DNA of 64,000 bases, from positions 186,001 to 250,000 of the forward strand of contig JABSRT010000002.1 in the NCBI GenBank assembly GCA_013214945.1. The letters are read 5' to 3'. Of this stretch, positions 1 through 64,000 are shown one piece after another; the stretch's first letter is position 1, and each line of letters opens with the position of its first letter. Below the pieces are notes generated by a model, which worked only from the letters and a program-made list of their open reading frames with translations, was not told the origin of the DNA and did not search any database. Origin of the DNA: Gammaproteobacteria bacterium. Its GTDB lineage: Bacteria > Pseudomonadota > Gammaproteobacteria > Enterobacterales > Psychrobiaceae. Made by a program: the position numbers and the translations under genes.

Positions 1-1605
1 TATAACGCCAAAGACGGTGAAACTTACCACCTTAACTTCATCGATACCCCTGGTCACGTTGATTTCACTTATGAAGTTTCACGTTCACTAGCGGCGTGTG
101 AAGGTGCATTGCTTGTTGTTGATGCGGCACAGGGCGTTGAAGCACAAACACTGGCCAATTGTTACACCGCACTGGAAATGGATTTAGAAGTTGTTCCTGT
201 GCTCAATAAAATTGATTTGCCGTCAGCAGATCCTGAAGCCGCTTCTGAAGAAATAGAAGACTTGGTTGGCATTGAAGCAATTGAAGCTGTGCGTTGTTCG
301 GCTAAAACCGGTTTAGGCATTCAAGATGTTTTAGAAGAAATTGTTAGCAAGATGCCGGCACCCGTCGGTGATGTTGATGCGCCGCTGCAAGCACTGATTA
401 TTGATTCGTGGTTTGATAACTACCAAGGCGTTGTTTCTTTAGTAAGAATCAAGCATGGCAAAGTTAAAGTCGGCGATAAAATGAAAGTGATGTCAACTGG
501 TGATATTCATCAGATTGACAAAGTAGGGGTGTTTACGCCAAAGCAAACTGAAACTGGCGCCTTAAGCGCGGGCGAAGTAGGTTATATCATTGCTGGCATT
601 AAAGAAATTCATGGCGCGCCCGTTGGTGATACTCTCACGTTGGCCCGTAACTCGGCCGCCGAACCATTACCTGGTTTTAAGCGAGCAACTCCGCAGGTTT
701 ATGCCGGTTTATTTCCGATTAGTTCAGATGATTACGAAAACTTCCGCGATGCCTTAAATAAGCTAAGCCTAAACGATGCCTCGCTGCAATTTGAGCCAGA
801 AAGCTCTAGTGCGTTAGGTTTTGGTTTCCGGATTGGTTTCTTGGGCATGTTGCACATGGAAATCATTCAAGAGCGGTTAGAACGAGAGTACGATCTTGAT
901 TTAATCACGACGGCGCCAACAGTAAATTATGAAGTTATCACCACTTCAGGTGAAACTATCCAGGTTGCTAATCCATCTGATTTGCCGCCGGTGCAAAATA
1001 TTGAAGAAATTCGCGAACCTGTGGTTGAAGCCAATATCTTAGTCCCGCAAGAATACTTGGGCGCAGTTATCACGTTATGTATTGAAAAGCGTGGTGTGCA
1101 AACAAACTTGGTCTATCACGGCAAGCAGGTCGCAGTAACCTACGAATTGCCAATGGCTGAAGTAGTATTGGACTTTTTCGATCGACTAAAATCGACTTCA
1201 CGTGGTTACGCGTCACTTGATTATAACTTCAAGCATTTTCAAACATCGAACATGGTTCGAGTTGATATGTTGATTAACGGTGAGCGTGTTGATGCGTTAG
1301 CTATGATCACGCACCGTGACAATGCTCAGCGTCGTGGCCGTGCTGTGGTTGAAAAAATGAAAGAACTTATTCCCCGTCAAATGTTCGATATCGCGATTCA
1401 GTCAGCGATTGGTGGTCAAATTATTGCCCGAACCAACATTAAAGCATTACGTAAAGACGTGACCGCAAAATGTTATGGTGGTGATATTAGCCGTAAGAAA
1501 AAGCTACTTCAAAAGCAAAAAGCCGGTAAAAAGCGAATGAAGTCAGTGGGTAATGTTGAATTGCCGCAAGAAGCATTCTTGGCCGTATTGAAAGTCGGAG
1601 AGTAA
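1..1605 (+). CDS. lepA: Elongation factor 4 (LepA), 5' end missing
   Basis: This is the 3' part of the ribosome back-translocating GTPase LepA (EF4). The reading frame is open from base 1, so the start lies outside the window; 534 codons are present against about 600 in the family, so roughly 65 N-terminal residues including the P-loop are missing. Visible are the G3 motif DTPGH near fragment residue 16, the G4 motif NKID, the G5 SAKTG, the EF-G-like domains, and the LepA-specific lysine-rich C-terminus ([20 protein letters not shown]). It is followed three bases later by lepB, the usual lepA-lepB pairing. EF4 acts on stalled or mistranslocated 70S ribosomes. Identification is secure. Confidence 0.97.
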
Positions 1606-1608
1606 TTA

Positions 1609-2520
1609 ATGGCAGCCTATTTTGAATTGTTTTTAGTCTTAGCTACCGCATTTACCGGGGTAGTCTGGGCGATAGATCATTTTGTTTATTTACCTAAGCG
1701 TAAGGCCGCTGTTGCTGGTTTGCCAAGCGATATTGAGCAAGAAGCTAAAGACAAAGTATTGCTCGAGTCGATATTAGTAGAAAACTGTCGCGGTATTTTT
1801 CCGGTGATTGGTTTTGTGTTGGTATTACGGTCATTTATCTACGAACCTTTTCAAATTCCGTCGGGCTCAATGATGCCAACTTTATTGGTTGGTGATTTTA
1901 TTTTGGTTGAAAAGTTTGCTTATGGCATTAAATTGCCGGTGTTACGTAAAACCGTCATCGAAACGGGCAAGCCACAGCGTGGCGACTCGGTCGTTTTTAA
2001 ATATCCACCGCAGCCACAGGTCGATTACATTAAGCGAGTAATCGGTTTACCCGGTGATACGGTGTTATATCGTAATAAAAAGATTTATATTAAGCAGGCG
2101 TGTCAAGCAGGCGTTAGCCCTTGTCCAATTTTTGAAGAAGTGGCATTAGATATTGTTGATCAAGGTGATTTTTTCCAAGGTAATTATCCGCTCACAGAAG
2201 CGTCTGAAGACCTCTTAGGCATTAATCACCATATCTTATTTAATCCAGCATTTGCTGGACGCCCAGAACAGTATTATCGTCAAGACGGTACCCGTCAAGG
2301 CGAGTGGATTGTACCACCGGGTCAGTATTTTGTAATGGGAGACAATCGAGACAATAGTTTAGATAGTCGCTATTGGGGTTTTGTGCCTGAGCAAAATATG
2401 GTCGGTAAAGCAGTATTTATTTGGACCAGTTTTGAGTTTGCCAACGGTAGTGATAGTTGGTTACCGAGCTGGATTCCATCAACAGTACGTACAGAACGTA
2501 TAGGTAAAATTGGTCAGTAG
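1609..2520 (+). CDS. lepB: Signal peptidase I
   Basis: Inner-membrane serine-lysine protease that removes signal peptides from Sec and Tat substrates on the periplasmic side. The 303 residues begin with a hydrophobic segment (about 4-22) and a second one (about 63-78), then the catalytic box SGSMMPT with Ser87, the lysine box YIKRVIGLPGD with Lys142, and the conserved GDNRDNSLDSRYWGFVP near the C-terminus. The ATG lies three bases after the lepA stop and the rnc ATG follows the TAG directly, so translation is probably coupled. The length and two-helix N-terminus fit the enterobacterial type of LepB. Confidence 0.97.
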   Translation: MAAYFELFLVLATAFTGVVWAIDHFVYLPKRKAAVAGLPSDIEQEAKDKVLLESILVENCRGIFPVIGFVLVLRSFIYEPFQIPSGSMMPTLLVGDFILVEKFAYGIKLPVLRKTVIETGKPQRGDSVVFKYPPQPQVDYIKRVIGLPGDTVLYRNKKIYIKQACQAGVSPCPIFEEVALDIVDQGDFFQGNYPLTEASEDLLGINHHILFNPAFAGRPEQYYRQDGTRQGEWIVPPGQYFVMGDNRDNSLDSRYWGFVPEQNMVGKAVFIWTSFEFANGSDSWLPSWIPSTVRTERIGKIGQ

Positions 2521-3204
2521 ATGAATCAAATAGCAGTTGATAAGCTAGAACGTAAAATAGGTTACAGTTTTAGCAATAGAGAATATTTAGTGCAAGCACT
2601 AACGCACCGTAGCATGGGAGGCGCGCATTACGAGCGGCTCGAGTTTTTAGGTGATTCGTTATTAGGCATGTTTATTGCTGAAGCACTTTTTGATCAGTTT
2701 CCAAAATCATCGGAAGGTGACCTTAGTCGCATGCGTGCGACCTTGGTTCGCGGCCAAACGTTGGCTGAAATAGCGCGTGAATTCGAACTTGGTGATCATT
2801 TGCGTCTTGGGCCCGGTGAGTTAAAAAGCGGTGGCTTTCGTCGCGATTCAATTTTAGCCGATGCGGTAGAAGCTATTATTGCCGCGGTCTATATCGACCG
2901 TGATATGGAGGCGTGTAAAACATTAGTTTTACGCTGGTATCAAGGACGTTTGCAACAAATTGAGCCTGGTAATAACCAGAAAGATCCGAAAACCCAATTA
3001 CAGGAATGGCTGCAAGGCCGCCGTTTACCTTTGCCTGTTTATGAAGTATTGGAAGTTACGGGTCAAGCGCATAACCAAAAATTCACCATGTCTTGTCAGG
3101 TCGAAGGTGTTGAACAACAGCTTGTTGGCAGTGGCACATCACGTCGTAAAGCTGAGCAAGACGCAGCGCAAAAAACGCTGGAGATAATTCATGCAACAAA
3201 ATGA
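2521..3204 (+). CDS. rnc: Ribonuclease III
   Basis: Double-strand-specific endoribonuclease that processes rRNA precursors and structured mRNAs. The 227-residue protein has the RNase III signature [11 protein letters not shown] at residues 39-49, with Glu41 and Asp45 as metal ligands, the second acidic motif in [11 protein letters not shown], and a C-terminal double-stranded RNA-binding domain from about residue 155 ([13 protein letters not shown] onward). The ATG abuts the lepB stop codon and the gene overlaps era by 14 bases. The rnc-era-recO order is the classical one. In E. coli this operon is autoregulated by RNase III cleavage of its leader; the leader is not in this window. Confidence 0.97.
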
Positions 3205-4105
3205 TCAAGAAACCTACTGTGGTTTTATCGCCATTATTGGCCGTCCTAATGTTGGTAAATCAACTTTACTGAACTACATTTTAGGGCAAAAAGTTAGTAT
3301 TACATCGCGTAAGCCACAAACGACGCGTCACCGTGTTATGGGTATTGAGACTGAAGGTGCTTACCAGACCATCTATGTTGATACTCCAGGCTTGCACAGT
3401 GAAGAAAAGCGCGCGATTAACCGTTTAATGAATCGCGCAGCCGCTAGTTCAATTGGTAACGTTGAAATGGTGTTTTTCTTAGTTGAAGGCACTCAGTGGA
3501 CTGGCGATGACGAAATGATCTTAAATAAATTACGTAAAAGCTGCCATGATACACCGGTAATTTGTGTGGTTAATAAAGAAGATAATGTTCAAATTCGTAG
3601 CGCGTTATTGCCACATTTAAAATGGCTTGGCGAGCAATATGATTTTGAACAAATCGTGCCTATTTCGGCTAAAAATGGCGATGGTGTACCACGCTTAACC
3701 AAATTAGCGCGCGGTGCTTTACAGCCGGGCCAGCATCATTTTCCAGAAGAATACATAACGGATCGTTCGCAGCGCTTTATGGCGTCAGAAATTATTCGCG
3801 AAAAGTTAATGCGTTTTACAGGTGATGAAATACCTTATTCGGTAACGGTTGAGATTGAAGCCTTTACGATGCAGCCAAATGGCGTGTTTAATGTCAGCGC
3901 TTTGATCTTGGTTGAGCGCGAAGGCCAAAAACGGATGATCATCGGTAAAAAAGGTGAAAAACTTAAGCAAATCGGCCGTGAAGCTCGTAAAGACATGGAA
4001 GAAATGTTTGACAATAAAGTCTTTCTTGAGCTGTGGGTTAAAGTGAGATCTGGCTGGGCTGATGATGAACGTGCGTTGCAAAGCTTAGGTTATGGCGACT
4101 TCTAA
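3191..4105 (+). CDS. era: GTPase Era
   Basis: Essential GTPase that binds the 3' end of 16S rRNA and helps 30S assembly. The 304 residues carry the G1 motif GRPNVGKS at 17-24, G3 DTPG, G4 NKED (family consensus NKxD) and G5 SAKNG, followed by a C-terminal KH RNA-binding domain containing [14 protein letters not shown]. The start overlaps the end of rnc by 14 bases, consistent with translational coupling. Length is normal for the family. Confidence 0.97.
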
Positions 4106-4113
4106 TACGGCAT

Positions 4114-4878
4114 ATGGCGATGAATTATCTAGATAAAACATCGCCATCTATTCAGATGCCTAGTCGTCATTCAAAACACAGTGTTTCAGCATTAAGTGCC
4201 GCATATTTACTCCATACCCGTCCTCTGGGTGAAAATAGTCTAATAGTCGAATTAATTACCGAAACCCATGGTCGCATTGCGGCGGTAGCTAATGGCGCTA
4301 AGCGTAAAAATAGCGCGACCAAAAGTTTGTTGCAGCCGTTTCGACCCGTATTGGTTTCTTGGCGTGGTTTGGGCGATCTAAAAACCATTGTTCGCATTGA
4401 ATCGCCAACCCTGTCCTTACCGCTTAAACGAGAGTTTCTCTATAGTGGCTTGTATCTCAATGAGCTGTTATTACGCTTACTTGGCAAAGAAGATCCTCAG
4501 CCGCAAGTTTATAGCAGTTATCACGCCACCCTGATGGCACTCGCTAAACAACAAGATATCGAGTCATCACTGCGGATGTTTGAGCTTTCGCTATTAGGCG
4601 AACTCGGCCATGGTTTTACCCTTACTTTCGACAATACGGGTCATCCGATCCAGCCCGATTGGCAATACCGTTATCACGCTGAACTTGGTTTAATGTCAAA
4701 AGTTGGTGGGAAATTTAGCGGTCAGCACCTTTTGGCTATTGCAAAGCATGATTTTTGTGACAAGATAACCAGAAATCAGGCTAAAGCGTTGACTCGTCAA
4801 GCCTTAGCGCCGTTGTTAGGCTCTAAACCATTATACAGCAGACAATTGTTTGCCCGTCGACCTATCCATAATATTTAA
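4114..4878 (+). CDS. recO: DNA repair protein RecO
   Basis: RecO is the recombination mediator of the RecFOR pathway: it anneals ssDNA and loads RecA on SSB-coated DNA. The 254-residue protein starts its OB-fold at about residue 27 ([19 protein letters not shown]) and has the helical middle part typical of the family ([11 protein letters not shown]). Two in-frame ATGs lie at 4114 and 4120 and I cannot choose firmly between them. The N-terminus before the OB-fold is about 20 residues longer than in E. coli RecO. It sits between era and pdxJ as usual. Confidence 0.93.
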
Positions 4879-4891
4879 TAAGGACCTTAGC

Positions 4892-5635
4892 GTGAACCCA
4901 ATTTTTTTAGGCGTTAACATTGATCATATTGCGACTTTACGTCAAGCGCGTGGGACCACTTACCCAGATCCTGTTCATGCAGCGGCCGTCGCCGAGCTAG
5001 CGGGTGCCGACGGCATCACGATTCATTTACGTGAAGACCGTCGTCATATTCAAGATCGTGATGTTTATACTTTGGCTAAAACCCTGCAAACCAGAATGAA
5101 TCTGGAGCTGGCGGTGACCGATGAAATGATCGCGATTGCATGTGACGTTAAGCCTGAATATGTCTGCTTAGTGCCTGAGAAGCGTGAAGAGCTAACAACT
5201 GAAGGCGGGCTTGATGTCGCAGGGCAACTAGACACCATGTTAGAAGCGGTAGCTGAGCTTAAAGCCGCAGGCATTAAGGTGTCACTGTTTATTGATGCTG
5301 ACAAAACTCAAATAGATGCTGCAGTGACGGTTGGCGCGCCATATATTGAATTACATACTGGCTGTTATGCCGAGGCAACGACTGACAGCGAAATTAAGCG
5401 CGAGTTAGAGCGCATTCAAACCATGGCAACCTATGCGCATAGTCAAGGTTTGATCGTTAATGCTGGCCATGGTTTGCATTATCACAATGTGGAAGCAATT
5501 GCGGCTATTCCAGAAATTTATGAATTAAATATCGGTCATGCCATTATTGCCCGCGCTGCCATCGATGGCCTCGACAAAGCAGTACGCGATATACGTCAAA
5601 AGATGGTTCAAGCCCGCGTTATGGCGGCAACCTAA
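4892..5635 (+). CDS. pdxJ: Pyridoxine 5'-phosphate synthase
   Basis: PdxJ condenses 1-deoxyxylulose 5-phosphate with 3-amino-2-oxopropyl phosphate to pyridoxine 5'-phosphate, the last ring-closing step of DXP-dependent vitamin B6 synthesis. The frame is open from 4850, but family similarity begins at [20 protein letters not shown], so I place the start at the GTG at 4892, with an AAGGA at 4879-4883 as ribosome site; this gives 247 residues, the family length. TIM-barrel motifs such as [17 protein letters not shown] and the C-terminal [12 protein letters not shown] are present. The acpS gene that follows pdxJ in many gammaproteobacteria is absent here. Confidence 0.95.
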
Positions 5636-5687
5636 CCAATAGTGTTAGCGCCAAGGACGGTGCAAGTTCAAGTCATAGAACAATTCT

Positions 5688-6524
5688 TTAGTTTAACCCT
5701 ACCGCTTTTAGCCAACCGTAAACAGCTTTAACAACGTTGTGATTGGCGTATCGATCGCCGAGCTCTATTTGTCGATAACTGTGTTGTTTTTGTTTAATAC
5801 TGAGTTTTTGTCGGTATGACATCTCAACGCTCAAGTTTTCTTGACGGTGATATACATCTAACATTTTAAGATCCAATTCGCTTATTTGAACGGAAAGCTG
5901 CTGATAATCTTGGGCATAGGAAGGTTGATCTTCGGGTGTTTTTGGCAGTATCAGTAAGGGTTTGCTATTGAGCATAATGAGTGCATTGGGCAATTGGATT
6001 TTCTGTTGCAGATAGGCCATCATTAGGTAACTTATTTGACTGCCTTGCGTGATGAGAATAATGCGACCGCCTATTTCCTCGGCGGCTTTAATCGCGGAGT
6101 TTAATCGTTCGTTGAACCGCTGTTGATAAGATAGCGGTTTCTGTTCCCCTCGAGACGAATAACGTGGCGGTGGCATTATTGCAATCGTGGTCCAGCCATG
6201 ATCATTAAGCCCTATTCGAAGCAGGTTTATGGCTCCGCTGGCAGAGGGTAAGCCGTCTATTTCTGGTAACAAGATGGCAACACCACGCTCAGTCGCGGTT
6301 AAATATTGGCGTTGTAACGCCAAAAACTTGCCGTTCTCCAGACTCAGCCAGCGCACTTCGATAGCCTCGATGCTGCGGGATAAGTTAATCTCATTGGCGG
6401 GAGCTTGAGGCTCGGTAGCAGCAAGCACCATTTTGCCACACAATAAGATCGACCAAGCTGCTAGGGTCAGTACAACAAATTTAACTCTGCCATTTACCAC
6501 TATTGCTCTACCTTGATTAGACAT
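5688..6524 (-). CDS. Exported DUF3530 family protein
   Basis: A 278-residue protein with an N-terminal hydrophobic segment (about residues 15-35, ending CGKMVLAAT), probably a signal peptide for export to the periplasm. The rest looks like the DUF3530 family, which has an alpha/beta-hydrolase-like fold: a beta strand GVAILLPEIDG, then NDHGWTTIAIMPPPR, then IILITQGSQISYLMMAYL, where Gln-Gly-Ser takes the place of the usual Gly-x-Ser-x-Gly nucleophile elbow. No enzymatic function is established for the family. It is transcribed away from pdxJ and toward it converges without an obvious terminator. Family assignment is from memory of the pattern and is moderately sure. Confidence 0.7.
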   Translation of the reverse strand: MSNQGRAIVVNGRVKFVVLTLAAWSILLCGKMVLAATEPQAPANEINLSRSIEAIEVRWLSLENGKFLALQRQYLTATERGVAILLPEIDGLPSASGAINLLRIGLNDHGWTTIAIMPPPRYSSRGEQKPLSYQQRFNERLNSAIKAAEEIGGRIILITQGSQISYLMMAYLQQKIQLPNALIMLNSKPLLILPKTPEDQPSYAQDYQQLSVQISELDLKMLDVYHRQENLSVEMSYRQKLSIKQKQHSYRQIELGDRYANHNVVKAVYGWLKAVGLN

Positions 6525-6662
6525 CCGTTATCTTTTTAGATTAGAACACTATTTATCAGCTCTAATCAGCCCATTTATCATCGCATTAATATAACCGCTA
6601 TTCAGGTTAATATAATGCAATAAAGGGGCCGTCGGCTCAAGTTAGGGATTTAGCAAGGTGAT

Positions 6663-7316
6663 TTAAAATGGGCAGGGCGCAACAAAGGTAATAGGTTGCT
6701 CGGTGCCAGGATGAGTGATTGTTAACTTGTGGGCATGCAGTTGCAACCGGTTTGCCATTGTAACCGCGGTTGGTTTACCATAAAAGCGATCACCCAATAT
6801 TGGATGGTCTATTTGTTGCATATGTACTCGTAATTGATGAGACCGTCCAGTAATTGGCGTCAACTCTATCAGCGATGATTGTTCTTCACGTGATAATACC
6901 TGCCAATGCGTTAGTGACGGCTTGCCATCGTCATAGCAGACTTTTTGTAAGGGCCGGTTGGGCCAATCGCAAATCAGCGGTAAATCAACCTGACCGTTTT
7001 CACTGGACGGGTGGCCTAATACGCGGGCCAAATATGTCTTGCTGGTAGTACGTTGTTGAAATTGGCGTGAAATATGACTTTGCGCCGCTTTGGTTAATGC
7101 AAAGAGCATAATGCCAGAGGTATCCATGTCTAGCCGATGAACAACGACGGTGCTTGGTAAAACCCGCATTAACCGCGTGGTTACGCTGTCACGATGATGG
7201 AGTTCGCGACCGGGTACCGACAATAAACCACTGGGTTTGTTAATGACAATAATGTCATTATCAACATAGATAATTTCAAGCCAAGGGCTGGTAGGTGGGT
7301 TGTAGACAAAAGCCAA
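6663..7316 (-). CDS. rluA: Dual-specificity pseudouridine synthase RluA
   Basis: RluA makes pseudouridine 746 in 23S rRNA and pseudouridine 32 in several tRNAs. The 217-residue protein has the catalytic motif HRLDMDTSGIMLFALTKAA around residue 62 with the conserved aspartate, the strand LVDLPLICDWPNRP-type segment (here GQVDLPLICDWPNRPLQK), and GRSHQLRVHM plus HPILGDRFYG near the end. Length and sequence match E. coli RluA closely and there is no S4 domain, which separates it from RluC/D. The only start that includes the conserved N-terminus is a TTG at 7316, with an AGG a few bases upstream. It is transcribed divergently from motX. Confidence 0.93.
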   Translation of the reverse strand: MAFVYNPPTSPWLEIIYVDNDIIVINKPSGLLSVPGRELHHRDSVTTRLMRVLPSTVVVHRLDMDTSGIMLFALTKAAQSHISRQFQQRTTSKTYLARVLGHPSSENGQVDLPLICDWPNRPLQKVCYDDGKPSLTHWQVLSREEQSSLIELTPITGRSHQLRVHMQQIDHPILGDRFYGKPTAVTMANRLQLHAHKLTITHPGTEQPITFVAPCPF

Positions 7317-7386
7317 GGGGAACCTGCTAATTAAGAATGCAAAACACTATTGTATCATCAAAGTCCGATCACTAAAGTTGTACGAT

Positions 7387-7413
7387 TAAAGTTTTGGCCA
7401 AATTTGACGATAT
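7387..7413 (+). promoter_or_regulatory. Sigma-28 (FliA)-like promoter of motX
   Basis: TAAA at 7387-7390 is followed after exactly 15 bases by GACGATAT at 7406-7413. The FliA consensus is TAAA-N15-GCCGATAA, so the -10 matches 6 of 8 positions with correct spacing. It lies 30 bases before the motX ATG. Vibrio motX is known to belong to the late, FliA-dependent flagellar class. Confidence 0.6.
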
Positions 7414-7442
7414 ATTAAAAGAGAGTAAATAACTGAGTCACT

Positions 7443-8084
7443 ATGCGAAAGATAATAAATAATTACCTAGTCAGCCTAAGTTTGTTGACGCTAGTCGGTG
7501 TGTCGACTCCCACTTTAGCTGAGCTCGAAGACGGCGTAATTCAGCTCTATTCACAACGTGATTTACTAGGGCTGATTGCTAAAAATACCCACCTGCAGCG
7601 GGTGAAAGCCGACGACTGTCAGTTGGTTGAAGATATTAAAGCGCGAGCCGAAATAGTTAAGCTGCCCAGTTATCAATTCTTATACGGCGATATGCTTGCT
7701 TATGGTGTGTGTGTTGAGCGTGATGCAAAACACGGTATTTACCTGATGGAACAAAGTGCTCATCAAGGGTTAGTCGAAGCCATCGAACAATTAGGGCGCT
7801 ATTATCATATTGGGCGATTCTTTCAGCAAGACAACCAGCGGGCGTTAAGGTATTTGTCTGAGGCGGCAGGCTTAGGCAATGTTAGGGCCCAGCTACGTTT
7901 GGTCGGGATGTTAGTGGATGGTGAAGGCAGTCCAGTTGATTATGAAGAGTCCTATCATTGGCTGCACAACTCGATTATCAGTGACGCTAAAAAACGTCAA
8001 CAAGCTAAAAACTTGTTAAGTAAACTGGCGAAATTAATGCCGCAAAGAGTCATCGAACGCGCGAAACGACCGTTACTAAAATAG
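7443..8084 (+). CDS. motX: Sodium-driven flagellar motor protein MotX
   Basis: MotX is a periplasmic T-ring protein that, with MotY, holds the PomA/PomB sodium-driven stators around the polar flagellar motor. The 213-residue protein has a signal peptide (about 1-26, ending STPTLAE) and the strongly conserved HLQRVKADDCQLVEDI segment with Cys60, then YQFLYGDMLAYGVCVERD and Sel1-like repeats (about residues 75-170). Length and motifs match Vibrio MotX. Its position next to rnr is the same as in Vibrio and Shewanella. The gene implies a polar, probably Na+-driven flagellum in this organism; no other flagellar genes are in the window apart from a possible YjfB-like gene. Confidence 0.92.
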   Translation: MRKIINNYLVSLSLLTLVGVSTPTLAELEDGVIQLYSQRDLLGLIAKNTHLQRVKADDCQLVEDIKARAEIVKLPSYQFLYGDMLAYGVCVERDAKHGIYLMEQSAHQGLVEAIEQLGRYYHIGRFFQQDNQRALRYLSEAAGLGNVRAQLRLVGMLVDGEGSPVDYEESYHWLHNSIISDAKKRQQAKNLLSKLAKLMPQRVIERAKRPLLK

Positions 8085-8167
8085 CGACGATTGTTGATGA
8101 TAGTTCGAAAAGAAATCAATTAAAATCAAATTAGAGCGATTCATTTTTAGGCGGTGCTAGCGATACC

Positions 8168-8176
8168 TGTTATACT
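8168..8176 (+). promoter_or_regulatory. Extended -10 promoter upstream of rnr
   Basis: TGTTATACT reads as an extended -10 (TGn followed by TATACT at 8171-8176). No convincing -35 is seen 17 bases upstream. It sits 31 bases before the rnr ATG. Confidence 0.45.
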
Positions 8177-8206
8177 AGCGCCAATTATGATTAATAACGT
8201 TTAAAG

Positions 8207-10630
8207 ATGTCTAATAAATTTAGCCCAGAGCAAGATCCACATTTTGCTCGTGAGCAGCAAAATTACGAAAAACCCATCGCCAGTCGTGAGCTTATTCTTC
8301 AATTGCTCAAAGATTCTGACGCCCCACTAAAGCGTGAACAAATTGCTCAAGCCTTTGAAATTGACGATCCTGATTCATTAGAAGGTCTGCGTCGTCGCCT
8401 GCGTGCGATGGAACGTGACGGTCAAGCGGTTTATATTCGCAACGGAAGCTACGGCTTGCCAGAGCGGATGGACCTAATGAAAGGCCGAATTATTGGTCAC
8501 CGTGATGGTTTCGGTTTTTTCCGACCTGAAGAAGGCGGTAAAGATCTGTTTGTCGATCAAAAACAGATGCACGGCGTTTTGCATGGCGATATCGTGTTAG
8601 CACAAACTGGTGGTAATGACCGTCGTGGTAAGCGCGACGCTCGCATTGTCCGAGTTGTTGAACATGGTAAAACCGACTTTGTTGGTCGTTTCTTTGTTGA
8701 TGGTGAGATTAATTTCGTTGTACCAGACGAGTCTCGGATTGCCCAAGATATTATCATTACCGACGGTAGCGTTAATGGCGCTCGTAATGGTCAGGTAGTT
8801 ATCGTTCGGGTAACCAAACGACCATCACGTCATCAAAGCCCACTCGGTGAAGTCATTGAAGTGATGGGTGATGAAATGGACCCAGGCATGGAAATTGAGA
8901 TGGCGTTACGCAATCATGATTTACCACACCAGTTCTCTGATGCCCTGTTAGCTGAAATTGCTGATCTTACCCCTGAAGTGCCTGAAAGCGCTAAAGCCGG
9001 TCGGGTCGATTTACGCGAGTTACCGCTAGTTACTATTGATGGCGAAGACGCACGCGATTTCGATGACGCTGTTTACTGTCGTCGTAAGAAGAGCGGTGGC
9101 TGGCGCTTATGGGTTGCCATTGCTGACGTTAGTAGCTACGTAAAAATGGGAACCGCGCTTGACGATGAAGCATTAGAACGTGGCAACTCAGTTTACTTCC
9201 CTGCGAACGTTATTCCAATGTTACCTGAAGTTCTGTCTAACGGCTTGTGTTCACTAAATCCACATGTCGACCGCTTATGTATGGTTTGTGAAATGACCGT
9301 GAGCGAGAAAGGCAACTTGTCGGGTTATAAGTTCTATCCGGCGGTCATGAACTCGCACGCTCGTTTCACCTATACCAAGGTTGCAGCTATTCTCGATGGC
9401 GATAAAGCCTTGTGTCAGGAATATGCGGCACAAGTTGGCGATTTAAAAGAGCTGCACAAGTTGTATACGGCATTAAATGCTCGTCGACTAGAACGCGGTG
9501 CTATTGCGTTTGAAACAACTGAAACTCAGTTTGTCTTTAATGAAAATCGTAAAATCGACAAAATTGTACCGTTAGTACGTAATGACGCGCATAAGATGAT
9601 CGAAGAATGCATGATTTTAGCCAACGTTGCTTCAGCTAAATTTGTTGAGAAAAACGAAGGTGTTGCCTTGTATCGAGTACACGATACACCGGGTGATGAC
9701 AAACTGACTAACTTCCGCGCTTTCCTTGGGGAATTGAGCTTGTCTCTGGGTGGTGGTGAGAAACCAACTCCGGCTGACTACAGCCAGTTACTCGACAAAG
9801 TCAAGGGACGTGATGACGCTGAACTGATTCAAATTATGCTGCTTCGTTCAATGAAACAAGCAGTATATGCACCTGAAAATGCAGGGCACTTTGGTTTAGC
9901 ACTTGATCATTATAGTCACTTCACTTCGCCGATTCGCCGTTACCCTGATTTAATTTTACATCGTACGATTAAATCGTTGTTGGTAAAAACTAATGAGCTA
10001 GATGCCATCGAAGGTAAAAAGATTGGGGCTTACCCTTATCTTGCTGAGCAAGTATCTAACTTAGGTGAACATTGCTCAATGACCGAGCGCCGTGCTGATG
10101 ATGCAACGCGTGATGTCGCTGATTGGCTTAAATGTGAATACATGCTTGATCATGTTGGTGACAGCTTTAAAGGTACCATCAGCACAGTGACCAGTTTTGG
10201 TTGTTTTGTGCGACTTGACGGTGTCAATATCGAAGGTCTATTACATATCAGCGCTTTGCCTGGTGATTATTATCATTTTGACGCCGCCAAAGCACGATTA
10301 GTGGCAGAGCACTCTAATGATACTTATCACATGGGTGATCGCATTGAAGTGCAAGTGGCTTCGGTTAATCTTGATGACAAGAAAATCGATTTAACCTTAG
10401 TTGCTTTCCAGGGCAATAAAAAACGTCTGCGCGGCAGCAACAAGCGCTCGGGTGATAAACCAAATCGCTCGAATAGCAGTAGTCGGAAAAAGACCTCAAA
10501 CGATGACCTGAAATCAGGTTACAAGAGCGGTCATCAGCCGAGTGATAAGCCAGTTAAAAAGCGTAAACCGAGCAGACGCAAGTCAGGTCCGGGCGCTAAA
10601 GAAAAATCACGTCAGGGCAACAATGCCTAG
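8207..10630 (+). CDS. rnr: Ribonuclease R
   Basis: RNase R is a processive 3'-5' exoribonuclease that degrades structured RNA and acts in rRNA quality control and cold adaptation. The 807 residues show the family order: N-terminal winged helix (about 25-85, SRELILQLLKDSDAPLKREQ), cold-shock/OB domains (about 90-220), the RNB catalytic domain with DARDFDDAV at 281-289 holding the metal-binding aspartates, an S1 domain (about 645-730, FKGTISTVTSFGCFVRLDGV), and a lysine/arginine/serine-rich tail of about 70 residues. The rnr-rlmB pairing 41 bases apart suggests one transcript. Confidence 0.97.
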   Translation: MSNKFSPEQDPHFAREQQNYEKPIASRELILQLLKDSDAPLKREQIAQAFEIDDPDSLEGLRRRLRAMERDGQAVYIRNGSYGLPERMDLMKGRIIGHRDGFGFFRPEEGGKDLFVDQKQMHGVLHGDIVLAQTGGNDRRGKRDARIVRVVEHGKTDFVGRFFVDGEINFVVPDESRIAQDIIITDGSVNGARNGQVVIVRVTKRPSRHQSPLGEVIEVMGDEMDPGMEIEMALRNHDLPHQFSDALLAEIADLTPEVPESAKAGRVDLRELPLVTIDGEDARDFDDAVYCRRKKSGGWRLWVAIADVSSYVKMGTALDDEALERGNSVYFPANVIPMLPEVLSNGLCSLNPHVDRLCMVCEMTVSEKGNLSGYKFYPAVMNSHARFTYTKVAAILDGDKALCQEYAAQVGDLKELHKLYTALNARRLERGAIAFETTETQFVFNENRKIDKIVPLVRNDAHKMIEECMILANVASAKFVEKNEGVALYRVHDTPGDDKLTNFRAFLGELSLSLGGGEKPTPADYSQLLDKVKGRDDAELIQIMLLRSMKQAVYAPENAGHFGLALDHYSHFTSPIRRYPDLILHRTIKSLLVKTNELDAIEGKKIGAYPYLAEQVSNLGEHCSMTERRADDATRDVADWLKCEYMLDHVGDSFKGTISTVTSFGCFVRLDGVNIEGLLHISALPGDYYHFDAAKARLVAEHSNDTYHMGDRIEVQVASVNLDDKKIDLTLVAFQGNKKRLRGSNKRSGDKPNRSNSSSRKKTSNDDLKSGYKSGHQPSDKPVKKRKPSRRKSGPGAKEKSRQGNNA

Positions 10631-10671
10631 TATTAAGACGTTTAATTAAAGAACAAGGTAGCAAACAGTAA

Positions 10672-11409
10672 ATGAGTAAACACGATCTTCTATTTGGATT
10701 ACATAGCGTTGAAGCAGTTTTAAATAACGAACCTGAACGTATTCTTGAAATTTTCGCCTTAAAAGGTCGCGAAGATCAACGAATGAACAAGGTGGTTAAC
10801 GCTGCGCGTCGTAACGGCATAAGTGTTGCCTTTGTTGGTAAAAAAACCATGGACGATAAAGCCGATGGTGAGTCTCACCAGGGCATTATTGCTAACGTGC
10901 GTACCGCCAAGGTTAAAACCGAAGCAGATTTAGATGATATTATTGCCAACAATGATCAGCCGTTTTTATTGATCCTTGACGGTGTGACCGATCCGCATAA
11001 CTTAGGTGCTTGTATCCGTAGTGCCGACGCTGCTGGCGTTCATGCGGTGATCGTACCGAAAGACAAATCAGCATCGTTAACACCGATAGTGCGTAAGGTT
11101 GCCTGTGGCGCCGCTGAGACTATGCCACTGATTCAAGTGACTAACTTAGCGCGTACTATGCGTGAAATCCAAGACAAAGGTGTCTGGATTATTGGCACGG
11201 CTGGTGAAGCGACATCGGGTCTGTTTGAAACCAAAATTAGCGGCTCAGTGGCTATTGTCATGGGCGCTGAAGGCAAAGGCATGCGTCGGTTAACTCGTGA
11301 GCATTGTGACGAGTTAGTATCACTGCCAATGGCTGGCAGCGTATCAAGCCTTAACGTTTCGGTAACGACCGGTATTTGTTTGTTTGAAGTGGTCCGTCAA
11401 CGCGGATAA
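10672..11409 (+). CDS. rlmB: 23S rRNA (Gm2251) 2'-O-methyltransferase
   Basis: SpoU/TrmH-type knotted methyltransferase that modifies the ribose of G2251 in the peptidyltransferase P-loop of 23S rRNA. The 245-residue protein has the N-terminal L30e-like substrate-binding domain (1-75) and the three SPOUT motifs: [14 protein letters not shown] at 107-120, [12 protein letters not shown] at 197-208, and SLNVSVTTG at 226-234. It follows rnr and is closed by a strong terminator at 11432-11469. Confidence 0.96.
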
Positions 11410-11431
11410 TAATTTACAACAAATTATTACT

Positions 11432-11469
11432 AAAATGGTCGTTAACCTTTAGGTAACGACCATTTTTTT
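11432..11469 (+). terminator. Intrinsic terminator after rlmB
   Basis: The arms AATGGTCGTTA and TAACGACCATT form a perfect 11-bp stem, extended inward by CC/GG with one bulged A, followed by seven T. It ends the rnr-rlmB transcript. Confidence 0.92.
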
Positions 11470-11617
11470 GTCCTCATTATTAGAAAATCCTGCGGTTAGC
11501 TTAAAATAATATTATTGCTCGTTATTGTTAATTCACCTCAGGTCAGTGCTTTGCGCGATTATATTTAATAATAAATCAATATTGCGGCCTACAAAGCGTT
11601 GATTGTGGTATTTCTCA

Positions 11618-11646
11618 TTGCGAAATATTTTTTTCTGCTATATAAT
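11618..11646 (+). promoter_or_regulatory. Sigma-70 promoter of the rpsF operon
   Basis: TTGCGA at 11618-11623 and a perfect TATAAT at 11641-11646 are separated by exactly 17 bases. Transcription would start near 11653, leaving a leader of about 85 bases before rpsF. Confidence 0.8.
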
Positions 11647-11686
11647 TTCGCCTCCAAAATCGGCTTCTCATTAGTTCCTTGCCCTA

Positions 11687-11731
11687 TTACTGGTCTAGCC
11701 GAGCCACGTTGGGGCTAACAAACCGTAAGGA
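11687..11731 (+). promoter_or_regulatory. Candidate S6:S18 autoregulatory leader of rpsF
   Basis: The leader can fold with an outer stem TTAC-GGT (11687-11694, one bulged T) against ACC-GTAA (11722-11728) and an inner stem AGCC (11702-11705) against GGCT (11713-11716). Between them, on the 5' side, is the unpaired segment CTAGCCG, which contains the CCG trinucleotide that the S6:S18 protein complex recognises in known rpsF leaders. The outer stem abuts the ribosome site TAAGGA (11726-11731), so protein binding could hide it. The fold was drawn by eye. Confidence 0.65.
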
Positions 11732-11738
11732 ATAATAA

Positions 11739-12134
11739 ATGCGTCATTACGAAATCGTATTTATGGTTCACCCTGATCAGAGTGAACAAGTACCTGCAAT
11801 GATTGAGCGTTACACTGCTTCAATTAAAGATTCTGGTGGTCAAATCCACCGTCTAGAAGACTGGGGCCGTCGTCAGTTGGCTTACCCAATCGAAAAGCTT
11901 CACAAAGCTCACTACGTTCTTATGAACGTTGAAGCTGGTCAAGAAGTAATGGACGAGTTAGAGCATAACTTCCGTTACAACGATGCAGTGATCCGTAGCC
12001 TAGTACTTCGTACTAAAGCTGCAGTTACTGAAGCTTCTGACATTGCTAAGGCAAAAGAAGAACGTCGCGATTCAAAGCGTCGTGAAGCACCAGTTAGCGA
12101 AGAAGCTAAAAAAGAACAACCAGCAGCAGAGTAA
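11739..12134 (+). CDS. rpsF: 30S ribosomal protein S6
   Basis: S6 binds the central domain of 16S rRNA together with S18. The 131-residue protein starts [20 protein letters not shown], the family signature, and contains [14 protein letters not shown]. The last 25 residues are charged and lysine/glutamate-rich, the tail that RimK glutamylates in E. coli (not shown here). It heads the rpsF-priB-rpsR-rplI operon and is preceded by a strong promoter and the candidate S6:S18 leader. Ribosome site TAAGGA. Confidence 0.98.
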
Positions 12135-12159
12135 TCTGTAATAGGTAATTTGAAGATTG

Positions 12160-12707
<548 letters not shown>

Positions 12708-12737
12708 GTCGGTTATTGAATTTTTAGGAGATAGGTA

Positions 12738-13187
12738 ATGCAAGTTATTTTACTTGATAAGATTGCTAAGCTTGGTGGTTTAGGCGACAAGGTTTCTGTG
12801 AAATCTGGTTTCGCTCGTAACTTCCTTTTACCGCAAGGTAAAGCTGTTTTTGCAAGCAAAGAAAACATCGCTAAGTTCGAAGAACGTCGCGCTGAGTTAG
12901 AAGCTAAATTAGCTGCTAACCTAGCTGCTGCTCAAACCCGTGCTGAAAAAGTTGCTGCGTTATCAAACGTTGTAATTTCTTCTGTATCTGGTGACGAAGG
13001 TAAGCTATTCGGTTCTATCGGTACTCGTGATATCGCTGATGCAGTTTCTGCTGCTGGCGTTGAAGTTGTTAAGAGCGAAGTTCGTCTTTCTGAAGGCGCA
13101 CTACGTCACACTGGCGAATTCGAAGTTGTACTTCATCTACACGCTGAAGTAAATGCAACTGTTACTATTGAAATCGTAGCTGAGTAA
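12738..13187 (+). CDS. rplI: 50S ribosomal protein L9
   Basis: L9 has two globular domains joined by a long helix and binds 23S rRNA near the L1 stalk. The 149 residues begin [19 protein letters not shown], have the conserved [14 protein letters not shown], an alanine/glutamate-rich helix (about 45-75), and the C-terminal domain from [24 protein letters not shown] precedes the ATG. It is the last gene of the operon, followed by a strong terminator. Confidence 0.98.
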
Positions 13188-13211
13188 TCTCTAGCTAATT
13201 TTTCAAAGTAA

Positions 13212-13245
13212 AAAAAAGCCGCTTAAGTAATTAAGCGGCTTTTTT
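13212..13245. terminator. Bidirectional terminator between rplI and the CBS gene
   Basis: Arms AAAAAGCCGCTTAA and TTAAGCGGCTTTTT form a 14-bp stem around GTAA. The T-run serves rplI on the plus strand, and the A-run gives a T-run on the minus strand for the converging four-gene operon. Confidence 0.92.
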
Positions 13246-13271
13246 GTGTCATAAATTTGATGTAATTGGGA

Positions 13272-13676
13272 TTAACAGTCATTGGTTAGTTGATGTAAGA
13301 CGAGCTCTTGATAACCAATCACCCCTAAGATCTCTTCTTTTTCTACCACAGGGGTATAATGCAGGTCGAAATTTTCGAATAATCGCGCGCAATAGCGAAT
13401 ATCCATTTGCGGCGGTACGCTGATCAGGGGTTTAGCCATTACTTCATAAATATTGACCCGTTCGGGCGCACGATCCTTGGCAATCACTTGCTTGGCAATA
13501 TCTTGCAGAAGCAAGATGCCATAGGCGTCATGTGGGTCGCGTTTATTAACAATAATAACATCGCACTTTTCACGTTTCATTACCTCAATGGCTTCACGAA
13601 TTGTCTGCATACCGTCCATTTTAATGAAACGATTGGTCATGACTTCAGATGCTTTAATCAGAGTGTTTGTACTCAC
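13272..13676 (-). CDS. CBS-pair domain protein of the DUF1538 operon
   Basis: A soluble 134-residue protein made of two CBS motifs and little else: the first around residues 10-60 (ASEVMTNRFIKMDGMQTIREA), the second around 78-130 (EVMAKPLISVPPQMDIRYCA, then YTPVVEKEEILGVIGYQELV). CBS pairs usually bind adenine nucleotides or S-adenosyl compounds and report energy state to a partner protein. The GTG start overlaps the stop of the P-II-like gene by four bases (GTGA), with GGAG upstream. Last gene of the four-gene operon. Ligand and partner are unknown; a gating or regulatory role on the DUF1538 proteins is my inference. Confidence 0.85.
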   Translation of the reverse strand: MSTNTLIKASEVMTNRFIKMDGMQTIREAIEVMKREKCDVIIVNKRDPHDAYGILLLQDIAKQVIAKDRAPERVNIYEVMAKPLISVPPQMDIRYCARLFENFDLHYTPVVEKEEILGVIGYQELVLHQLTNDC

Positions 13677-14023
13677 AATTCTTTCTCCACAGTTTCGCTT
13701 AGTCGATTAATTTGATGACTAACGCCGACGGCATCTTCGACATCAATTTGGATTGCTATGCCAGATCCTGGTTTTTTATCAAATTGACCAACTTGATAAA
13801 TTTTTTCCAAAATATGGCGACTTAAATGTTCTTCGACAATAAATAAGATGACATCACGAGGCTCATCTAAGGTTAAACCAAAGAAGGTTTTAGGTTGTTG
13901 AATACCTTCTCCTCTGGCGTTATTAATAATAGTAGCACCGGTTGCTCCTGCCTCTCGTGCCGCATCCATAATGAGATCCGTGGTGTTGTCATCAACGAAG
14001 GCGATGATTAATTTAAAATGCAT
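13673..14023 (-). CDS. Divergent P-II-like signalling protein
   Basis: The 116-residue protein has a ferredoxin-like P-II fold pattern: strand HFKLIIAFVDD, helix TDLIMDAAREAGATGATIIN, then RDVILFIVEEHLSRHILEKI, and a C-terminal strand GSGIAIQIDVEDAVGV. The segment matching the T-loop (about 35-55, NARGEGIQQPKTFFGLTLD) has no tyrosine where GlnB/GlnK carry the uridylylated Tyr51, so it is not a canonical nitrogen P-II. GGAGAG precedes the ATG. It stands between the two DUF1538 genes and the CBS gene. P-II-like proteins commonly bind and regulate membrane transporters, which is the likely role here by inference. Confidence 0.8.
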   Translation of the reverse strand: MHFKLIIAFVDDNTTDLIMDAAREAGATGATIINNARGEGIQQPKTFFGLTLDEPRDVILFIVEEHLSRHILEKIYQVGQFDKKPGSGIAIQIDVEDAVGVSHQINRLSETVEKEL

Positions 14024-14059
14024 ATTTCTCTCCGATCATGCGTTTTTTACTTAGTAACA

Positions 14060-14860
14060 TTATGTTTTATGTGAATGTTTGGTTAGCTTTTCCGATATCT
14101 GCGCATAAGCCATTACCGACATAATAGGGAACAAGCTAGCAAAAGCGATTAAACCAAAACCGTCAATTATTGGGTTTCGTCCGGGTACTGTCTCGGCTAA
14201 ACCCAACCCAAGTGCGGCGACTAATGGTACTGTAACGGTTGAAGTTGTAACGCCACCTGAATCATAAGCCAGTGGAATAATTAATTTTGGTGCAAATAAG
14301 GTTTGAATAACAACGACGACATAACCCGCCATGATGTACCACTGAATAGGATCTCCGACCACAATCCGATAACAGCCGAGCGAGATACCAACGGCAACAC
14401 CAAATGCGACAGAAAGCCGTAAGCCCCACACGCCGACGGTTCCACCTGATACTTCATTGGCTTTAATTGCAACGGCAATAAGAGACGGCTCAGCAATGGT
14501 GGTTGCAAAACCAATTAAAAAAGCAAAGATATAAACCCAGCTATAATCGGTCCAAGCAAGTTGCTGTACCACGCCACTAAGCTGCGCTGCATTATCAACA
14601 CCGGCAATAAAGGCTGGATCAGTCAGTTGCTTGGCCATTAACCGCCCTAAAGGAAACAGCGCTAATTCAAGCCCAATTAAGAATAATGATAAGCCGATTA
14701 AGACCCAAACAAAGCCCCGTAATACCTTACCAAGATTGGGTAATGGCTTGCGGATTACGGCAAATTGAAAGCCAAATAAAATCGCCGCTATCGGCAGGAC
14801 ATCGGTGAAGGTGGCTAAGATTGTTTGCACAATCTGAATTAGGATGTCGCTCAAGGTCAT
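14060..14860 (-). CDS. DUF1538 integral membrane protein B
   Basis: A 266-residue membrane protein with six to seven hydrophobic segments. It carries the DUF1538 patterns also found in its upstream neighbour: [20 protein letters not shown] near 38-57, [12 protein letters not shown] at 120-131, [20 protein letters not shown] at 198-217, and [16 protein letters not shown] at 227-242. Its ATG overlaps the TGA of the neighbour (ATGA). No function is established for DUF1538; the conserved polar motifs inside hydrophobic stretches suggest transport, and the two paralogues may form a heteromer. It lacks any fused soluble domain, so sensing would come from the P-II-like and CBS proteins. Confidence 0.85.
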
Positions 14861-15594
14861 AGTTTAATCATCCCGTAAGCCATCACGAAAATCATAGGGG
14901 TTAGGGAGGCTAAGGCGATTAGCCCAAAGCCGTCGATCATCGGATTTCTGCCTTTAATTGAGGAAGCTAAACCCACCCCCAAAGCAGTGACTAGCGGCAC
15001 GGTGATGGTTGAGGTTGTAACGCCGCCAGAGTCATAAGCAATCCCGATAATCTCTGGTGGTGCGAACATTGTCATAATAACGACGAGTAAGTAGCCGATA
15101 ATAATAAACCATTGCAGCGGCCAGCCTTTGATTATTCTAAATACCCCCAGCGCGATAGCAATACCAACACTTAACGCAACACTTAGTCTAAGTCCTTGGG
15201 CATAATCGTTCATCGCGGCTTGGCTGGCTCCAATTAAACCACCATCAGCCGCTACTTTTGCCGCTTCAGCGGCAACGGCTATTAAAGCTGGCTCGGCGAC
15301 TGTCGTGCCAAAACCGAGGCAAAAAGCAAAGATCAATAACCACTTCACGCTGCCTTTACGGGCAAAGGCGTGGGCCATTGATTCACCAATCGGAAATAAG
15401 CCTTGTTCCAGGCCGTGAATAAAGAAAGTAAGACCTAGTAAAACAAATAAGACCCCAAGCAGTAACTGACCGACATTAGGCAAGGGCTGGCCAATCACTA
15501 CCAGCTGAAAGAAAACAATCACCGCAATGATCGGTGCCAAATCTCTGGCACTGCTGATCATAAAATAAAACAGTTTTTTGAAGGTCTTTTGCAA
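14857..15594 (-). CDS. DUF1538 integral membrane protein A
   Basis: First gene of the four-gene minus-strand operon. The 245-residue protein has about seven hydrophobic segments and the DUF1538 signatures [20 protein letters not shown] (35-54), [20 protein letters not shown] (97-116), [10 protein letters not shown] (187-196) and [16 protein letters not shown] (215-230), in the same order as in its paralogue. The likely start is a TTG at 15594 because AAGGGA lies eight bases upstream; an ATG at 15561 has no ribosome site but would still include all conserved parts. Function unknown; a regulated transporter is my inference. Confidence 0.83.
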
Positions 15595-15743
15595 CTTAGA
15601 TCCCTTAAATTGAGCTGATTGTACTTTTATCTTACCGTAAAAGTGAGCTTTTGATCTAGGCCATATATTAGTAACTAGCGGGTTAAAACAGGTTTTTAAA
15701 TAATAAGATAGTAGGATTGACAGTTAATTAAAGCGCTAATCCG

Positions 15744-15824
15744 ATGGGCGGGGGTTTAATCGAAGAATTGATGGCGGCAGCTGGTGAGCTACAACAAGAG
15801 AAAAAGGTGATTAAATTTGGATAA
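15744..15824 (+). other. Short open frame of 26 codons, possible gene remnant
   Basis: An ATG at 15744 opens a frame encoding MGGGLIEELMAAAGELQQEK plus six more residues and a TAA. It has a protein-like composition, but no good ribosome site and no recognised family, and the stop runs straight into the prs terminator. It may be the tail of a lost gene or chance. It lies in the otherwise gene-free stretch 15595-15876. Confidence 0.2.
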
Positions 15825-15849
15825 AAAAAGCCGCGTTAAACGCGGCTTC
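15822..15849 (-). terminator. Intrinsic terminator after prs
   Basis: On the minus strand AAGCCGCG and CGCGGCTT form an eight-bp stem around TTTAA, followed by a run of T. It lies 28 bases past the prs stop. On the plus strand there is no T-run. Confidence 0.9.
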
Positions 15850-15876
15850 AATCTTTAAGCTAAGTTAAATGCTTGC

Positions 15877-16824
15877 TTAGTATTCGAACATTGCCGAAAT
15901 AGATTCTTCGTTTGAAACGCGGCGCAGTGCTTCAGCAATCATGCTGTCTAATGACAGAACTTTTACTTTACCGGTTGCAATCATTTCAGGGCTCAGTGGA
16001 ATTGAATCTGTAACAATAAATTGTTCGATTACACTGTTTTCAACGTTTTCTACTGCACTGCCTGAAAATACTGGGTGAGTTGCGTAAGCGTAGATATTAC
16101 GAGCGCCATGTTCTTTGAGCGCTTCGGCTGCTTTACACAAGGTGCCGCCAGTATCGATCATATCATCAACAATAATACAGTCACGATCAGCAACATCACC
16201 GATAATATGCATAACTTGTGATACGTTGGCTTGTGGGCGACGTTTATCGATAATAGCCAAGTCGGTATCATCAAGTAATTTCGCTAACGCACGTGCGCGC
16301 ACGACACCGCCAATGTCTGGAGACACGACGATAGGGCGGTGAAACTCACGGCTTTTAATATCATTCAAAAGGACAGGAGTACCAAATACGTTGTCTACTG
16401 GTACATCAAAGAAGCCCTGGATTTGCTCTGCGTGCAAATCAACCGTTAAAACTCGGTCAACCCCAACACTCGACAAGAAGTCAGCAACAACTTTGGCAGT
16501 AATTGGTACACGAGCACTGCGAACGCGGCGATCTTGGCGCGCGTAGCCAAAATAAGGGATAACGGCAGTAATACGACCAGCAGAAGCTCGGCGTAGTGCG
16601 TCAACCATCACTAATAACTCCATCAGGTTGTTATTAGTGGGTGAGCAAGTTGATTGCAAGATGAACACATCTGCACCACGTACATTTTCGTTAATTTGTA
16701 CGCTAATTTCCCCGTCACTAAAGCAACCAACAGTCGCATCACCTAATTTCAGGTAAAGACGATCGGCAATTTTTTTAGCAAGTTCAGGGATGGCGTTTCC
16801 AGCAAATAGCTTAATATCAGGCAC
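15877..16824 (-). CDS. prs: Ribose-phosphate pyrophosphokinase
   Basis: Makes PRPP from ribose 5-phosphate and ATP for purine, pyrimidine, histidine, tryptophan and NAD synthesis. The 315-residue length is the bacterial class I length. Visible are the flexible-loop RYAxQDRR-type motif ([18 protein letters not shown], 93-110), the metal-binding [12 protein letters not shown] (128-139) and the PRPP-binding loop [11 protein letters not shown] (219-229). It follows lolB and ispE on the same strand, the standard gammaproteobacterial order, with a 97-base gap that holds a dyad around TATAAT and could contain its own promoter. Confidence 0.98.
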
Positions 16825-16921
16825 GTTAAAACCTCAGGCGTTGGTTTTGTCGGTGGTATTTAAGACCACCATTGCATTAGTCGTTTTATTATAAAACAAC
16901 TAACAGTAAGTTATGTTTGCA

Positions 16922-17806
16922 TCAAATCGGCAGACTGGAATGGTTTAGTTTCGTTACTAAAGGAGATTGGTTAATCCCTTTGGCGATAAAACCTTGCATC
17001 GGTTTTGGTAATTTATCTAACACAGCAGCCGCTGACTGTTGGTCGACAAATTCACCAAAAACACAACTACCAGTGCCGGTCATTTTTGCTGGCGCGTATT
17101 GTATCAACCACGCAAGGGCCTTGGCAACTTCAGGATAACGATTTTTTGTGACTTTTTCGCAATCATTTGTCAATAAAGCATTATTTATTTGTGATATAGA
17201 AATGGGAGCTGTATCACGAACTAACTCAGGGGCGCTAAAAATTTCGCGGGTACACACTGAAACACCGGGCCAAATCACCAAATACCAAGGTTGTGGTGGT
17301 GAAACAGGGGTTAGTTTTTCACCAATTCCTTGTGCGAATGCGGCGAAACCACGAATAAAAATTGGAACATCCGCCCCTAAGCTCAGCCCGAGCTGTGCCA
17401 GTTGGTCGTTTGATAACTGACATTGCCACAAATGATTCAAGGCGACTAAGGTGGTCGCAGCATCAGATGAACCGCCGCCAAGACCCGCGCCCATTGGCAG
17501 GATTTTAGTCAGTTCAATTGAGGCTCCTGCATTGTGTAATGCATAGGGCTTTAGCAACATCGCCGCGCGATAAATAAGATTATCTTCAAGTGTAACACCT
17601 GGCACATCCGGGCTAAGGCTAATAGATCCTGAATCATTACAATCGATAGCTAAGCTGTCGCCATAATCTAAAAATTGGAACACAGTCTCCAACGTATGGT
17701 AGCCATTATCGAGCTGGCCAGTAATATGAAGAAACAGATTTATTTTAGCCGGTGCTGGCCACTGATTGTTGCCAGGAGTGATATTGTGCATAGAGAGTCT
17801 TATCAT
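16922..17806 (-). CDS. ispE: 4-diphosphocytidyl-2-C-methyl-D-erythritol kinase
   Basis: GHMP-family kinase of the MEP isoprenoid pathway. It phosphorylates the 2-hydroxyl of CDP-methylerythritol. The 294-residue protein has AKINLFLHITG near the N-terminus (20-30) and the ATP-binding PMGAGLGGGSSDAA at 104-117, and a GHMP C-terminal motif MTGTGSCVFGEF. Starts are possible at ATG 17806 or ATG 17791; neither has a strong ribosome site. It begins 13 bases after lolB, so it is probably cotranscribed with it. Confidence 0.95.
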   Translation of the reverse strand: MIRLSMHNITPGNNQWPAPAKINLFLHITGQLDNGYHTLETVFQFLDYGDSLAIDCNDSGSISLSPDVPGVTLEDNLIYRAAMLLKPYALHNAGASIELTKILPMGAGLGGGSSDAATTLVALNHLWQCQLSNDQLAQLGLSLGADVPIFIRGFAAFAQGIGEKLTPVSPPQPWYLVIWPGVSVCTREIFSAPELVRDTAPISISQINNALLTNDCEKVTKNRYPEVAKALAWLIQYAPAKMTGTGSCVFGEFVDQQSAAAVLDKLPKPMQGFIAKGINQSPLVTKLNHSSLPI

Positions 17807-17819
17807 TGGTTGGGTCTAG

Positions 17820-18389
17820 TTACTGCTCAAGTTGCCACTGGCTAATCGCCAGTTTTAATAATGAGCCGTCGCGTTGTAATCTTAGCTGATGAGGTAGCTT
17901 ATGTCCTTGCACCGTTTTGTATTGACCAAGGCTGAGCTGCCATGGTCGATTTAAACTGTCAACAATGATGCCTTGGGTAAAATCACCCTGCGGGCTCAAG
18001 CTGACTTGTGTTGCATCGCTTACTTCGCCAATTAACCAATGTTGCAGTTGATTGACCGGAATATGCCAGCCAGTTAATTGCCAAATTAATTGCTCGGCGG
18101 AACGGCCTTTAATCGGGCCGTCGTCGGCTTCAATAGTGACTAAGTGCTTATCACCTTCGATCGTCAGCACGGTAATCCCAAAAATGGTCAATAGTTTTAT
18201 ATCGAAATGCGGGCCATTTTGTTGCCAGTGAATTTTTAGTCCTTGTTTTTTCTGCGGGGTTTTGATCGCAAATTTACCTGAGAATTGCCATTGTGATAAT
18301 GGATAATCAGGGTTCAAGGTTTGAGAAGGTTTAGTCACACAGCCAGCCAAGAATATTGGCAGCAATAAGAACAAGAATCGTTTAAGCAT
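17820..18389 (-). CDS. lolB: Outer-membrane lipoprotein receptor LolB
   Basis: LolB accepts lipoproteins from the periplasmic carrier LolA and inserts them into the outer membrane. The 189-residue precursor has a lipoprotein signal peptide with lipobox LAGC, Cys17 being the lipidated residue, and the residue after it is Val, not Asp, which fits outer-membrane sorting. WQFSGKFAIKTPQKKQGLKI and the mid-protein region resemble the family. It is divergent from hemA, which is the classical arrangement. Confidence 0.93.
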   Translation of the reverse strand: MLKRFLFLLLPIFLAGCVTKPSQTLNPDYPLSQWQFSGKFAIKTPQKKQGLKIHWQQNGPHFDIKLLTIFGITVLTIEGDKHLVTIEADDGPIKGRSAEQLIWQLTGWHIPVNQLQHWLIGEVSDATQVSLSPQGDFTQGIIVDSLNRPWQLSLGQYKTVQGHKLPHQLRLQRDGSLLKLAISQWQLEQ

Positions 18390-18533
18390 GTCTGAGTTAA
18401 AAAATTTGACTTAGATTGGCTATAGAGTAGCTTCTTTTTGATCTAGGCACTAGAGATGCTTTCAATTGCGCGCGTTTTTCATGTAAAATTCTTAGCAATA
18501 ATTACCTTATAGATAAATAGTCGAACCAATCAC

Positions 18534-19796
18534 ATGTCTTTAGTTGCCTTAGGTATCAATCATAAAACTGCGTCAGTAGCATTGCGGGAAAAAATTGCAT
18601 TTTCTCCTGACCAAATGGTTGAGGCGTTACAACAGTTAAAAATGCTCAATCACGGTGGCGAAGCGGTGATTGTGTCTACTTGTAATCGCACCGAGCTTTA
18701 TTGTAATCAAGCTCAAGGTGAGCAATTAATTGATTGGTTGGTTGATTTTCATCAAATTCCAAAGTCCGAATTAGCGCAAAGTATTTATTTACATCAAGAT
18801 GCTGCAGCTGTAAATCACTTAATGCGGGTATCTTGTGGGTTAGATTCGCTGGTCTTAGGTGAGCCGCAAATATTAGGTCAAATTAAGCAGGCTTATAGTA
18901 CCGCCAAATCAGCAGGCTCTATGGGACTGTTGATGGACAAGTTATTTCAACGCACATTCTCTGTTGCCAAAAAAGTCCGGACCGAAACTAACATTGGGGC
19001 CAACGCTGTGTCGGTCGCCTTTGCCGCGGTGACCCTAGCAAAGCAGATATTTTCCCAGCTATCAGAAACCAATGTGTTATTAATTGGTGCCGGTGAAACG
19101 ATCGAATTAGTGGCCAAGCATTTGACCGAGGCGGGAGCAACTAACATTACGGTTGCCAATCGTACTTTAGCGCGCGCACAAAGCATGGCTGAGCAAATTA
19201 ATGGTAGTGCGATAACCCTGAGCCAAATCCCCGATCATTTGGCTAATTCCGATGTCGTGATTTCATCAACCGCTAGCACCTTGCCAATCCTAGGTAAGGG
19301 CATGGTCGAAACGGCGACTCGTTCACGGCGTCATCAGCCGATGTTATTGATTGATATTGCGGTGCCACGTGATATTGAATCACAAGTCGGTGAACTCGAT
19401 GATGTGTACCTTTATACGGTTGATGACTTACAGGGAATTGTTGATCAAAATATGGCCTCGCGCCGCGCGGCAGCTGATGAAGCTGAAGTGATAACGGTTG
19501 AGCAAGCCGACCACTTTATGGCGTGGACTCGCTCGTTAGAGTCAATTGATTATATACGTCAATATCGTGAGCAAAGTTTAACGGTAAAAAACGAACTGGT
19601 CGAAAAAGCCCTGACAAAACTGGCCGCAGGCATTGATGCCGAGAAAGTCATGATTGAGCTGGCTAACAAATTAACCAATAAACTTATTCATAGCCCAACC
19701 CGCGCCATGAGTGATGCTAGCCACGCGGGTGATGTGACCAAGCTTTCGGTATTGTGCGATGCACTTGGCCTCGAGCAAGATCCTGAATTAAATTAA
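18534..19796 (+). CDS. hemA: Glutamyl-tRNA reductase
   Basis: First committed enzyme of C5-pathway tetrapyrrole synthesis: it reduces glutamyl-tRNA(Glu) to glutamate-1-semialdehyde with NADPH. The 420-residue protein has the catalytic STCNRTELY with Cys50, the tRNA-interacting [13 protein letters not shown], the NADPH-binding [16 protein letters not shown], and the C-terminal dimerisation helices. The start ATG is at 18534. A -10-like TAAAAT lies at 18484-18489, but the -35 is weak. It heads the hemA-prfA-prmC series, divergent from lolB. Confidence 0.97.
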
Positions 19797-19942
19797 GCCC
19801 CGAATTGTGCCAAAGCCAGCCTTGGCTATTCGTACTAGATCCTACAGTCGCAATGCTTACGGGGATATATTACAATAGCCACCATACATCCTATTTGTGG
19901 TTATCTTAAGTAGCCCGCATTTGTTAGTGAGAAAATACAACA

Positions 19943-21034
19943 ATGAAACCAACGGTTTATGCCAAATTAGAAGGGCTTGATGAACGCAGCCAAGAAGTGG
20001 AAGCTTTATTGTCGGATCCAGAGACTATCGCCAACCAAGATTTATTTCGTGCGCTAAATCAAGAATACTCATCGCTAGGACCTGTTGTTGAAGCCTTTAA
20101 CCAGTATAACGAGGCACTGAGCGATTTTGAGTCGGCTCAGGAAATGCTCAAAGATGATGATCCTGACATGCGAGAAATGGCCCAAGAAGAATTTAAATTG
20201 ACCAAAGCGGCCGTCGCAGAAATGGAAGATACCATACAAATTCTGTTATTGCCTAAAGATCCTAATGATGATCGCAATGCCTTTTTAGAGATTCGTGCTG
20301 GGGCCGGTGGCGACGAAGCGGCGATTTTTGCGGGTGACTTGTTTAGAATGTATAGCCGTTACATTGAAGCGCGTGGCTGGCGGATAGAGATCGTTAACCT
20401 TAACGAAAGTGAGCAAGGCGGCTTTAAAGAAGTCATTGCTAAAATTTCGGGCGAAGGTATTTACGGAATTATGAAATTTGAGTCGGGCGGTCATCGGGTG
20501 CAACGTGTACCTGAAACTGAATCACAGGGCCGTGTTCACACATCAGCATGTACTGTTGTTATCATGCCTGAGATCCCTGAAGCTGAACAAATTAAAATTA
20601 ATCCAGCTGATTTAAAAGTTGATACTTTCCGTGCTTCTGGCGCCGGTGGTCAGCACGTTAATAAAACTGACTCAGCGGTTCGTCTTACTCACATTCCTAC
20701 GGGTACCGTGGTTGAATGTCAAGATCAGCGCTCGCAGCATAAAAACCGTGCGCAAGCGATGTCAGTACTTTCGGCTCGCTTACAGCAAGCTGAAGACGAA
20801 AAGCGTCAAGCTGCCGAAGACACTACCCGCCGCAGCTTAGTAGCCAGTGGTGACCGTAGTGAGCGAATTAGAACGTATAACTACCCACAAGGACGCGTTA
20901 GTGACCACCGGATCGGCCTAACGTTATACCGTCTTGGTGATATTATGCAGGGTGATATCGACTTGGTGATCCAACCGTTATTAAACGAACAGCAAGCGGA
21001 TCTGTTAGCCGCATTGGCCGAAGATAACCGCTAA
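19943..21034 (+). CDS. prfA: Peptide chain release factor 1
   Basis: RF1 reads UAA and UAG and triggers peptidyl-tRNA hydrolysis. The 363-residue protein has the anticodon-like PxT motif in [10 protein letters not shown] (Pro190-Glu-Thr192) and the catalytic GGQ at 235-237 in [20 protein letters not shown]. Gly-Gly-Gln is the substrate of PrmC, encoded by the next gene, which begins directly after this stop codon. The 146 bases between hemA and prfA contain a TACAAT at 19871-19876 that may be a weak promoter. Confidence 0.98.
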
Positions 21035-21886
21035 ATGCTAGTGTTGAGTATAAAGCAGTTACTCGAGCAGGCGAGGTTACAATTAACGGCGAGTGACTCG
21101 CCCTTGCTCGATGTTCAAGTGTTGTTAGCCCATGTGCTTGATGTCGATCGCAGCTATTTCTATACCTGGCCAGAAAAAGAACTTGCAGCGCCTTTAGTTG
21201 CTCAGTTTCAAGTACTGGTTGAGCGGCGTCAACTCGGCGAGCCAGTTGCTTACTTGGTTGGTAAGCAGGAGTTTTGGTCGCTCGCGCTAAGCGTTTCAGC
21301 AGCGACCTTAATTCCGCGCCCAGAAACTGAATTGTTAGTTGAGCTGGTCTTAGACAATGTAACGGCCACTAAAGCTGTCGGCATTGATTTAGGCACTGGC
21401 ACTGGTGCTATTGCATTGGCGCTAGCCAGTGAACAGCCCAATTGGCAGCTGTTGGGCGTTGATTTTAGCGAACCTGCAGTGATGCTAGCGAACAAAAACA
21501 AGCAGCAACTCGCGATTGCTAATGCCGAGTTTATTCAGTCGAGTTGGCTAAGTAGCGTTGGCAGGCAGTATCGTCATAGCTGTGATTTTATCGTTTCAAA
21601 TCCTCCTTATATCGACAGTAATGATCCACACTTACAGCTCGGTGATGTTAGGTTTGAACCTAAGTCGGCCTTAGTCGCTGCTAACAATGGTTTACAAGAT
21701 ATTATTGATATCACTGAGCAAAGTTGTGATTATCTTAAACCAGACGGTTTGTTATTATTCGAACATGGTTTTGAGCAAGGGCCTGCGGTTCGTCAAATAC
21801 TGACCGACTGTGGCTTTGTCGGTGTTGTCACCGACCGCGATTTAGCCGGTCTTGATCGCGTAACCTCAGGGCGACGCCCTAGTTAA
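21035..21886 (+). CDS. prmC: Release factor glutamine methyltransferase
   Basis: PrmC N5-methylates the glutamine of the GGQ motif in RF1 and RF2. The 283-residue protein has a helical N-terminal domain (1-80), the SAM-binding IDLGTGTGAIALAL (117-130) and the catalytic NPPY at 189-192 (VSNPPYIDSND). The ATG abuts the prfA stop. The stop codon lies inside the left end of the MITE-like repeat at 21879-22045, so the repeat inserted at, and may have shaped, the end of the gene. Confidence 0.96.
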   Translation: MLVLSIKQLLEQARLQLTASDSPLLDVQVLLAHVLDVDRSYFYTWPEKELAAPLVAQFQVLVERRQLGEPVAYLVGKQEFWSLALSVSAATLIPRPETELLVELVLDNVTATKAVGIDLGTGTGAIALALASEQPNWQLLGVDFSEPAVMLANKNKQQLAIANAEFIQSSWLSSVGRQYRHSCDFIVSNPPYIDSNDPHLQLGDVRFEPKSALVAANNGLQDIIDITEQSCDYLKPDGLLLFEHGFEQGPAVRQILTDCGFVGVVTDRDLAGLDRVTSGRRPS

Positions 21887-22045
21887 CTTGTTATCGTCCA
21901 GAAACAGACATCCTTGTCTGTTTCTGGAGACACTACCGTAAAACGTGGTTTTACTTCGCTTTCATTTTCAACAAGTTGAAAATATTGGCACATCCCTGTA
22001 CCACATAGCCAGTGCCCTGCTTCGCAGTTTCTGGATGGACACTAG
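21879..22045. repeat. MITE-like palindromic repeat, copy 1 (long form)
   Basis: The element is bounded by CTAG at both ends, with inward-facing CCAGAAAC (21898-21905) and GTTTCTGG (22027-22034). Its right 55 bases (21991-22045) match the reverse complement of 25419-25473 at 54 positions. The left part contains a perfect 13-bp hairpin, CCAGAAACAGACA and its complement around TCCT (21898-21927), and a second hairpin ATTTTCAAC/GTTGAAAAT (21964-21983). About 90 bases between the ends are absent from copy 2. No coding capacity. Confidence 0.85.
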
Positions 22046-22167
22046 CTAAATTACCCCCATTGTTAGGTGGTTATTTATTAAGCAGTCATTAAGGTTTAGT
22101 GGCTTGTTATTCGCATTATTAGCTAAAAACAGTAAAATGGCTGATAAATTTACAATGAGAAAATTTC

Positions 22168-22554
22168 ATGGAACAGTTTTATCTCCCAATTAAGCACTTA
22201 CACGTTACTCTTGTGGCGTTTAGCGTGCTGTTTTTTGTCGTTAGAGCAGGCCTGATGTTTGCTGGCCGGGCCATTCACCAGCAAAAGTGGGCAAAAATCA
22301 CTTCTCGCGCCGTTGATACGTTCTTATTAGTTAGTGCTGTCATGTTATGTATCATCATTAACCAATCACCTGGTGCTGATGCTTGGCTGACTGAGAAATT
22401 ACTCAGTGTCATTATTTATATCGTGCTGGCTTATGTCGCATTATATCGCGCTAAAACCACCAAAACTAAGGTGTTAGCGACAATTGGTGCCTTAGGTTGG
22501 GTCGTGATTGCGGCTAAACTCGTGATCTTTAAACAAGCATTTATTTTAGGTTAA
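22168..22554 (+). CDS. sirB2: SirB2 family membrane protein
   Basis: A 128-residue protein with four hydrophobic segments (about 10-30, 48-65, 73-92, 101-120), the SirB2 pattern: MEQFYLPIKHLHVTLVAFSV at the start, RAVDTFLLVSAVML in the middle. The biochemical function is not known; the family name comes from a Salmonella invasion-regulation locus. It lies between prmC and sirB1 as in most gammaproteobacteria, starting 281 bases after prmC because of the repeat element. Confidence 0.88.
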   Translation: MEQFYLPIKHLHVTLVAFSVLFFVVRAGLMFAGRAIHQQKWAKITSRAVDTFLLVSAVMLCIIINQSPGADAWLTEKLLSVIIYIVLAYVALYRAKTTKTKVLATIGALGWVVIAAKLVIFKQAFILG

Positions 22555-22561
22555 TGCCACC

Positions 22562-23365
22562 GTGACTGACTCTTTTGATATAGTAGAGATTGCCCCGCTT
22601 GAGTTACTGCGTTATGGCTCAAGCGCGATCAGTGAAGCGCAAGTCATAGCGGCTGGTGATGAGGTCTGGGATCAATTGCTCGATAGTGTCGACTTATTAG
22701 CTCGCCAAATTAAAGGCCAGTCGATTGAAGATCAATGGCTCGATTTTAAAGAGTTATTTTATGGTCAGTGGCAATTTAAAATGGCTGAGCAAGATTATTT
22801 TTCGATGCCAAGCAATAGCTTTCATTCGTTAATGACTGAGCGTGAAGGCAACAATGTGACGTTTTCAGTGGTACTGAATAACTTGCTGAAAATGTGTGAT
22901 ATCGCGGTAGAAATTATCGACTTTCCAGGTCCTTTGGTCTTGCGAATTGGCGGTGATAATGGCTTTTATGTCGATCCGTTAAACGGCGAACCATTAAGTC
23001 AGCGCATGTTAGAGCTATTGGTTCGTGGTCATTTGGGCGACCACCATCGTTTAATACCTGAGCACCTAACCGCCGCTACTGATGAGGTGACCAACAAACG
23101 TTTCTTAATTAGTATTAAGCAAGCCTGTTTGCTGGCGCACGAATTTGAGTTGGCGTTGAACTTTAATGAATGGTTATTAGCGCTGAGCCCTGATGATCCG
23201 CAGCAACGGATGGAGCGTGGTTTCGTCTTACAACAGCTCGATTGCTTTAAAGGCGCCAGTGATGACTTTAGTTACTTTATTGATAATTGCCCTGAAGATC
23301 CAAACGCCGAGGTGTTAAAGATGCATATAAAGACACTCGACGCGCAATTGACTACTTATCACTGA
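22562..23365 (+). CDS. sirB1: SirB1 family transglutaminase-like/TPR protein
   Basis: A soluble 267-residue protein with an N-terminal transglutaminase-like region (about 30-180, with NSFHSLMTEREGNNVTFSVV and FPGPLVLRIG) followed by TPR-like helices (about 185-260, EFELALNFNEWLLAL). The classical Cys-His-Asp triad of transglutaminases is not obvious, as is usual for SirB1. The start is a GTG at 22562, seven bases after sirB2. Function in the cell is not established. Confidence 0.87.
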   Translation: MTDSFDIVEIAPLELLRYGSSAISEAQVIAAGDEVWDQLLDSVDLLARQIKGQSIEDQWLDFKELFYGQWQFKMAEQDYFSMPSNSFHSLMTEREGNNVTFSVVLNNLLKMCDIAVEIIDFPGPLVLRIGGDNGFYVDPLNGEPLSQRMLELLVRGHLGDHHRLIPEHLTAATDEVTNKRFLISIKQACLLAHEFELALNFNEWLLALSPDDPQQRMERGFVLQQLDCFKGASDDFSYFIDNCPEDPNAEVLKMHIKTLDAQLTTYH

Positions 23366-23419
23366 TTTTTACGCGCCGACATAGTTGTGGTGATTACAGC
23401 GCCACGCTACATTGCTTAT

Positions 23420-23439
23420 TCAGTGCTCTAAACCACTGA
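23420..23439. other. Small hairpin upstream of kdsA
   Basis: TCAGTG and CACTGA pair around CTCTAAAC, ending 11 bases before the AGGA ribosome site of kdsA at 23451. Its complement resembles the D-arm of a tRNA, but no T-arm or acceptor is present. It may affect kdsA translation or be chance. Confidence 0.3.
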
Positions 23440-23444
23440 GATAG

Positions 23445-24326
<882 letters not shown>

Positions 24327-24331
24327 TCATT

Positions 24332-24369
24332 TTAACTCAAACAGCTGACATTTCAGTTGTTTGAGTTAA
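24332..24369. other. Long hairpin after kdsA without U-tract
   Basis: TTAACTCAAACAGCTGA (24332-24348) pairs with TCAGTTGTTTGAGTTAA (24353-24369) around CATT: 17 pairs with one G-T wobble. The following bases are CTCCCCC, so it is not a standard intrinsic terminator on this strand. It may protect the kdsA mRNA 3' end. Confidence 0.75.
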
Positions 24370-24471
24370 CTCCCCCACCAATTCAGCTCGCCACACCGTC
24401 CTGTTTCTTAATTCGTCTGACTTTTTACTTACTGCCACTAGACGTGATTGAACTCAAAATGCCATAATTGG

Positions 24472-24486
24472 ATTAGAAAACCTAAT
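24472..24486. promoter_or_regulatory. LysR-type dyad upstream of gcvA, candidate GcvA autoregulatory site
   Basis: ATTAG-AAAAC-CTAAT is a perfect dyad of the T-N11-A type. E. coli GcvA is reported to recognise the core CTAAT. It ends 18 bases before the preferred gcvA ATG, where bound protein could block transcription or translation. Confidence 0.6.
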
Positions 24487-24503
24487 CAGTAATAATGTTA
24501 ATT

Positions 24504-25418
24504 ATGTCTAGAAGATTACCACCATTAAATGCACTAAAAGCTTTTGAAGCGGCGTCTCGCCATCTAAGCTTTACCCGAGCAGCCGAAGAACTGTTTGTTA
24601 CTCAAGCGGCGGTTAGTCATCAAATTAAATCATTAGAAGAAAACTTAGGCATTAAATTATTCCGCCGTAAAAATCGTTCATTGTTATTAACCGAAGAAGG
24701 GCAAAGTTACTTCCTCGATATTAAAGACGTTTTTTCAGCCTTGATTGAAGCAACCGATAAAGTATTGTCTCGAACGGCGGTTGGCGCCTTAACGGTTTGC
24801 ACTTCACCGAGCTTTGCCATTCAGTGGTTGGTACCAAATTTAGCCAAATTTAGTGAACGGCACCCGGAGATTGATGTGCGAATAAAGGCACTTGATCTCG
24901 AGGAAGGTTTATTAACTGATGATGTCGATGTCGCGATTTATTATGGCCGAGGTAATTGGTCTGGTGTACGTTGTGACAAGCTGCGCAATGAATACTTAAT
25001 CCCTGTTTGTGCGCCTTCGCTGCTGGTTGGCAAGCGACCACTTAATTCATTAAGTGATTTGCAAAACCACACCTTATTGCATGACTCTAGCCGCAAGGAC
25101 TGGAAAATATGGATGCGCGAGGTTGGCGTCTCACTTGATAATGTGCATCAGGGGCCGATCTTTAGTTTGTCATCGTTAGCCTTGCAGGCAGCAGTTCATG
25201 GTCAAGGTGTTGCGTTAGGGTCTAATTTGCTGGCGCGAGCTGAAGTGGAATCTGGGCGTTTGGTTTGTCCGTTCGATCAGTTTCTATTAAGTAAAAATGC
25301 TTATTATATCGTGAGTAATGAAACACCGAGTGAATTAGGGAAAATCGATGTCTTTCGGCAATGGATGTTAGCCTTATTTAAAGAGCAAGAATTATCAACG
25401 AGAATGCCAGCGGCATAG
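24504..25418 (+). CDS. gcvA: Glycine cleavage system regulator GcvA
   Basis: LysR-family regulator of the glycine cleavage operon. From the ATG at 24504 the protein has 304 residues and begins MSRRLPPLNALKAFEAASRH, nearly identical to E. coli GcvA; a further ATG at 24495 would add three residues. The N-terminal winged helix-turn-helix has FTRAAEELFVTQAAVSHQIK, and the effector domain retains SFAIQWLVPNL and DDVDVAIYYGRGNW. A GcvA-type dyad lies just upstream. The gcvA-ygdD-rlmM order matches E. coli. The gcv genes are not in the window. The stop is directly followed by repeat copy 2. Confidence 0.95.
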   Translation: MSRRLPPLNALKAFEAASRHLSFTRAAEELFVTQAAVSHQIKSLEENLGIKLFRRKNRSLLLTEEGQSYFLDIKDVFSALIEATDKVLSRTAVGALTVCTSPSFAIQWLVPNLAKFSERHPEIDVRIKALDLEEGLLTDDVDVAIYYGRGNWSGVRCDKLRNEYLIPVCAPSLLVGKRPLNSLSDLQNHTLLHDSSRKDWKIWMREVGVSLDNVHQGPIFSLSSLALQAAVHGQGVALGSNLLARAEVESGRLVCPFDQFLLSKNAYYIVSNETPSELGKIDVFRQWMLALFKEQELSTRMPAA

Positions 25419-25491
25419 CTAGTGTCCATCCAGAAACTGCGAAGCAGGACACTGGCTATGTGGTACAGGGATGTTTCTGGACGATAACTAG
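25419..25491. repeat. MITE-like palindromic repeat, copy 2 (short form)
   Basis: 73 bases beginning right after the gcvA stop and bounded by CTAG at both ends, with CCAGAAAC (25429-25436) and GTTTCTGG (25473-25480) as inward-facing arms. Bases 25419-25473 are the inverse of 21991-22045 with one difference. The central insert of copy 1 is missing. It has no coding capacity and separates gcvA from ygdD. Confidence 0.85.
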
Positions 25492-25515
25492 CCACATTAC
25501 CCCATAGAGAGAAAT

Positions 25516-25917
25516 ATGAATATTTATTGTCGGATATTATTAGGCTTTGTCGGTCTTAATGGCGCGCTTGCCACTGGACTTGCTGCTGCGGCTAGTCACA
25601 GTGCGGTGATGGTGGCCAACCCGTATTTAACACAGGTATTCGCTAAAGCCAGTACGATGCATTTTTATCATTTGTTAGCGTTGCTAGGGCTTGCGGCTTG
25701 GTATCAGTTAACGGGCGCTCGACGTTGGTTAGTTAGTGCTGGTTTTTTTGCGCTGGGTATCACTTTATTTTGTGGTCCCTTGTATCTATTTTCCTTTGGT
25801 GGCGCTAAGATCGCAGGCATATTAACCCCCATTGGTGGGGCATGTTTTATTTTAGGCTGGTTAGCATTGTTGCTCGCTGCCGTCTTTAATAACAAAGTAA
25901 CTAGTAGAGAGAGTTAA
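25516..25917 (+). CDS. ygdD: DUF423 (YgdD-like) membrane protein
   Basis: A small inner-membrane protein of 133 residues with four hydrophobic segments. The DUF423 pattern is visible: GFVGLNGALATGLAAAASH at the start (an internal Gly/Ala-rich helix), MHFYHLLALLGLA, and FSFGGAKIAGILTPIGGACF. Function is not established. It lies between gcvA and rlmM as in E. coli, ends one codon before the rlmM ATG, and is preceded by AGAGAGAAAT as a weak ribosome site. Confidence 0.88.
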   Translation: MNIYCRILLGFVGLNGALATGLAAAASHSAVMVANPYLTQVFAKASTMHFYHLLALLGLAAWYQLTGARRWLVSAGFFALGITLFCGPLYLFSFGGAKIAGILTPIGGACFILGWLALLLAAVFNNKVTSRES

Positions 25918-26985
25918 ATGGATAGCGGTTTATTACTTTATTGTCGTCGTGGCTTTGAAAAAGAATGTGCAGGCGAAATTCAGAAAATAGCCAGTGATCA
26001 AGAAGTTTTCGGTTATTGTGTGGTTCAAGATAATTCTGGTTATGTACATTTTGTTTGTCAGGAATTAGCCCAAGCAGACAAACTAGCGCAGCGAATAGCT
26101 TTTACTAAGTTAGTTTTTGCTCGACAGATGATTGTGTTGGTGGCTAAGTTACAGGATTTGCCAAGTGACGACCGGATCAGTGTGATTGTTGAAGCGGCTA
26201 GCGAATTACCAGTTTGTGGCGATATTCGGGTTGAAACACCAGATACCAATGAAGCGAAAGAATTGTTAAGTTTCTGCCGTAAGTTTACTGTGCCTTTACG
26301 TGGCGCGCTGCGTAAACAAGGTTGCTTACTAAAAAAAGAGCACCTGAAAAAGCCAGTTATCCACTTAATGATGCTAGATTCATCGCAAGGTTTTTTAGGG
26401 TATTCTTATCCTGATAATAACTCACCATTTTTTATGGGGATCCCGCGCTTGAGGTTCCCGGCGGCGGCGCCGAGTCGATCGACGCTAAAACTTGAAGAAG
26501 CAATTTTATTGTTTGTGCCTAAAGATAAGCTTGAAAACCGCTTAAGCTCAGGCATGAGGGGCGTTGATTTAGGCGCTTGTCCTGGCGGTTGGACGTACCA
26601 ATTGGTTAGACGTGGTTTGTTTGTCAGTGCGATAGACAACGGCCCGATGGCGCAATCACTAATGGACACTGGCCAGGTCACGCATTTTATGGAAGACGGC
26701 TTTAAGTTTGTGCCGGAAAGAAATGTTGATTGGATGATTTGTGACATGGTTGAAAAGCCGATTAAGGTCGCCGATCTGATGTCTGATTGGTTAGTGAAGG
26801 GCTGGTGTCGCGAAACCATCTTCAATCTTAAATTGCCGATGAAAAAGCGCTTTATTGAAGTTTATAAGTGTTTAGATCATATTGAAGCAAAATTGCGACG
26901 TGCTGGTTTGCGTTATGAGCTGCAATGTAAGCACTTATATCATGACCGCGAAGAAGTGACCGTGTCGGTTCATATCATCGGCTAG
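25918..26985 (+). CDS. rlmM: 23S rRNA (Cm2498) 2'-O-methyltransferase
   Basis: RlmM methylates the ribose of C2498 in 23S rRNA. The 355-residue protein has an N-terminal THUMP-like substrate domain ([19 protein letters not shown]) and a Rossmann methyltransferase domain with the SAM motif [19 protein letters not shown] near residue 219 and the catalytic-lysine regions ([10 protein letters not shown]). [20 protein letters not shown] precedes the SAM motif as in the E. coli enzyme. The ATG directly follows the ygdD stop. A bidirectional terminator follows. Confidence 0.96.
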
Positions 26986-26992
26986 CCGATAA

Positions 26993-27018
26993 AAAAACCG
27001 CTATCACAGCGGTTTTTT
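26993..27018. terminator. Bidirectional terminator between rlmM and mmsA
   Basis: AAAACCGCT and AGCGGTTTT pair around ATCAC. T-runs follow on the plus strand (for rlmM) and, from the A-run, on the minus strand (for mmsA, whose stop is at 27039). Confidence 0.9.
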
Positions 27019-27038
27019 ATTGCCAGTTAAAAAACTTA

Positions 27039-28535
27039 TTACATGCTGATCGTGGTATTCACCGCGCCGGCATCTTGTCCTGGGGCAAACCAACGCGTCG
27101 AGACAGTTTTAGTCTGGGTCCAGAAAGCAATTGCTTGCTTACCGTTCGGGCCCAAATCACCCAATTTAGAGCCGCGTGAACCGGTAAAGCTAAAGTATGC
27201 AACGGGCACCGGAATCGGAATATTAACGCCTAATTGACCGGCATCAGCTTCATTTTCAAAACGCTGAGCGTAATATCCTGAGTTAGTAAATATTGAAGCA
27301 CCATTGCCGTTCGGGTTGGCATTAATGATTTCGATAGCTTGTTCAAAGGTATCGGCTTCTAAAACTAACAGTGCTGGGCCAAAGATTTCTTGGGTATAAA
27401 TATCCATCTCGGTGGTTACGCCACTAAACATGGTTGGACCGACAAAATTACCTTTTTCATAACCAGCCACCACACAATTACGCCCATCAACCATTAAATT
27501 GGCGCCTTGCTCAACACCAGAATCAATGAGTTTAATGATCCGCTGTTTGGCTTGTGGCGTTATCACTGGGCCTAAATCGGCGCTGCGATCTGTGCCTGGG
27601 CCGACCTTCATTTCATGGCTACGTTTGGCTATTTCGTCAACCCACTGACGGGTTTCACCGACTAAAATAACCACTGAATTTGCCATACAGCGTTGTCCTG
27701 CCGCGCCATAGGCTGCGCCAAGAATATTATTGATTGCCTGATCTTTATCGCTATCTGGCATGATAATACAATGGTTTTTAGCACCCATCATACATTGCGC
27801 TCGTTTATTGTGGGCACTGGCATTTTGGTAAATATGGGTGCCAACATTAGTCGAGCCAATAAATGATACGGCTTTAATTAATGGGTGCTCACACAAACGG
27901 TTAGCCACTTCTGGGCCGCCGTGCACGACATTTAATACACCCGGTGGCACACCAGCTTCTAGCGCAAGTTCAGCCAATAATAAAGAGGCGGATGGATCTT
28001 GTTCCGAGGGTTTGAGCACAAACGTATTACCGGTTGCGATAGCCAGCGGAAACATAAAACAAGGCAACATTACCGGGAAATTAAAGGCGGTAATACCAGC
28101 GCCCACGCCTAGTGGCTTGTGCAAGGTATGCACGTCAACATTGCCGGCAACATTGCTGGCCATTTCACCCAGCTGTAACGAAGTAATCGAGCAAGCATGT
28201 TCAACTACTTCTAAACCACGGGCGACTTCACCTTCGGCATCTGGCAGGGTTTTACCATGCTCTAAAGTAATTAATTCAGCGAGTTTACTGGTGTTTTCAC
28301 GGATTAAAAATTGCAGCTTTAGCATGATCCGCATGCGCTGACCCAGCGGCACTTTTTTCCACGACTGAAAGGCCTCATGGGCATTTTCAATCGCACTATC
28401 TACTTCGTCAAGTGTCGCAAAGGGGACCTGTGCAACGACTTCTTGAGTTGCGGGATTAACGACATCAATCCACTTGCCTGACGTGGACTCAACTTTTTGA
28501 CCGTTGATGATCATTGGAATGCGGCGAACTGACAT
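27039..28535 (-). CDS. mmsA: Methylmalonate-semialdehyde dehydrogenase (acylating)
   Basis: CoA-acylating aldehyde dehydrogenase of valine, thymine and inositol catabolism. It converts methylmalonate semialdehyde to propionyl-CoA and CO2 with NAD+. The 498-residue protein has the ALDH catalytic motif GAAGQRCMANSV with the nucleophilic Cys, the NAD-binding AFNFPVMLPCFMFPLAIATG and KPSEQDPSAS, and the C-terminal NIPIPVPVAYFSFTGSRGS characteristic of this subfamily. The other mms genes are not adjacent. It is divergent from a LysR-family gene that probably regulates it (inference). Confidence 0.94.
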   Translation of the reverse strand: MSVRRIPMIINGQKVESTSGKWIDVVNPATQEVVAQVPFATLDEVDSAIENAHEAFQSWKKVPLGQRMRIMLKLQFLIRENTSKLAELITLEHGKTLPDAEGEVARGLEVVEHACSITSLQLGEMASNVAGNVDVHTLHKPLGVGAGITAFNFPVMLPCFMFPLAIATGNTFVLKPSEQDPSASLLLAELALEAGVPPGVLNVVHGGPEVANRLCEHPLIKAVSFIGSTNVGTHIYQNASAHNKRAQCMMGAKNHCIIMPDSDKDQAINNILGAAYGAAGQRCMANSVVILVGETRQWVDEIAKRSHEMKVGPGTDRSADLGPVITPQAKQRIIKLIDSGVEQGANLMVDGRNCVVAGYEKGNFVGPTMFSGVTTEMDIYTQEIFGPALLVLEADTFEQAIEIINANPNGNGASIFTNSGYYAQRFENEADAGQLGVNIPIPVPVAYFSFTGSRGSKLGDLGPNGKQAIAFWTQTKTVSTRWFAPGQDAGAVNTTISM

Positions 28536-28575
28536 AATATATCCTTTTTTATTAGCGGACTAAGGGATCATCAAA

Positions 28576-28611
28576 GCGTTAGCGTTAGCGTTGGCGTTTA
28601 CGTTTACGTTA
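28576..28611. repeat. Degenerate six-base tandem repeat
   Basis: Six units in a row: GCGTTA, GCGTTA, GCGTTG, GCGTTT, ACGTTT, ACGTTA. They lie in the 5' region upstream of mmsA on its strand, between mmsA and the LysR gene. Confidence 0.75.
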
Positions 28612-28677
28612 ATCCCAAGCATCAACTGAGCATAATGCTTAGGGGAACGCTTGACAAGAGCAGTGAGCGCAAGGCAC

Positions 28678-28695
28678 CCTTGCATAAATGCAAGG
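28678..28695. promoter_or_regulatory. Palindromic LysR-type operator between mmsA and lysR gene
   Basis: CCTTGCAT-AA-ATGCAAGG has perfect eight-base arms and contains a T-N11-A core (T-TGCATAAATGC-A). It is flanked by GTGAG (28662-28666) and CTCAC, which extend the dyad. It lies 43 bases before the LysR gene start and 142 bases from the mmsA start. Confidence 0.55.
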
Positions 28696-28738
28696 CTACT
28701 CACGGTTAAATTTACCACTAACATAGGACACAATATTG

Positions 28739-29626
28739 ATGAACTGGGATGATTTAAAAGTGTTTTTAGAAGTGGCCAGAGCAGAGACCTTATCCTTAGC
28801 CGCTAAAAGATTAAAATTAGATTCATCAACAGTTTCAAGAAGGGTCCATAAACTAGAGTCGTTATTGGAGACACAATTATTTGACCGCGGTGCGGGCGGC
28901 CACACCTTAACCCGTGATGGTCATGAATTACTAAAGACAGCGATTGTGATTGAACAGAAGACACAAAGCGCTCTTGAAATTTTGCAAGGAAGAAACCTGC
29001 AGGAGCAGGGCAATGTTAGGCTCGGCACGACGGATGCTTTTGGTAGTTTTTTTATCGCGCCAAATCTTGGCGGGTTTTTCAACAGCCATCCTAATATCAC
29101 CGTTGATTTATTGCCGCTACAGCGTTTTGTTAAATTAACTCAACATGAAGCTGATTTGGCGGTAACGATTGAAAAGCCTAAAAATGAGCTGTTAGTTGTT
29201 TCAAAATTGTCGGATTACCGTTTGCGGATGTATGCCAGTAAACGCTATGTAGCAGAGCATGGTGAGATTAGTAACCTGGAGCAATTGAGTCAGCATTCGT
29301 TGATTGGTTATGTTGATGATTTACTGTTTAGCGATCAACTGAGTTACTTAAATCATTACTTGAGTGATATCGAACCTATTTTTAGAAGTACCAGTGTTAT
29401 TTCGCAATTTAGCGCGGTTGAGCAGGGATTAGGAGTGGCAATTTTACCCTGTTTTTTAGCGGATAAATCAGACCAATTAGTGCGGGTGCTCGATCAGATC
29501 AATCTTACTCGCAGTTTTTGGATTGCTGCGCCCAGTGATCGGATGCGTCTAGCTAGAGTTAGTCATCTGTGGCACTACCTTAAGCAAACAGCCCAAGACT
29601 CACAAGATATCTTGATGGGTACTTAA
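28739..29626 (+). CDS. LysR-family transcriptional regulator divergent from mmsA
   Basis: A 295-residue LysR-type regulator. The N-terminal helix-turn-helix is in MNWDDLKVFLEVARAETLSL and AAKRLKLDSSTVSRRVHKLE, followed by an effector-binding domain (about 90-290). I start it at the ATG at 28739, with AGGA at 28725-28728; a TTG three bases earlier is in frame. Divergent placement from mmsA with a dyad between them suggests that it controls mmsA, an inference. The effector is unknown. Confidence 0.88.
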   Translation: MNWDDLKVFLEVARAETLSLAAKRLKLDSSTVSRRVHKLESLLETQLFDRGAGGHTLTRDGHELLKTAIVIEQKTQSALEILQGRNLQEQGNVRLGTTDAFGSFFIAPNLGGFFNSHPNITVDLLPLQRFVKLTQHEADLAVTIEKPKNELLVVSKLSDYRLRMYASKRYVAEHGEISNLEQLSQHSLIGYVDDLLFSDQLSYLNHYLSDIEPIFRSTSVISQFSAVEQGLGVAILPCFLADKSDQLVRVLDQINLTRSFWIAAPSDRMRLARVSHLWHYLKQTAQDSQDILMGT

Positions 29627-29655
29627 TCGGTGGATCGTATCAGGCCGTAAGATAC

Positions 29656-29847
29656 TTAAGCTTTTATATTAACGTGATTGCCCAGGTTAGCGCTTGGCTG
29701 CGGACTGGCCATTACGTGTTGAGTACTGGCGGCTGATTCAATTAATTGCAATGCCATTTTACCATTCGCTTCTTGCAAATTTTTTGCAAGGGAAGCCGTT
29801 AGTAATTGCTGGCCACTGTTTGAGTTGGTTGCTGAAACGCTAGACAT
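29656..29847 (-). CDS. Small YjfB-like putative motility protein
   Basis: A 63-residue protein: MSSVSATNSNSGQQLLTASL at the start, a helical middle with ANGKMALQLIESAAS, and a C-terminus PSANLGNHVNIKA. The spacing and ending resemble the YjfB (putative motility) family, whose members end in a similar NVDxxA/NVNxKA pattern. The ATG at 29847 has AAAGGG seven bases upstream. No sigma-28 or sigma-54 promoter was convincing upstream. The function of YjfB proteins is not established. Family call is tentative. Confidence 0.55.
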   Translation of the reverse strand: MSSVSATNSNSGQQLLTASLAKNLQEANGKMALQLIESAASTQHVMASPQPSANLGNHVNIKA

Positions 29848-30189
29848 AATAGACCCTTTTATGAGTGATGTTTTACTGCCCAGAATTGTTCTCGTGAGCC
29901 AATGTAATAATGACTATGATCCTAAACTAACAAAATCGCGCCAATTAATAAAGGGCATGAGCCTGCTCTGTCCTTGACCTGAATCGTTAATTAAACGAGT
30001 AGCAGCGATCAGTTGAGTGTAAATATATATTTCTACAGCTAAATTTTTATATTGTTAATGTTTTAATTAATGGGCCATCGGTAGGAATTAGGATCGGCAA
30101 CGAGCTATCCTAAATCTACACAATGGCGCAGTTAGGTGCTTATCCGATGAGCGGCGAAGCATCTAACTGCAGGTATGACAAAAGAACAG
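29848..30189. other. Gene-free region of 342 bases with one REP-like hairpin
   Basis: AT-rich and without open frames of note. Near its right end, GCAGTTAGGTGCTT (30128-30141) pairs with AAGCATCTAACTGC (30157-30170), 14 pairs with one G-T wobble, around a 15-base loop. The hairpin lies just downstream of the minus-strand reductase gene but has no U-tract. Nothing else is recognised. Confidence 0.6.
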
Positions 30190-32346
30190 CTAGCTTCTTA
30201 CTTTGTTATGGTATTTCTTTAATAAGCCCAAGATATATTGCGGCGCGTGATTGCGCTTCCACACCCCCGCAGCATATTTGTTGGCTTCACTCATCGTAGG
30301 GTAAAGGTGAATCGTGCCGAGAATTTTATTTAAGCCTAAATTATATTTCATTGCCGTAACGTACTCGGTGAGCAACTCACTGGCGTTGTGACCCACAATA
30401 GTGACGCCGAGTATTTTATCTGTGGTGCCTGCGGTGATCACTTTAATCCAGCCTTTGGCTTGGTTGTCGGCAATTGCGCGGTCTAAATCATCAATATCAT
30501 ACCGAGTGACACAATAATCGATGCCTTGCTCAGCGGCCTCGGTTTCATTAAGACCTACTCGGGCGACTTCTGGATCAACGAAGGTCGCCCAAGGAATAAC
30601 TCGGTAATCAACCGCAAACTTTTTGAATCGACCAAATAAGGCGTTGACCGCGCTATACCACGCTTGATGTGCCGCGACATGGGTAAATTGATAAGGGCCA
30701 GTAACATCGCCTACGGCGTAAATATTAGGATAATTGGTTTGCAGATATTTATTGACCGCAATGGTTTTATTTGGCCGCAATGTTATGTCTAACTGCTCTA
30801 GCCCAAAACCAGCCGTATTAGCACTACGGCCGACTGCTATTAAAATGTGATCAAATTCGATCGCCACTTCTCGTTCTTGAACCTGACAAATAAGCCGCTG
30901 GCAGCCGTCAGTTACTTCAACGCGTAACGCTTGATGATTAGTTAGCACGTCGATGCCCTCATCAATAAATTGCTGCTTAATATATTCGCTAACCTCGGGA
31001 TCTTCACGCGGCATGATCCGATCAAACAATTCAACTTGGCTGACTTGACTGCCCAATCGCGCAAAGGCTTGCGTTAGCTCGCTGCCAATTGGACCACCGC
31101 CTAAAACAATCAATCGCTGCGGCAGCTCGGTTAATTGCCACAAATTATCGGACGTCAGGTAATTTACTTGATCTAGCCCGCTGATTGGCGGCACAAAAGG
31201 TCTAGCGCCAGTGGCAATAATGATTTGAGCGGTCGTGAAAGGCTTACCATCAATCTCGACTGTCCAAGGATCAACAATATGGGCGGTTGCTTGTTTTACA
31301 TCAACACCTAACTTGCTATAGCGCTCAACAGAGTCATGGGGTTCAATTTTTTTGATTACTTGATGGACGCGGGCCATGATCTTGGCGAAGTTGACCGTGG
31401 TTGTTGATTGTTCAAAGCCTAGTTGCTCGGACTTTTTTACTTCATGGGCAAATTTGGCGGCTTTAATTAAGGCTTTTGATGGCACGCAGCCAGTATTAAG
31501 ACAGTCGCCACCCATTTGATGCTTTTCAACGAGGGCAACCTTAGCATTAACAGCAGCGCCGATATAAGAGCTTACTAAACCACCGGCACCAGCACCGATA
31601 ACAATAAGATTGTAATCGAAAGACTTAGGTCGCTGATAAGGGCGATAAATACGATTAGCTTGCAGTTTGTCGAGCAGTCGCTTGGTCAGCAACGGCATTA
31701 CCCCTAATAGCGCAAATGCCGCTAATAAAGGCGCAGAAATAAGGCCACTGAGATCGTTTACTTGACCTAGTTGGGTGCCGGCAAACACAAACGCTAGCGT
31801 GCCAGGTAACATGCCTAATTGACTGACGATAAAATAACGTTTAGTTGAAATTGAGGTGACCCCCATGACCAAGTTGACGATAAAAAATGGGAAAATCGGT
31901 ACTAAGCGCAGGCCAAATAAATAAAAGTTACCTTCATTATCTATGCCTTGGTTGATGGTAGTTAGCTGCTGTTTGAATTTTTTGTTTATTTTGTCGCGCA
32001 ATAAATAGCGCGAACTTAAAAAAGCTAGGGTCGCGCCAAGCGTACTGGCAAATGAGACTAACAACGTGCCATATACCAGGCCAAATAATGCACCCGCAAT
32101 TAGGGTGAGGATCGCCGCGCCGGGCAACGAAGCGCCAGTTATGATGACGTAGGCGACAAAGAACGTAATAGTGGTGAGCCAAGGAGACTTGGTTAAATTT
32201 TGTTCGAATTCACTTTGGTGACTTTTTATGTAGTCAAGGTTGAGATACTGATCCCAGCCTAATAAGAAGAATAGCCCTATAATAAGCGCCAAGGTCGTAA
32301 TTAAGATGACTTTTGATTTATTCATTTTTGTACTCGCAACTTTCAT
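30190..32346 (-). CDS. VTT-domain / flavin disulfide reductase fusion protein
   Basis: A 718-residue fusion. Residues 1-225 are a VTT (DedA/TVP38-type) membrane domain with hydrophobic segments and the motif ASLPGAAILTLIAGALFG (72-89). Residues 245-718 are a pyridine nucleotide-disulfide oxidoreductase of the mercuric reductase/dihydrolipoamide dehydrogenase type: FAD motif VIGAGAGGLVSS (249-260), redox pair CLNTGC with Cys282 and Cys287, NAD(P) site VLGGGPIGSELTQA, and a C-terminal dimerisation domain (HLYPTMSEANKYA). No C-terminal vicinal Cys pair for Hg is seen. The ATG at 32346 and an ATG at 32325 are both possible. Substrate unknown. Confidence 0.88.
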   Translation of the reverse strand: MKVASTKMNKSKVILITTLALIIGLFFLLGWDQYLNLDYIKSHQSEFEQNLTKSPWLTTITFFVAYVIITGASLPGAAILTLIAGALFGLVYGTLLVSFASTLGATLAFLSSRYLLRDKINKKFKQQLTTINQGIDNEGNFYLFGLRLVPIFPFFIVNLVMGVTSISTKRYFIVSQLGMLPGTLAFVFAGTQLGQVNDLSGLISAPLLAAFALLGVMPLLTKRLLDKLQANRIYRPYQRPKSFDYNLIVIGAGAGGLVSSYIGAAVNAKVALVEKHQMGGDCLNTGCVPSKALIKAAKFAHEVKKSEQLGFEQSTTTVNFAKIMARVHQVIKKIEPHDSVERYSKLGVDVKQATAHIVDPWTVEIDGKPFTTAQIIIATGARPFVPPISGLDQVNYLTSDNLWQLTELPQRLIVLGGGPIGSELTQAFARLGSQVSQVELFDRIMPREDPEVSEYIKQQFIDEGIDVLTNHQALRVEVTDGCQRLICQVQEREVAIEFDHILIAVGRSANTAGFGLEQLDITLRPNKTIAVNKYLQTNYPNIYAVGDVTGPYQFTHVAAHQAWYSAVNALFGRFKKFAVDYRVIPWATFVDPEVARVGLNETEAAEQGIDYCVTRYDIDDLDRAIADNQAKGWIKVITAGTTDKILGVTIVGHNASELLTEYVTAMKYNLGLNKILGTIHLYPTMSEANKYAAGVWKRNHAPQYILGLLKKYHNKVRS

Positions 32347-32570
32347 GGATAACTTATATAGACAGGCTAAGTGGTATAAAAAATTTCACCGCTGGCACTT
32401 TTTTATTTTCCCGTTTAATTAGCTGTAAATAAAGATATTTGGGTCTAATCCTATTTGTTTTCAGTCATTACTCGCTATTTTTGTGACGAATCGTACGAAA
32501 ATAAATCAACTATCTTTTTTAATAAGTTCAGTCTCTTGTGCTATTCAGATCAAAAGTCGTCAATTGTGTC

Positions 32571-32599
32571 TTGACGTGTCTTCCTCATCCCCCTAAAAT
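32571..32599 (+). promoter_or_regulatory. Sigma-70 promoter of the dcw cluster (Pmra)
   Basis: TTGACG (32571-32576) and TAAAAT (32594-32599) are separated by exactly 17 bases; each matches consensus at five of six positions. The start site would fall near 32606, just at the first MraZ-type box. The rest of the 316-base region 32347-32662 holds only an imperfect dyad at 32477-32502. Confidence 0.8.
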
Positions 32600-32607
32600 T
32601 GTTTAAA

Positions 32608-32641
32608 GTGGCAATAAGTGTCACAAAGTGGATTTATTGGG
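32608..32641 (+). promoter_or_regulatory. MraZ operator boxes
   Basis: GTGG (32608), GTGT (32618), GTGG (32628) and TGGG (32638) recur at exact 10-base steps just downstream of the -10. MraZ binds direct repeats of TGGG-like boxes at this spacing in the mra promoter of other bacteria, so autoregulation of the cluster is likely. Confidence 0.75.
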
Positions 32642-32662
32642 ATTATAACAAGGGAAACATAG

Positions 32663-33121
32663 ATGTTTCGTGGCACGACCGCTATTAATCTCGATGTAAA
32701 AGGACGCTTAACGATGCCAACTGTGTATCGCGAAGTAGTGCGCTTGCAAGGGGAAGGGAAAATGGTCTGTACTATCGATATTAAACGTCCTTGCTTGATG
32801 TTATATCCAATAAACCAATGGCAACCAATAGAAGAAAAATTGATGCTGTTGTCTGATTTTGAACCGCAAGAAGCGGCGATCAAGAGTTTAATTCTTGGTA
32901 ATGCTAATGACTGCGAGATGGATAAAAATGGCCGGGTATTATTGCCGGCTCCATTAAGACAACATGCTGACTTTGATAAAAAATTAATGTTGGTTGGTAA
33001 AGTAAATAAATTTGAATTATGGGATGAAACTCAATGGTTGGCACAAACGCAAGAGCACTTAGCGTTAGTGAAATCGATTGATTTCAGCACATCAGTTCGC
33101 TTAAAGGATCTAGCACTTTAG
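32663..33121 (+). CDS. mraZ: Transcriptional regulator MraZ
   Basis: MraZ is an AbrB-fold protein that binds direct repeats in front of the dcw cluster and controls it. The 152-residue protein starts MFRGTTAINLDVKGRLTMPT and has the second conserved repeat DCEMDKNGRVLLPAPLRQHA at about 73-92, the two SpoVT/AbrB halves. AAGGGAAA is the ribosome site. It is the first gene of the complete cluster, four bases before rsmH. Confidence 0.96.
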   Translation: MFRGTTAINLDVKGRLTMPTVYREVVRLQGEGKMVCTIDIKRPCLMLYPINQWQPIEEKLMLLSDFEPQEAAIKSLILGNANDCEMDKNGRVLLPAPLRQHADFDKKLMLVGKVNKFELWDETQWLAQTQEHLALVKSIDFSTSVRLKDLAL

Positions 33122-33124
33122 ATT

Positions 33125-34063
33125 ATGACTCAACAATTTTCTCACGTTACCGTTTTACTCGATGAAGCGCTAGACGGACTAACGATAAAATCTGACGGCA
33201 TCTATATTGACGCGACTTTTGGTCGTGGCGGTCATTCACGTAAGCTCTTATCAAAATTGGGCCCAGACGGTCGGTTATTTGGTATCGATCGTGATCCAAC
33301 AGCGATTGCCGTGGCCAAAGAGCTTGAGCTTGAAGACTCACGCTTTCGCATTCTCGCCGGACCATTTTCTCAGTTGGCAAGTTATGTCGAAGATCTTGAC
33401 TTAACGGGTCAAATTGACGGTGTATTAATGGATTTGGGCGTATCTTCTCCCCAGCTCGATGACGCTGAGCGTGGCTTTAGCTTTATGCGTGACGGCCCAC
33501 TTGATATGCGAATGGATCCAACCACTGGCCGCAGCGCGGCGCAGTGGTTGGCACAAGCTGATGTCGATGAGATTGCTTATGTGATCAAAAACTTTGGCGA
33601 AGAAAACTGGGCGACTCATATTGCGCGCTCGATTGTCGCCGATCGTCAAGAAACGCCGTTTGAAACCACCAAGCAACTCGCTGATTTTGTGGCGCGAGTG
33701 GTGCCGAAAAAAGATCGTAACAAGCATCCGGCTACCCGAACGTTTCAAGCGATCAGAATTTACATTAACAGTGAATTAGAAGAAATAGAGCAAGCCTTGT
33801 TGGCTTCAATCGACGTCTTAAAATCTGAGGGACGGTTGTCGGTTATTAGTTTCCACTCACTGGAAGACCGGATCGTTAAGCGTTTCATCAGAAAGCAATC
33901 GAAAGGCAAAGAAGTACCTTTTGGTTTGCCAATGACCGAAGACGAGCTTAACAAAAGCAGAAATTTTAAAGCCATCGGCAAAGCGATAAAACCATCGAAA
34001 GATGAAATAGACGTTAACCCACGTTCGCGCAGCTCAGTGTTGCGTTTAGCGCAGAAGCTTTAG
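33125..34063 (+). CDS. rsmH: 16S rRNA (m4C1402) methyltransferase
   Basis: RsmH (formerly MraW) N4-methylates C1402 in the decoding centre. The 312-residue protein begins with [13 protein letters not shown] and [14 protein letters not shown] (SAM-binding loop) and has the family motifs [20 protein letters not shown], and [20 protein letters not shown], with a C-terminal [13 protein letters not shown]. It follows mraZ and precedes ftsL as in other cell wall clusters. Confidence 0.97.
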
Positions 34064-34069
34064 TCGTTA

Positions 34070-34387
34070 ATGACTGACGAGCGGCGAGTTAACTTACCCA
34101 AGGTCATTTTGGCCGATTTGTTAAGTCACCTATGGTTAGTCGTATTGATTTTGGTGGTGCTGGGCTCGGCCATTGCCGTTGTTTACAGCAGCCATCAAAA
34201 TCGCTTGTACATTGGTCATTGGGAAGAATTGCGTCAACAGCGTGATGAACTAAAGCTCGAAGCACGACATTTATTGGTCGAAGAAATGGCCTTGGCCGAA
34301 CATAGTCGAATTGAACGCATAGCAACGGAACAGCTACTGATGAAACGCCCATCAACAATAAAAGAAATAGCGGTGTCATTAAATTGA
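34070..34387 (+). CDS. ftsL: Cell division protein FtsL
   Basis: Small bitopic divisome protein that forms the FtsQLB complex and activates FtsWI. The 105 residues comprise a short cytoplasmic N-terminus, one transmembrane helix (about 20-41, WLVVLILVVLGSAIAVVYSS), and a periplasmic coiled coil (about 48-90, rich in Glu/Arg/Leu). Sequence conservation is low in the family, so the call rests on size, topology and place between rsmH and ftsI. The stop overlaps the TTG start of ftsI. Confidence 0.92.
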   Translation: MTDERRVNLPKVILADLLSHLWLVVLILVVLGSAIAVVYSSHQNRLYIGHWEELRQQRDELKLEARHLLVEEMALAEHSRIERIATEQLLMKRPSTIKEIAVSLN

Positions 34388-36138
34388 AAAAACAAGCGAA
34401 AGTAAATAGTCAACCAGGCCTCATTTCATGGCGGCTGTACGTCATTGCCGGTTTAATTATTCTGGTTTTTGTTGGCATTGTTGCACGCGTTAGTTTTTTA
34501 CAGTTGATCGACTCTAAACATTTGCGCGAGCAAGGCGATATGCGCTCGTTGCGAACCACCATAAGCGAAGAGCATCGTGGTAATATTTTTGATCGACATG
34601 GCAGTGCACTCGCGGTAAGCGTACCTGTTGAAATAGTGTGGGTTGATCCTAAAATAGTTCATAGCAATAATGGCTTGAGCGATATGCGCCGCTGGCAGGC
34701 CTTGTCAGACGTATTAGAACGACCATTAGCTGATGTCTTGGCAACCGTTAAAGATAAAAAACGCCGTTTTGCTTACCTAAAACGTCAAGTTTCACCGGCG
34801 CAAGCCAATTATATTAAACAATTAAAAATCCCTGGCGTTTACCTTAAACCTTCATCTCGGCGTTATTACCCGACCGGTGAGGTTGTTGCTCATGTGGTGG
34901 GTTATACCAATATTGATGATAAAGGCCAGGACGGCATCGAACGCAGTTTTGATGACTGGTTAACCGGTGCGCCAATTAAGCAAGAAGTGCGAAAATCTCG
35001 TGATGGCATGGTGGTCGAGCGACTCGATATCGTTGAAGAGGGCGAACACGCTAACGATATTGTGCTCAGTATTGATCAGCGGATCCAGGCCATCGCTTAC
35101 CGTGAGCTTAAGATTGCGACTGAATATTACCGTGCTACTTCGGGCTCTGTTGTGGTGCTTGATGTTAAAACGGGTGAAGTATTAGCGCTGGCTAATATAC
35201 CGTCATTTAATCCGAATAACCGCCGGACCATGGCGCCGCATAAATTACGTAACCGCGCAATTGCCGATGCGTTTGAACCGGGCTCGACCATGAAGCCGCT
35301 GGCCGTAATGACCGCGCTCGATTTTGGTAAGTTTAAGGTTGATTCGGTCATTGATACCTCACCTGGCTGGTACCGGATTGGCGGCAGTCGCATTAAAGAC
35401 AGCCATAACTATGGCAAAATAAATGTTGCGACTGTGATCTCAAAATCATCGAATGTTGGAGTCAGCAAGCTTGCATTATCAGTGCCTAAACAACAATATT
35501 TGGGTGCATTCTCAGCACTAGGTTTTGGCGCGCATACTAACATTAGCTTGCCGAGCGAAAGTCCTGGCTTGTTGCCGCAGCGACGCCGTTGGTCCGATTT
35601 TGAATTAGCTACCCTGTCATTTGGTTATGGCATGACGGTGACACCACTGCAGCTGGCGCAAGCCTATTCAGTTATTGCTAACCAAGGACGACTTAATCCC
35701 GTTTCCATTTTAAAACTTGAGCAGCCACCGAGCTCAACTCAGGTTGTTTCACCGCGTGTTGCCAATGCGGTCTTAAATATGATGGAAGGGGTGACACAGC
35801 AAGGTGGCACTGCACTTAAAGCTCGGATTGGTGGTTATCGGGTGGCTGGTAAAACGGGTACGGCTCAAAAAGCGATTGCTGGCGGTTATGGCGACGAGTA
35901 TTTAGTCTCATTTGCCGGGATTGCCCCAATTGATGATCCGCGCCTAGTAACAGTCGTGTTTATTAATGAGCCCCAAGGTGACAAATATTACGGTGGCGAC
36001 GTTGCCGCGCCAGTGTTTGCAAAAGTAACAACAGGTGCCTTGCAGTTATTGAATGTCGCGCCAAGTAAAACCGTTGAATTACCAATAGATATAGCCTCAT
36101 TACCCTCACTGTCAGGTAGTAATAGGGGCATAAAATGA
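34384..36138 (+). CDS. ftsI: Peptidoglycan transpeptidase FtsI (PBP3)
   Basis: Septal class B penicillin-binding protein working with FtsW. The 584 residues have a cytoplasmic tail, a transmembrane helix (about 18-38), a pedestal domain from about 60, and the transpeptidase motifs STMK with Ser301, SSN at 353-355, and KTGT at 488-491. The start is a TTG overlapping the ftsL TGA (TTGA); no ATG is available without losing the membrane anchor, and MKKQAKVNSQPGLISWR matches the usual N-terminus. Overlap with murE is four bases. Confidence 0.97.
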   Translation: MKKQAKVNSQPGLISWRLYVIAGLIILVFVGIVARVSFLQLIDSKHLREQGDMRSLRTTISEEHRGNIFDRHGSALAVSVPVEIVWVDPKIVHSNNGLSDMRRWQALSDVLERPLADVLATVKDKKRRFAYLKRQVSPAQANYIKQLKIPGVYLKPSSRRYYPTGEVVAHVVGYTNIDDKGQDGIERSFDDWLTGAPIKQEVRKSRDGMVVERLDIVEEGEHANDIVLSIDQRIQAIAYRELKIATEYYRATSGSVVVLDVKTGEVLALANIPSFNPNNRRTMAPHKLRNRAIADAFEPGSTMKPLAVMTALDFGKFKVDSVIDTSPGWYRIGGSRIKDSHNYGKINVATVISKSSNVGVSKLALSVPKQQYLGAFSALGFGAHTNISLPSESPGLLPQRRRWSDFELATLSFGYGMTVTPLQLAQAYSVIANQGRLNPVSILKLEQPPSSTQVVSPRVANAVLNMMEGVTQQGGTALKARIGGYRVAGKTGTAQKAIAGGYGDEYLVSFAGIAPIDDPRLVTVVFINEPQGDKYYGGDVAAPVFAKVTTGALQLLNVAPSKTVELPIDIASLPSLSGSNRGIK

Positions 36139-37664
36139 GTCAGCCTAATTCGATGTTGTTAACAGATTTACTCCGCAGATTATTGCCTGAAACCGAGCTG
36201 GAAAAACTCGAAAAAATTACCATTAAAGGCATCAGTCTTGATAATCGAACGCTCGATACCGATTGGTTATTTGTGGCATTAAACGGCAGCCAATGTGATG
36301 GTCGCCGCTTTAGCGCCGCTGCATTAAAGCAAGGCGCCGCGGCAGTCTTAAGTGAACTAGCACCAGAGCAAGTCAGCTATGTTGAACTGACTGCTGATGG
36401 CGCGATTGTGCACCTGAGTGACTTAGTGGCGCAATTATCGCAAATAGCAGGCGATTATTACGGCCAGCCAAGTCAGCACTTGACCTTAATCGGTGTCACT
36501 GGCACCAATGGCAAAACCACGGTCACCCAATTGATTGCGCAGTGGTTAGAATTACTCGGCCAGCGTGCTTATACCTTAGGCACGCTGGGCAATGGTTTTA
36601 TCGAAGCACTTGAGCCTAGCATCAATACCACGCTTAATGCGATTGATGTTCAGCGTCATTTAGCGCAAGCCGTGGCCGCGGGCGCAAGTTATGCGGTGAT
36701 GGAAGTATCGTCTCATGGTTTGGCCTTGCACCGAATCGCAGATTTAACCTTCGACGTTGCAGCTTTTACTAACTTAAGTCGTGACCATCTTGATTTTCAT
36801 GGTGACATGGCAGGTTATGCGGCGGCCAAACAGCAATTATTTAGTGCCAAGCATTGCTTGCAAGCGGTGCTTAATGGCCAAGATCCCGTTGCCCGACAAT
36901 GGTTAGAGCAATGGGATAGCAAGGTTAAGGTCAGTTGCTTTAATCAGCGCCAGCCTGATGTTGAGCAATATCTGGTTGCGACAAACGTGAGTTATCATAC
37001 GGGCGGGATTGACGCGACTATTGTTACCAATCAGCAGCAAGGCCAACTGAGCAGTCAGTTGCTGGGCGCGTTTAATTTAGAAAATATCTTAGCGGCGTTA
37101 AATATTTTAGTCAGTGCTGGTTTTACACTTGAGCAGCTGCTTGAGCTCGCACCACAGTTATCGCCAGTTGCTGGTCGCATGGAAGCTTTCTCAGTGGCTG
37201 GTTTGCCAACGGTAGTGGTTGATTATGCCCACACCAGTGATGCGTTAGTCAAAGCACTGCAGGCATTGCGGGTGCATTGTGATAACGAGCTGGTGGTGAT
37301 GTTTGGTTGTGGCGGTGACCGCGACCAAGGCAAGCGGCCGCTAATGGCTGCGGCTGCAGAACAATATGCCGACAAGGTTATTTTTACTCAGGACAATAGT
37401 CGCAGTGAATCACCGCAACTCATTATTGAGCAGATGTTTGCTGGGATCCAAAAACCAGCGGCTATCAAGGTTGAGCTCGAACGCACTAAGGCCGTTGAAC
37501 TGGCTATTAAGATGGCCAGCGCTAATGATATTGTGTTATTAGCTGGTAAAGGTCACGAAGATTATCAGTTACTTGGCGCTGAAACGCTTGATTATGATGA
37601 GCGAGTTTGGGCGCAAAAAGTACTGGCTCGACTAAGCAAGGAGTCAATCGATGATCGCAGTTAA
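36135..37664 (+). CDS. murE: UDP-MurNAc-tripeptide ligase MurE
   Basis: Adds the third residue, normally meso-diaminopimelate, to UDP-MurNAc-L-Ala-D-Glu. The 509-residue protein has the ATP loop GTNGKT (123-128), the carbamylated-lysine region AAKQQ (Lys232), and HTSDALVKALQAL. The amino-acid-selectivity motif reads DNSR at 420-423 where Gram-negative MurE usually has DNPR; Asp, Asn and Arg are kept, so meso-DAP remains the likely substrate. ATGA overlap with ftsI and a 14-base overlap with murF. Confidence 0.96.
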   Translation: MSQPNSMLLTDLLRRLLPETELEKLEKITIKGISLDNRTLDTDWLFVALNGSQCDGRRFSAAALKQGAAAVLSELAPEQVSYVELTADGAIVHLSDLVAQLSQIAGDYYGQPSQHLTLIGVTGTNGKTTVTQLIAQWLELLGQRAYTLGTLGNGFIEALEPSINTTLNAIDVQRHLAQAVAAGASYAVMEVSSHGLALHRIADLTFDVAAFTNLSRDHLDFHGDMAGYAAAKQQLFSAKHCLQAVLNGQDPVARQWLEQWDSKVKVSCFNQRQPDVEQYLVATNVSYHTGGIDATIVTNQQQGQLSSQLLGAFNLENILAALNILVSAGFTLEQLLELAPQLSPVAGRMEAFSVAGLPTVVVDYAHTSDALVKALQALRVHCDNELVVMFGCGGDRDQGKRPLMAAAAEQYADKVIFTQDNSRSESPQLIIEQMFAGIQKPAAIKVELERTKAVELAIKMASANDIVLLAGKGHEDYQLLGAETLDYDERVWAQKVLARLSKESIDDRS

Positions 37665-39054
37665 GCTTTCGTACATAGTTGCCCAATTAGGATGGCGCCT
37701 GCTTGGCCCCGACCGGGTGATTGAGTCGGTTATAACTGACTCACGGCAGGTAACAACGGGTGACTGTTTTGTCGCACTTTATGGTGAAACATTCGATGCC
37801 CATCAGTTTATCGACCAAGTCATAAAGCAAGGCGCAAGCACGATAATTGTTAATGCTGAGCAAGATGTTGCAGCAAGTGATGTCTCGCAGCTTATCGTCA
37901 AAGATACTCGCGTCGCGCTTGGTCAATTAGCCGCGCTTAACCGCCAGTTATGTGATGCTAAATTTATTGCGATCACTGGCAGTTGCGGTAAAACCACGGT
38001 TAAAGAAATGGTCGCGGCAATTTTATCAAACCGCGGGCAGGTATTAGCTACCGCCGGTAATTTTAATAACGACATTGGGGTGCCGCTAACCTTATTACGG
38101 TTAACCAAAGACTGTGATTTTGGCGTGATAGAGCTAGGGGCTAACCATGTTGGTGAAATCGACTATACCAGTAGCCTAGTGCAACCCGATGTTAGCCTTA
38201 TTACCAATATTGGCGCGGCCCACCTGGAAGGTTTCGGTGGCATTGCTGGGGTGGTAAAAGCAAAAACAGAAATATTTAATCATTTAAGTGCTCAGGGTGA
38301 GGCGATATTTGACCAAGCCAGTGAGCACGCCAGTTCATGGCAGCAGCTTAATGTTAAGCGTCAAATAACGACATTTACCACCGAAGCCGGTGAAAACAGC
38401 AGTTTATATGCAACCGATTTAAGTTTTAATGCCGCCGGTAAAGCGCGCTTTACCTTAAACTCTCCGCTTGGTCAGCAGTGGGTTGAGCTAGCGTTGCCTG
38501 GTCAACATAATGTCGGTAACGCCTTGGCAGCTGCCGCGGCATGTTTAGCCGTTGGCGCCAGTCTTAGCGACATCGCTTTGGGGCTTGAATCGATGCAAGA
38601 TGTTGCAGGGCGCTTAAATTTTAGTGCGTTATCGCCGTTAGTGACCGTGATTGACGATACTTATAACGCCAACAGCAGTTCGATTGCCGCGGCGGTTAAG
38701 CTGTTAGGTCGACGTCAGGGTTATAAAATTCTGGTGTTAGCTGACATGGCTGAATTGGGTGATTACGCCGTCGAGTGTCATAAAGAACTTGGGCCAGTCA
38801 TTGAACAACAACAAATAGATTTATTATTAACCATTGGCCAATTTAGCCAACATTATGCCAGCACATTTTCTGGCCAGCATTACCATTTTGAGGATAAGAA
38901 CAGTTTGAACCTACATATTGAGCAGCAGTTACACTCACACCAATCTATTAACACTACGGTGTTAGTTAAGGGTTCACGAAGTGCCAAAATGGAACAAGTG
39001 GTCGCGCAGATTAAAATCGCTTACTCAACACTAGGGGAGCAGAGCCAATGCTAG
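37651..39054 (+). CDS. murF: UDP-MurNAc-pentapeptide synthetase MurF
   Basis: Adds D-Ala-D-Ala to the tripeptide to give the UDP-MurNAc-pentapeptide. The 467-residue protein has the ATP loop GSCGKT (110-115), the [11 protein letters not shown] motif, and [16 protein letters not shown]. The ATG at 37651 is inside murE, with AAGGAG upstream. It overlaps mraY by seven bases. The ATP-grasp enzyme DdlB that makes its dipeptide substrate is 7.6 kb downstream in the same cluster. Confidence 0.96.
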
Positions 39055-40130
39055 TCTGGTTAGCCGAGTACTTAACCCAATACATTACCGGGTTTAATGT
39101 TTTTTCTTATTTGACCCTGCGCAGTATCTTGTCGGCGTTAACCGCACTGACTTTTTCGCTCTGGATGGGGCCTAAATTAATCCGCTATCTGCAGCGGATG
39201 CAAATTGGTCAAACCGTACGTGATGATGGTCCACAATCTCACTTGAGCAAATCAGGCACCCCGACCATGGGCGGCATATTAATTCTGGGGGCTGTTATTC
39301 TCAGTACCTTGTTATGGGCTGATTTAACCAACAGTTACATCTGGGTGGTGTTATTTGTCATCTCAGGTTTTGGCATCATCGGATTTGTTGATGATTATCG
39401 CAAGGTCGTGCGCAAAGATTCTAATGGTTTGATTGCTCGCTGGAAATACTTTTGGCAATCTGCTATCGCATTAGGCGTCGCCTTTTTCTTGTATTTCACC
39501 GCCAGTTCGCCGAGTGAAACCGTCTTTATCGTGCCGTTTTTCAAAGATGTCTTGCCTCAGCTTGGTTTGCTCTATATTGCCTTGGTGTACTTTACTTTAG
39601 TAGGTTCAAGCAACGCGGTTAACTTGACCGATGGTCTTGATGGTTTGGCTATTGTACCGACATTAATGGTGGCCGGAGCGTTTGGTTTGGTCGCTTATTT
39701 GACGGGTAACGTCAATTTTTCTCATTACCTCCATTTGCCACATTTACCCTTAGCCAGTGAGCTAACGGTATTTTGTTTGGCAATATTCGGCGCCGGATTA
39801 GGCTTTTTATGGTTTAACACTTACCCAGCCCAAATTTTCATGGGCGATGTTGGCTCATTAGCATTGGGTGCCGCTTTAGGTATTGTTGCCGTCTTAGTTC
39901 GTCAAGAAGTGTTGTTGATTATTATGGGCGGGGTATTCGTGATGGAAACCGTGTCGGTTATTTTACAAGTCGGCAGCTATAAATTACGTGGCCAACGAAT
40001 ATTTAGAATGGCCCCAATTCATCACCATTACGAATTAAAAGGCTGGCCTGAACCGCGGGTAATTGTCCGTTTTTGGATTATTTCATTGGTCTTGGTGTTG
40101 GTGGGTTTAGCGACCTTAAAAATTCGTTAA
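39048..40130 (+). CDS. mraY: Phospho-MurNAc-pentapeptide translocase MraY
   Basis: Polytopic inner-membrane enzyme that transfers phospho-MurNAc-pentapeptide to undecaprenyl phosphate, giving lipid I. The 360-residue protein has about ten hydrophobic segments and the family motifs [29 protein letters not shown] (catalytic Asp pair), [12 protein letters not shown], and [17 protein letters not shown]. It overlaps murF by seven bases; a 56-base gap precedes murD. Confidence 0.97.
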
Positions 40131-40186
40131 AATCGTTAGTAACAATTACTAGTAAGTCATTAGATAAAGTTAAAGGTTAGATAAGC

Positions 40187-41503
40187 ATGATAATAAACGC
40201 ACAACAGATCACCAACGTTGCTGTCATTGGGTTAGGACTCACTGGGCAGTCGTGTGTGCGTTTTTTATTGCAGCAAGGCATAACGCCAACGTTATATGAT
40301 ACCCGGCCAAACTTAGATTTAGGCCCAATCACCGAGCAATTTGGTGCGTTAAATACAACACTTGGACCACTTGATGACAGCAGCTTTGATCACTACCAAA
40401 TGGTGCTCGTTAGTCCTGGTATTGCAATAAGCCACCCGTCGATAGCTGCCGCAAAAAAAGCCGGATGCTTGATTTGGGGCGATATTGAATTGTTCGCTCA
40501 TTTTGTTAAGGCACCAGTGATTGCGATTACGGGGTCGAACGGCAAAACCACGGTCACGAGTTTGCTCGGCGAAATGGCAATTAACGCCGGTATTAACACC
40601 GCGGTTGGCGGTAACATTGGCGTGCCAGTGCTGGATTTAGTCGCTGATCAATCAATTGAGCTGTATATCTTAGAGTTATCAAGCTTTCAGTTAGAGACCA
40701 CTAGCGACTTAGCATTAGTGGCGGCGACTATCTTAAATATTAGTGATGATCACCTTGATCGTTACGACGGCTTTGCCCAGTACGCCCAGGCCAAGCAACA
40801 GATTTATTTACGCAGTCAAACGGCTGTCGTTAATCGTCAAGATCATTTAACCATGCCAAGCACTGACATCGCGCAAATTAGCTTTGGGCTCGATGCACCT
40901 GCCGCCGGCCATTATGGCCTTAAAGATGGCGGGCTTTATCACGGTGATACTTTATTAATCGCGACTACAGAAATTGCGATGATTGGCCGTCATAACTATC
41001 TGAATGCTTTGGCGGCTTTGGCGTTAGGCACGCAAGCGGGCATAGCATTGCCAGCGATGCTCGACACCTTAACGACCTTTGGTGGCTTGGAACATCGCTG
41101 CCAACAGATTTCAAGCAAAGGCCAAGTACGCTGGTTAAATGATTCGAAGGCGACCAATGTTGGCGCTACGCTTGCTGCACTGGAAGGTTTAGCCGATCAT
41201 CCGGGTCAATTGATCGTGATTGCTGGTGGCGATGCTAAAGGTGCCGACTTGTCACCGCTTAAGCAACCGTTTGCCCAATATGTTGACCAGCTTTTTGTGA
41301 TTGGTGTTGATAAACAGCCGCTGTGCGATATTTATCCGCAAGCAATTTGTTGTGACGATTTAACGGCGGCGGTAGTTGGCGCGGCTAAGTTATGCCAAGC
41401 AGGCGACATTGTGTTGCTGTCGCCAGCCTGCTCGAGTCTTGATATGTTTCGCAATTATATTGAACGTGGTTTGTGTTTCGTCGCCGCGGTGGAAGCATTA
41501 TGA
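40187..41503 (+). CDS. murD: UDP-MurNAc-L-alanine:D-glutamate ligase MurD
   Basis: Adds D-glutamate to UDP-MurNAc-L-Ala. The 438-residue protein has GLGLTGQSCVRFLL in the N-terminal uracil-binding domain, the ATP loop GSNGKT (116-121), and WLNDSKATNVGAT in the central domain. The stop overlaps the ftsW ATG (ATGA). GGTTAGATAAGC precedes the ATG as a weak ribosome site. Confidence 0.96.
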   Translation: MIINAQQITNVAVIGLGLTGQSCVRFLLQQGITPTLYDTRPNLDLGPITEQFGALNTTLGPLDDSSFDHYQMVLVSPGIAISHPSIAAAKKAGCLIWGDIELFAHFVKAPVIAITGSNGKTTVTSLLGEMAINAGINTAVGGNIGVPVLDLVADQSIELYILELSSFQLETTSDLALVAATILNISDDHLDRYDGFAQYAQAKQQIYLRSQTAVVNRQDHLTMPSTDIAQISFGLDAPAAGHYGLKDGGLYHGDTLLIATTEIAMIGRHNYLNALAALALGTQAGIALPAMLDTLTTFGGLEHRCQQISSKGQVRWLNDSKATNVGATLAALEGLADHPGQLIVIAGGDAKGADLSPLKQPFAQYVDQLFVIGVDKQPLCDIYPQAICCDDLTAAVVGAAKLCQAGDIVLLSPACSSLDMFRNYIERGLCFVAAVEAL

Positions 41504-42708
41504 CGACGCGGCCAATAAACTTATTTCCGGCGTCGGTTACGGCGGTGTGGCAAGAGATCATCGGATTAGGTAAACCGAAACATAACTTACTCTATGATCG
41601 CTTTTTATTTAGCTTAATCACCACCTTATTATTGATAGGTTTTGTGGTTGTAGCATCGGCCTCAATGCCGGAAGGGCAACGTTTAACGGGTGACCCTTTT
41701 CATTTTATTAAACGCCATATATTTTATATTGCGGGCTGTATTGTCATTTTAGCGGTTGGCTTGCAAGCGTCGATGGCGCAGTGGCAAAAATACAGTGGCG
41801 TGATTTTAATTTGCGCATTTCTAGCATTAGTACTGGTGATGTTTGTTGGTAAAACAGTTAACGGCAGTACCCGCTGGTTGTCGCTTGGGCCGGTTAATAT
41901 TCAAGTATCTGAATTGGCGAAATTAGCTTTCTTTAGTTATCTTGCGGCTTACATTGTGCGCCGTCACAGCGAAGTGATTGAACAAGCTAAAGGCTTTTAT
42001 AAACCGCTGGCGGTATTTTTAGTGTTGGCGGGGTTAATCTTACGCCAACCCGATTTAGGCACTGTGGTGGTGATGTTTGTTACCACGGTTGGCATGCTGT
42101 TTTTAGCTGGCGCTAAACTGCGAGACTTTTTTGCCTTAATTTTCGGTGGTGTGGTACTGGTGATTGGTTTGATCATGGTATCGCCGTATCGTATGAAACG
42201 AGTGACCTCGTTTTTAGATCCGTGGCAAGATCCCTTTGGCGATGGTTACCAACTGACTCAATCGTTAATGGCCTTTGGTCGTGGTGATTGGTTAGGGCAA
42301 GGCTTGGGCAATTCAATTCAAAAGCTTGAGTATTTACCCGAGGCTCATACCGATTTTATTTTTGCGATTTGGGCCGAAGAAATGGGCTTGGTTGGTGTGA
42401 CTATTTTGCTGTTATTGCAATTGATGTTAGCACTTAGAGCGTTATGGATCGGTAAAAGAGCATTAGAACTTGGCCAAAGTTATGGCGGTTATTTAGCGCT
42501 GGGCATTGGCATGTGGATTAGCTTTCAAACAGCGGTTAATACCGGTGCAGCCAGCGGCATGTTACCAACCAAGGGACTAACACTGCCGTTAATTAGTTAT
42601 GGTGGCAGTAGTCTGTGGGTAATGATGTTAGCCATGGTCGCACTATTACGGATTGACCATGAGTGTCGATTAAGTCAAATTCAAGCAATAAAAAAAGGCA
42701 GTTGTTAA
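41500..42708 (+). CDS. ftsW: Peptidoglycan glycosyltransferase FtsW
   Basis: SEDS-family lipid II polymerase of the septum, partner of FtsI. From the ATG at 41500 the protein has 402 residues with ten hydrophobic segments; the frame is open further upstream, but the family start and the ATGA overlap with murD favour this ATG (GGAAG upstream). Motifs seen: [59 protein letters not shown], and [15 protein letters not shown]. Confidence 0.96.
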
Positions 42709-43823
42709 TGTCAGTAAAACGTATTTTAGTGATGGCTGGTGGTACAGGCGGACATGTGTTTCCGGGCCTAGCCGTTGCTGACTTATTGCAAACCCATGGT
42801 TGGCAAGTGCATTGGTTAGGCACGTCTCAACGGATGGAGGCGCAACTAGTGCCTCAGCATGGTTTTGATATTTCATTTATTGACGTGCAAGGCGTGCGAG
42901 GCAATGGTTTGTTACGGTTGCTTAAAGCGCCGTTTAAATTAGCCAAGGCAGTGATGCAAGCGCGGCAAGTGATTAAGCAGTTTAAGCCCGATGTCGTGTT
43001 AGGCATGGGTGGGTTTGCCAGTGGTCCTGGTGGGCTGGCAGCACGTTTAATGGGCGTGCCGCTAGTCTTGCACGAACAAAATGCGGTCGCCGGGGTGACG
43101 AATAAAATTCTAGCCAAATTTGCGACCAAGGTCATGGTGGCATTTGAGTCGGCTTTGCCGGGCGTGGCCAAGCAAGTGGTTGGCAATCCGGTGCGAGCCG
43201 ATATATTAGCACTGGCCGCTCAAGTGAAGCCACAGCAATCCAATGAGCAGCCGTTACATTTACTAGTAGTCGGTGGCAGTTTAGGCGCGCAAATATTAAA
43301 CCAGACGTTACCGCAGATGTTGCCATTATTGGGCAATCAGCGCGCGATAGAAATTAAACATCAGGTTGGCAAAGGTAATAGTGCCGCGGTTATAAATGCG
43401 TACCAGCAAGAGAGCGGTATTCAAGTAAGTGATTTTATTGATGACATGGCCCAGGCCTATGCATGGGCCGATTTAGTGGTATGCCGAGCTGGCGCACTAA
43501 CCGTTTCTGAAATTGCAGTACTTGGTTTGCCCGCCATTTTTGTACCATTACCTTATGCGGTTGATGACCATCAAACCAAGAATGCTCAGCAGTTGGCTGA
43601 ATTAGGCGCGGCGAAAATTTTGGCACAATCGACCATGACACCACAGGTATTGGCGAGCTTAGTTGATCAATTGAATCAACCCGCTACTTTAAATGAAATG
43701 GCACAAGCGGCTCAGAGCTTAGGCGCAAATGATGCGAGCCAGCAAGTGGCCGTAATTTGTGCAACGTTAGCGGGCGCGAGCAGCAACGAACTAAATAACT
43801 TACTAGCAACAGAAGTGAAATAA
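42708..43823 (+). CDS. murG: Lipid II synthase MurG
   Basis: Peripheral GT-B glycosyltransferase that adds GlcNAc to lipid I. From the ATG at 42708 there are 371 residues; the ATG overlaps the ftsW TAA (TAATG). Motifs seen are the loop GGTGGH (11-16), [29 protein letters not shown], the C-terminal-domain [15 protein letters not shown], and [18 protein letters not shown] for UDP-GlcNAc. Confidence 0.97.
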
Positions 43824-45299
43824 ATGACAAAAGTAATAGGCGATCAAGCAACTCCATTGCACAGCAGTATTCCGGAAATGCGCCGGGTTAAGCGGATCCA
43901 TTTCGTTGGGATTGGCGGGGCTGGTATGGGCGGTATCGCTGAAGTGCTTGCCAACCAAGGTTATGAGATTAGTGGCTCAGATATTGCGACTAATCGGGTG
44001 ACGCAGCGATTAGCTGCGCTAAATGCCACCATTTATATTGGTCATGCTGCCAGCCAAGTTGAGGGCGCTAGTGTGGTTGTGGTATCAACGGCTATCGATC
44101 CGGCTAACCCTGAATTGATTGCAGCAAAAGAATTGCGGATCCCAGTGGTTCAACGCGCCGAAATGTTGGCTGAATTAATGCGTTTTCGCCATGGTGTTGC
44201 CGTTGCTGGCACCCATGGTAAAACGACCACCACCAGTTTGATTGCCAGTGTCTTTGGTCAAGCCGGACTTGACCCAACCTATGTGATTGGTGGATTGCTT
44301 AATAGCTCAGGCACCAATGCCAAATTAGGCTCGAGCCGTTATTTAATCGCTGAAGCCGACGAAAGTGATGCCTCATTTTTGCACTTGCAGCCAATGGTTT
44401 CTGTGGTAACAAATATCGAAGCTGATCACATGGATACTTATCAAGGTGATTTTAGCCGCTTAGAAGATACCTTTATTGAGTTCATGCACAACCTGCCATT
44501 TTATGGCTTGGCGGTAGTGTGTCTTGATTGCCCGGTTATTCGCAGTTTGTTACCACGAATTTCACGCCAAATGACCACCTATGGTTTTTGTGATGATGCC
44601 GATGTTCGCGCGAGCGACTTTGTGCAAACGGGCAATAGCTGCCAATTTGTGGTCCATCGTGATGGTGTCGCGCCGTTGCAGGTTAAGCTTAATTTACCCG
44701 GTCGTCATAACGCGCTAAACGCACTAGCTGCTATTGCTGTTTCAATGGACAGTGGCATTAGCGATAGTGATATTTCCGCTGCATTTAGTCAATTTGAAGG
44801 TATTGGCCGTCGCTTTGAACAGCTTGGCGAGTTTGATACTGGCAGCGGACAGGTGATGTTAATTGATGATTATGGCCATCACCCGACTGAAGTGTTAGCA
44901 ACCATTAAGGCCGCCCGAGCTGGCTGGCCTGATAAGCGTTTAACCATGGTATACCAGCCGCACCGTTATACTCGAACGCGCGATCTGTACGAAGACTTTG
45001 TTGACGTTTTATCGCAAGTTGATGGTTTAATTTTATTGGAAGTCTATAGCGCTGGTGAAGAGCCAATTGCAGGCGCCGATAGCCGGGCGTTATGTCGCAG
45101 CATCCGCGCGCGCGGTAATTTCGAACCAGTTTATGTCGCAAGCCCAGAGTTGTTGCCACCACGTTTAGCGCAATTTATGCAAGACGGTGATTTATTGCTG
45201 ACTCAAGGAGCCGGTAACATTGGGGTCGTGGCGAAAAATCTTGCTGCGATGGCCTTGAACATTGAAAAAATGGCGCAAGTAGGGGCTGCTGATGAATAA
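43824..45299 (+). CDS. murC: UDP-MurNAc:L-alanine ligase MurC
   Basis: First amino-acid ligase of the peptide stem. The 491-residue protein has the N-terminal Rossmann motif [15 protein letters not shown] (28-42), the ATP loop GTHGKT (129-134), and [14 protein letters not shown], with [20 protein letters not shown] in the C-terminal domain. The ATG follows the murG stop directly and the end overlaps ddlB by eight bases. It is a homologue of mpl, encoded at 58762. Confidence 0.97.
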
Positions 45300-46212
45300 T
45301 TTTGGCAAAGTAGCAGTGATGTTTGGTGGCACTAGTGCCGAACGTGAAGTTTCGCTTAACTCAGGACAAGCGGTGCTTAATGCGCTGGTTGGCGCTGGTG
45401 TTGATGCGCATGCGTTTGACCCGAGTGAACGGGCTTTATCGCAATTGGTTAGTGAGAATTTTTCACGGGTCTTTATCGTATTACACGGTCGTGGTGGTGA
45501 AGATGGCACCATGCAGGGGGCGCTAGAGTTACTTGGCATACCTTATACCGGCTCTGGCGTGCTGGGCGCAGCATTAGCGATGGATAAGATCAAAACCAAA
45601 CAAATTTGGCAGGCAATGGGTTTGCCAACGGCTAAGTATCACGTGGTAAAAGCCCAGCATAGCGCGAAACTTGATTACGCGAACATGTTAGCGGAACTAA
45701 ATGGCATGGCGATGGTCAAGCCATCACACGAAGGTTCAAGCATTGGCATGGCTAAAGTGACCAATGCCGCGCAGCTCGAGCAAGCAATAACTAACGCCTT
45801 TGAATTCGATAGCGAAGTCTTAATTGAGCAATGGATAACCGGCAGTGAATACACGGTCGCGGTATTAGATCAACAGGCTTTACCTGCGATTAGCATGACC
45901 ACGCCGAATGATTTTTATGATTATGAAGCAAAATATCAAACCAATACAACTCAGTATCATTGTCCTTGTGGTTTGGATAATGTTGAGGAACAAAAGTTAG
46001 GTCAATTAGCCTTTGAAGCATTTAATGCGGTTAATGCCAAGGGCTGGGGCCGGGTCGATTTTATGCGCGACGAGCAAGGAAACTGGTATTTATTAGAAGT
46101 AAATACGGTGCCCGGCATGACCGAGAAAAGTTTAGTGCCTAAGGCAGCAGAGCAGGCGGGCATTAGTTTTGAGCAGTTAGTGCTTAATATTTTAGCCCAG
46201 AGCAAAGTGTAG
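45292..46212 (+). CDS. ddlB: D-alanine:D-alanine ligase
   Basis: ATP-grasp enzyme joining two D-Ala for MurF. The 306-residue protein starts with [20 protein letters not shown], has [20 protein letters not shown], the ATP-binding [16 protein letters not shown], and the metal-binding [20 protein letters not shown]. The length is typical of the B isoform found in dcw clusters. It overlaps murC by eight bases and precedes ftsQ by four. Confidence 0.97.
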
Positions 46213-46216
46213 CAAT

Positions 46217-47005
46217 ATGGTTAAAGCTAAACTGACACGAATAAAAGGCCGAGTCCAGCAAGCCGATCATGGTTTTTGGGCGGGCGTATTCTTTTTCTTG
46301 TTGGTATTAGCGGGCATTAGTTATTTGGCCAATCAAATGTATGGACATTTGATGAGTACTCGGCAAATGCCACTGTCGTCGTTAACCTTAAGTGGGGAGC
46401 GACAATACAGCCGAGATCAGGAAGTGCAGCAAGTATTAGCAACACTGAGCAACCAAGAGAGCTTTTTTTCACTCAACGTTGATCAGGTTAAAACCTTGGT
46501 TGAACAGATCCCGTGGATAGCGAAAGCTTCAGTGCGGCGTCAATGGCCCAATGGCTTGCAAATACATGTGGTTGATCAAGTTCCAGTAGCGTATTGGAAT
46601 GATCGGTCATTACTTAATATTAAAGGTGAAATTTTTAACGCTGATCAAGCACGGCTTAAGCTTAAATTACCGCGCTTTTACGGCTCAGATGAAGAAGCCG
46701 CGACGGTATTGGCTGGCTATCGGGCGCTTTATCCGTTGCTGAGCAGTGAAGGGATTTCATTACGTACTATCACTTTGTCACCACGTCAGTCGTGGCAAGT
46801 AACAATTAATAACGATCTTAACTTAGTGTTAGGACGCGTTAATACGGTGATCCGCAATGTGCGGGTTGAGCGTTTTTTAAAAGTATATAAACACATGATC
46901 AACAAGAAGCGGTTAATCAATTATGTCGATTTAAGATACGACACAGGGTTTGCTGTTAATTGGAAAGTCGTTCCAGGAGAAAAAGCGAATAATGAGCAAG
47001 GCTAA
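46217..47005 (+). CDS. ftsQ: Cell division protein FtsQ
   Basis: Bitopic divisome protein that recruits FtsL/FtsB and links early and late division proteins. The 262 residues comprise a cytoplasmic N-terminus, one transmembrane helix (about 20-42), a POTRA domain (about 52-125, with EQIPWIAKASVRRQWPNGLQ), and a periplasmic beta domain ending near YVDLRYDTGFAVNWK. The last 14 bases overlap the start of ftsA. Confidence 0.95.
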   Translation: MVKAKLTRIKGRVQQADHGFWAGVFFFLLVLAGISYLANQMYGHLMSTRQMPLSSLTLSGERQYSRDQEVQQVLATLSNQESFFSLNVDQVKTLVEQIPWIAKASVRRQWPNGLQIHVVDQVPVAYWNDRSLLNIKGEIFNADQARLKLKLPRFYGSDEEAATVLAGYRALYPLLSSEGISLRTITLSPRQSWQVTINNDLNLVLGRVNTVIRNVRVERFLKVYKHMINKKRLINYVDLRYDTGFAVNWKVVPGEKANNEQG

Positions 47006-48224
47006 CGAAAGAGATTTAATTGTTGGACTAGATATCGGTACCTCGAAGGTCGCTGTAATTATTGGCGAAATACTCGATGATGGCGGTTTAAGCATTGTTG
47101 GCCTTGGCTCACAACCATCGCGCGGGATGGAAAAAGCTGGGGTTAACGATCTCGACTCGGTGGTTAAATCGGTGCAACGTGCGCTCGATGAAGCAGAGCT
47201 AATGGCTGACTGTAAGGTGACCTCGGTTAACTTGAGTATTTCTGGCAAACATATTTCTTGTCAGAATGAAAAAGGTATGGTGTCGATTAACGATGAAGAA
47301 GTAACGCAATACGATGTTGATAGCGTTATTCATACGGCGCGCTCGGTTAAAATATCGGACGAGCGACGGATCTTACATGTGATGCCACAAGAATATGCCA
47401 TTGATGTACAAGAGGGCATCAGGTCGCCGATTGGCATGTCAGGCATGCGGATGGAAGCCAAGGTTCATATGGTGACCTGTGCGAGCGACATGGCTAAGAA
47501 TATTGAAAAGTGTGTTGAGCGTTGTGGACTTAAAGTTGATGAGCTGGTGTTTTCGGCGATTGCCTCGAGCTATAGCGTGTTAACCGATGACGAAAAAGAT
47601 CTTGGCGTGTGTTTGGTCGATATGGGCGGCGGTACGATGGATCTGGCAGTTTACACCAATGGTTCATTGCGTCATTGCGCAGTGATTCCGGTGGCGGGAT
47701 CACAAGTGACTAATGACATCGCCAAAATTTTTAGAACGCCATTAACCCATGCTGAAGCGATAAAAACCCAACATGCCTGTGCGTTAAGCCAGTTAGTTGG
47801 TCAAGAAGATAACATCGAGGTGCCTTCGGTTGGAGGGCGACCAATGCGTACTATGTCGCGCCACACGCTAGCTGAAGTGGTTGAACCCCGATATCAAGAA
47901 TTATATGAGTTAGTGCTAACCGAACTCAAAAATGCCGGTTATGAAGATCAAATCTCCGCTGGCATTGTGATTACGGGTGGCACGTCAAAAATTGAGGGTG
48001 CGGTTGAGTTTGCTGAAGCATGTTTTGGCATGCCAGTACGATTAGCGACTCCGCTACCCGTAAAAGGTTTAAATGATTACATTCAAGACCCAAGTTATGC
48101 AACGGGTGTTGGTTTATTAAAATTCGGCAGTATAATGCGCGTCAAAGCGCGTGAAGACGGTGCTCAACAAAAAGGCATCGGATTTTTAGGCCGTATTCAA
48201 AGTTGGATTAAAGGTGAGCTCTAA
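46992..48224 (+). CDS. ftsA: Cell division protein FtsA
   Basis: Actin-family membrane tether for FtsZ. From the ATG at 46992 there are 410 residues (AGGAGA 11 bases upstream; the frame is open earlier, but the family start is MSKANERDLIVGLDIGTSK). Nucleotide-binding motifs LDIGTSKVAVIIG, VDMGGGTMDLAVYTN and GIVITGGTSKIEG are present, and a C-terminal amphipathic helix (GRIQSWIKGEL) that would bind the membrane. Confidence 0.97.
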   Translation: MSKANERDLIVGLDIGTSKVAVIIGEILDDGGLSIVGLGSQPSRGMEKAGVNDLDSVVKSVQRALDEAELMADCKVTSVNLSISGKHISCQNEKGMVSINDEEVTQYDVDSVIHTARSVKISDERRILHVMPQEYAIDVQEGIRSPIGMSGMRMEAKVHMVTCASDMAKNIEKCVERCGLKVDELVFSAIASSYSVLTDDEKDLGVCLVDMGGGTMDLAVYTNGSLRHCAVIPVAGSQVTNDIAKIFRTPLTHAEAIKTQHACALSQLVGQEDNIEVPSVGGRPMRTMSRHTLAEVVEPRYQELYELVLTELKNAGYEDQISAGIVITGGTSKIEGAVEFAEACFGMPVRLATPLPVKGLNDYIQDPSYATGVGLLKFGSIMRVKAREDGAQQKGIGFLGRIQSWIKGEL

Positions 48225-48279
48225 CTTACATCATACCTAGTGAGTTAGTGTTCAGAGTAAAGCGAAATGGAGAGTAAAT

Positions 48280-49419
48280 ATGTTTGAATTAATGCCCGAT
48301 CATAGTGAAGAAGCAGTTATAAAAGTAATTGGTGTTGGTGGCGGTGGCGGTAACGCGATTGAGCACATGGTGTCACGCTCGATTGAAGGCGTGGAATTTG
48401 TGGTCGCTAATACCGACTCGCAAGCGCTGCGTAATTCATCAGCAGAAACAACGATTCAAATTGGTAAAGAAACTACCAAAGGACTAGGTGCCGGTGCTAA
48501 TCCACAAGTGGGTCGTGAAGCGGCGATTGAAGATAAAGAAACAATCAAAGCAGCACTTGAAGGTGCTGATATGGTCTTTATTGCGGCAGGCATGGGCGGT
48601 GGTACGGGGACTGGTGCTGCACCAGTCGTTGCTGAAATAGCGAAAGAAATGGGGATTTTGACGGTTGCGGTAGTGACTAAGCCATTTAGCTTTGAAGGCA
48701 AAAAACGTCTTAACTACGCTGAGCAAGGCATTAAAATGCTTGAAGAGCATGTTGATTCGTTGATTACCATTCCAAACGATAAGTTACTTAAAGTCTTAGG
48801 CAAAGGCACCGGTTTGCTTAAAGCGTTCGAAGAAGCCAACGATGTCTTGCTTGGCGCGGTTCAAGGTATTGCAGAATTGATTACCCGTCCGGGTCTAATC
48901 AATGTCGATTTCGCCGATGTTAAAACAGTTATGGCCGAAATGGGTACTGCGATGATGGGCACTGGCGTTGCTGTTGGCGAAGATCGTGCTGAAGAAGCCG
49001 CTGAATTAGCGATTTCTAGCCCGTTACTTGAAGATGTCGATTTAGCTGGTGCGCGTGGTATTTTAGTTAACATTACCGCTGGCATGGATATTAGCATTGA
49101 TGAATTTGAAACTGTCGGTAATGCGGTTAAAGACTTCGCGTCTGAAAATGCCACCGTCGTTGTCGGCGCGGTTATTGATCCTGAAATGACTGAAGAGTTG
49201 CGAGTTACTGTGGTAGCAACTGGCATCGGCGGCGAAGTACAGCCTGACATTAAGTTAGTTAAACCTGAAGAAGTCAAAGTGTCGGCTCCTGTTCATCACG
49301 AATCGGCGTTAAGTGATGAACCAATGGCGGCAGCAGCTAATGGTCAGTCTGCAAGCGGTGCTAATGGTGGCTTAGATTACCTAGATATCCCGGCATTTTT
49401 ACGTAAACAAGCTGATTAA
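48280..49419 (+). CDS. ftsZ: Cell division protein FtsZ
   Basis: Tubulin-like GTPase that forms the Z-ring. The 379-residue protein has the GTP-binding loops [12 protein letters not shown]-type (20-30) and the tubulin signature GGGTGTG (106-112), the T7-loop region of the GTPase domain, a short variable linker (about 320-362) and the conserved C-terminal peptide [15 protein letters not shown] (365-379) that binds FtsA, ZipA and MinC. It ends the dcw cluster proper; lpxC follows after 189 bases. Confidence 0.98.
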
Positions 49420-49554
49420 TTACTGACGCAATAATAAATTATCCGTATTTAGAATAACTAAAATACGTGGTTGGTAATATTGAGTTTTGTCGGCTGGATC
49501 ACTGTCTATTTATGCGTCAACTTGGACGTGGATCTATTAGGCAGCGGGGTTATA

Positions 49555-49563
49555 TGGTATGAT
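49555..49563 (+). promoter_or_regulatory. Extended -10 promoter of lpxC
   Basis: TGGTATGAT reads as TGn plus TATGAT (49558-49563), 45 bases before the lpxC ATG. No clear -35 is seen at the right distance. It would allow lpxC to be expressed apart from ftsZ, as in E. coli. Confidence 0.5.
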
Positions 49564-49608
49564 CTCCGGCTGAAAATTGAACCGAACGAACATAAGGTTG
49601 CTAATGTT

Positions 49609-50520
49609 ATGATTAAGCAAAGAACTTTACGTAAAGAAATCAGCATGGTGGGCATTGGCTTGCACTCTGGTAAAAAAGTCAATATGACATTTTTACCAGC
49701 GCCAGTTAACACGGGCATTATTTATCGCCGCGTTGACTTGACCCCTAGTGTTGATATTCCTGCCGATGCTAAGTTGGTACGTGAAACAACTCTTTGTACA
49801 TGCTTGATCGACGATCAGGGCAATAAAATCTCGACGGTGGAGCATATCTCTGCGGCGTTGGCAGGTTTTGGCATTGATAATGCCATTATCGAAGTCGACG
49901 CACCTGAGATCCCGATTATGGACGGCAGTGCTAGTCCATTCGTATTCTTATTGCAATCTGCTGGTGTGCAAGAGCAAAACTCTCCAAAGCGCTTTATTCG
50001 GATTAAAAGTAAGGTCCGGATTGAAGATGGTGATAAGTGGGCGGAATTTGTCCCTTATAATGGCTTTAAAGTCGATTATGCCATCGATTTTGCGCATCCA
50101 GAGATCATCAATACTCAGCAACACTTAATAATGGATTTTTCAAATTCATCGTTCGTTCATGAAATATCACGTGCCCGTACCTTTGGTTTTATGCGTGACA
50201 TTGAATTATTGCGTGCCAATAATCTTGCCTTAGGCGGCAGCATGGAAAATGCGGTAGTGCTTGACGAATATCGTATTTTGAACCCAGATGGTCTGCGGGT
50301 TGAAAACGAGTTCGTTAAACACAAGGTGCTTGACGCGTTAGGTGATTTGTATTTAGCTGGTCATGGTATTATCGGCGAGTTTAGAGCCTATAAGGCCGGC
50401 CATGCGATCAATAACATGCTAGTACGAGAGTTACTTGCTCAAACATCCGCCTATGAAATTATCACCTTTGAAGGTGAAGCTAAGTCACCAATTTGTTATG
50501 GTGAATTAGCGCTGGCATAA
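49609..50520 (+). CDS. lpxC: UDP-3-O-acyl-GlcNAc deacetylase LpxC
   Basis: Zinc deacetylase, the committed step of lipid A synthesis. The frame is open from 49471, but family similarity begins at [20 protein letters not shown], so the start is the ATG at 49609, giving 303 residues. The catalytic Glu78 and zinc ligand His79 are in [18 protein letters not shown]; the other zinc ligands lie in [18 protein letters not shown] lies upstream of the ATG with long spacing. Gene follows ftsZ as in enterics and Pseudomonas. Confidence 0.97.
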
Positions 50521-50546
50521 TTAACCCAAGGTTAATTATTTGCTTG

Positions 50547-51014
50547 TTATTTACGCCTGGCTAATTTAGCCAGGCGTAATAGTTTCTCCGCCAGTTCAGG
50601 TGGTGCTAGCTCGGCTAATGCTGTTAAATGTTCCGCCGTTTGCGGTGATATTTTACGTGGATTTGGTTTGGGCGGCTGCTCGACAATAAACAATTGTGGG
50701 TTAACCTTAATTTCGATACTGATTAAGGCCGATGACACCTGAGTTCGTAATTGATTTAATAAATTAATTCGCATCGATTGCAGCCTTGTGAGCCACGCTC
50801 CTGAGGCAACTTCCAGGACTAAAATTCCCCGTCGTAAGTTCGCTACTCGGCAGTACTCTTCGCTGCCAGGCAATAGTTCTTGGGTTAAGATCTGATTGAT
50901 AACTTGTAATTGGTGCGCTTTTTGTTGTATTTTTGCTAGCTTGTTAGGGCCTTGGTTGAGCAAGTCACTTAACGAATTGGGTACGTGTCGCTGATTCATA
51001 AAGCGCCTGACCAT
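50547..51014 (-). CDS. dciA: DnaB-loading factor DciA (DUF721)
   Basis: DciA is the ancestral loader/operator of the replicative helicase DnaB in bacteria without DnaC. The 155-residue protein has the DUF721 pattern: a helical start (LSDLLNQGPNKLAKIQQKAH), LPGSEEYCRVANLRRGILVL, and ASGAWLTRLQSMRINLLNQL, followed by a disordered, proline-containing linker and basic C-terminal helices. The position between lpxC and secA, opposite in strand, is typical in Vibrio and Shewanella. Starts at ATG 51014 or 50999 are both possible. It suggests that the organism uses DciA and not DnaC. Confidence 0.88.
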   Translation of the reverse strand: MVRRFMNQRHVPNSLSDLLNQGPNKLAKIQQKAHQLQVINQILTQELLPGSEEYCRVANLRRGILVLEVASGAWLTRLQSMRINLLNQLRTQVSSALISIEIKVNPQLFIVEQPPKPNPRKISPQTAEHLTALAELAPPELAEKLLRLAKLARRK

Positions 51015-51034
51015 CTATGATAGAGAATAATTAA

Positions 51035-51943
51035 ATGAGTGTAACAACTAACAGTAACGGTGACAAAGTAAAACACCAAATCACCCTTACTGGCCGGCGG
51101 CTATTGAGCTTGGCTGCGTTGCAAGGGCTGTTATTAGGCGCTTGCGGCTTTTTAACTTACCACTTTGCTGTCGTGCCGACGCAATTGGCCAATTCTATCG
51201 CTGCCAAATCTTTTGTGATGGCTAAGCAGCAGCAACAAGTTGAGGCAATCGCTGGCCAAGCACGCGGCCAAATGTCGGTGTTAGCTCAGCGGATGGGTAT
51301 TTTAACGGCCCGGATGAACAGAATCGACGCATTAGGTCAGCGTTTAGCAACAACTGCAAAATTTGATGAGTTTGATTTTTCGGCGATTCCGAGTGTTGGC
51401 GGACCCGAACAATATAGCGCGATGCCCGACAATTCGGAGTTTACGGCCTTGTTTAACCAGATGGATCAGCTATTAGTTCACCTCGATGATCAACAGCAGC
51501 AACTGTCGGTACTTGAAACTGTGATGTTAAGTCACCATATAGAAGAAGACAGTCGCATTACTGGGCGTCCGGTCCAAAAAGGCTGGTTGTCTTCTTATTA
51601 TGGTATGCGAAGCGATCCGTTCACCGGAAGAAGCTCGATGCACAAGGGTGTTGATTTTGCCAGTAAGGAAGGTTCCGCTGTTATTGCAACGGGCGCTGGC
51701 GTGGTTAGCTGGGCCAGTAAGCGTGCAGGTTACGGTTTGCTGGTTGAAATAGATCACGGCGCTGGCTTGAAAACCCGTTACGGTCACTCTAAGCAACTAT
51801 TAGTTAAAGTGGGTGATGTGGTGACTAAGGGTGAGGAAATTGCGTTAGTAGGCAATACAGGGCGCTCTACCGGTCCACATGTTCACTATGAAGTGTTAAA
51901 ACGAGATCAGACGATTGATCCCCGTAAGTATATTTATCGCTAA
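51035..51943 (+). CDS. M23 (LytM) zinc metallopeptidase
   Basis: A membrane-anchored peptidoglycan endopeptidase or regulator. The 302-residue protein has a short cytoplasmic tail, a transmembrane helix (about 24-46), a coiled-coil region (about 60-110 and 135-170), and a C-terminal LytM domain (about 185-300). The zinc ligands are present: His203 and Asp207 in HKGVDFAS, His284 in PHVHYEVL, with His251 in YGHS, so it is probably active. It lies between dciA and secA. Its substrate, likely a peptide crosslink, is inferred. Confidence 0.9.
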   Translation: MSVTTNSNGDKVKHQITLTGRRLLSLAALQGLLLGACGFLTYHFAVVPTQLANSIAAKSFVMAKQQQQVEAIAGQARGQMSVLAQRMGILTARMNRIDALGQRLATTAKFDEFDFSAIPSVGGPEQYSAMPDNSEFTALFNQMDQLLVHLDDQQQQLSVLETVMLSHHIEEDSRITGRPVQKGWLSSYYGMRSDPFTGRSSMHKGVDFASKEGSAVIATGAGVVSWASKRAGYGLLVEIDHGAGLKTRYGHSKQLLVKVGDVVTKGEEIALVGNTGRSTGPHVHYEVLKRDQTIDPRKYIYR

Positions 51944-52074
51944 TAACAAATGCAGAGTTAATTTATTGAAAGATAGTGATTAAGGCTATCAAATCGAGAT
52001 TAAATCTATAATAATGAGCGTCGAATATATTCATTATAACCGCAGGATGCTGCACAGATTAAATGGCCAATTAG

Positions 52075-54783
52075 ATGTTTACAAAGATCTTCACTTCAAT
52101 ATTTGGTAGTAAGAACGATCGTACTATCAAACAAATGCGTAAAGTTGTCGCATTAGTTAATCAATTAGAGCAAGAAATAGAAGCACTTTCGGATGATGAA
52201 CTAAAACAAAAATCGGTCTATTTCAGGGAGCAGCTAGACGCTGGTAAAAGCTTAGATGACATTCTGCCAGAAGCATTCGCTGTTGTACGCGCAGCGAGCA
52301 AGCGGGTGTTCGAAATGCGCCACTTTGATGTTCAGATTATCGGTGGCATAGTATTACAATCTGGGCGCATTGCTGAAATGCGGACCGGTGAAGGTAAAAC
52401 CTTAACCGCGACTTTACCCGCTTACCTTAATGGTATCAGCGGTAAAGGCGTGCACGTCATTACAGTTAATGACTACCTAGCAGCCCGTGATGCCGAATGG
52501 AATCGTCCGTTGTTTGAATTCTTAGGCATGACGGTTGGTGTTGCTGTATCTGGTTTATCACACGAGCAAAAGAAAGCGGCTTATGATTGTGATGTCACTT
52601 ACGGGACCAATAATGAATTTGGTTTTGATTATTTACGTGACAACATGGCCTTTTCACCGCAAGAGCGGGTTCAGCGTCCATTGCATTATGCGATTATCGA
52701 TGAAGTAGATTCAATCTTAATTGATGAAGCGCGCACGCCATTAATTATTTCTGGTGCGGCCGAAGACAGTTCAGAATTATACCGCAAAATCGACAAAATT
52801 ATTCCGCTGTTAAACAAACAAGAAGAAGAAGATACGGAAGATTTTACCGGTAGTGAACACTACACGGTCGATGAAAAAGGCAAGCAGGTTCATTTAACTG
52901 AAACTGGTCAAATTTATGTTGAGCAAGTCCTGCAAGAGCGCGAGCTGCTTGATCCGATGGACTCGTTATTCTCAGCAACCAACATCAGTCTGTTGCACCA
53001 TGTCAACGCCGCATTGCGTGCACATGTGCTGTTTGAACGCGATGTTGATTATATCGTTAATAACGGTGAAATCGTTATTGTTGATGAGCATACTGGGCGC
53101 ACGATGCCTGGGCGTCGCTGGTCTGAAGGTTTGCATCAGGCGATTGAAGCGCGCGAAGGGGTTAACATTCAAAATGAGAACCAGACGCTAGCTTCTATTA
53201 CTTTCCAAAACTATTTCCGCTTATACGAAAAACTATCAGGTATGACCGGTACTGCTGATACTGAAGCGTTCGAATTCCAGTCTATTTACGGCTTAGACAC
53301 TGTGGTATTACCGACCAATAAAGAAATGCTCAGAAATGACATGGCCGATTTAATCTATCTGTCGACTGCTGAAAAATATGAAGCGATTATTGCTGATATT
53401 AAAGCGTGTCAGGAACGTGGGCAGCCCTCATTGGTTGGCACAATTTCGATTGAATCGTCTGAGTATCTTTCAACCTTGCTAACCAAAGAAAAAATTAAAC
53501 ACCAAGTGCTTAATGCTAAGTTTCATGAAAAAGAAGCCGACATTATTGCTAACGCTGGTGTTGCTGGCACGGTGACCATTGCCACTAACATGGCTGGTCG
53601 TGGTACTGATATTGTATTAGGTGGCAACTGGCAAGCTCAGATCGATAAGTTAGACAATCCAAGTGAGCAACAAATCGAGCAGATTAAGCAAGATTGGCTA
53701 GTAGCGCATGACAAAGTGTTAGCTGCTGGTGGTTTGTATATTTTAGGCACCGAACGCCATGAGTCGCGCCGGATTGATAACCAGTTGCGTGGTCGTGCGG
53801 GTCGTCAGGGTGACGCGGGTGCATCACGTTTCTATTTGTCGATGGAAGATAGTCTGATGCGAATTTTTGCCTCAGAACGCATGACCGGCATGATGAAAAA
53901 GCTGGGCATGGAAGAAGGCGAAGCGATTGAGCATCCGTGGGTAAATCGCGCGATAGAAAACGCTCAACGTAAAGTAGAAGGTCGTAACTTCGATATTCGT
54001 AAGCAATTGCTAGAATATGATGATGTCGCCAATGATCAACGTAAAGTTATTTATGAACAACGTAATGATTTAATGGAAACGGATGATATTTCAGAAACTA
54101 TCAGTCATATCCGCACCGATGTTGTTGATATTATGATTAGCCAATACATTCCAATGCAGTCGTTAGAAGAGCAATGGGACGTACCAGGGTTAGAGCAATG
54201 TTTACGTGACGATTACTTACTGGATTTACCTGTAGCTCAGTGGTTAAAAGACGATGAAAAGCTGCACGAAGAAAATCTACGTGAAAAGTTACAGCAATCA
54301 ATTACCGATGCTTATAGCCTTAAAGAAGAACTAGTTGGTAGCGATGTGTTACGTCAATTTGAAAAAGCGGTCATGTTGCAGACACTTGATAGTCTGTGGA
54401 AAGAACATTTAGCCGCGATGGATCATTTGCGCCAAGGCATTCATTTACGTGGTTACGCGCAAAAGAATCCAAAGCAGGAATTTAAGCGTGAATCATTTGA
54501 ATTGTTCCAAGGTTTACTTGATGTGCTTAAAAGCGATGTTATTTCACTGCTCAGCAAGGTCCAAATTCAAGCTCAGTCCGATGTTGACGAAATGGAAGAA
54601 CAACGACGTCAGTCAGCGCCTGCACAGCATAGCTATCAGCATGATGATGTTGAAGCTATCGGCGGCGACGCTCCGGCCCATGACGAGCCAGCCGTTAGAA
54701 CTGAAGCTAAAGTGGGTCGAAATGAACCTTGCCCATGTGGTTCAGGTAAAAAATACAAGCAGTGCCATGGCAAGTTAGTTTAA
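52075..54783 (+). CDS. secA: Preprotein translocase ATPase SecA
   Basis: Motor of the Sec pathway that pushes unfolded preproteins through SecYEG. The 902-residue protein has Walker A MRTGEGKT (102-109), Walker [17 protein letters not shown], the preprotein cross-linking domain, the NBD2 motifs [17 protein letters not shown] and [15 protein letters not shown], and a C-terminal zinc motif [14 protein letters not shown] for SecB binding. No secM-like arrest peptide was found in the 131-base gap upstream. A strong terminator follows. Confidence 0.98.
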
Positions 54784-54802
54784 ACTCAACTTGGTGTAAC
54801 TG

Positions 54803-54840
54803 AAAAATCCGCTGAGTGCAAACTCGGCGGATTTTTTTTT
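54803..54840 (+). terminator. Intrinsic terminator after secA
   Basis: AAAATCCGCTGAG pairs with CTCGGCGGATTTT (one T-G wobble) around TGCAAA, followed by a run of nine T in total. The decayed minus-strand gene stops one base beyond it. Confidence 0.92.
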
Positions 54841-54841
54841 G

Positions 54842-55157
54842 CTAAATTTTAGTCTTGTAAATTCGTTTCATTTGGCTTCTAAAAGTCAAAGACTCTTGCG
54901 AGTAGATTAACAAAAAGGCGATAGCGACCATGCCCATAGCGTGACGGCGCGGGACTAAAGTCGACATGTCTTGTTCAGCCTCTGGAGTGAGTAAAGCAAA
55001 CTGATGTATCACATTCAATTGGGCCCATTGGTCAGGCATAACTTCAATCATCGAATTTAGTTCTTGAGCAAACCTAGCCACTATTTCTTGACCAAACGGC
55101 CCCTTAGCGTTGACCACTAATATTGAGCCCTCCAGCATTATTTGGTATTAACAACAT
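54842..55157 (-). pseudogene. Probable decayed STAS/SpoIIAA-like small protein gene
   Basis: An open frame of 98 codons runs on the minus strand from an ATG at 55138, encoding EGSILVVNAKGPFGQEIV and later WAQLNVIHQFALLTPEAEQD, which resembles small STAS-like proteins of marine gammaproteobacteria. That ATG has no ribosome site. Nineteen bases upstream, an ATG at 55157 has a perfect AAGGAG (55166-55171) eight bases before it, but in a different frame that stops after 17 codons, so a one-base indel after the start is likely. The C-terminus also ends early, right at the secA terminator. I infer a frameshifted and truncated gene; the family call is weak. Confidence 0.45.
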
Positions 55158-55332
55158 TTCACACACTCCTTGATTGCACTTGCACCTGATAGACCAGTAA
55201 AGCCAGTACAACTAAAACAATCTTACCAGTAACCGATTTATTATTAGCGATGTATTGCGCAAATGATCACGCATTATCGATATTACCTTGCATATCCCCA
55301 AAGTCCAAAATAGAACATTCCATTAACATGTC

Positions 55333-55347
55333 GCACCGTAATGGTGC
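55333..55347. promoter_or_regulatory. NtrC-type enhancer box upstream of glnK
   Basis: GCACC-GTAAT-GGTGC matches the NtrC consensus TGCACC-N5-GGTGCA in both core half-sites. It lies 81 bases before the -24 element of the sigma-54-like promoter, an ordinary enhancer distance. T-residues follow, but there is no upstream plus-strand gene for which it could be a terminator. Confidence 0.7.
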
Positions 55348-55412
55348 TTTTTTAGTGTTCAAATTAATGTCAGTATAACTTAAACGTATATTAAACAATC
55401 TGTTGAGATGTG

Positions 55413-55428
55413 TGGCATGACAATTGAA
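55413..55428 (+). promoter_or_regulatory. Sigma-54-like promoter of glnK-amtB
   Basis: TGGCATG-ACAA-TTGAA compares with the sigma-54 consensus TGGCACG-N4-TTGCW. The -24 GG is present, and the -12 reads GA where GC is usual. With the NtrC box upstream, nitrogen control of glnK-amtB is likely. The promoter falls inside the open frame that begins at 55408, which also argues that glnK starts later. Confidence 0.6.
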
Positions 55429-55464
55429 ACAGTTGGCTTAATACTACATTTAGGGGAATGCAAG

Positions 55465-55803
55465 ATGAAAATGATTCATGCGATTATTAAGCCGTTTAAA
55501 CTTGATAGTGTCCGCGAAGCTGTATCTGAAGTCGGAGTTGACGGTTTGACCGTTTCTGAAATACGCGGCTTTGGTCGGCAAAAAGGCCACACGGAACTTT
55601 ATCGTGGTGCTGAGTATCAAGTAGATTTTTTACCAAAAATTAAAATTGAAATTGCCTGTAAGGCCGAAGATGTTGATCGCATTATTGATGCGATCACTAG
55701 CGCGGCACACACCGGAAAAATTGGTGATGGCAAAATATTTGTATTTGATCTTGAGCGGGCGCTGCGTATTCGCACCGGCGAAACTGATTTTGAAGCGCTG
55801 TAA
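55465..55803 (+). CDS. glnK: Nitrogen regulatory protein P-II (GlnK)
   Basis: Trimeric P-II protein that blocks AmtB when nitrogen is plentiful. From the ATG at 55465 (AGGGGAA upstream) there are 112 residues, the family length; the frame is open from 55408, but the extra residues precede the promoter. The T-loop carries Tyr51 in HTELYRGAEYQVDFLPK, the uridylylation site, and the C-terminal signature GKIFVFDLERALRIRTGETD is present. The pairing with amtB 22 bases downstream makes GlnK more apt than GlnB. Confidence 0.96.
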   Translation: MKMIHAIIKPFKLDSVREAVSEVGVDGLTVSEIRGFGRQKGHTELYRGAEYQVDFLPKIKIEIACKAEDVDRIIDAITSAAHTGKIGDGKIFVFDLERALRIRTGETDFEAL

Positions 55804-55825
55804 TTAAGAGAGTAGGAGAGAAAAA

Positions 55826-57073
55826 ATGGAACAAATAGCGAGTTTAACTACCACCGTATCAGAGCTTAGGTTTGCGCTTGATACTTTTTATTTTTTGATT
55901 TCGGGCGCCTTGGTGATGTGGATGGCTGCCGGTTTTGCAATGCTTGAAGCAGGTTTAGTCCGTTCTAAAAATACCACTGAAATATTAACCAAAAATATCT
56001 GTTTGTATGCCATTGCTTGTACCATGTTCTTGTTGGTTGGTTATAACATTATGTATGTTGATAATGTTGAAGGTGGCTGGTTGCCAACTATTGCTGGTTT
56101 CATTGGTGAGCAGGCTAGTGACGCTGACCATGCCTTAGAATCAGATTTCTTCTTTCAGGTAGTATTTGTTGCTACTGCGATGTCAATCGTGTCTGGTGCG
56201 GTTGCTGAGCGAATGAAATTATGGTCATTCTTACTGTTCTCTGTGGTACTGACTGGATTTATTTATCCGGTTGAAGGTTACTGGACTTGGGGCGGCGGTT
56301 TTATTTCTAAGTTAGGCTTTGTTGACTTTGCCGGCTCTGGCATCGTGCATATGGCTGGTGCAGCTGCCGCAGTTGCTGGCGTCTTATTGCTAGGTGCTCG
56401 TAAAGGTAAATACGGTAAAAATGGTCAGATTAATCCAATTCCTGGTTCAAACTTGCCAATGGCAACTTTGGGTACCTTTATTCTATGGTTAGGCTGGTTT
56501 GGCTTTAACGGTGGCTCGCAGTTGTTAATTTCAGATGCAGAAAACGCATCAGCGGTTGCTAAAATATTTGTTAATACCAATACCGCAGCAGCTACTGGCG
56601 CACTAAGTGCATTATTAGTTTGTCGATTTGTTTGGGGCAAAGCTGATTTAACCATGATCCTTAATGGTGCATTAGCTGGTTTGGTAGCGATTACTGCTGA
56701 CCCATTATCACCTTCATTACAGTTTACCGCGATTATTGGTTTGCTTGCGGGTGGTTTAGTGGTGTTGTCTATCGTGATTTTAGATAAAGTTAAATTCGAT
56801 GATCCTGTTGGTGCAGTTTCGGTTCACGGTGTTGCAGGTTTCTTTGGCTTGATGGCGGTACCATTTAGTAACGGTGACGCGACCTTCTTTGGTCAGCTGC
56901 AAGGTGCAGCGATTATCTTTGCTTGGGTATTTTCTACGAGTTTTGTTGTTTGGTTTGCGTTGAAAAAGACCATAGGTATTCGAGTAACCGAAGAAGAAGA
57001 ATATTTAGGAATGGATATCGCTGATTGTGGTGTCGATGCTTATCCTGAGTTTGTGAGCGTTAAAAGTAATTAA
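55826..57073 (+). CDS. amtB: Ammonium transporter AmtB
   Basis: Trimeric ammonium channel of the inner membrane. The 415-residue protein has eleven or so hydrophobic segments, the pore histidines in IVHMAGAAAAVAGVLLLGAR and SVHGVAGFFGLMAV, and family motifs MWMAAGFAMLEAGLVRSKNT and WLGWFGFNGGSQL. No cleavable signal peptide is obvious. It is cotranscribed with glnK and followed by a good terminator at 57097-57123. Confidence 0.97.
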   Translation: MEQIASLTTTVSELRFALDTFYFLISGALVMWMAAGFAMLEAGLVRSKNTTEILTKNICLYAIACTMFLLVGYNIMYVDNVEGGWLPTIAGFIGEQASDADHALESDFFFQVVFVATAMSIVSGAVAERMKLWSFLLFSVVLTGFIYPVEGYWTWGGGFISKLGFVDFAGSGIVHMAGAAAAVAGVLLLGARKGKYGKNGQINPIPGSNLPMATLGTFILWLGWFGFNGGSQLLISDAENASAVAKIFVNTNTAAATGALSALLVCRFVWGKADLTMILNGALAGLVAITADPLSPSLQFTAIIGLLAGGLVVLSIVILDKVKFDDPVGAVSVHGVAGFFGLMAVPFSNGDATFFGQLQGAAIIFAWVFSTSFVVWFALKKTIGIRVTEEEEYLGMDIADCGVDAYPEFVSVKSN

Positions 57074-57096
57074 ACGACATTAATTAACTGACCAGC

Positions 57097-57123
57097 AAAG
57101 GGCTACTTTATGTAGCCCTTTTT
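57097..57123 (+). terminator. Intrinsic terminator after amtB
   Basis: AAAGGGCTAC pairs with GTAGCCCTTT around TTTAT, followed by further T residues. It ends glnK-amtB. Confidence 0.9.
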
Positions 57124-57149
57124 GCGTTTAGTCTAAAATGCTCGTGAGC

Positions 57150-57214
57150 TGGCAAAGAGTGACTATATTCAGGATGATTGGTATGTAACGATGCTACGGA
57201 TGGCAAAGAGTGAC
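57150..57214. repeat. Pair of 14-base direct repeats between amtB and yjjX
   Basis: TGGCAAAGAGTGAC occurs at 57150-57163 and again at 57201-57214, a 51-base step. The sequence between them is unrelated. The pair lies in the 177-base gap between the amtB terminator and yjjX. Confidence 0.8.
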
Positions 57215-57300
57215 GAGGGTTATCTTAGCTGGTAAGATATTTCCGATTTCAGTTCTCTGGGATATCTAGGCCCATTGTTTAAAAAGAGTAAAATAAATAG

Positions 57301-57855
57301 ATGAAAACACAGGTAATTAAAGTCGTTGTCGGTTCTCGAAATCCGGTTAAAATTAATGCTGTACGCTTGGCACTGACGACCTTATTGGTCGGTGAGCAAA
57401 CTGATGTTTCACTCGAATGCCTCGGCATTGACGCCCCATCTAATGTGGCAGATCAGCCGATGACCGCTGATGAAACTCGTTTGGGCGCGATAAACCGGGT
57501 TAACTATTGTCAGCAGCATCATCAAGCCGATTATTACGTGGCGATTGAGGGTGGAGTTGATAACTTTAGTGATGGGCCGGCAACGTTCGCTTATATTGTG
57601 ATTGCCGACAAGCTAAAGCGGTCAATTGGTCGCAGTGCAATTTTGCCGCTACCGCCAGTGGTTTATCAGGCCTTGCAAGCTGGAGAGGAGCTAGGACATG
57701 TGATGGACCGTTTGTTCAATACCTTAAATATTAAACAAAAAGGTGGCGCAATCGGCCTGTTAACTCAGGGCGCAGCAACCCGTCAGAGTAATTACACCGA
57801 GGCATTGCTGCTGGCGATGGCACCGTTTATTTATCCTGAGCTTTATAGCGATTAG
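57301..57855 (+). CDS. yjjX: Inosine/xanthosine triphosphatase YjjX
   Basis: Phosphatase of the YjjX (ITPase/XTPase) family that removes non-canonical purine nucleoside triphosphates. The 184-residue protein starts VVVGSRNPVKINAVRLAL, with DETRLGAINRV and YYVAIEGGVDNF and the LPLPPVVYQAL and EELGHVMDRLF segments all recognisable from the E. coli protein. The ATG lies at 57301 with a weak ribosome site. It ends 35 bases before the fetB-like gene. Confidence 0.92.
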   Translation: MKTQVIKVVVGSRNPVKINAVRLALTTLLVGEQTDVSLECLGIDAPSNVADQPMTADETRLGAINRVNYCQQHHQADYYVAIEGGVDNFSDGPATFAYIVIADKLKRSIGRSAILPLPPVVYQALQAGEELGHVMDRLFNTLNIKQKGGAIGLLTQGAATRQSNYTEALLLAMAPFIYPELYSD

Positions 57856-57889
57856 CTGAACCAATTAATTTTACTCAACAGATTAGTCT

Positions 57890-58678
57890 ATGCAATCAAC
57901 ATTAGATATTAGCTGGTGGCAATTAGCCGGCTTTATGCTGGTGCTGTTTATACCAGTAATGATCAATCAACGCTTCAAATTAGCCTTGGGCCCCGACATC
58001 GCCATGGCTGTCGTGCGAATGACTTGCCAGTTAATTTTGGTGGGGCTTTATCTGCAGTATTTATTCGAACTTAATAATCCGTTAGTGACCTGCTTGTGGT
58101 TGCTTGTGATGTTATTGGTTGGCGCTAGCTCGATTTTAGGTAGCGCGAAATTACCAAAAAAGCGGCTTTATTTACCGGTACTTGCTGGGTTGGTGATCGG
58201 GCTATTGCCGTTGTTGCTGATTCTTCTGCTTGTTTTGCTGCGACCTAGCCCCGTATATAGCGCTCAATACCTCATCCCATTGGCTGGCATGTTATTAGGC
58301 AATAGTCTGAGTGGAAATATTGTGGCGCTCACTCGACTCTTTAGTAGTTTTAGTGATAAAAAGCCACAATACGAGGGGGCTTTAGCGTTGGGGGCGACCC
58401 CGGTGCAAGCAGCAGCACCTTTCGTACAGTCGGCATTGCAGCAATCATTAGCCCCGATTTTGGCGTCGATGACAACAACAGGATTAGTGACTTTGCCGGG
58501 CATGATGACTGGGCAAATACTTGGCGGTACCGACCCTATGATCGCGATAAAATATCAGTTGGTTATTATGGTCGCTATTTTTGTGATGCTTAGTCTTTCG
58601 GTTGTGACTACATTGGTGCTGGCGACCCGTCATGCGATTAATGATGCCGGACTCATTTTGATTCAGATCAGACCTTAG
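57890..58678 (+). CDS. fetB: FetB-like (UPF0014) ABC-type permease without an adjacent ATPase
   Basis: A 262-residue membrane protein with seven hydrophobic segments. The UPF0014/FetB pattern is clear: ALGPDIAMAVVRMTCQLILV, GMLLGNSLSGNIVALTRLF, ALALGATPVQAAAPFVQSAL, and TTGLVTLPGMMTGQILGGTD. In E. coli FetB works with the ATP-binding FetA to reduce toxicity of iron under oxidative stress. No fetA is adjacent here, upstream being yjjX and downstream mpl, so the ATPase would have to be elsewhere. Confidence 0.88.
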   Translation: MQSTLDISWWQLAGFMLVLFIPVMINQRFKLALGPDIAMAVVRMTCQLILVGLYLQYLFELNNPLVTCLWLLVMLLVGASSILGSAKLPKKRLYLPVLAGLVIGLLPLLLILLLVLLRPSPVYSAQYLIPLAGMLLGNSLSGNIVALTRLFSSFSDKKPQYEGALALGATPVQAAAPFVQSALQQSLAPILASMTTTGLVTLPGMMTGQILGGTDPMIAIKYQLVIMVAIFVMLSLSVVTTLVLATRHAINDAGLILIQIRP

Positions 58679-58720
58679 CATAAAGAAAAAATATTTTGTG
58701 GCACAGCTGGCGATAACCTT

Positions 58721-58729
58721 TGCTATGAT
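58721..58729 (+). promoter_or_regulatory. Extended -10 promoter of mpl
   Basis: TGCTATGAT fits TGn plus TATGAT (58724-58729). No clear -35. It lies 33 bases before the mpl ATG. Confidence 0.45.
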
Positions 58730-58761
58730 GTTAATAGTCTTAATAAATTATAGAATTTCAC

Positions 58762-60150
58762 ATGAAACACATTCATATTTTAGGTATTTGCGGCACCTTT
58801 ATGGGCGGCATTGCGATTTTAGCCCGAGAGTTAGGCTTTCGGGTTACTGGCAGTGATGCCAATGTTTATCCGCCAATGAGCACCCAGCTTGAGCAAAGTG
58901 GCATTGAATTGGTTGAAGGTTATGATCCTTCTCAGCTTGATCCTGCGCCTGATTTAGTGGTGGTTGGTAATGCAATGAGCCGGGGTAATGAATGTGTCGA
59001 ATATATGCTTAATCGCAATATTCCTTATACCTCGGGTCCGCAATGGTTACTGGAAAACTTGCTCAAAGATCGGTGGGTGATTGCCCTTTCAGGTACGCAC
59101 GGTAAAACCACCACCGCCAGCATGGTGGCATGGATCTTAGATCAAAATAATCAGCAGCCAGGCTTTTTAATTGGCGGTGTGCCACAGTGCTTAGGGGTCT
59201 CTGCTCGATTGGGTGAGGCGCCATTTTTTGTGATTGAAGCCGATGAATACGACACGGCCTTTTTTGATAAACGTTCTAAATTTGTCCATTACCGTCCCCG
59301 CACTTTAGTGATCAATAATCTTGAGTATGATCATGCCGATATATTTCCTGATCTGGCGGCTATTCAGCGCCAATTTCATCACTTAATTCGGATGGTGCCA
59401 GCAAACGGTTTAGTGATTTCTGAGCAAGGCGATAAGGCTGTTAGCGAAGTGTTAGAGCAGGGTTGTTGGAGTGAGCAGCAGTATTTGCAGGGCAAACACG
59501 GTGAAGACACCAGCCAATGGTCTTCTAAATTAGTCAAACTAGACGGCTCTGAGTTTGAGGTCTATTTCGAGGGGCAGTTGCAAGGCGCAGTTAAATGGTC
59601 GCAAATTGGTCAGCATAATGTCCACAATGCTTTAATGGCGATTGCTGCCGCGCGCCACGTCGGTATTTTACCCAAAGATGCGATTAAAACTTTAGCCAGT
59701 TTTGAGAATGCCAAACGTCGCTTGGAGCTAAAAGGCCAGGTCAACGAGGTGGTTGTTTATGACGATTTTGCCCACCACCCAACCGCGATCCATACTACGA
59801 TTGCTGGTTTACGGGCCAACGTAGGCCAGCAGCGAATTTTTGCTATTTTAGAGCCCCGTTCGAACACCATGAAACAAGGAGTGCACCAACATACCTTGTT
59901 TAATTCGATGAGTGAGGCCGACGCAATATTTTTATACCAGCCCGATGATATAGGTTGGGATATGCACGCGGCTGTTAATGGTAGTCAACTGCCAGTGCGA
60001 ATTGAACATGAGTTAGACGTATTGATTAAACATGTGGTTGAGCAGGCGCGGCCTGGCGACCAGCTATTGGTGATGAGCAATGGCGGTTTTGGTGGTATTC
60101 ACCAAAAATTACTCGATGCTCTGGCAATCAAATTTAAGGCGCAATCATGA
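58762..60150 (+). CDS. mpl: UDP-MurNAc:tripeptide ligase Mpl
   Basis: Peptidoglycan recycling enzyme that attaches the recovered tripeptide L-Ala-gamma-D-Glu-meso-DAP to UDP-MurNAc. The 462-residue protein resembles MurC: N-terminal [20 protein letters not shown] (6-25), ATP loop GTHGKT (111-116), [20 protein letters not shown], and [19 protein letters not shown]. It overlaps ubiX by four bases. Its presence implies meso-DAP in the cell wall and an active recycling pathway. Confidence 0.96.
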
Positions 60151-60782
60151 CTGATACAAGTCTGAAATCAGATAATGACTTTGAACAAGCGGTGACCTTA
60201 GCGCTTACTGGCGCCTCGGGCGCGCCATATGGGTTAAGATTATTGCAACAGCTAGTTGCGGCAAATTGCCAAGTGGTGTTGTTACTGTCCGATGCCGCAA
60301 AGATCGTGCTGGCGACCGAAGTGGATATAAAATTGCCAGATAGCTTAGAAGATTGCCAGCAGTTTTTAAGCCAGCGTTTTAACGCCAAACCTAACCAAAT
60401 TCAACTGCATAGTCAATATGATTGGTTTTCAACTCCAGCATCGGGTTCGTCTTCACCCAAGAAAATGGTGATTTGTCCCTGCTCAATGGGCACCTTGTCA
60501 TCAATTCGTCATGGCGCCAGTAATAACCTAATTGAACGGGCTGCCGATGTTATTTTAAAAGAGCGTGGTCAGTTGATTATTGCTTGGCGTGAAAGCCCAC
60601 TATCAACTATTCACCTTGAGAATATGCTGGGCTTGTCACAAATGGGGGTAACCCTAATGCCGTTAGCACCGGGGTTTTATCATAAGCCAACAGAAATACA
60701 TGAGTTAATCGACTTTATGGTGGCGCGGGTTTTGGATCATTTACAAATTAAGCAATCGTTAGTATTGCCGTGGATGAAATAA
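60147..60782 (+). CDS. ubiX: Flavin prenyltransferase UbiX
   Basis: Makes the prenylated FMN cofactor for the ubiquinone decarboxylase UbiD. The 211-residue protein has the flavoprotein start [20 protein letters not shown], the [20 protein letters not shown] loop that binds FMN, and [20 protein letters not shown]. The ATG overlaps the mpl TGA (ATGA). mpl-ubiX is a common gene pair in Shewanella and Vibrio. UbiD is not in the window. Confidence 0.94.
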
Positions 60783-60890
60783 AAATTGTGACGATGATCA
60801 TATTGTTGTTGGCTTGAATTAGCATCTGACCGGTTTAATGACTAGGATCGCAGCCAGTTTACTCTTAGTTACTGCCTAAACGGATACGTT

Positions 60891-61421
60891 ATGAAACATA
60901 CCACTGAAATTATGATCTCACAGCAAGAAATTGCCGATAAAGTTGCTGAACTTGGCCAGCAGATCCAAAGCCATTATCAAGACTCGGACAGTTTAATTCT
61001 GGTGACGCTATTGCGTGGTTCGGTAATCTTTATGGCTGATTTATGCCGAGTAATTGATGTGCCAATGTCATTAGATTTTATGACGGTATCTAGCTATGGC
61101 TCGAGCATGGAAAGTACCCGCGATGTTAGAATTTTAAGCGACTTAAGAGACGATATTAAAGGGCGTGATGTCTTAATCGTTGAAGATATTATTGATACGG
61201 GCAATACCTTATCGAAAATTGTTGAAATACTGGCATTGCGCGGCCCGAGCTCGCTAAAAATCTGTACTTTGCTTGATAAACCATCGCGCCGTGAAGTTGA
61301 AGTTAAGGTTGACTGGGTTGGTTTTGGTATTCCTGATGAGTTTGTAGTGGGTTATGGCATTGATTACGCACAGAAGTATCGTAATTTGCCATATATTGCT
61401 AAAGTTGTCCCACTAGATTAA
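60891..61421 (+). CDS. hpt: Hypoxanthine phosphoribosyltransferase
   Basis: Purine salvage enzyme: hypoxanthine (and guanine) plus PRPP to IMP/GMP. The 176-residue protein has the PRPP-binding signature [20 protein letters not shown], the [14 protein letters not shown] region, and [17 protein letters not shown] at the C-terminus. The PRPP it uses is made by the prs product encoded at 15877. A weak terminator follows at 61451-61483. Confidence 0.96.
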
Positions 61422-61450
61422 TTTTCTATCTAAATTACAGTATCTTAATC

Positions 61451-61483
61451 AACGCCTAGGTGAGTAGCCTGAGGCGTTTTTTT
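61451..61483 (+). terminator. Intrinsic terminator after hpt
   Basis: AACGCCT and AGGCGTT pair, extended by AGG/CCT with one bulged G, around TGAGTAG, and seven T follow. Confidence 0.8.
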
Positions 61484-61647
61484 ATATTCAAGATGAACGC
61501 AATACGCCAATGCTGCTCACGCACGAGCGCGGAGTGGTTTTTATAGTAAAAATCTTGTGATTATCATTTGATCGAAACGCCATTCTAATAGACAATATGC
61601 GCCCATAAAATTTATCCTAAAACAAGACCTAGTAGTCAGGAGTTTGT

Positions 61648-63642
61648 ATGCCGTCACGTAAAGATTTAGCCAATGCGATCCGCGCCTTGAGTATGGATGC
61701 TGTTCAGCAAGCCAACTCAGGTCACCCGGGTGCACCGATGGGAATGGCTGATATTGCCGAAGTATTATGGCGTGATTTCTTAAAGCACAATCCAGCGAAC
61801 CCTAATTGGGCCGATCGCGACCGTTTCATTTTGTCTAATGGCCACGGTTCAATGCTGTTGTATTCTCTATTACATCTTTCTGGTTACGAACTATCAATTG
61901 ACGATTTGAAGAACTTCCGTCAAATGGATTCTAAAACACCGGGTCACCCTGAATACGGTTATGCACCGGGTGTTGAAACAACGACTGGACCTTTAGGTCA
62001 AGGCCTAACCAATGCGGTAGGTATGGCTATTGCTGAGAAGACACTAGCAGCGCAGTTTAACCGCGCGGGTCACGATGTTGTTGATCACTTCACTTATACC
62101 TTTATGGGTGACGGTTGTTTAATGGAAGGTATTTCTCACGAAGCCTGTTCACTAGCCGGTACTTTAGGTCTAGGTAAGCTAGTTGCATTTTGGGATGACA
62201 ACGGTATTTCTATCGACGGTAACGTTGAAGGTTGGTTTACCGACGACACCGTTAAGCGTTTTGAAGCATACGGCTGGCATGTAATTAGCGATGTTGACGG
62301 TCACGATAGTGCCGCGATTAAAGCCGCTATTGAAGCCGCGCAGCAAGATACTAAGCGTCCAACGCTAATTTGTTGTAAAACGACCATCGGTTACGGGTCA
62401 CCAAACAAAGGCGGGACTCATGACTGTCACGGTGCCCCATTAGGTAAAGACGAAATCGCCGCAACCCGCGAATTCCTTAACTGGCCACACGCGGCGTTTG
62501 AAATTCCAACCGATATTCAAAACGATTGGAATGCTAAAGAGCAAGGTGCAAACCTTGAAGCGAGCTGGAATGACAAGTTTGCAGCTTATCAAGCGGCACA
62601 TCCTGAACTGGCTGCTGAATTACAGCGTCGTTTAAGCGGTGAATTACCAGCTAACTGGTCACAAGAAATGGATGCTTACATTAGCGATTTACAAGCTAAT
62701 CAAGGCAACATTGCGTCGCGTAAAGCGTCACTAAATACCTTAAACAAAATTGGTCCAATGTTACCAGAACTACTTGGTGGCAGTGCCGATTTAGCACCGT
62801 CTAACCTGACTATGTGGTCAGACACTAAAGCGATTACAGCTGACGATGCATCAGGTAACTACTTACACTACGGTGTTCGTGAGTTTGGTATGTCTGCAAT
62901 TATGAACGGCTTAGTATTGCACGGTGGCTTTAAGCCATACGGCGCTACATTCCTAATGTTTATGGAATACGCTCGTAACGCGCTACGCATGGCTGCATTG
63001 ATGGGCCAACCATCAATCTTTGTTTATACTCACGACTCAATTGGTCTGGGTGAAGATGGTCCTACGCACCAGCCAGTAGAGCAAATAGCATCATTGCGCT
63101 TAACACCTAACATGTCGACTTGGCGTCCATGTGATGAAGTGGAATCTGCGATTGCTTGGCGTCATGCGGTTGAACGTACCGATGGTCCAACCACGCTAAT
63201 TTTCTCGCGTCAAAACTTAGCACCACAAGCACGTGATGCCCAGCAGGTTAAAAATGCTGCGCGCGGCGGTTACATCTTAAAAGATTGTGAAGGTACGCCT
63301 GAGCTAATCTTAATCGCAACAGGTTCTGAAGTCGGTCTAGCTCATGATGCACTTAATGAATTAGTTGCGGCTGGTCATAAGGTTCGTTTGGTTTCTATGC
63401 CTGCAACTGACGTGTTTGAAAAGCAAGACGCTGCTTACAAAGAATCAGTGTTACCTGCGAGCGTTGCAGCTCGTGTTGCTGTAGAAGCCGGCATCGCTGA
63501 TTATTGGTACAAGTACGTTGGCCTAAACGGTAAAGTTGTTGGTATGACTACATTTGGTGAGTCGGCTCCAGCAGGTGACTTGTTTAAGCACTTTGGCTTT
63601 ACGGTCGAAAATGTTGTCGCTACCGCGAAATCGGTAATGTAA
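61648..63642 (+). CDS. tkt: Transketolase
   Basis: Thiamine pyrophosphate enzyme of the non-oxidative pentose phosphate pathway, moving two-carbon units between sugar phosphates. The 664-residue protein starts [20 protein letters not shown] and has [19 protein letters not shown], the TPP-Mg motif [17 protein letters not shown], and the pyrimidine-domain [25 protein letters not shown] lies upstream of the ATG at 61648. Codon use is visibly more biased than in its neighbours, as for a highly expressed gene. Epd follows, the standard tkt-epd arrangement. A terminator lies between them. Confidence 0.98.
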
Positions 63643-63649
63643 TCTCCCG

Positions 63650-63675
63650 AGGCCGCATTTAGCGGCCTTTTTTTT
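63650..63675 (+). terminator. Intrinsic terminator after tkt
   Basis: GGCCGC and GCGGCC pair around ATTTA and a run of eight or more T follows. It should attenuate transcription into epd. Confidence 0.92.
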
Positions 63676-63699
63676 CGTGGGTGCTCAGGAAAAAGTCCG

Positions 63700-64000
63700 A
63701 TGTCAAAATTAAGAGTCGCAATTAACGGCTATGGTCGAATTGGTCGTAGTATCTTGCGCGCTTATTATGAATCCTGCTGCACGGCAGGCATTCATGTTAA
63801 TAACCAACCTTGTTTTAGCGATCTCATTGAAATTGTCGCGATCAATGAATTGGCTGGGTCAGAGGGCATTGCTCATTTGACCCAATTTGATAGTAGCCAT
63901 GGTCGGTTTATTCATCCGGTTGCTGTTGATAATGAAACGCTGTGTATTCTCGATGACCGTATTGAGCTACTGCATATTGCAGACCCTGCATTGTTACCTT
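63700..64000 (+). CDS. epd: Erythrose-4-phosphate dehydrogenase, 3' end missing
   Basis: The first 100 codons of a GAPDH-family enzyme run off the window. ATG at 63700 has AGGA nine bases upstream. [20 protein letters not shown] is the NAD-binding start, and [20 protein letters not shown] with SHGRF resembles E. coli Epd more than GapA. Epd oxidises erythrose 4-phosphate to 4-phosphoerythronate for pyridoxal phosphate synthesis, the branch that also needs pdxJ in this window. An extra segment of about 12 residues ([14 protein letters not shown]) precedes the second strand compared with E. coli. The position after tkt supports Epd. Confidence 0.9.

Follow-up and report, generated by a model that had tools for sequence, protein, structure and literature searches.

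Pairs of DUF1538 membrane proteins were found to have a near-constant PII-like neighbour, often accompanied by a CBS-domain protein, which suggests that dedicated switches gate a salt-and-pH pump. That a DUF1538 pair can act as an antiporter (UmpAB) was already known, while the linkage to PII-like and CBS sensors is apparently new. This linkage appears to be unreported; no earlier account of it was found among titles and abstract openings in the open literature.

Organization of the operon

The operon occupies positions 13272-15594 on the minus strand of the window (the whole stretch of 64,000 nucleotides analysed). It comprises four genes, transcribed in the order DUF1538-A, DUF1538-B, PII-like (a divergent member) and CBS pair:

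14857..15594, minus strand: umpA-like gene, DUF1538 membrane paralogue A (245 aa, TTG start; PF07556, 236.5 bits)
14060..14860, minus strand: umpB-like gene, DUF1538 membrane paralogue B (266 aa; PF07556, 221.5 bits)
13673..14023, minus strand: PII-like regulator gene (116 aa; PF00543, 35.5 bits)
13272..13676, minus strand: stand-alone CBS-pair gene (134 aa, GTG start; PF00571, 56.8 bits)
14857..14860, minus strand: ATGA stop/start overlap of the umpA-like and umpB-like genes, read from the sequence
13673..13676, minus strand: GTGA stop/start overlap of the PII-like and CBS genes, read from the sequence
13212..13245, listed on the minus strand: terminator-like stem-loop that separates the operon from a convergent gene, from a pattern scan only
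15827..15849, minus strand: terminator-like stem-loop after the upstream gene, separating it from the operon, from a pattern scan only

The convergent and upstream neighbours are taken here to be rplI-like and prs-like respectively. All four reading frames lay where the original prediction had placed them and scored above the Pfam cut-offs (DUF1538, 22.6 bits; P-II, 25; CBS, 24), which confirmed the predicted operon. Three of the four start codons had been said to overlap or abut; the ATGA and GTGA overlaps were indeed present, but only these two junctions overlap, the PII-like gene starting 36 bases beyond the DUF1538-B stop codon. The sequence AAGGGA occurs six bases upstream of the TTG start of DUF1538-A.

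Relationship of the DUF1538 pair to UmpAB

Both paralogues matched the DUF1538 model (PF07556) over almost its entire length of 211 positions (1-211 for A, 1-210 for B). When compared with the NCBIfam equivalog models for UmpA and UmpB (NF041627/NF041628), each subunit scored best against its own model, but below the cut-off in both cases (A, 369.9 bits against 490 for UmpA; B, 344.7 bits against 500 for UmpB). The UmpB cut-off was not reached in any of the 369 genomes of the class, the best score being 469.9 bits in a genome (G733) where the PII and CBS genes are both present. A search for Halomonas umpAB produced no match over the cut-off among 24 searched in the order of genome G646, or among 48 in the order of G576. 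Judged by its sequence, the window pair is nevertheless homologous to UmpAB, though it falls under the NCBIfam UmpA and UmpB cut-offs.

The original prediction held that no function was known for DUF1538, an outdated view. In 2017 the DUF1538 pair UmpAB of Halomonas zhaodongensis was described as a Na+(Li+,K+)/H+ antiporter, a heterodimer whose subunits co-immunoprecipitate; in E. coli KNabc, antiport was recorded at pH 6.5-9.5 with an optimum at 9.0 (PMC5484666). The accompanying proposal of a two-subunit membrane transporter gains support from this homologous heterodimer with Na+/Li+/K+:H+ antiport (PMC5484666). Four ORFs are described from the H. zhaodongensis clone, with no PII or CBS gene among them, and umpAB alone sufficed for activity; the main text of that paper never mentions PII, P-II or CBS (PMC5484666). 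Elsewhere, a machine-learning study of growth pH counts DUF1538 among its key genes (PMC13255231), and UmpAB homologues are reported from saltwater cable bacteria (PMC10030654); in the available text of these papers the former does not refer to PII or P-II, nor the latter to PII or CBS. A paper on formate tolerance in Shewanella, as far as its available text goes, concerns SbtA-like and DUF2721 proteins rather than DUF1538 (PMC12093963). The window pair probably exchanges sodium or potassium for protons.

Two motifs predicted to be common to both paralogues were seen in the sequence, one of ten residues and the other AEP[SA]LIAVA. These regions were strongly conserved across 270 pairs:

15271..15297, minus strand: AEPALIAVA, UmpA-like residues 100-108 (E101 99%, P102 99% of 270)
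15007..15036, minus strand: ten-residue motif, UmpA-like residues 187-196 (D188 99%, G190 98% of 270)
14468..14494, minus strand: AEPSLIAVA, UmpB-like residues 123-131, with the helix broken at 123-124 (E124 100%, P125 100% of 270 second paralogues)
14237..14266, minus strand: ten-residue motif, UmpB-like residues 199-208, at a second helix break (D200 100%, G203 98%, T206 97%, n = 270)

In the AlphaFold2 model of the UmpB-like subunit (pLDDT 93.0, pTM 0.85), helices H103-122 and H125-137 flank the AEPSLIAVA break, and H195-204 and H210-224 surround the second. From this model and the alignment, the conserved membrane acids (E101/E124 and D188/D200) are placed at or near helix breaks. Foldseek comparison of the model with the PDB returned no match with E <= 0.001 (best E 1.4), and a sequence search of the PDB found no relative of the DUF1538 pair. 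Because neither search found a PDB relative, a structure of the transporter could reveal a new antiporter fold; the fold modelled for UmpB is not claimed to be new despite the Foldseek result. A second structure comparison (VIA) aligned the UmpB-like model with MsbA (Z 5.8, 63 residues) and with 4u9n, an MgtE-like membrane protein (Z 5.6, 101 residues, rmsd 3.7). Such Z values count as common background in this comparison, and kinship with MgtE is not claimed.

Linkage of DUF1538 pairs to PII-like and CBS genes

DUF1538 matches were present in about one third of surveyed genomes (126/398 in the phylum; 126/369 in the class, where the UmpB model was used). A census of DUF1538 loci began with 307 non-redundant clusters, from which 22 without two full DUF1538 domains and 6 with less than 700 bp downstream were dropped; L208 and L269-L273 were left out, and L406-L415, added after the census, were not counted. 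Distance was measured between domains, from where DUF1538 ends to where PII begins. Of the 279 pairs, 272 had a PII-like gene no more than 700 bp downstream, and the same gene order recurred in 77 of the 80 closest named relatives; such frequencies are far beyond chance. Loci that came from whole-genome searches only gave a comparable picture (162/167). The original prediction had proposed checking whether both sensor genes accompany DUF1538, and the answer differed between them: among the 244 pairs for which 1.5 kb or more of downstream sequence was available, a PII-like gene was present in 239, but a CBS gene in only 202, and CBS was absent from all seven plasmid records of Alphaproteobacteria and Clostridia that were inspected out of nine matching ones. 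The refuting outcome named in that prediction, DUF1538 mostly without its sensor genes, was thus not seen for PII, while for CBS it was partly borne out. PII linkage was itself retained on plasmids of Alphaproteobacteria and Clostridia. No counted pair had CBS without PII, the PII-like gene being present in all 202 CBS-bearing cases.

The seven exceptions among the 279 pairs were of several kinds. The PII-like gene was upstream in L144 and L350, and about 1.5 kb downstream in L276; no PII-like gene was found at L069, L153, L160 or L169, where L069 and L169 had only 720 and 1231 bp of sequence left. The reciprocal search identified the PII-like subfamily in 114 of 369 genomes of the class, and 112 of these had a DUF1538 match; in the remaining pair of genomes, G531 and G742, the PII-like gene abuts a contig end. 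Fourteen genomes had DUF1538 but no PII-like match at E 1e-15, and in 13 of them a PII domain follows DUF1538. At L165 a single ORF encodes DUF1538-DUF1538-PII (P-II 31.6 bits against a cut-off of 25). With 272 pairs and this one fusion, DUF1538 shows the conserved operon or fusion expected of PII-gated transporters. Doubled PII domains occurred with 18 of 35 fused DUF1538 pairs and with none of 209 unfused ones.

The PII-like and CBS proteins

Membership of the PII superfamily was indicated by the Pfam match and by the predicted fold (Z 12.8 to 3lf0, rmsd 2.9 over 94 residues). The same genome encodes three canonical PII proteins besides, and alignment with these showed that the equivalents of Y51, K58, K90, R101 and R103 are all changed or deleted, which sets the protein apart from GlnB/GlnK. 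We take Y51 to be the T-loop tyrosine, K58 the 2-oxoglutarate lysine, and K90, R101 and R103 the ATP ligands of canonical PII. The tyrosine was therefore missing, as had been predicted; the label 'nucleotide-gated' stands only as a candidate, since residues for canonical ATP and 2-oxoglutarate binding are missing from the PII-like family. The canonical T-loop is replaced by another sequence:

13850..13912, minus strand: T-loop, PII-like residues 38-58 (KTFFGL...PRD in the window)

The majority form among 219 PII-like proteins of unfused operons is KTFFGL...QRD, conserved at K45 (81%), T46 (95%), F47 (98%), F48 (74%), G49 (100%) and L50 (95%), and at its end at position 55 (Q, 85%), R56 (91%) and D57 (94%). 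PII-like genes also had other neighbours. In G676, a paralogous copy precedes an unrelated CPA2 antiporter by 58 bp (PF00999, 205.6 bits; KefC-like), which links the PII-like proteins to antiport independently of DUF1538. The copy at L407 is upstream of cytochrome bd genes, and other targets of the subfamily are therefore possible. A coupling analysis of PII with UmpAB (218 paired sequences, Meff 111, 568 columns) placed several inter-protein scores on PII strand positions, but yielded no convincing interface.

PF00571 matched the CBS protein in two stretches, and the nearest solved sequence was CBS-CP12 (5nmu, E 3.9e-21). Across 237 relatives, glycine 53 (100%) and aspartate 59 (91%) were conserved. 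In the second repeat most of the family has G-x-x-S-x-x-D (S 65%, D 58%), where the window reads G-x-x-G-x-x-E; the CBS-repeat motif is a candidate adenine-nucleotide binding motif. The DAC domain (PF02457) was absent from the organism's own genome, while 11 of the 14 genomes in a control search had it. For want of a DAC-domain cyclase, c-di-AMP was rejected as the ligand in this organism, though not in Clostridia.

Proposed mechanism and alternatives

The operon probably encodes a UmpAB-type Na+(Li+,K+)/H+ antiporter, a dedicated PII-like regulator, and a CBS protein as a modular second input. Gene order, homology, the near-constant PII neighbour and one fusion are direct observations, and antiport is known from the homologous UmpAB. 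How PII would contact UmpAB, what ligand it would sense and whether it would inhibit or activate are inferred as follows. UmpA-like and UmpB-like heterodimers would assemble into a trimer in the membrane, and a PII-like trimer would dock on its cytoplasmic face; the conserved T-loop would then insert and lock the transporter, in the manner of GlnK on AmtB and SbtB on SbtA. Release of the lock would be set by a small ligand, probably bound otherwise than in the canonical ATP/2-oxoglutarate way, together with input from the CBS protein. We know of no trimeric UmpAB; the oligomer reported is a heterodimer. Inhibition by the PII-like protein is the likelier sign, because UmpAB without PII-like or CBS partners was active in E. 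coli. Against the antiporter-and-regulator reading stand the Ump scores below cut-off (although no genome of the class reaches the UmpB value), the lost ATP-site positions, a coupling analysis that gave no convincing interface, L407 and the seven pairs with no PII-like gene within 700 bp downstream.

It is unlikely, but worth weighing, that the PII-like protein (and CBS) activates, protects or assembles the antiporter instead of inhibiting it. Linkage as tight as 239/244 would equally fit a stability or assembly partner, and the known UmpAB activity is reported from plasmids in a foreign host (PMC5484666). However, E. coli with UmpAB alone showed activity (PMC5484666), and the T-loop that is well conserved here is described as the plug in GlnK-AmtB and SbtB-SbtA (PMC8352866, PMC10710835).

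A somewhat poorer prospect is that the pair in this clade moves another substrate, such as bicarbonate, ammonium or a divalent ion, with antiport by UmpAB a side activity. The PII-controlled transporters covered in a review carry ammonium, nitrate/nitrite, urea and bicarbonate (PMC10710835), the window pair lies under the UmpA/UmpB cut-offs, and it has no solved-structure relative by sequence. However, membrane acids and motif residues are about 90-100% conserved in 270 pairs, and the G676 paralogue adjoins a CPA2 cation antiporter. Many of the relatives also belong to marine genera.

Improbable, finally, is that linkage reflects operon structure only, with PII-like and CBS proteins acting elsewhere and co-expressed with the antiporter under the same stress: PII-like genes without an adjoining DUF1538 do sit by cytochrome bd genes and a CPA2 antiporter, and the coupling analysis gave no interface evidence, but one protein fuses DUF1538-DUF1538-PII, doubled PII accompanies only fused DUF1538, and plasmids of Alphaproteobacteria and Clostridia keep the PII linkage.

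If the PII-like protein gates DUF1538 pairs, the PII logic known from the uptake of nitrogen and bicarbonate would also cover Na+/K+ and pH homeostasis; the sole characterized pair found, UmpAB, was studied without a PII-like partner. More tentatively, the system may represent a class of membrane protein new to PII control. It would be an antiporter of monovalent cations and protons without a known fold, built as a trimer of UmpA-UmpB heterodimers, and its plug would be a dedicated PII-like trimer working without the canonical ATP/2-oxoglutarate site. A second sensor slot would be filled by CBS or a second PII domain, and a PII-like relative would have been recruited to a CPA2 antiporter; given that relative, PII proteins may target cation/proton exchange more generally.

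Comparison with known systems

UmpAB of H. zhaodongensis resembles the window pair in having paired, overlapping DUF1538 genes of similar length; the window pair differs in scoring below the equivalog cut-offs and in being followed by PII-like and CBS genes. The SbtA-SbtB system is similar in combining a transporter and a divergent PII-like protein with a conserved T-loop in one operon (PMC8352866). However, the transporter is another one, for which no sequence or Foldseek match to DUF1538 was found, and SbtA is one trimeric protein. To our knowledge, SbtA-SbtB has no CBS partner. SbtB is reported to bind cAMP and AMP (PMC8352866). AmtB-GlnK shares a transporter gene adjoining a PII gene and the model of plugging by the T-loop (PMC10710835), but the window protein lacks the T-loop tyrosine and canonical effector residues. 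The two-CBS unit is common to CBS-CP12 (5nmu), MgtE and CorB, where nucleotide control is reported to be common (PMC10710835); in the window, by contrast, the CBS protein is stand-alone and would act in trans, and in the pairs counted a CBS gene always has a PII-like gene alongside (202/202).

Operon structure and the membrane pair

All four genes of the operon were present on the minus strand where the original prediction had placed them, each being confirmed by Pfam. They are listed in transcription order, followed by the flanking hairpins:

15594..14857, minus, DUF1538-A (umpA-like)
14860..14060, minus, DUF1538-B (umpB-like)
14023..13673, minus, PII-like protein
13676..13272, minus, CBS pair
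15849-15827, terminator-like hairpin by pattern match, 3' of the upstream prs-like gene
13212-13245, terminator-like hairpin by pattern match, between the operon and the convergent rplI-like gene

On their sequences, the two neighbours are presumably prs and rplI relatives. Two junctions overlapped (ATGA and GTGA), as predicted; the remaining one was a 36-base gap, so the claim that three of the four starts overlapped or abutted was slightly too strong.

The nearest NCBIfam families of the membrane pair were UmpA and UmpB, subunits of a 'Na,Li,K/H(+) antiporter'. Scores fell below the equivalog cut-offs (369.9 against 490 for UmpA, 344.7 against 500 for UmpB), and the pair was therefore described as DUF1538 homologues, which probably work like UmpAB, rather than as UmpAB proper. 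The UmpB cut-off was reached by none of the 369 genomes of the class sample. For Halomonas zhaodongensis, it is reported that UmpA and UmpB formed a heterodimer, that co-expressed umpAB rescued salt- and alkali-sensitive E. coli, and that pH-dependent Na+(Li+,K+)/H+ antiport was measured in vesicles (PMC5484666).

Among 270 pairs, conservation was 99-100% at E101/E124 and D188/D200 (A/B numbering) and at least 90% at R153/R165 and D221/D233; the conserved membrane acids E101/E124 and D188/D200 would fit proton/cation exchange. The UmpB-like protein gave a predicted model of high confidence (m4a27b995d66c, 266 residues, pLDDT 93.0, pTM 0.85), in which both shared motifs coincided with helix breaks. 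A Foldseek search of this model against the PDB returned nothing at E <= 0.001, and a sequence profile had no match better than E 0.47 among solved structures; the model possibly represents a new antiporter fold.

Linkage with sensor genes

UmpB relatives occupied 192 loci in named genomes, the best 80 of which were taken for gene-order comparison. UmpA was present in 80/80 of these best loci, and PII-like and CBS genes occurred in the same order and strand in 77; the other three (L047, L069 and L076) all lay near contig ends, L069 keeping about 0.7 kb. Whole-genome surveys were added to lessen the bias of this set, and a DUF1538 match was found in 126 of 398 phylum genomes and, with the UmpB model, in 126 of 369 class genomes. 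Neighbourhoods were scanned with profiles grown iteratively from the window's four proteins; after removal of duplicates, 307 clusters yielded 285 complete pairs, 279 with at least 700 bp downstream.

The DUF1538 pair was followed within 700 bp by a PII-like gene in 272 of these 279 non-redundant cases, a sample mostly of Pseudomonadota in which clostridial plasmids were the only members from elsewhere. Where at least 1.5 kb was available downstream, the co-occurrence proposed as a check held for PII (239/244) but was weaker for CBS (202/244), and CBS without PII was seen in none of the 244. Loci from the whole-genome searches alone gave 162/167 for PII and 130/167 for CBS. Of seven exceptions, two (L144 and L350) had the genes upstream instead, one (L276) had PII and CBS at about 1.5 kb downstream, and four (L069, L153, L160 and L169) had no PII-like gene in the fetched DNA. 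L153 and L160, both from family f59, had more than 5 kb downstream with neither PII nor CBS found and are possible natural losses. At L144, two tandem DUF1538 sets, one fused and one unfused, enclosed one CBS and two PII-like genes; for the second DUF1538 pair, the PII is upstream.

For the reverse test, both 369-genome class samples were taken as the same genomes, as their handles indicate. The PII-like subfamily (E 1e-15) occurred in 114/369, of which 112 also matched DUF1538; in the other two the PII-like gene was at a contig end. Fourteen genomes had DUF1538 without a PII-like match at E 1e-15: in 13 a more divergent PII domain followed DUF1538, while the last (G709) held a DUF1538 fragment only. 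In one surveyed genome (G674, L408:3396-5766), a DUF1538-PII-CBS set was split into several frames; that genome has another copy.

Sensor content among the 244 pairs was PII plus CBS in 202, PII plus PII in 18, a single PII in 19 and none within limits in 5; therefore most operons carry two sensor units. Fused DUF1538 pairs numbered 35/244, and a doubled PII, in a single frame or two adjoining frames, accompanied 18 of these 35 as against 0/209 unfused pairs; none of the 18 operons had a CBS gene. Plasmids of Paraclostridium, Peptoclostridium and Vescimonas combined a fused DUF1538 with a P-II-annotated protein roughly 222 aa long, and in each of these proteins the iterative family profile identified two PII domains. 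With Pfam, two were recognised for Peptoclostridium, whereas the tested protein of Paraclostridium gave one. Methylocystis and Chelativorans plasmids had DUF1538, DUF1538 and PII, with CBS absent. At L165:4494-6443, DUF1538-DUF1538-PII formed one 650-codon open frame; no other locus of the census showed this fusion, a single case from a draft genome (about 220 contigs, 92% complete, 5% contaminated).

The PII-like protein and its possible targets

The AlphaFold2 model of the PII-like protein (pLDDT 81.8) had a PII fold (Z 12.8 to 3lf0 over 94 residues, rmsd 2.9), yet solved PIIs were barely within reach of sequence profiles (best E 0.034). Three canonical PIIs of the same genome scored 109-116 bits, against 34.9 for the PII-like protein; one of them, at window 55465-55782 on the plus strand (110.8 bits), lies 40 kb from the operon and is a good internal control. 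Alignment with these three bore out the predicted absence of the T-loop tyrosine: 219 PII-likes of unfused operons lacked this residue as well as the lysines of the 2-OG site and the B-loop and the two arginines of canonical PIIs. The 219 had a T-loop of their own, KTFFGL...QRD, conserved at 74-100% per position, with PRD in place of QRD in the window. Model residues 41-50 were of low confidence (mean pLDDT 60), as might be expected if the loop folds on a partner.

PII-like genes were also found beside other genes. Genome G676 (L406:5033-7415) had a further, paralogous PII-like gene (family profile 100.7 bits, Pfam P-II 34.8) ending 58 bp before another gene, whose 658-aa product contains Na_H_Exchanger (205.6 bits) and TrkA_N domains; nearest to KefC but under its cut-off, this product is, on its domains, a CPA2-type cation/proton antiporter. 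The adjacency thus ties, in one case, a relative of the window's PII-like protein to an unrelated cation/proton antiporter. In G784 (L407:2316-5488), a PII-like gene lay upstream of cytochrome bd genes on the same strand (cydA by Pfam, with a frame that we take to be cydB-like), with no DUF1538 nearby at L407; this case cautions against assuming that all targets belong to one class. A third such gene, in G690, was broken by a stop, and the 6.9 kb of DNA retrieved there contained no DUF1538.

Comparison with known systems

The precedents are GlnK-AmtB and SbtB-SbtA, in which the transporter is a trimer that binds a trimer of the PII protein and is plugged by its T-loop (PMC8352866, PMC10710835). 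The PII targets named in the cited portion of the review are AmtB, Amt1, NrtABCD, UrtABCDE and SbtA, none being a monovalent cation/proton antiporter (PMC10710835). Following these precedents, the PII-like protein would brake the antiporter; a brake seems likelier than a motor because UmpAB was active when expressed in E. coli with no such partner. The CBS protein would supply a second signal; c-di-AMP is an unlikely ligand in this organism, because the window's own genome gave no match to the diadenylate cyclase domain. The second sensor input beside the PII-like partner is modular, either CBS or a second PII. The operon thus represents a known, little-studied antiporter family with a near-obligate PII-like partner, an association apparently unreported, whose kin are already known as the PII-gated transporters on one side and the UmpAB antiporter on the other.
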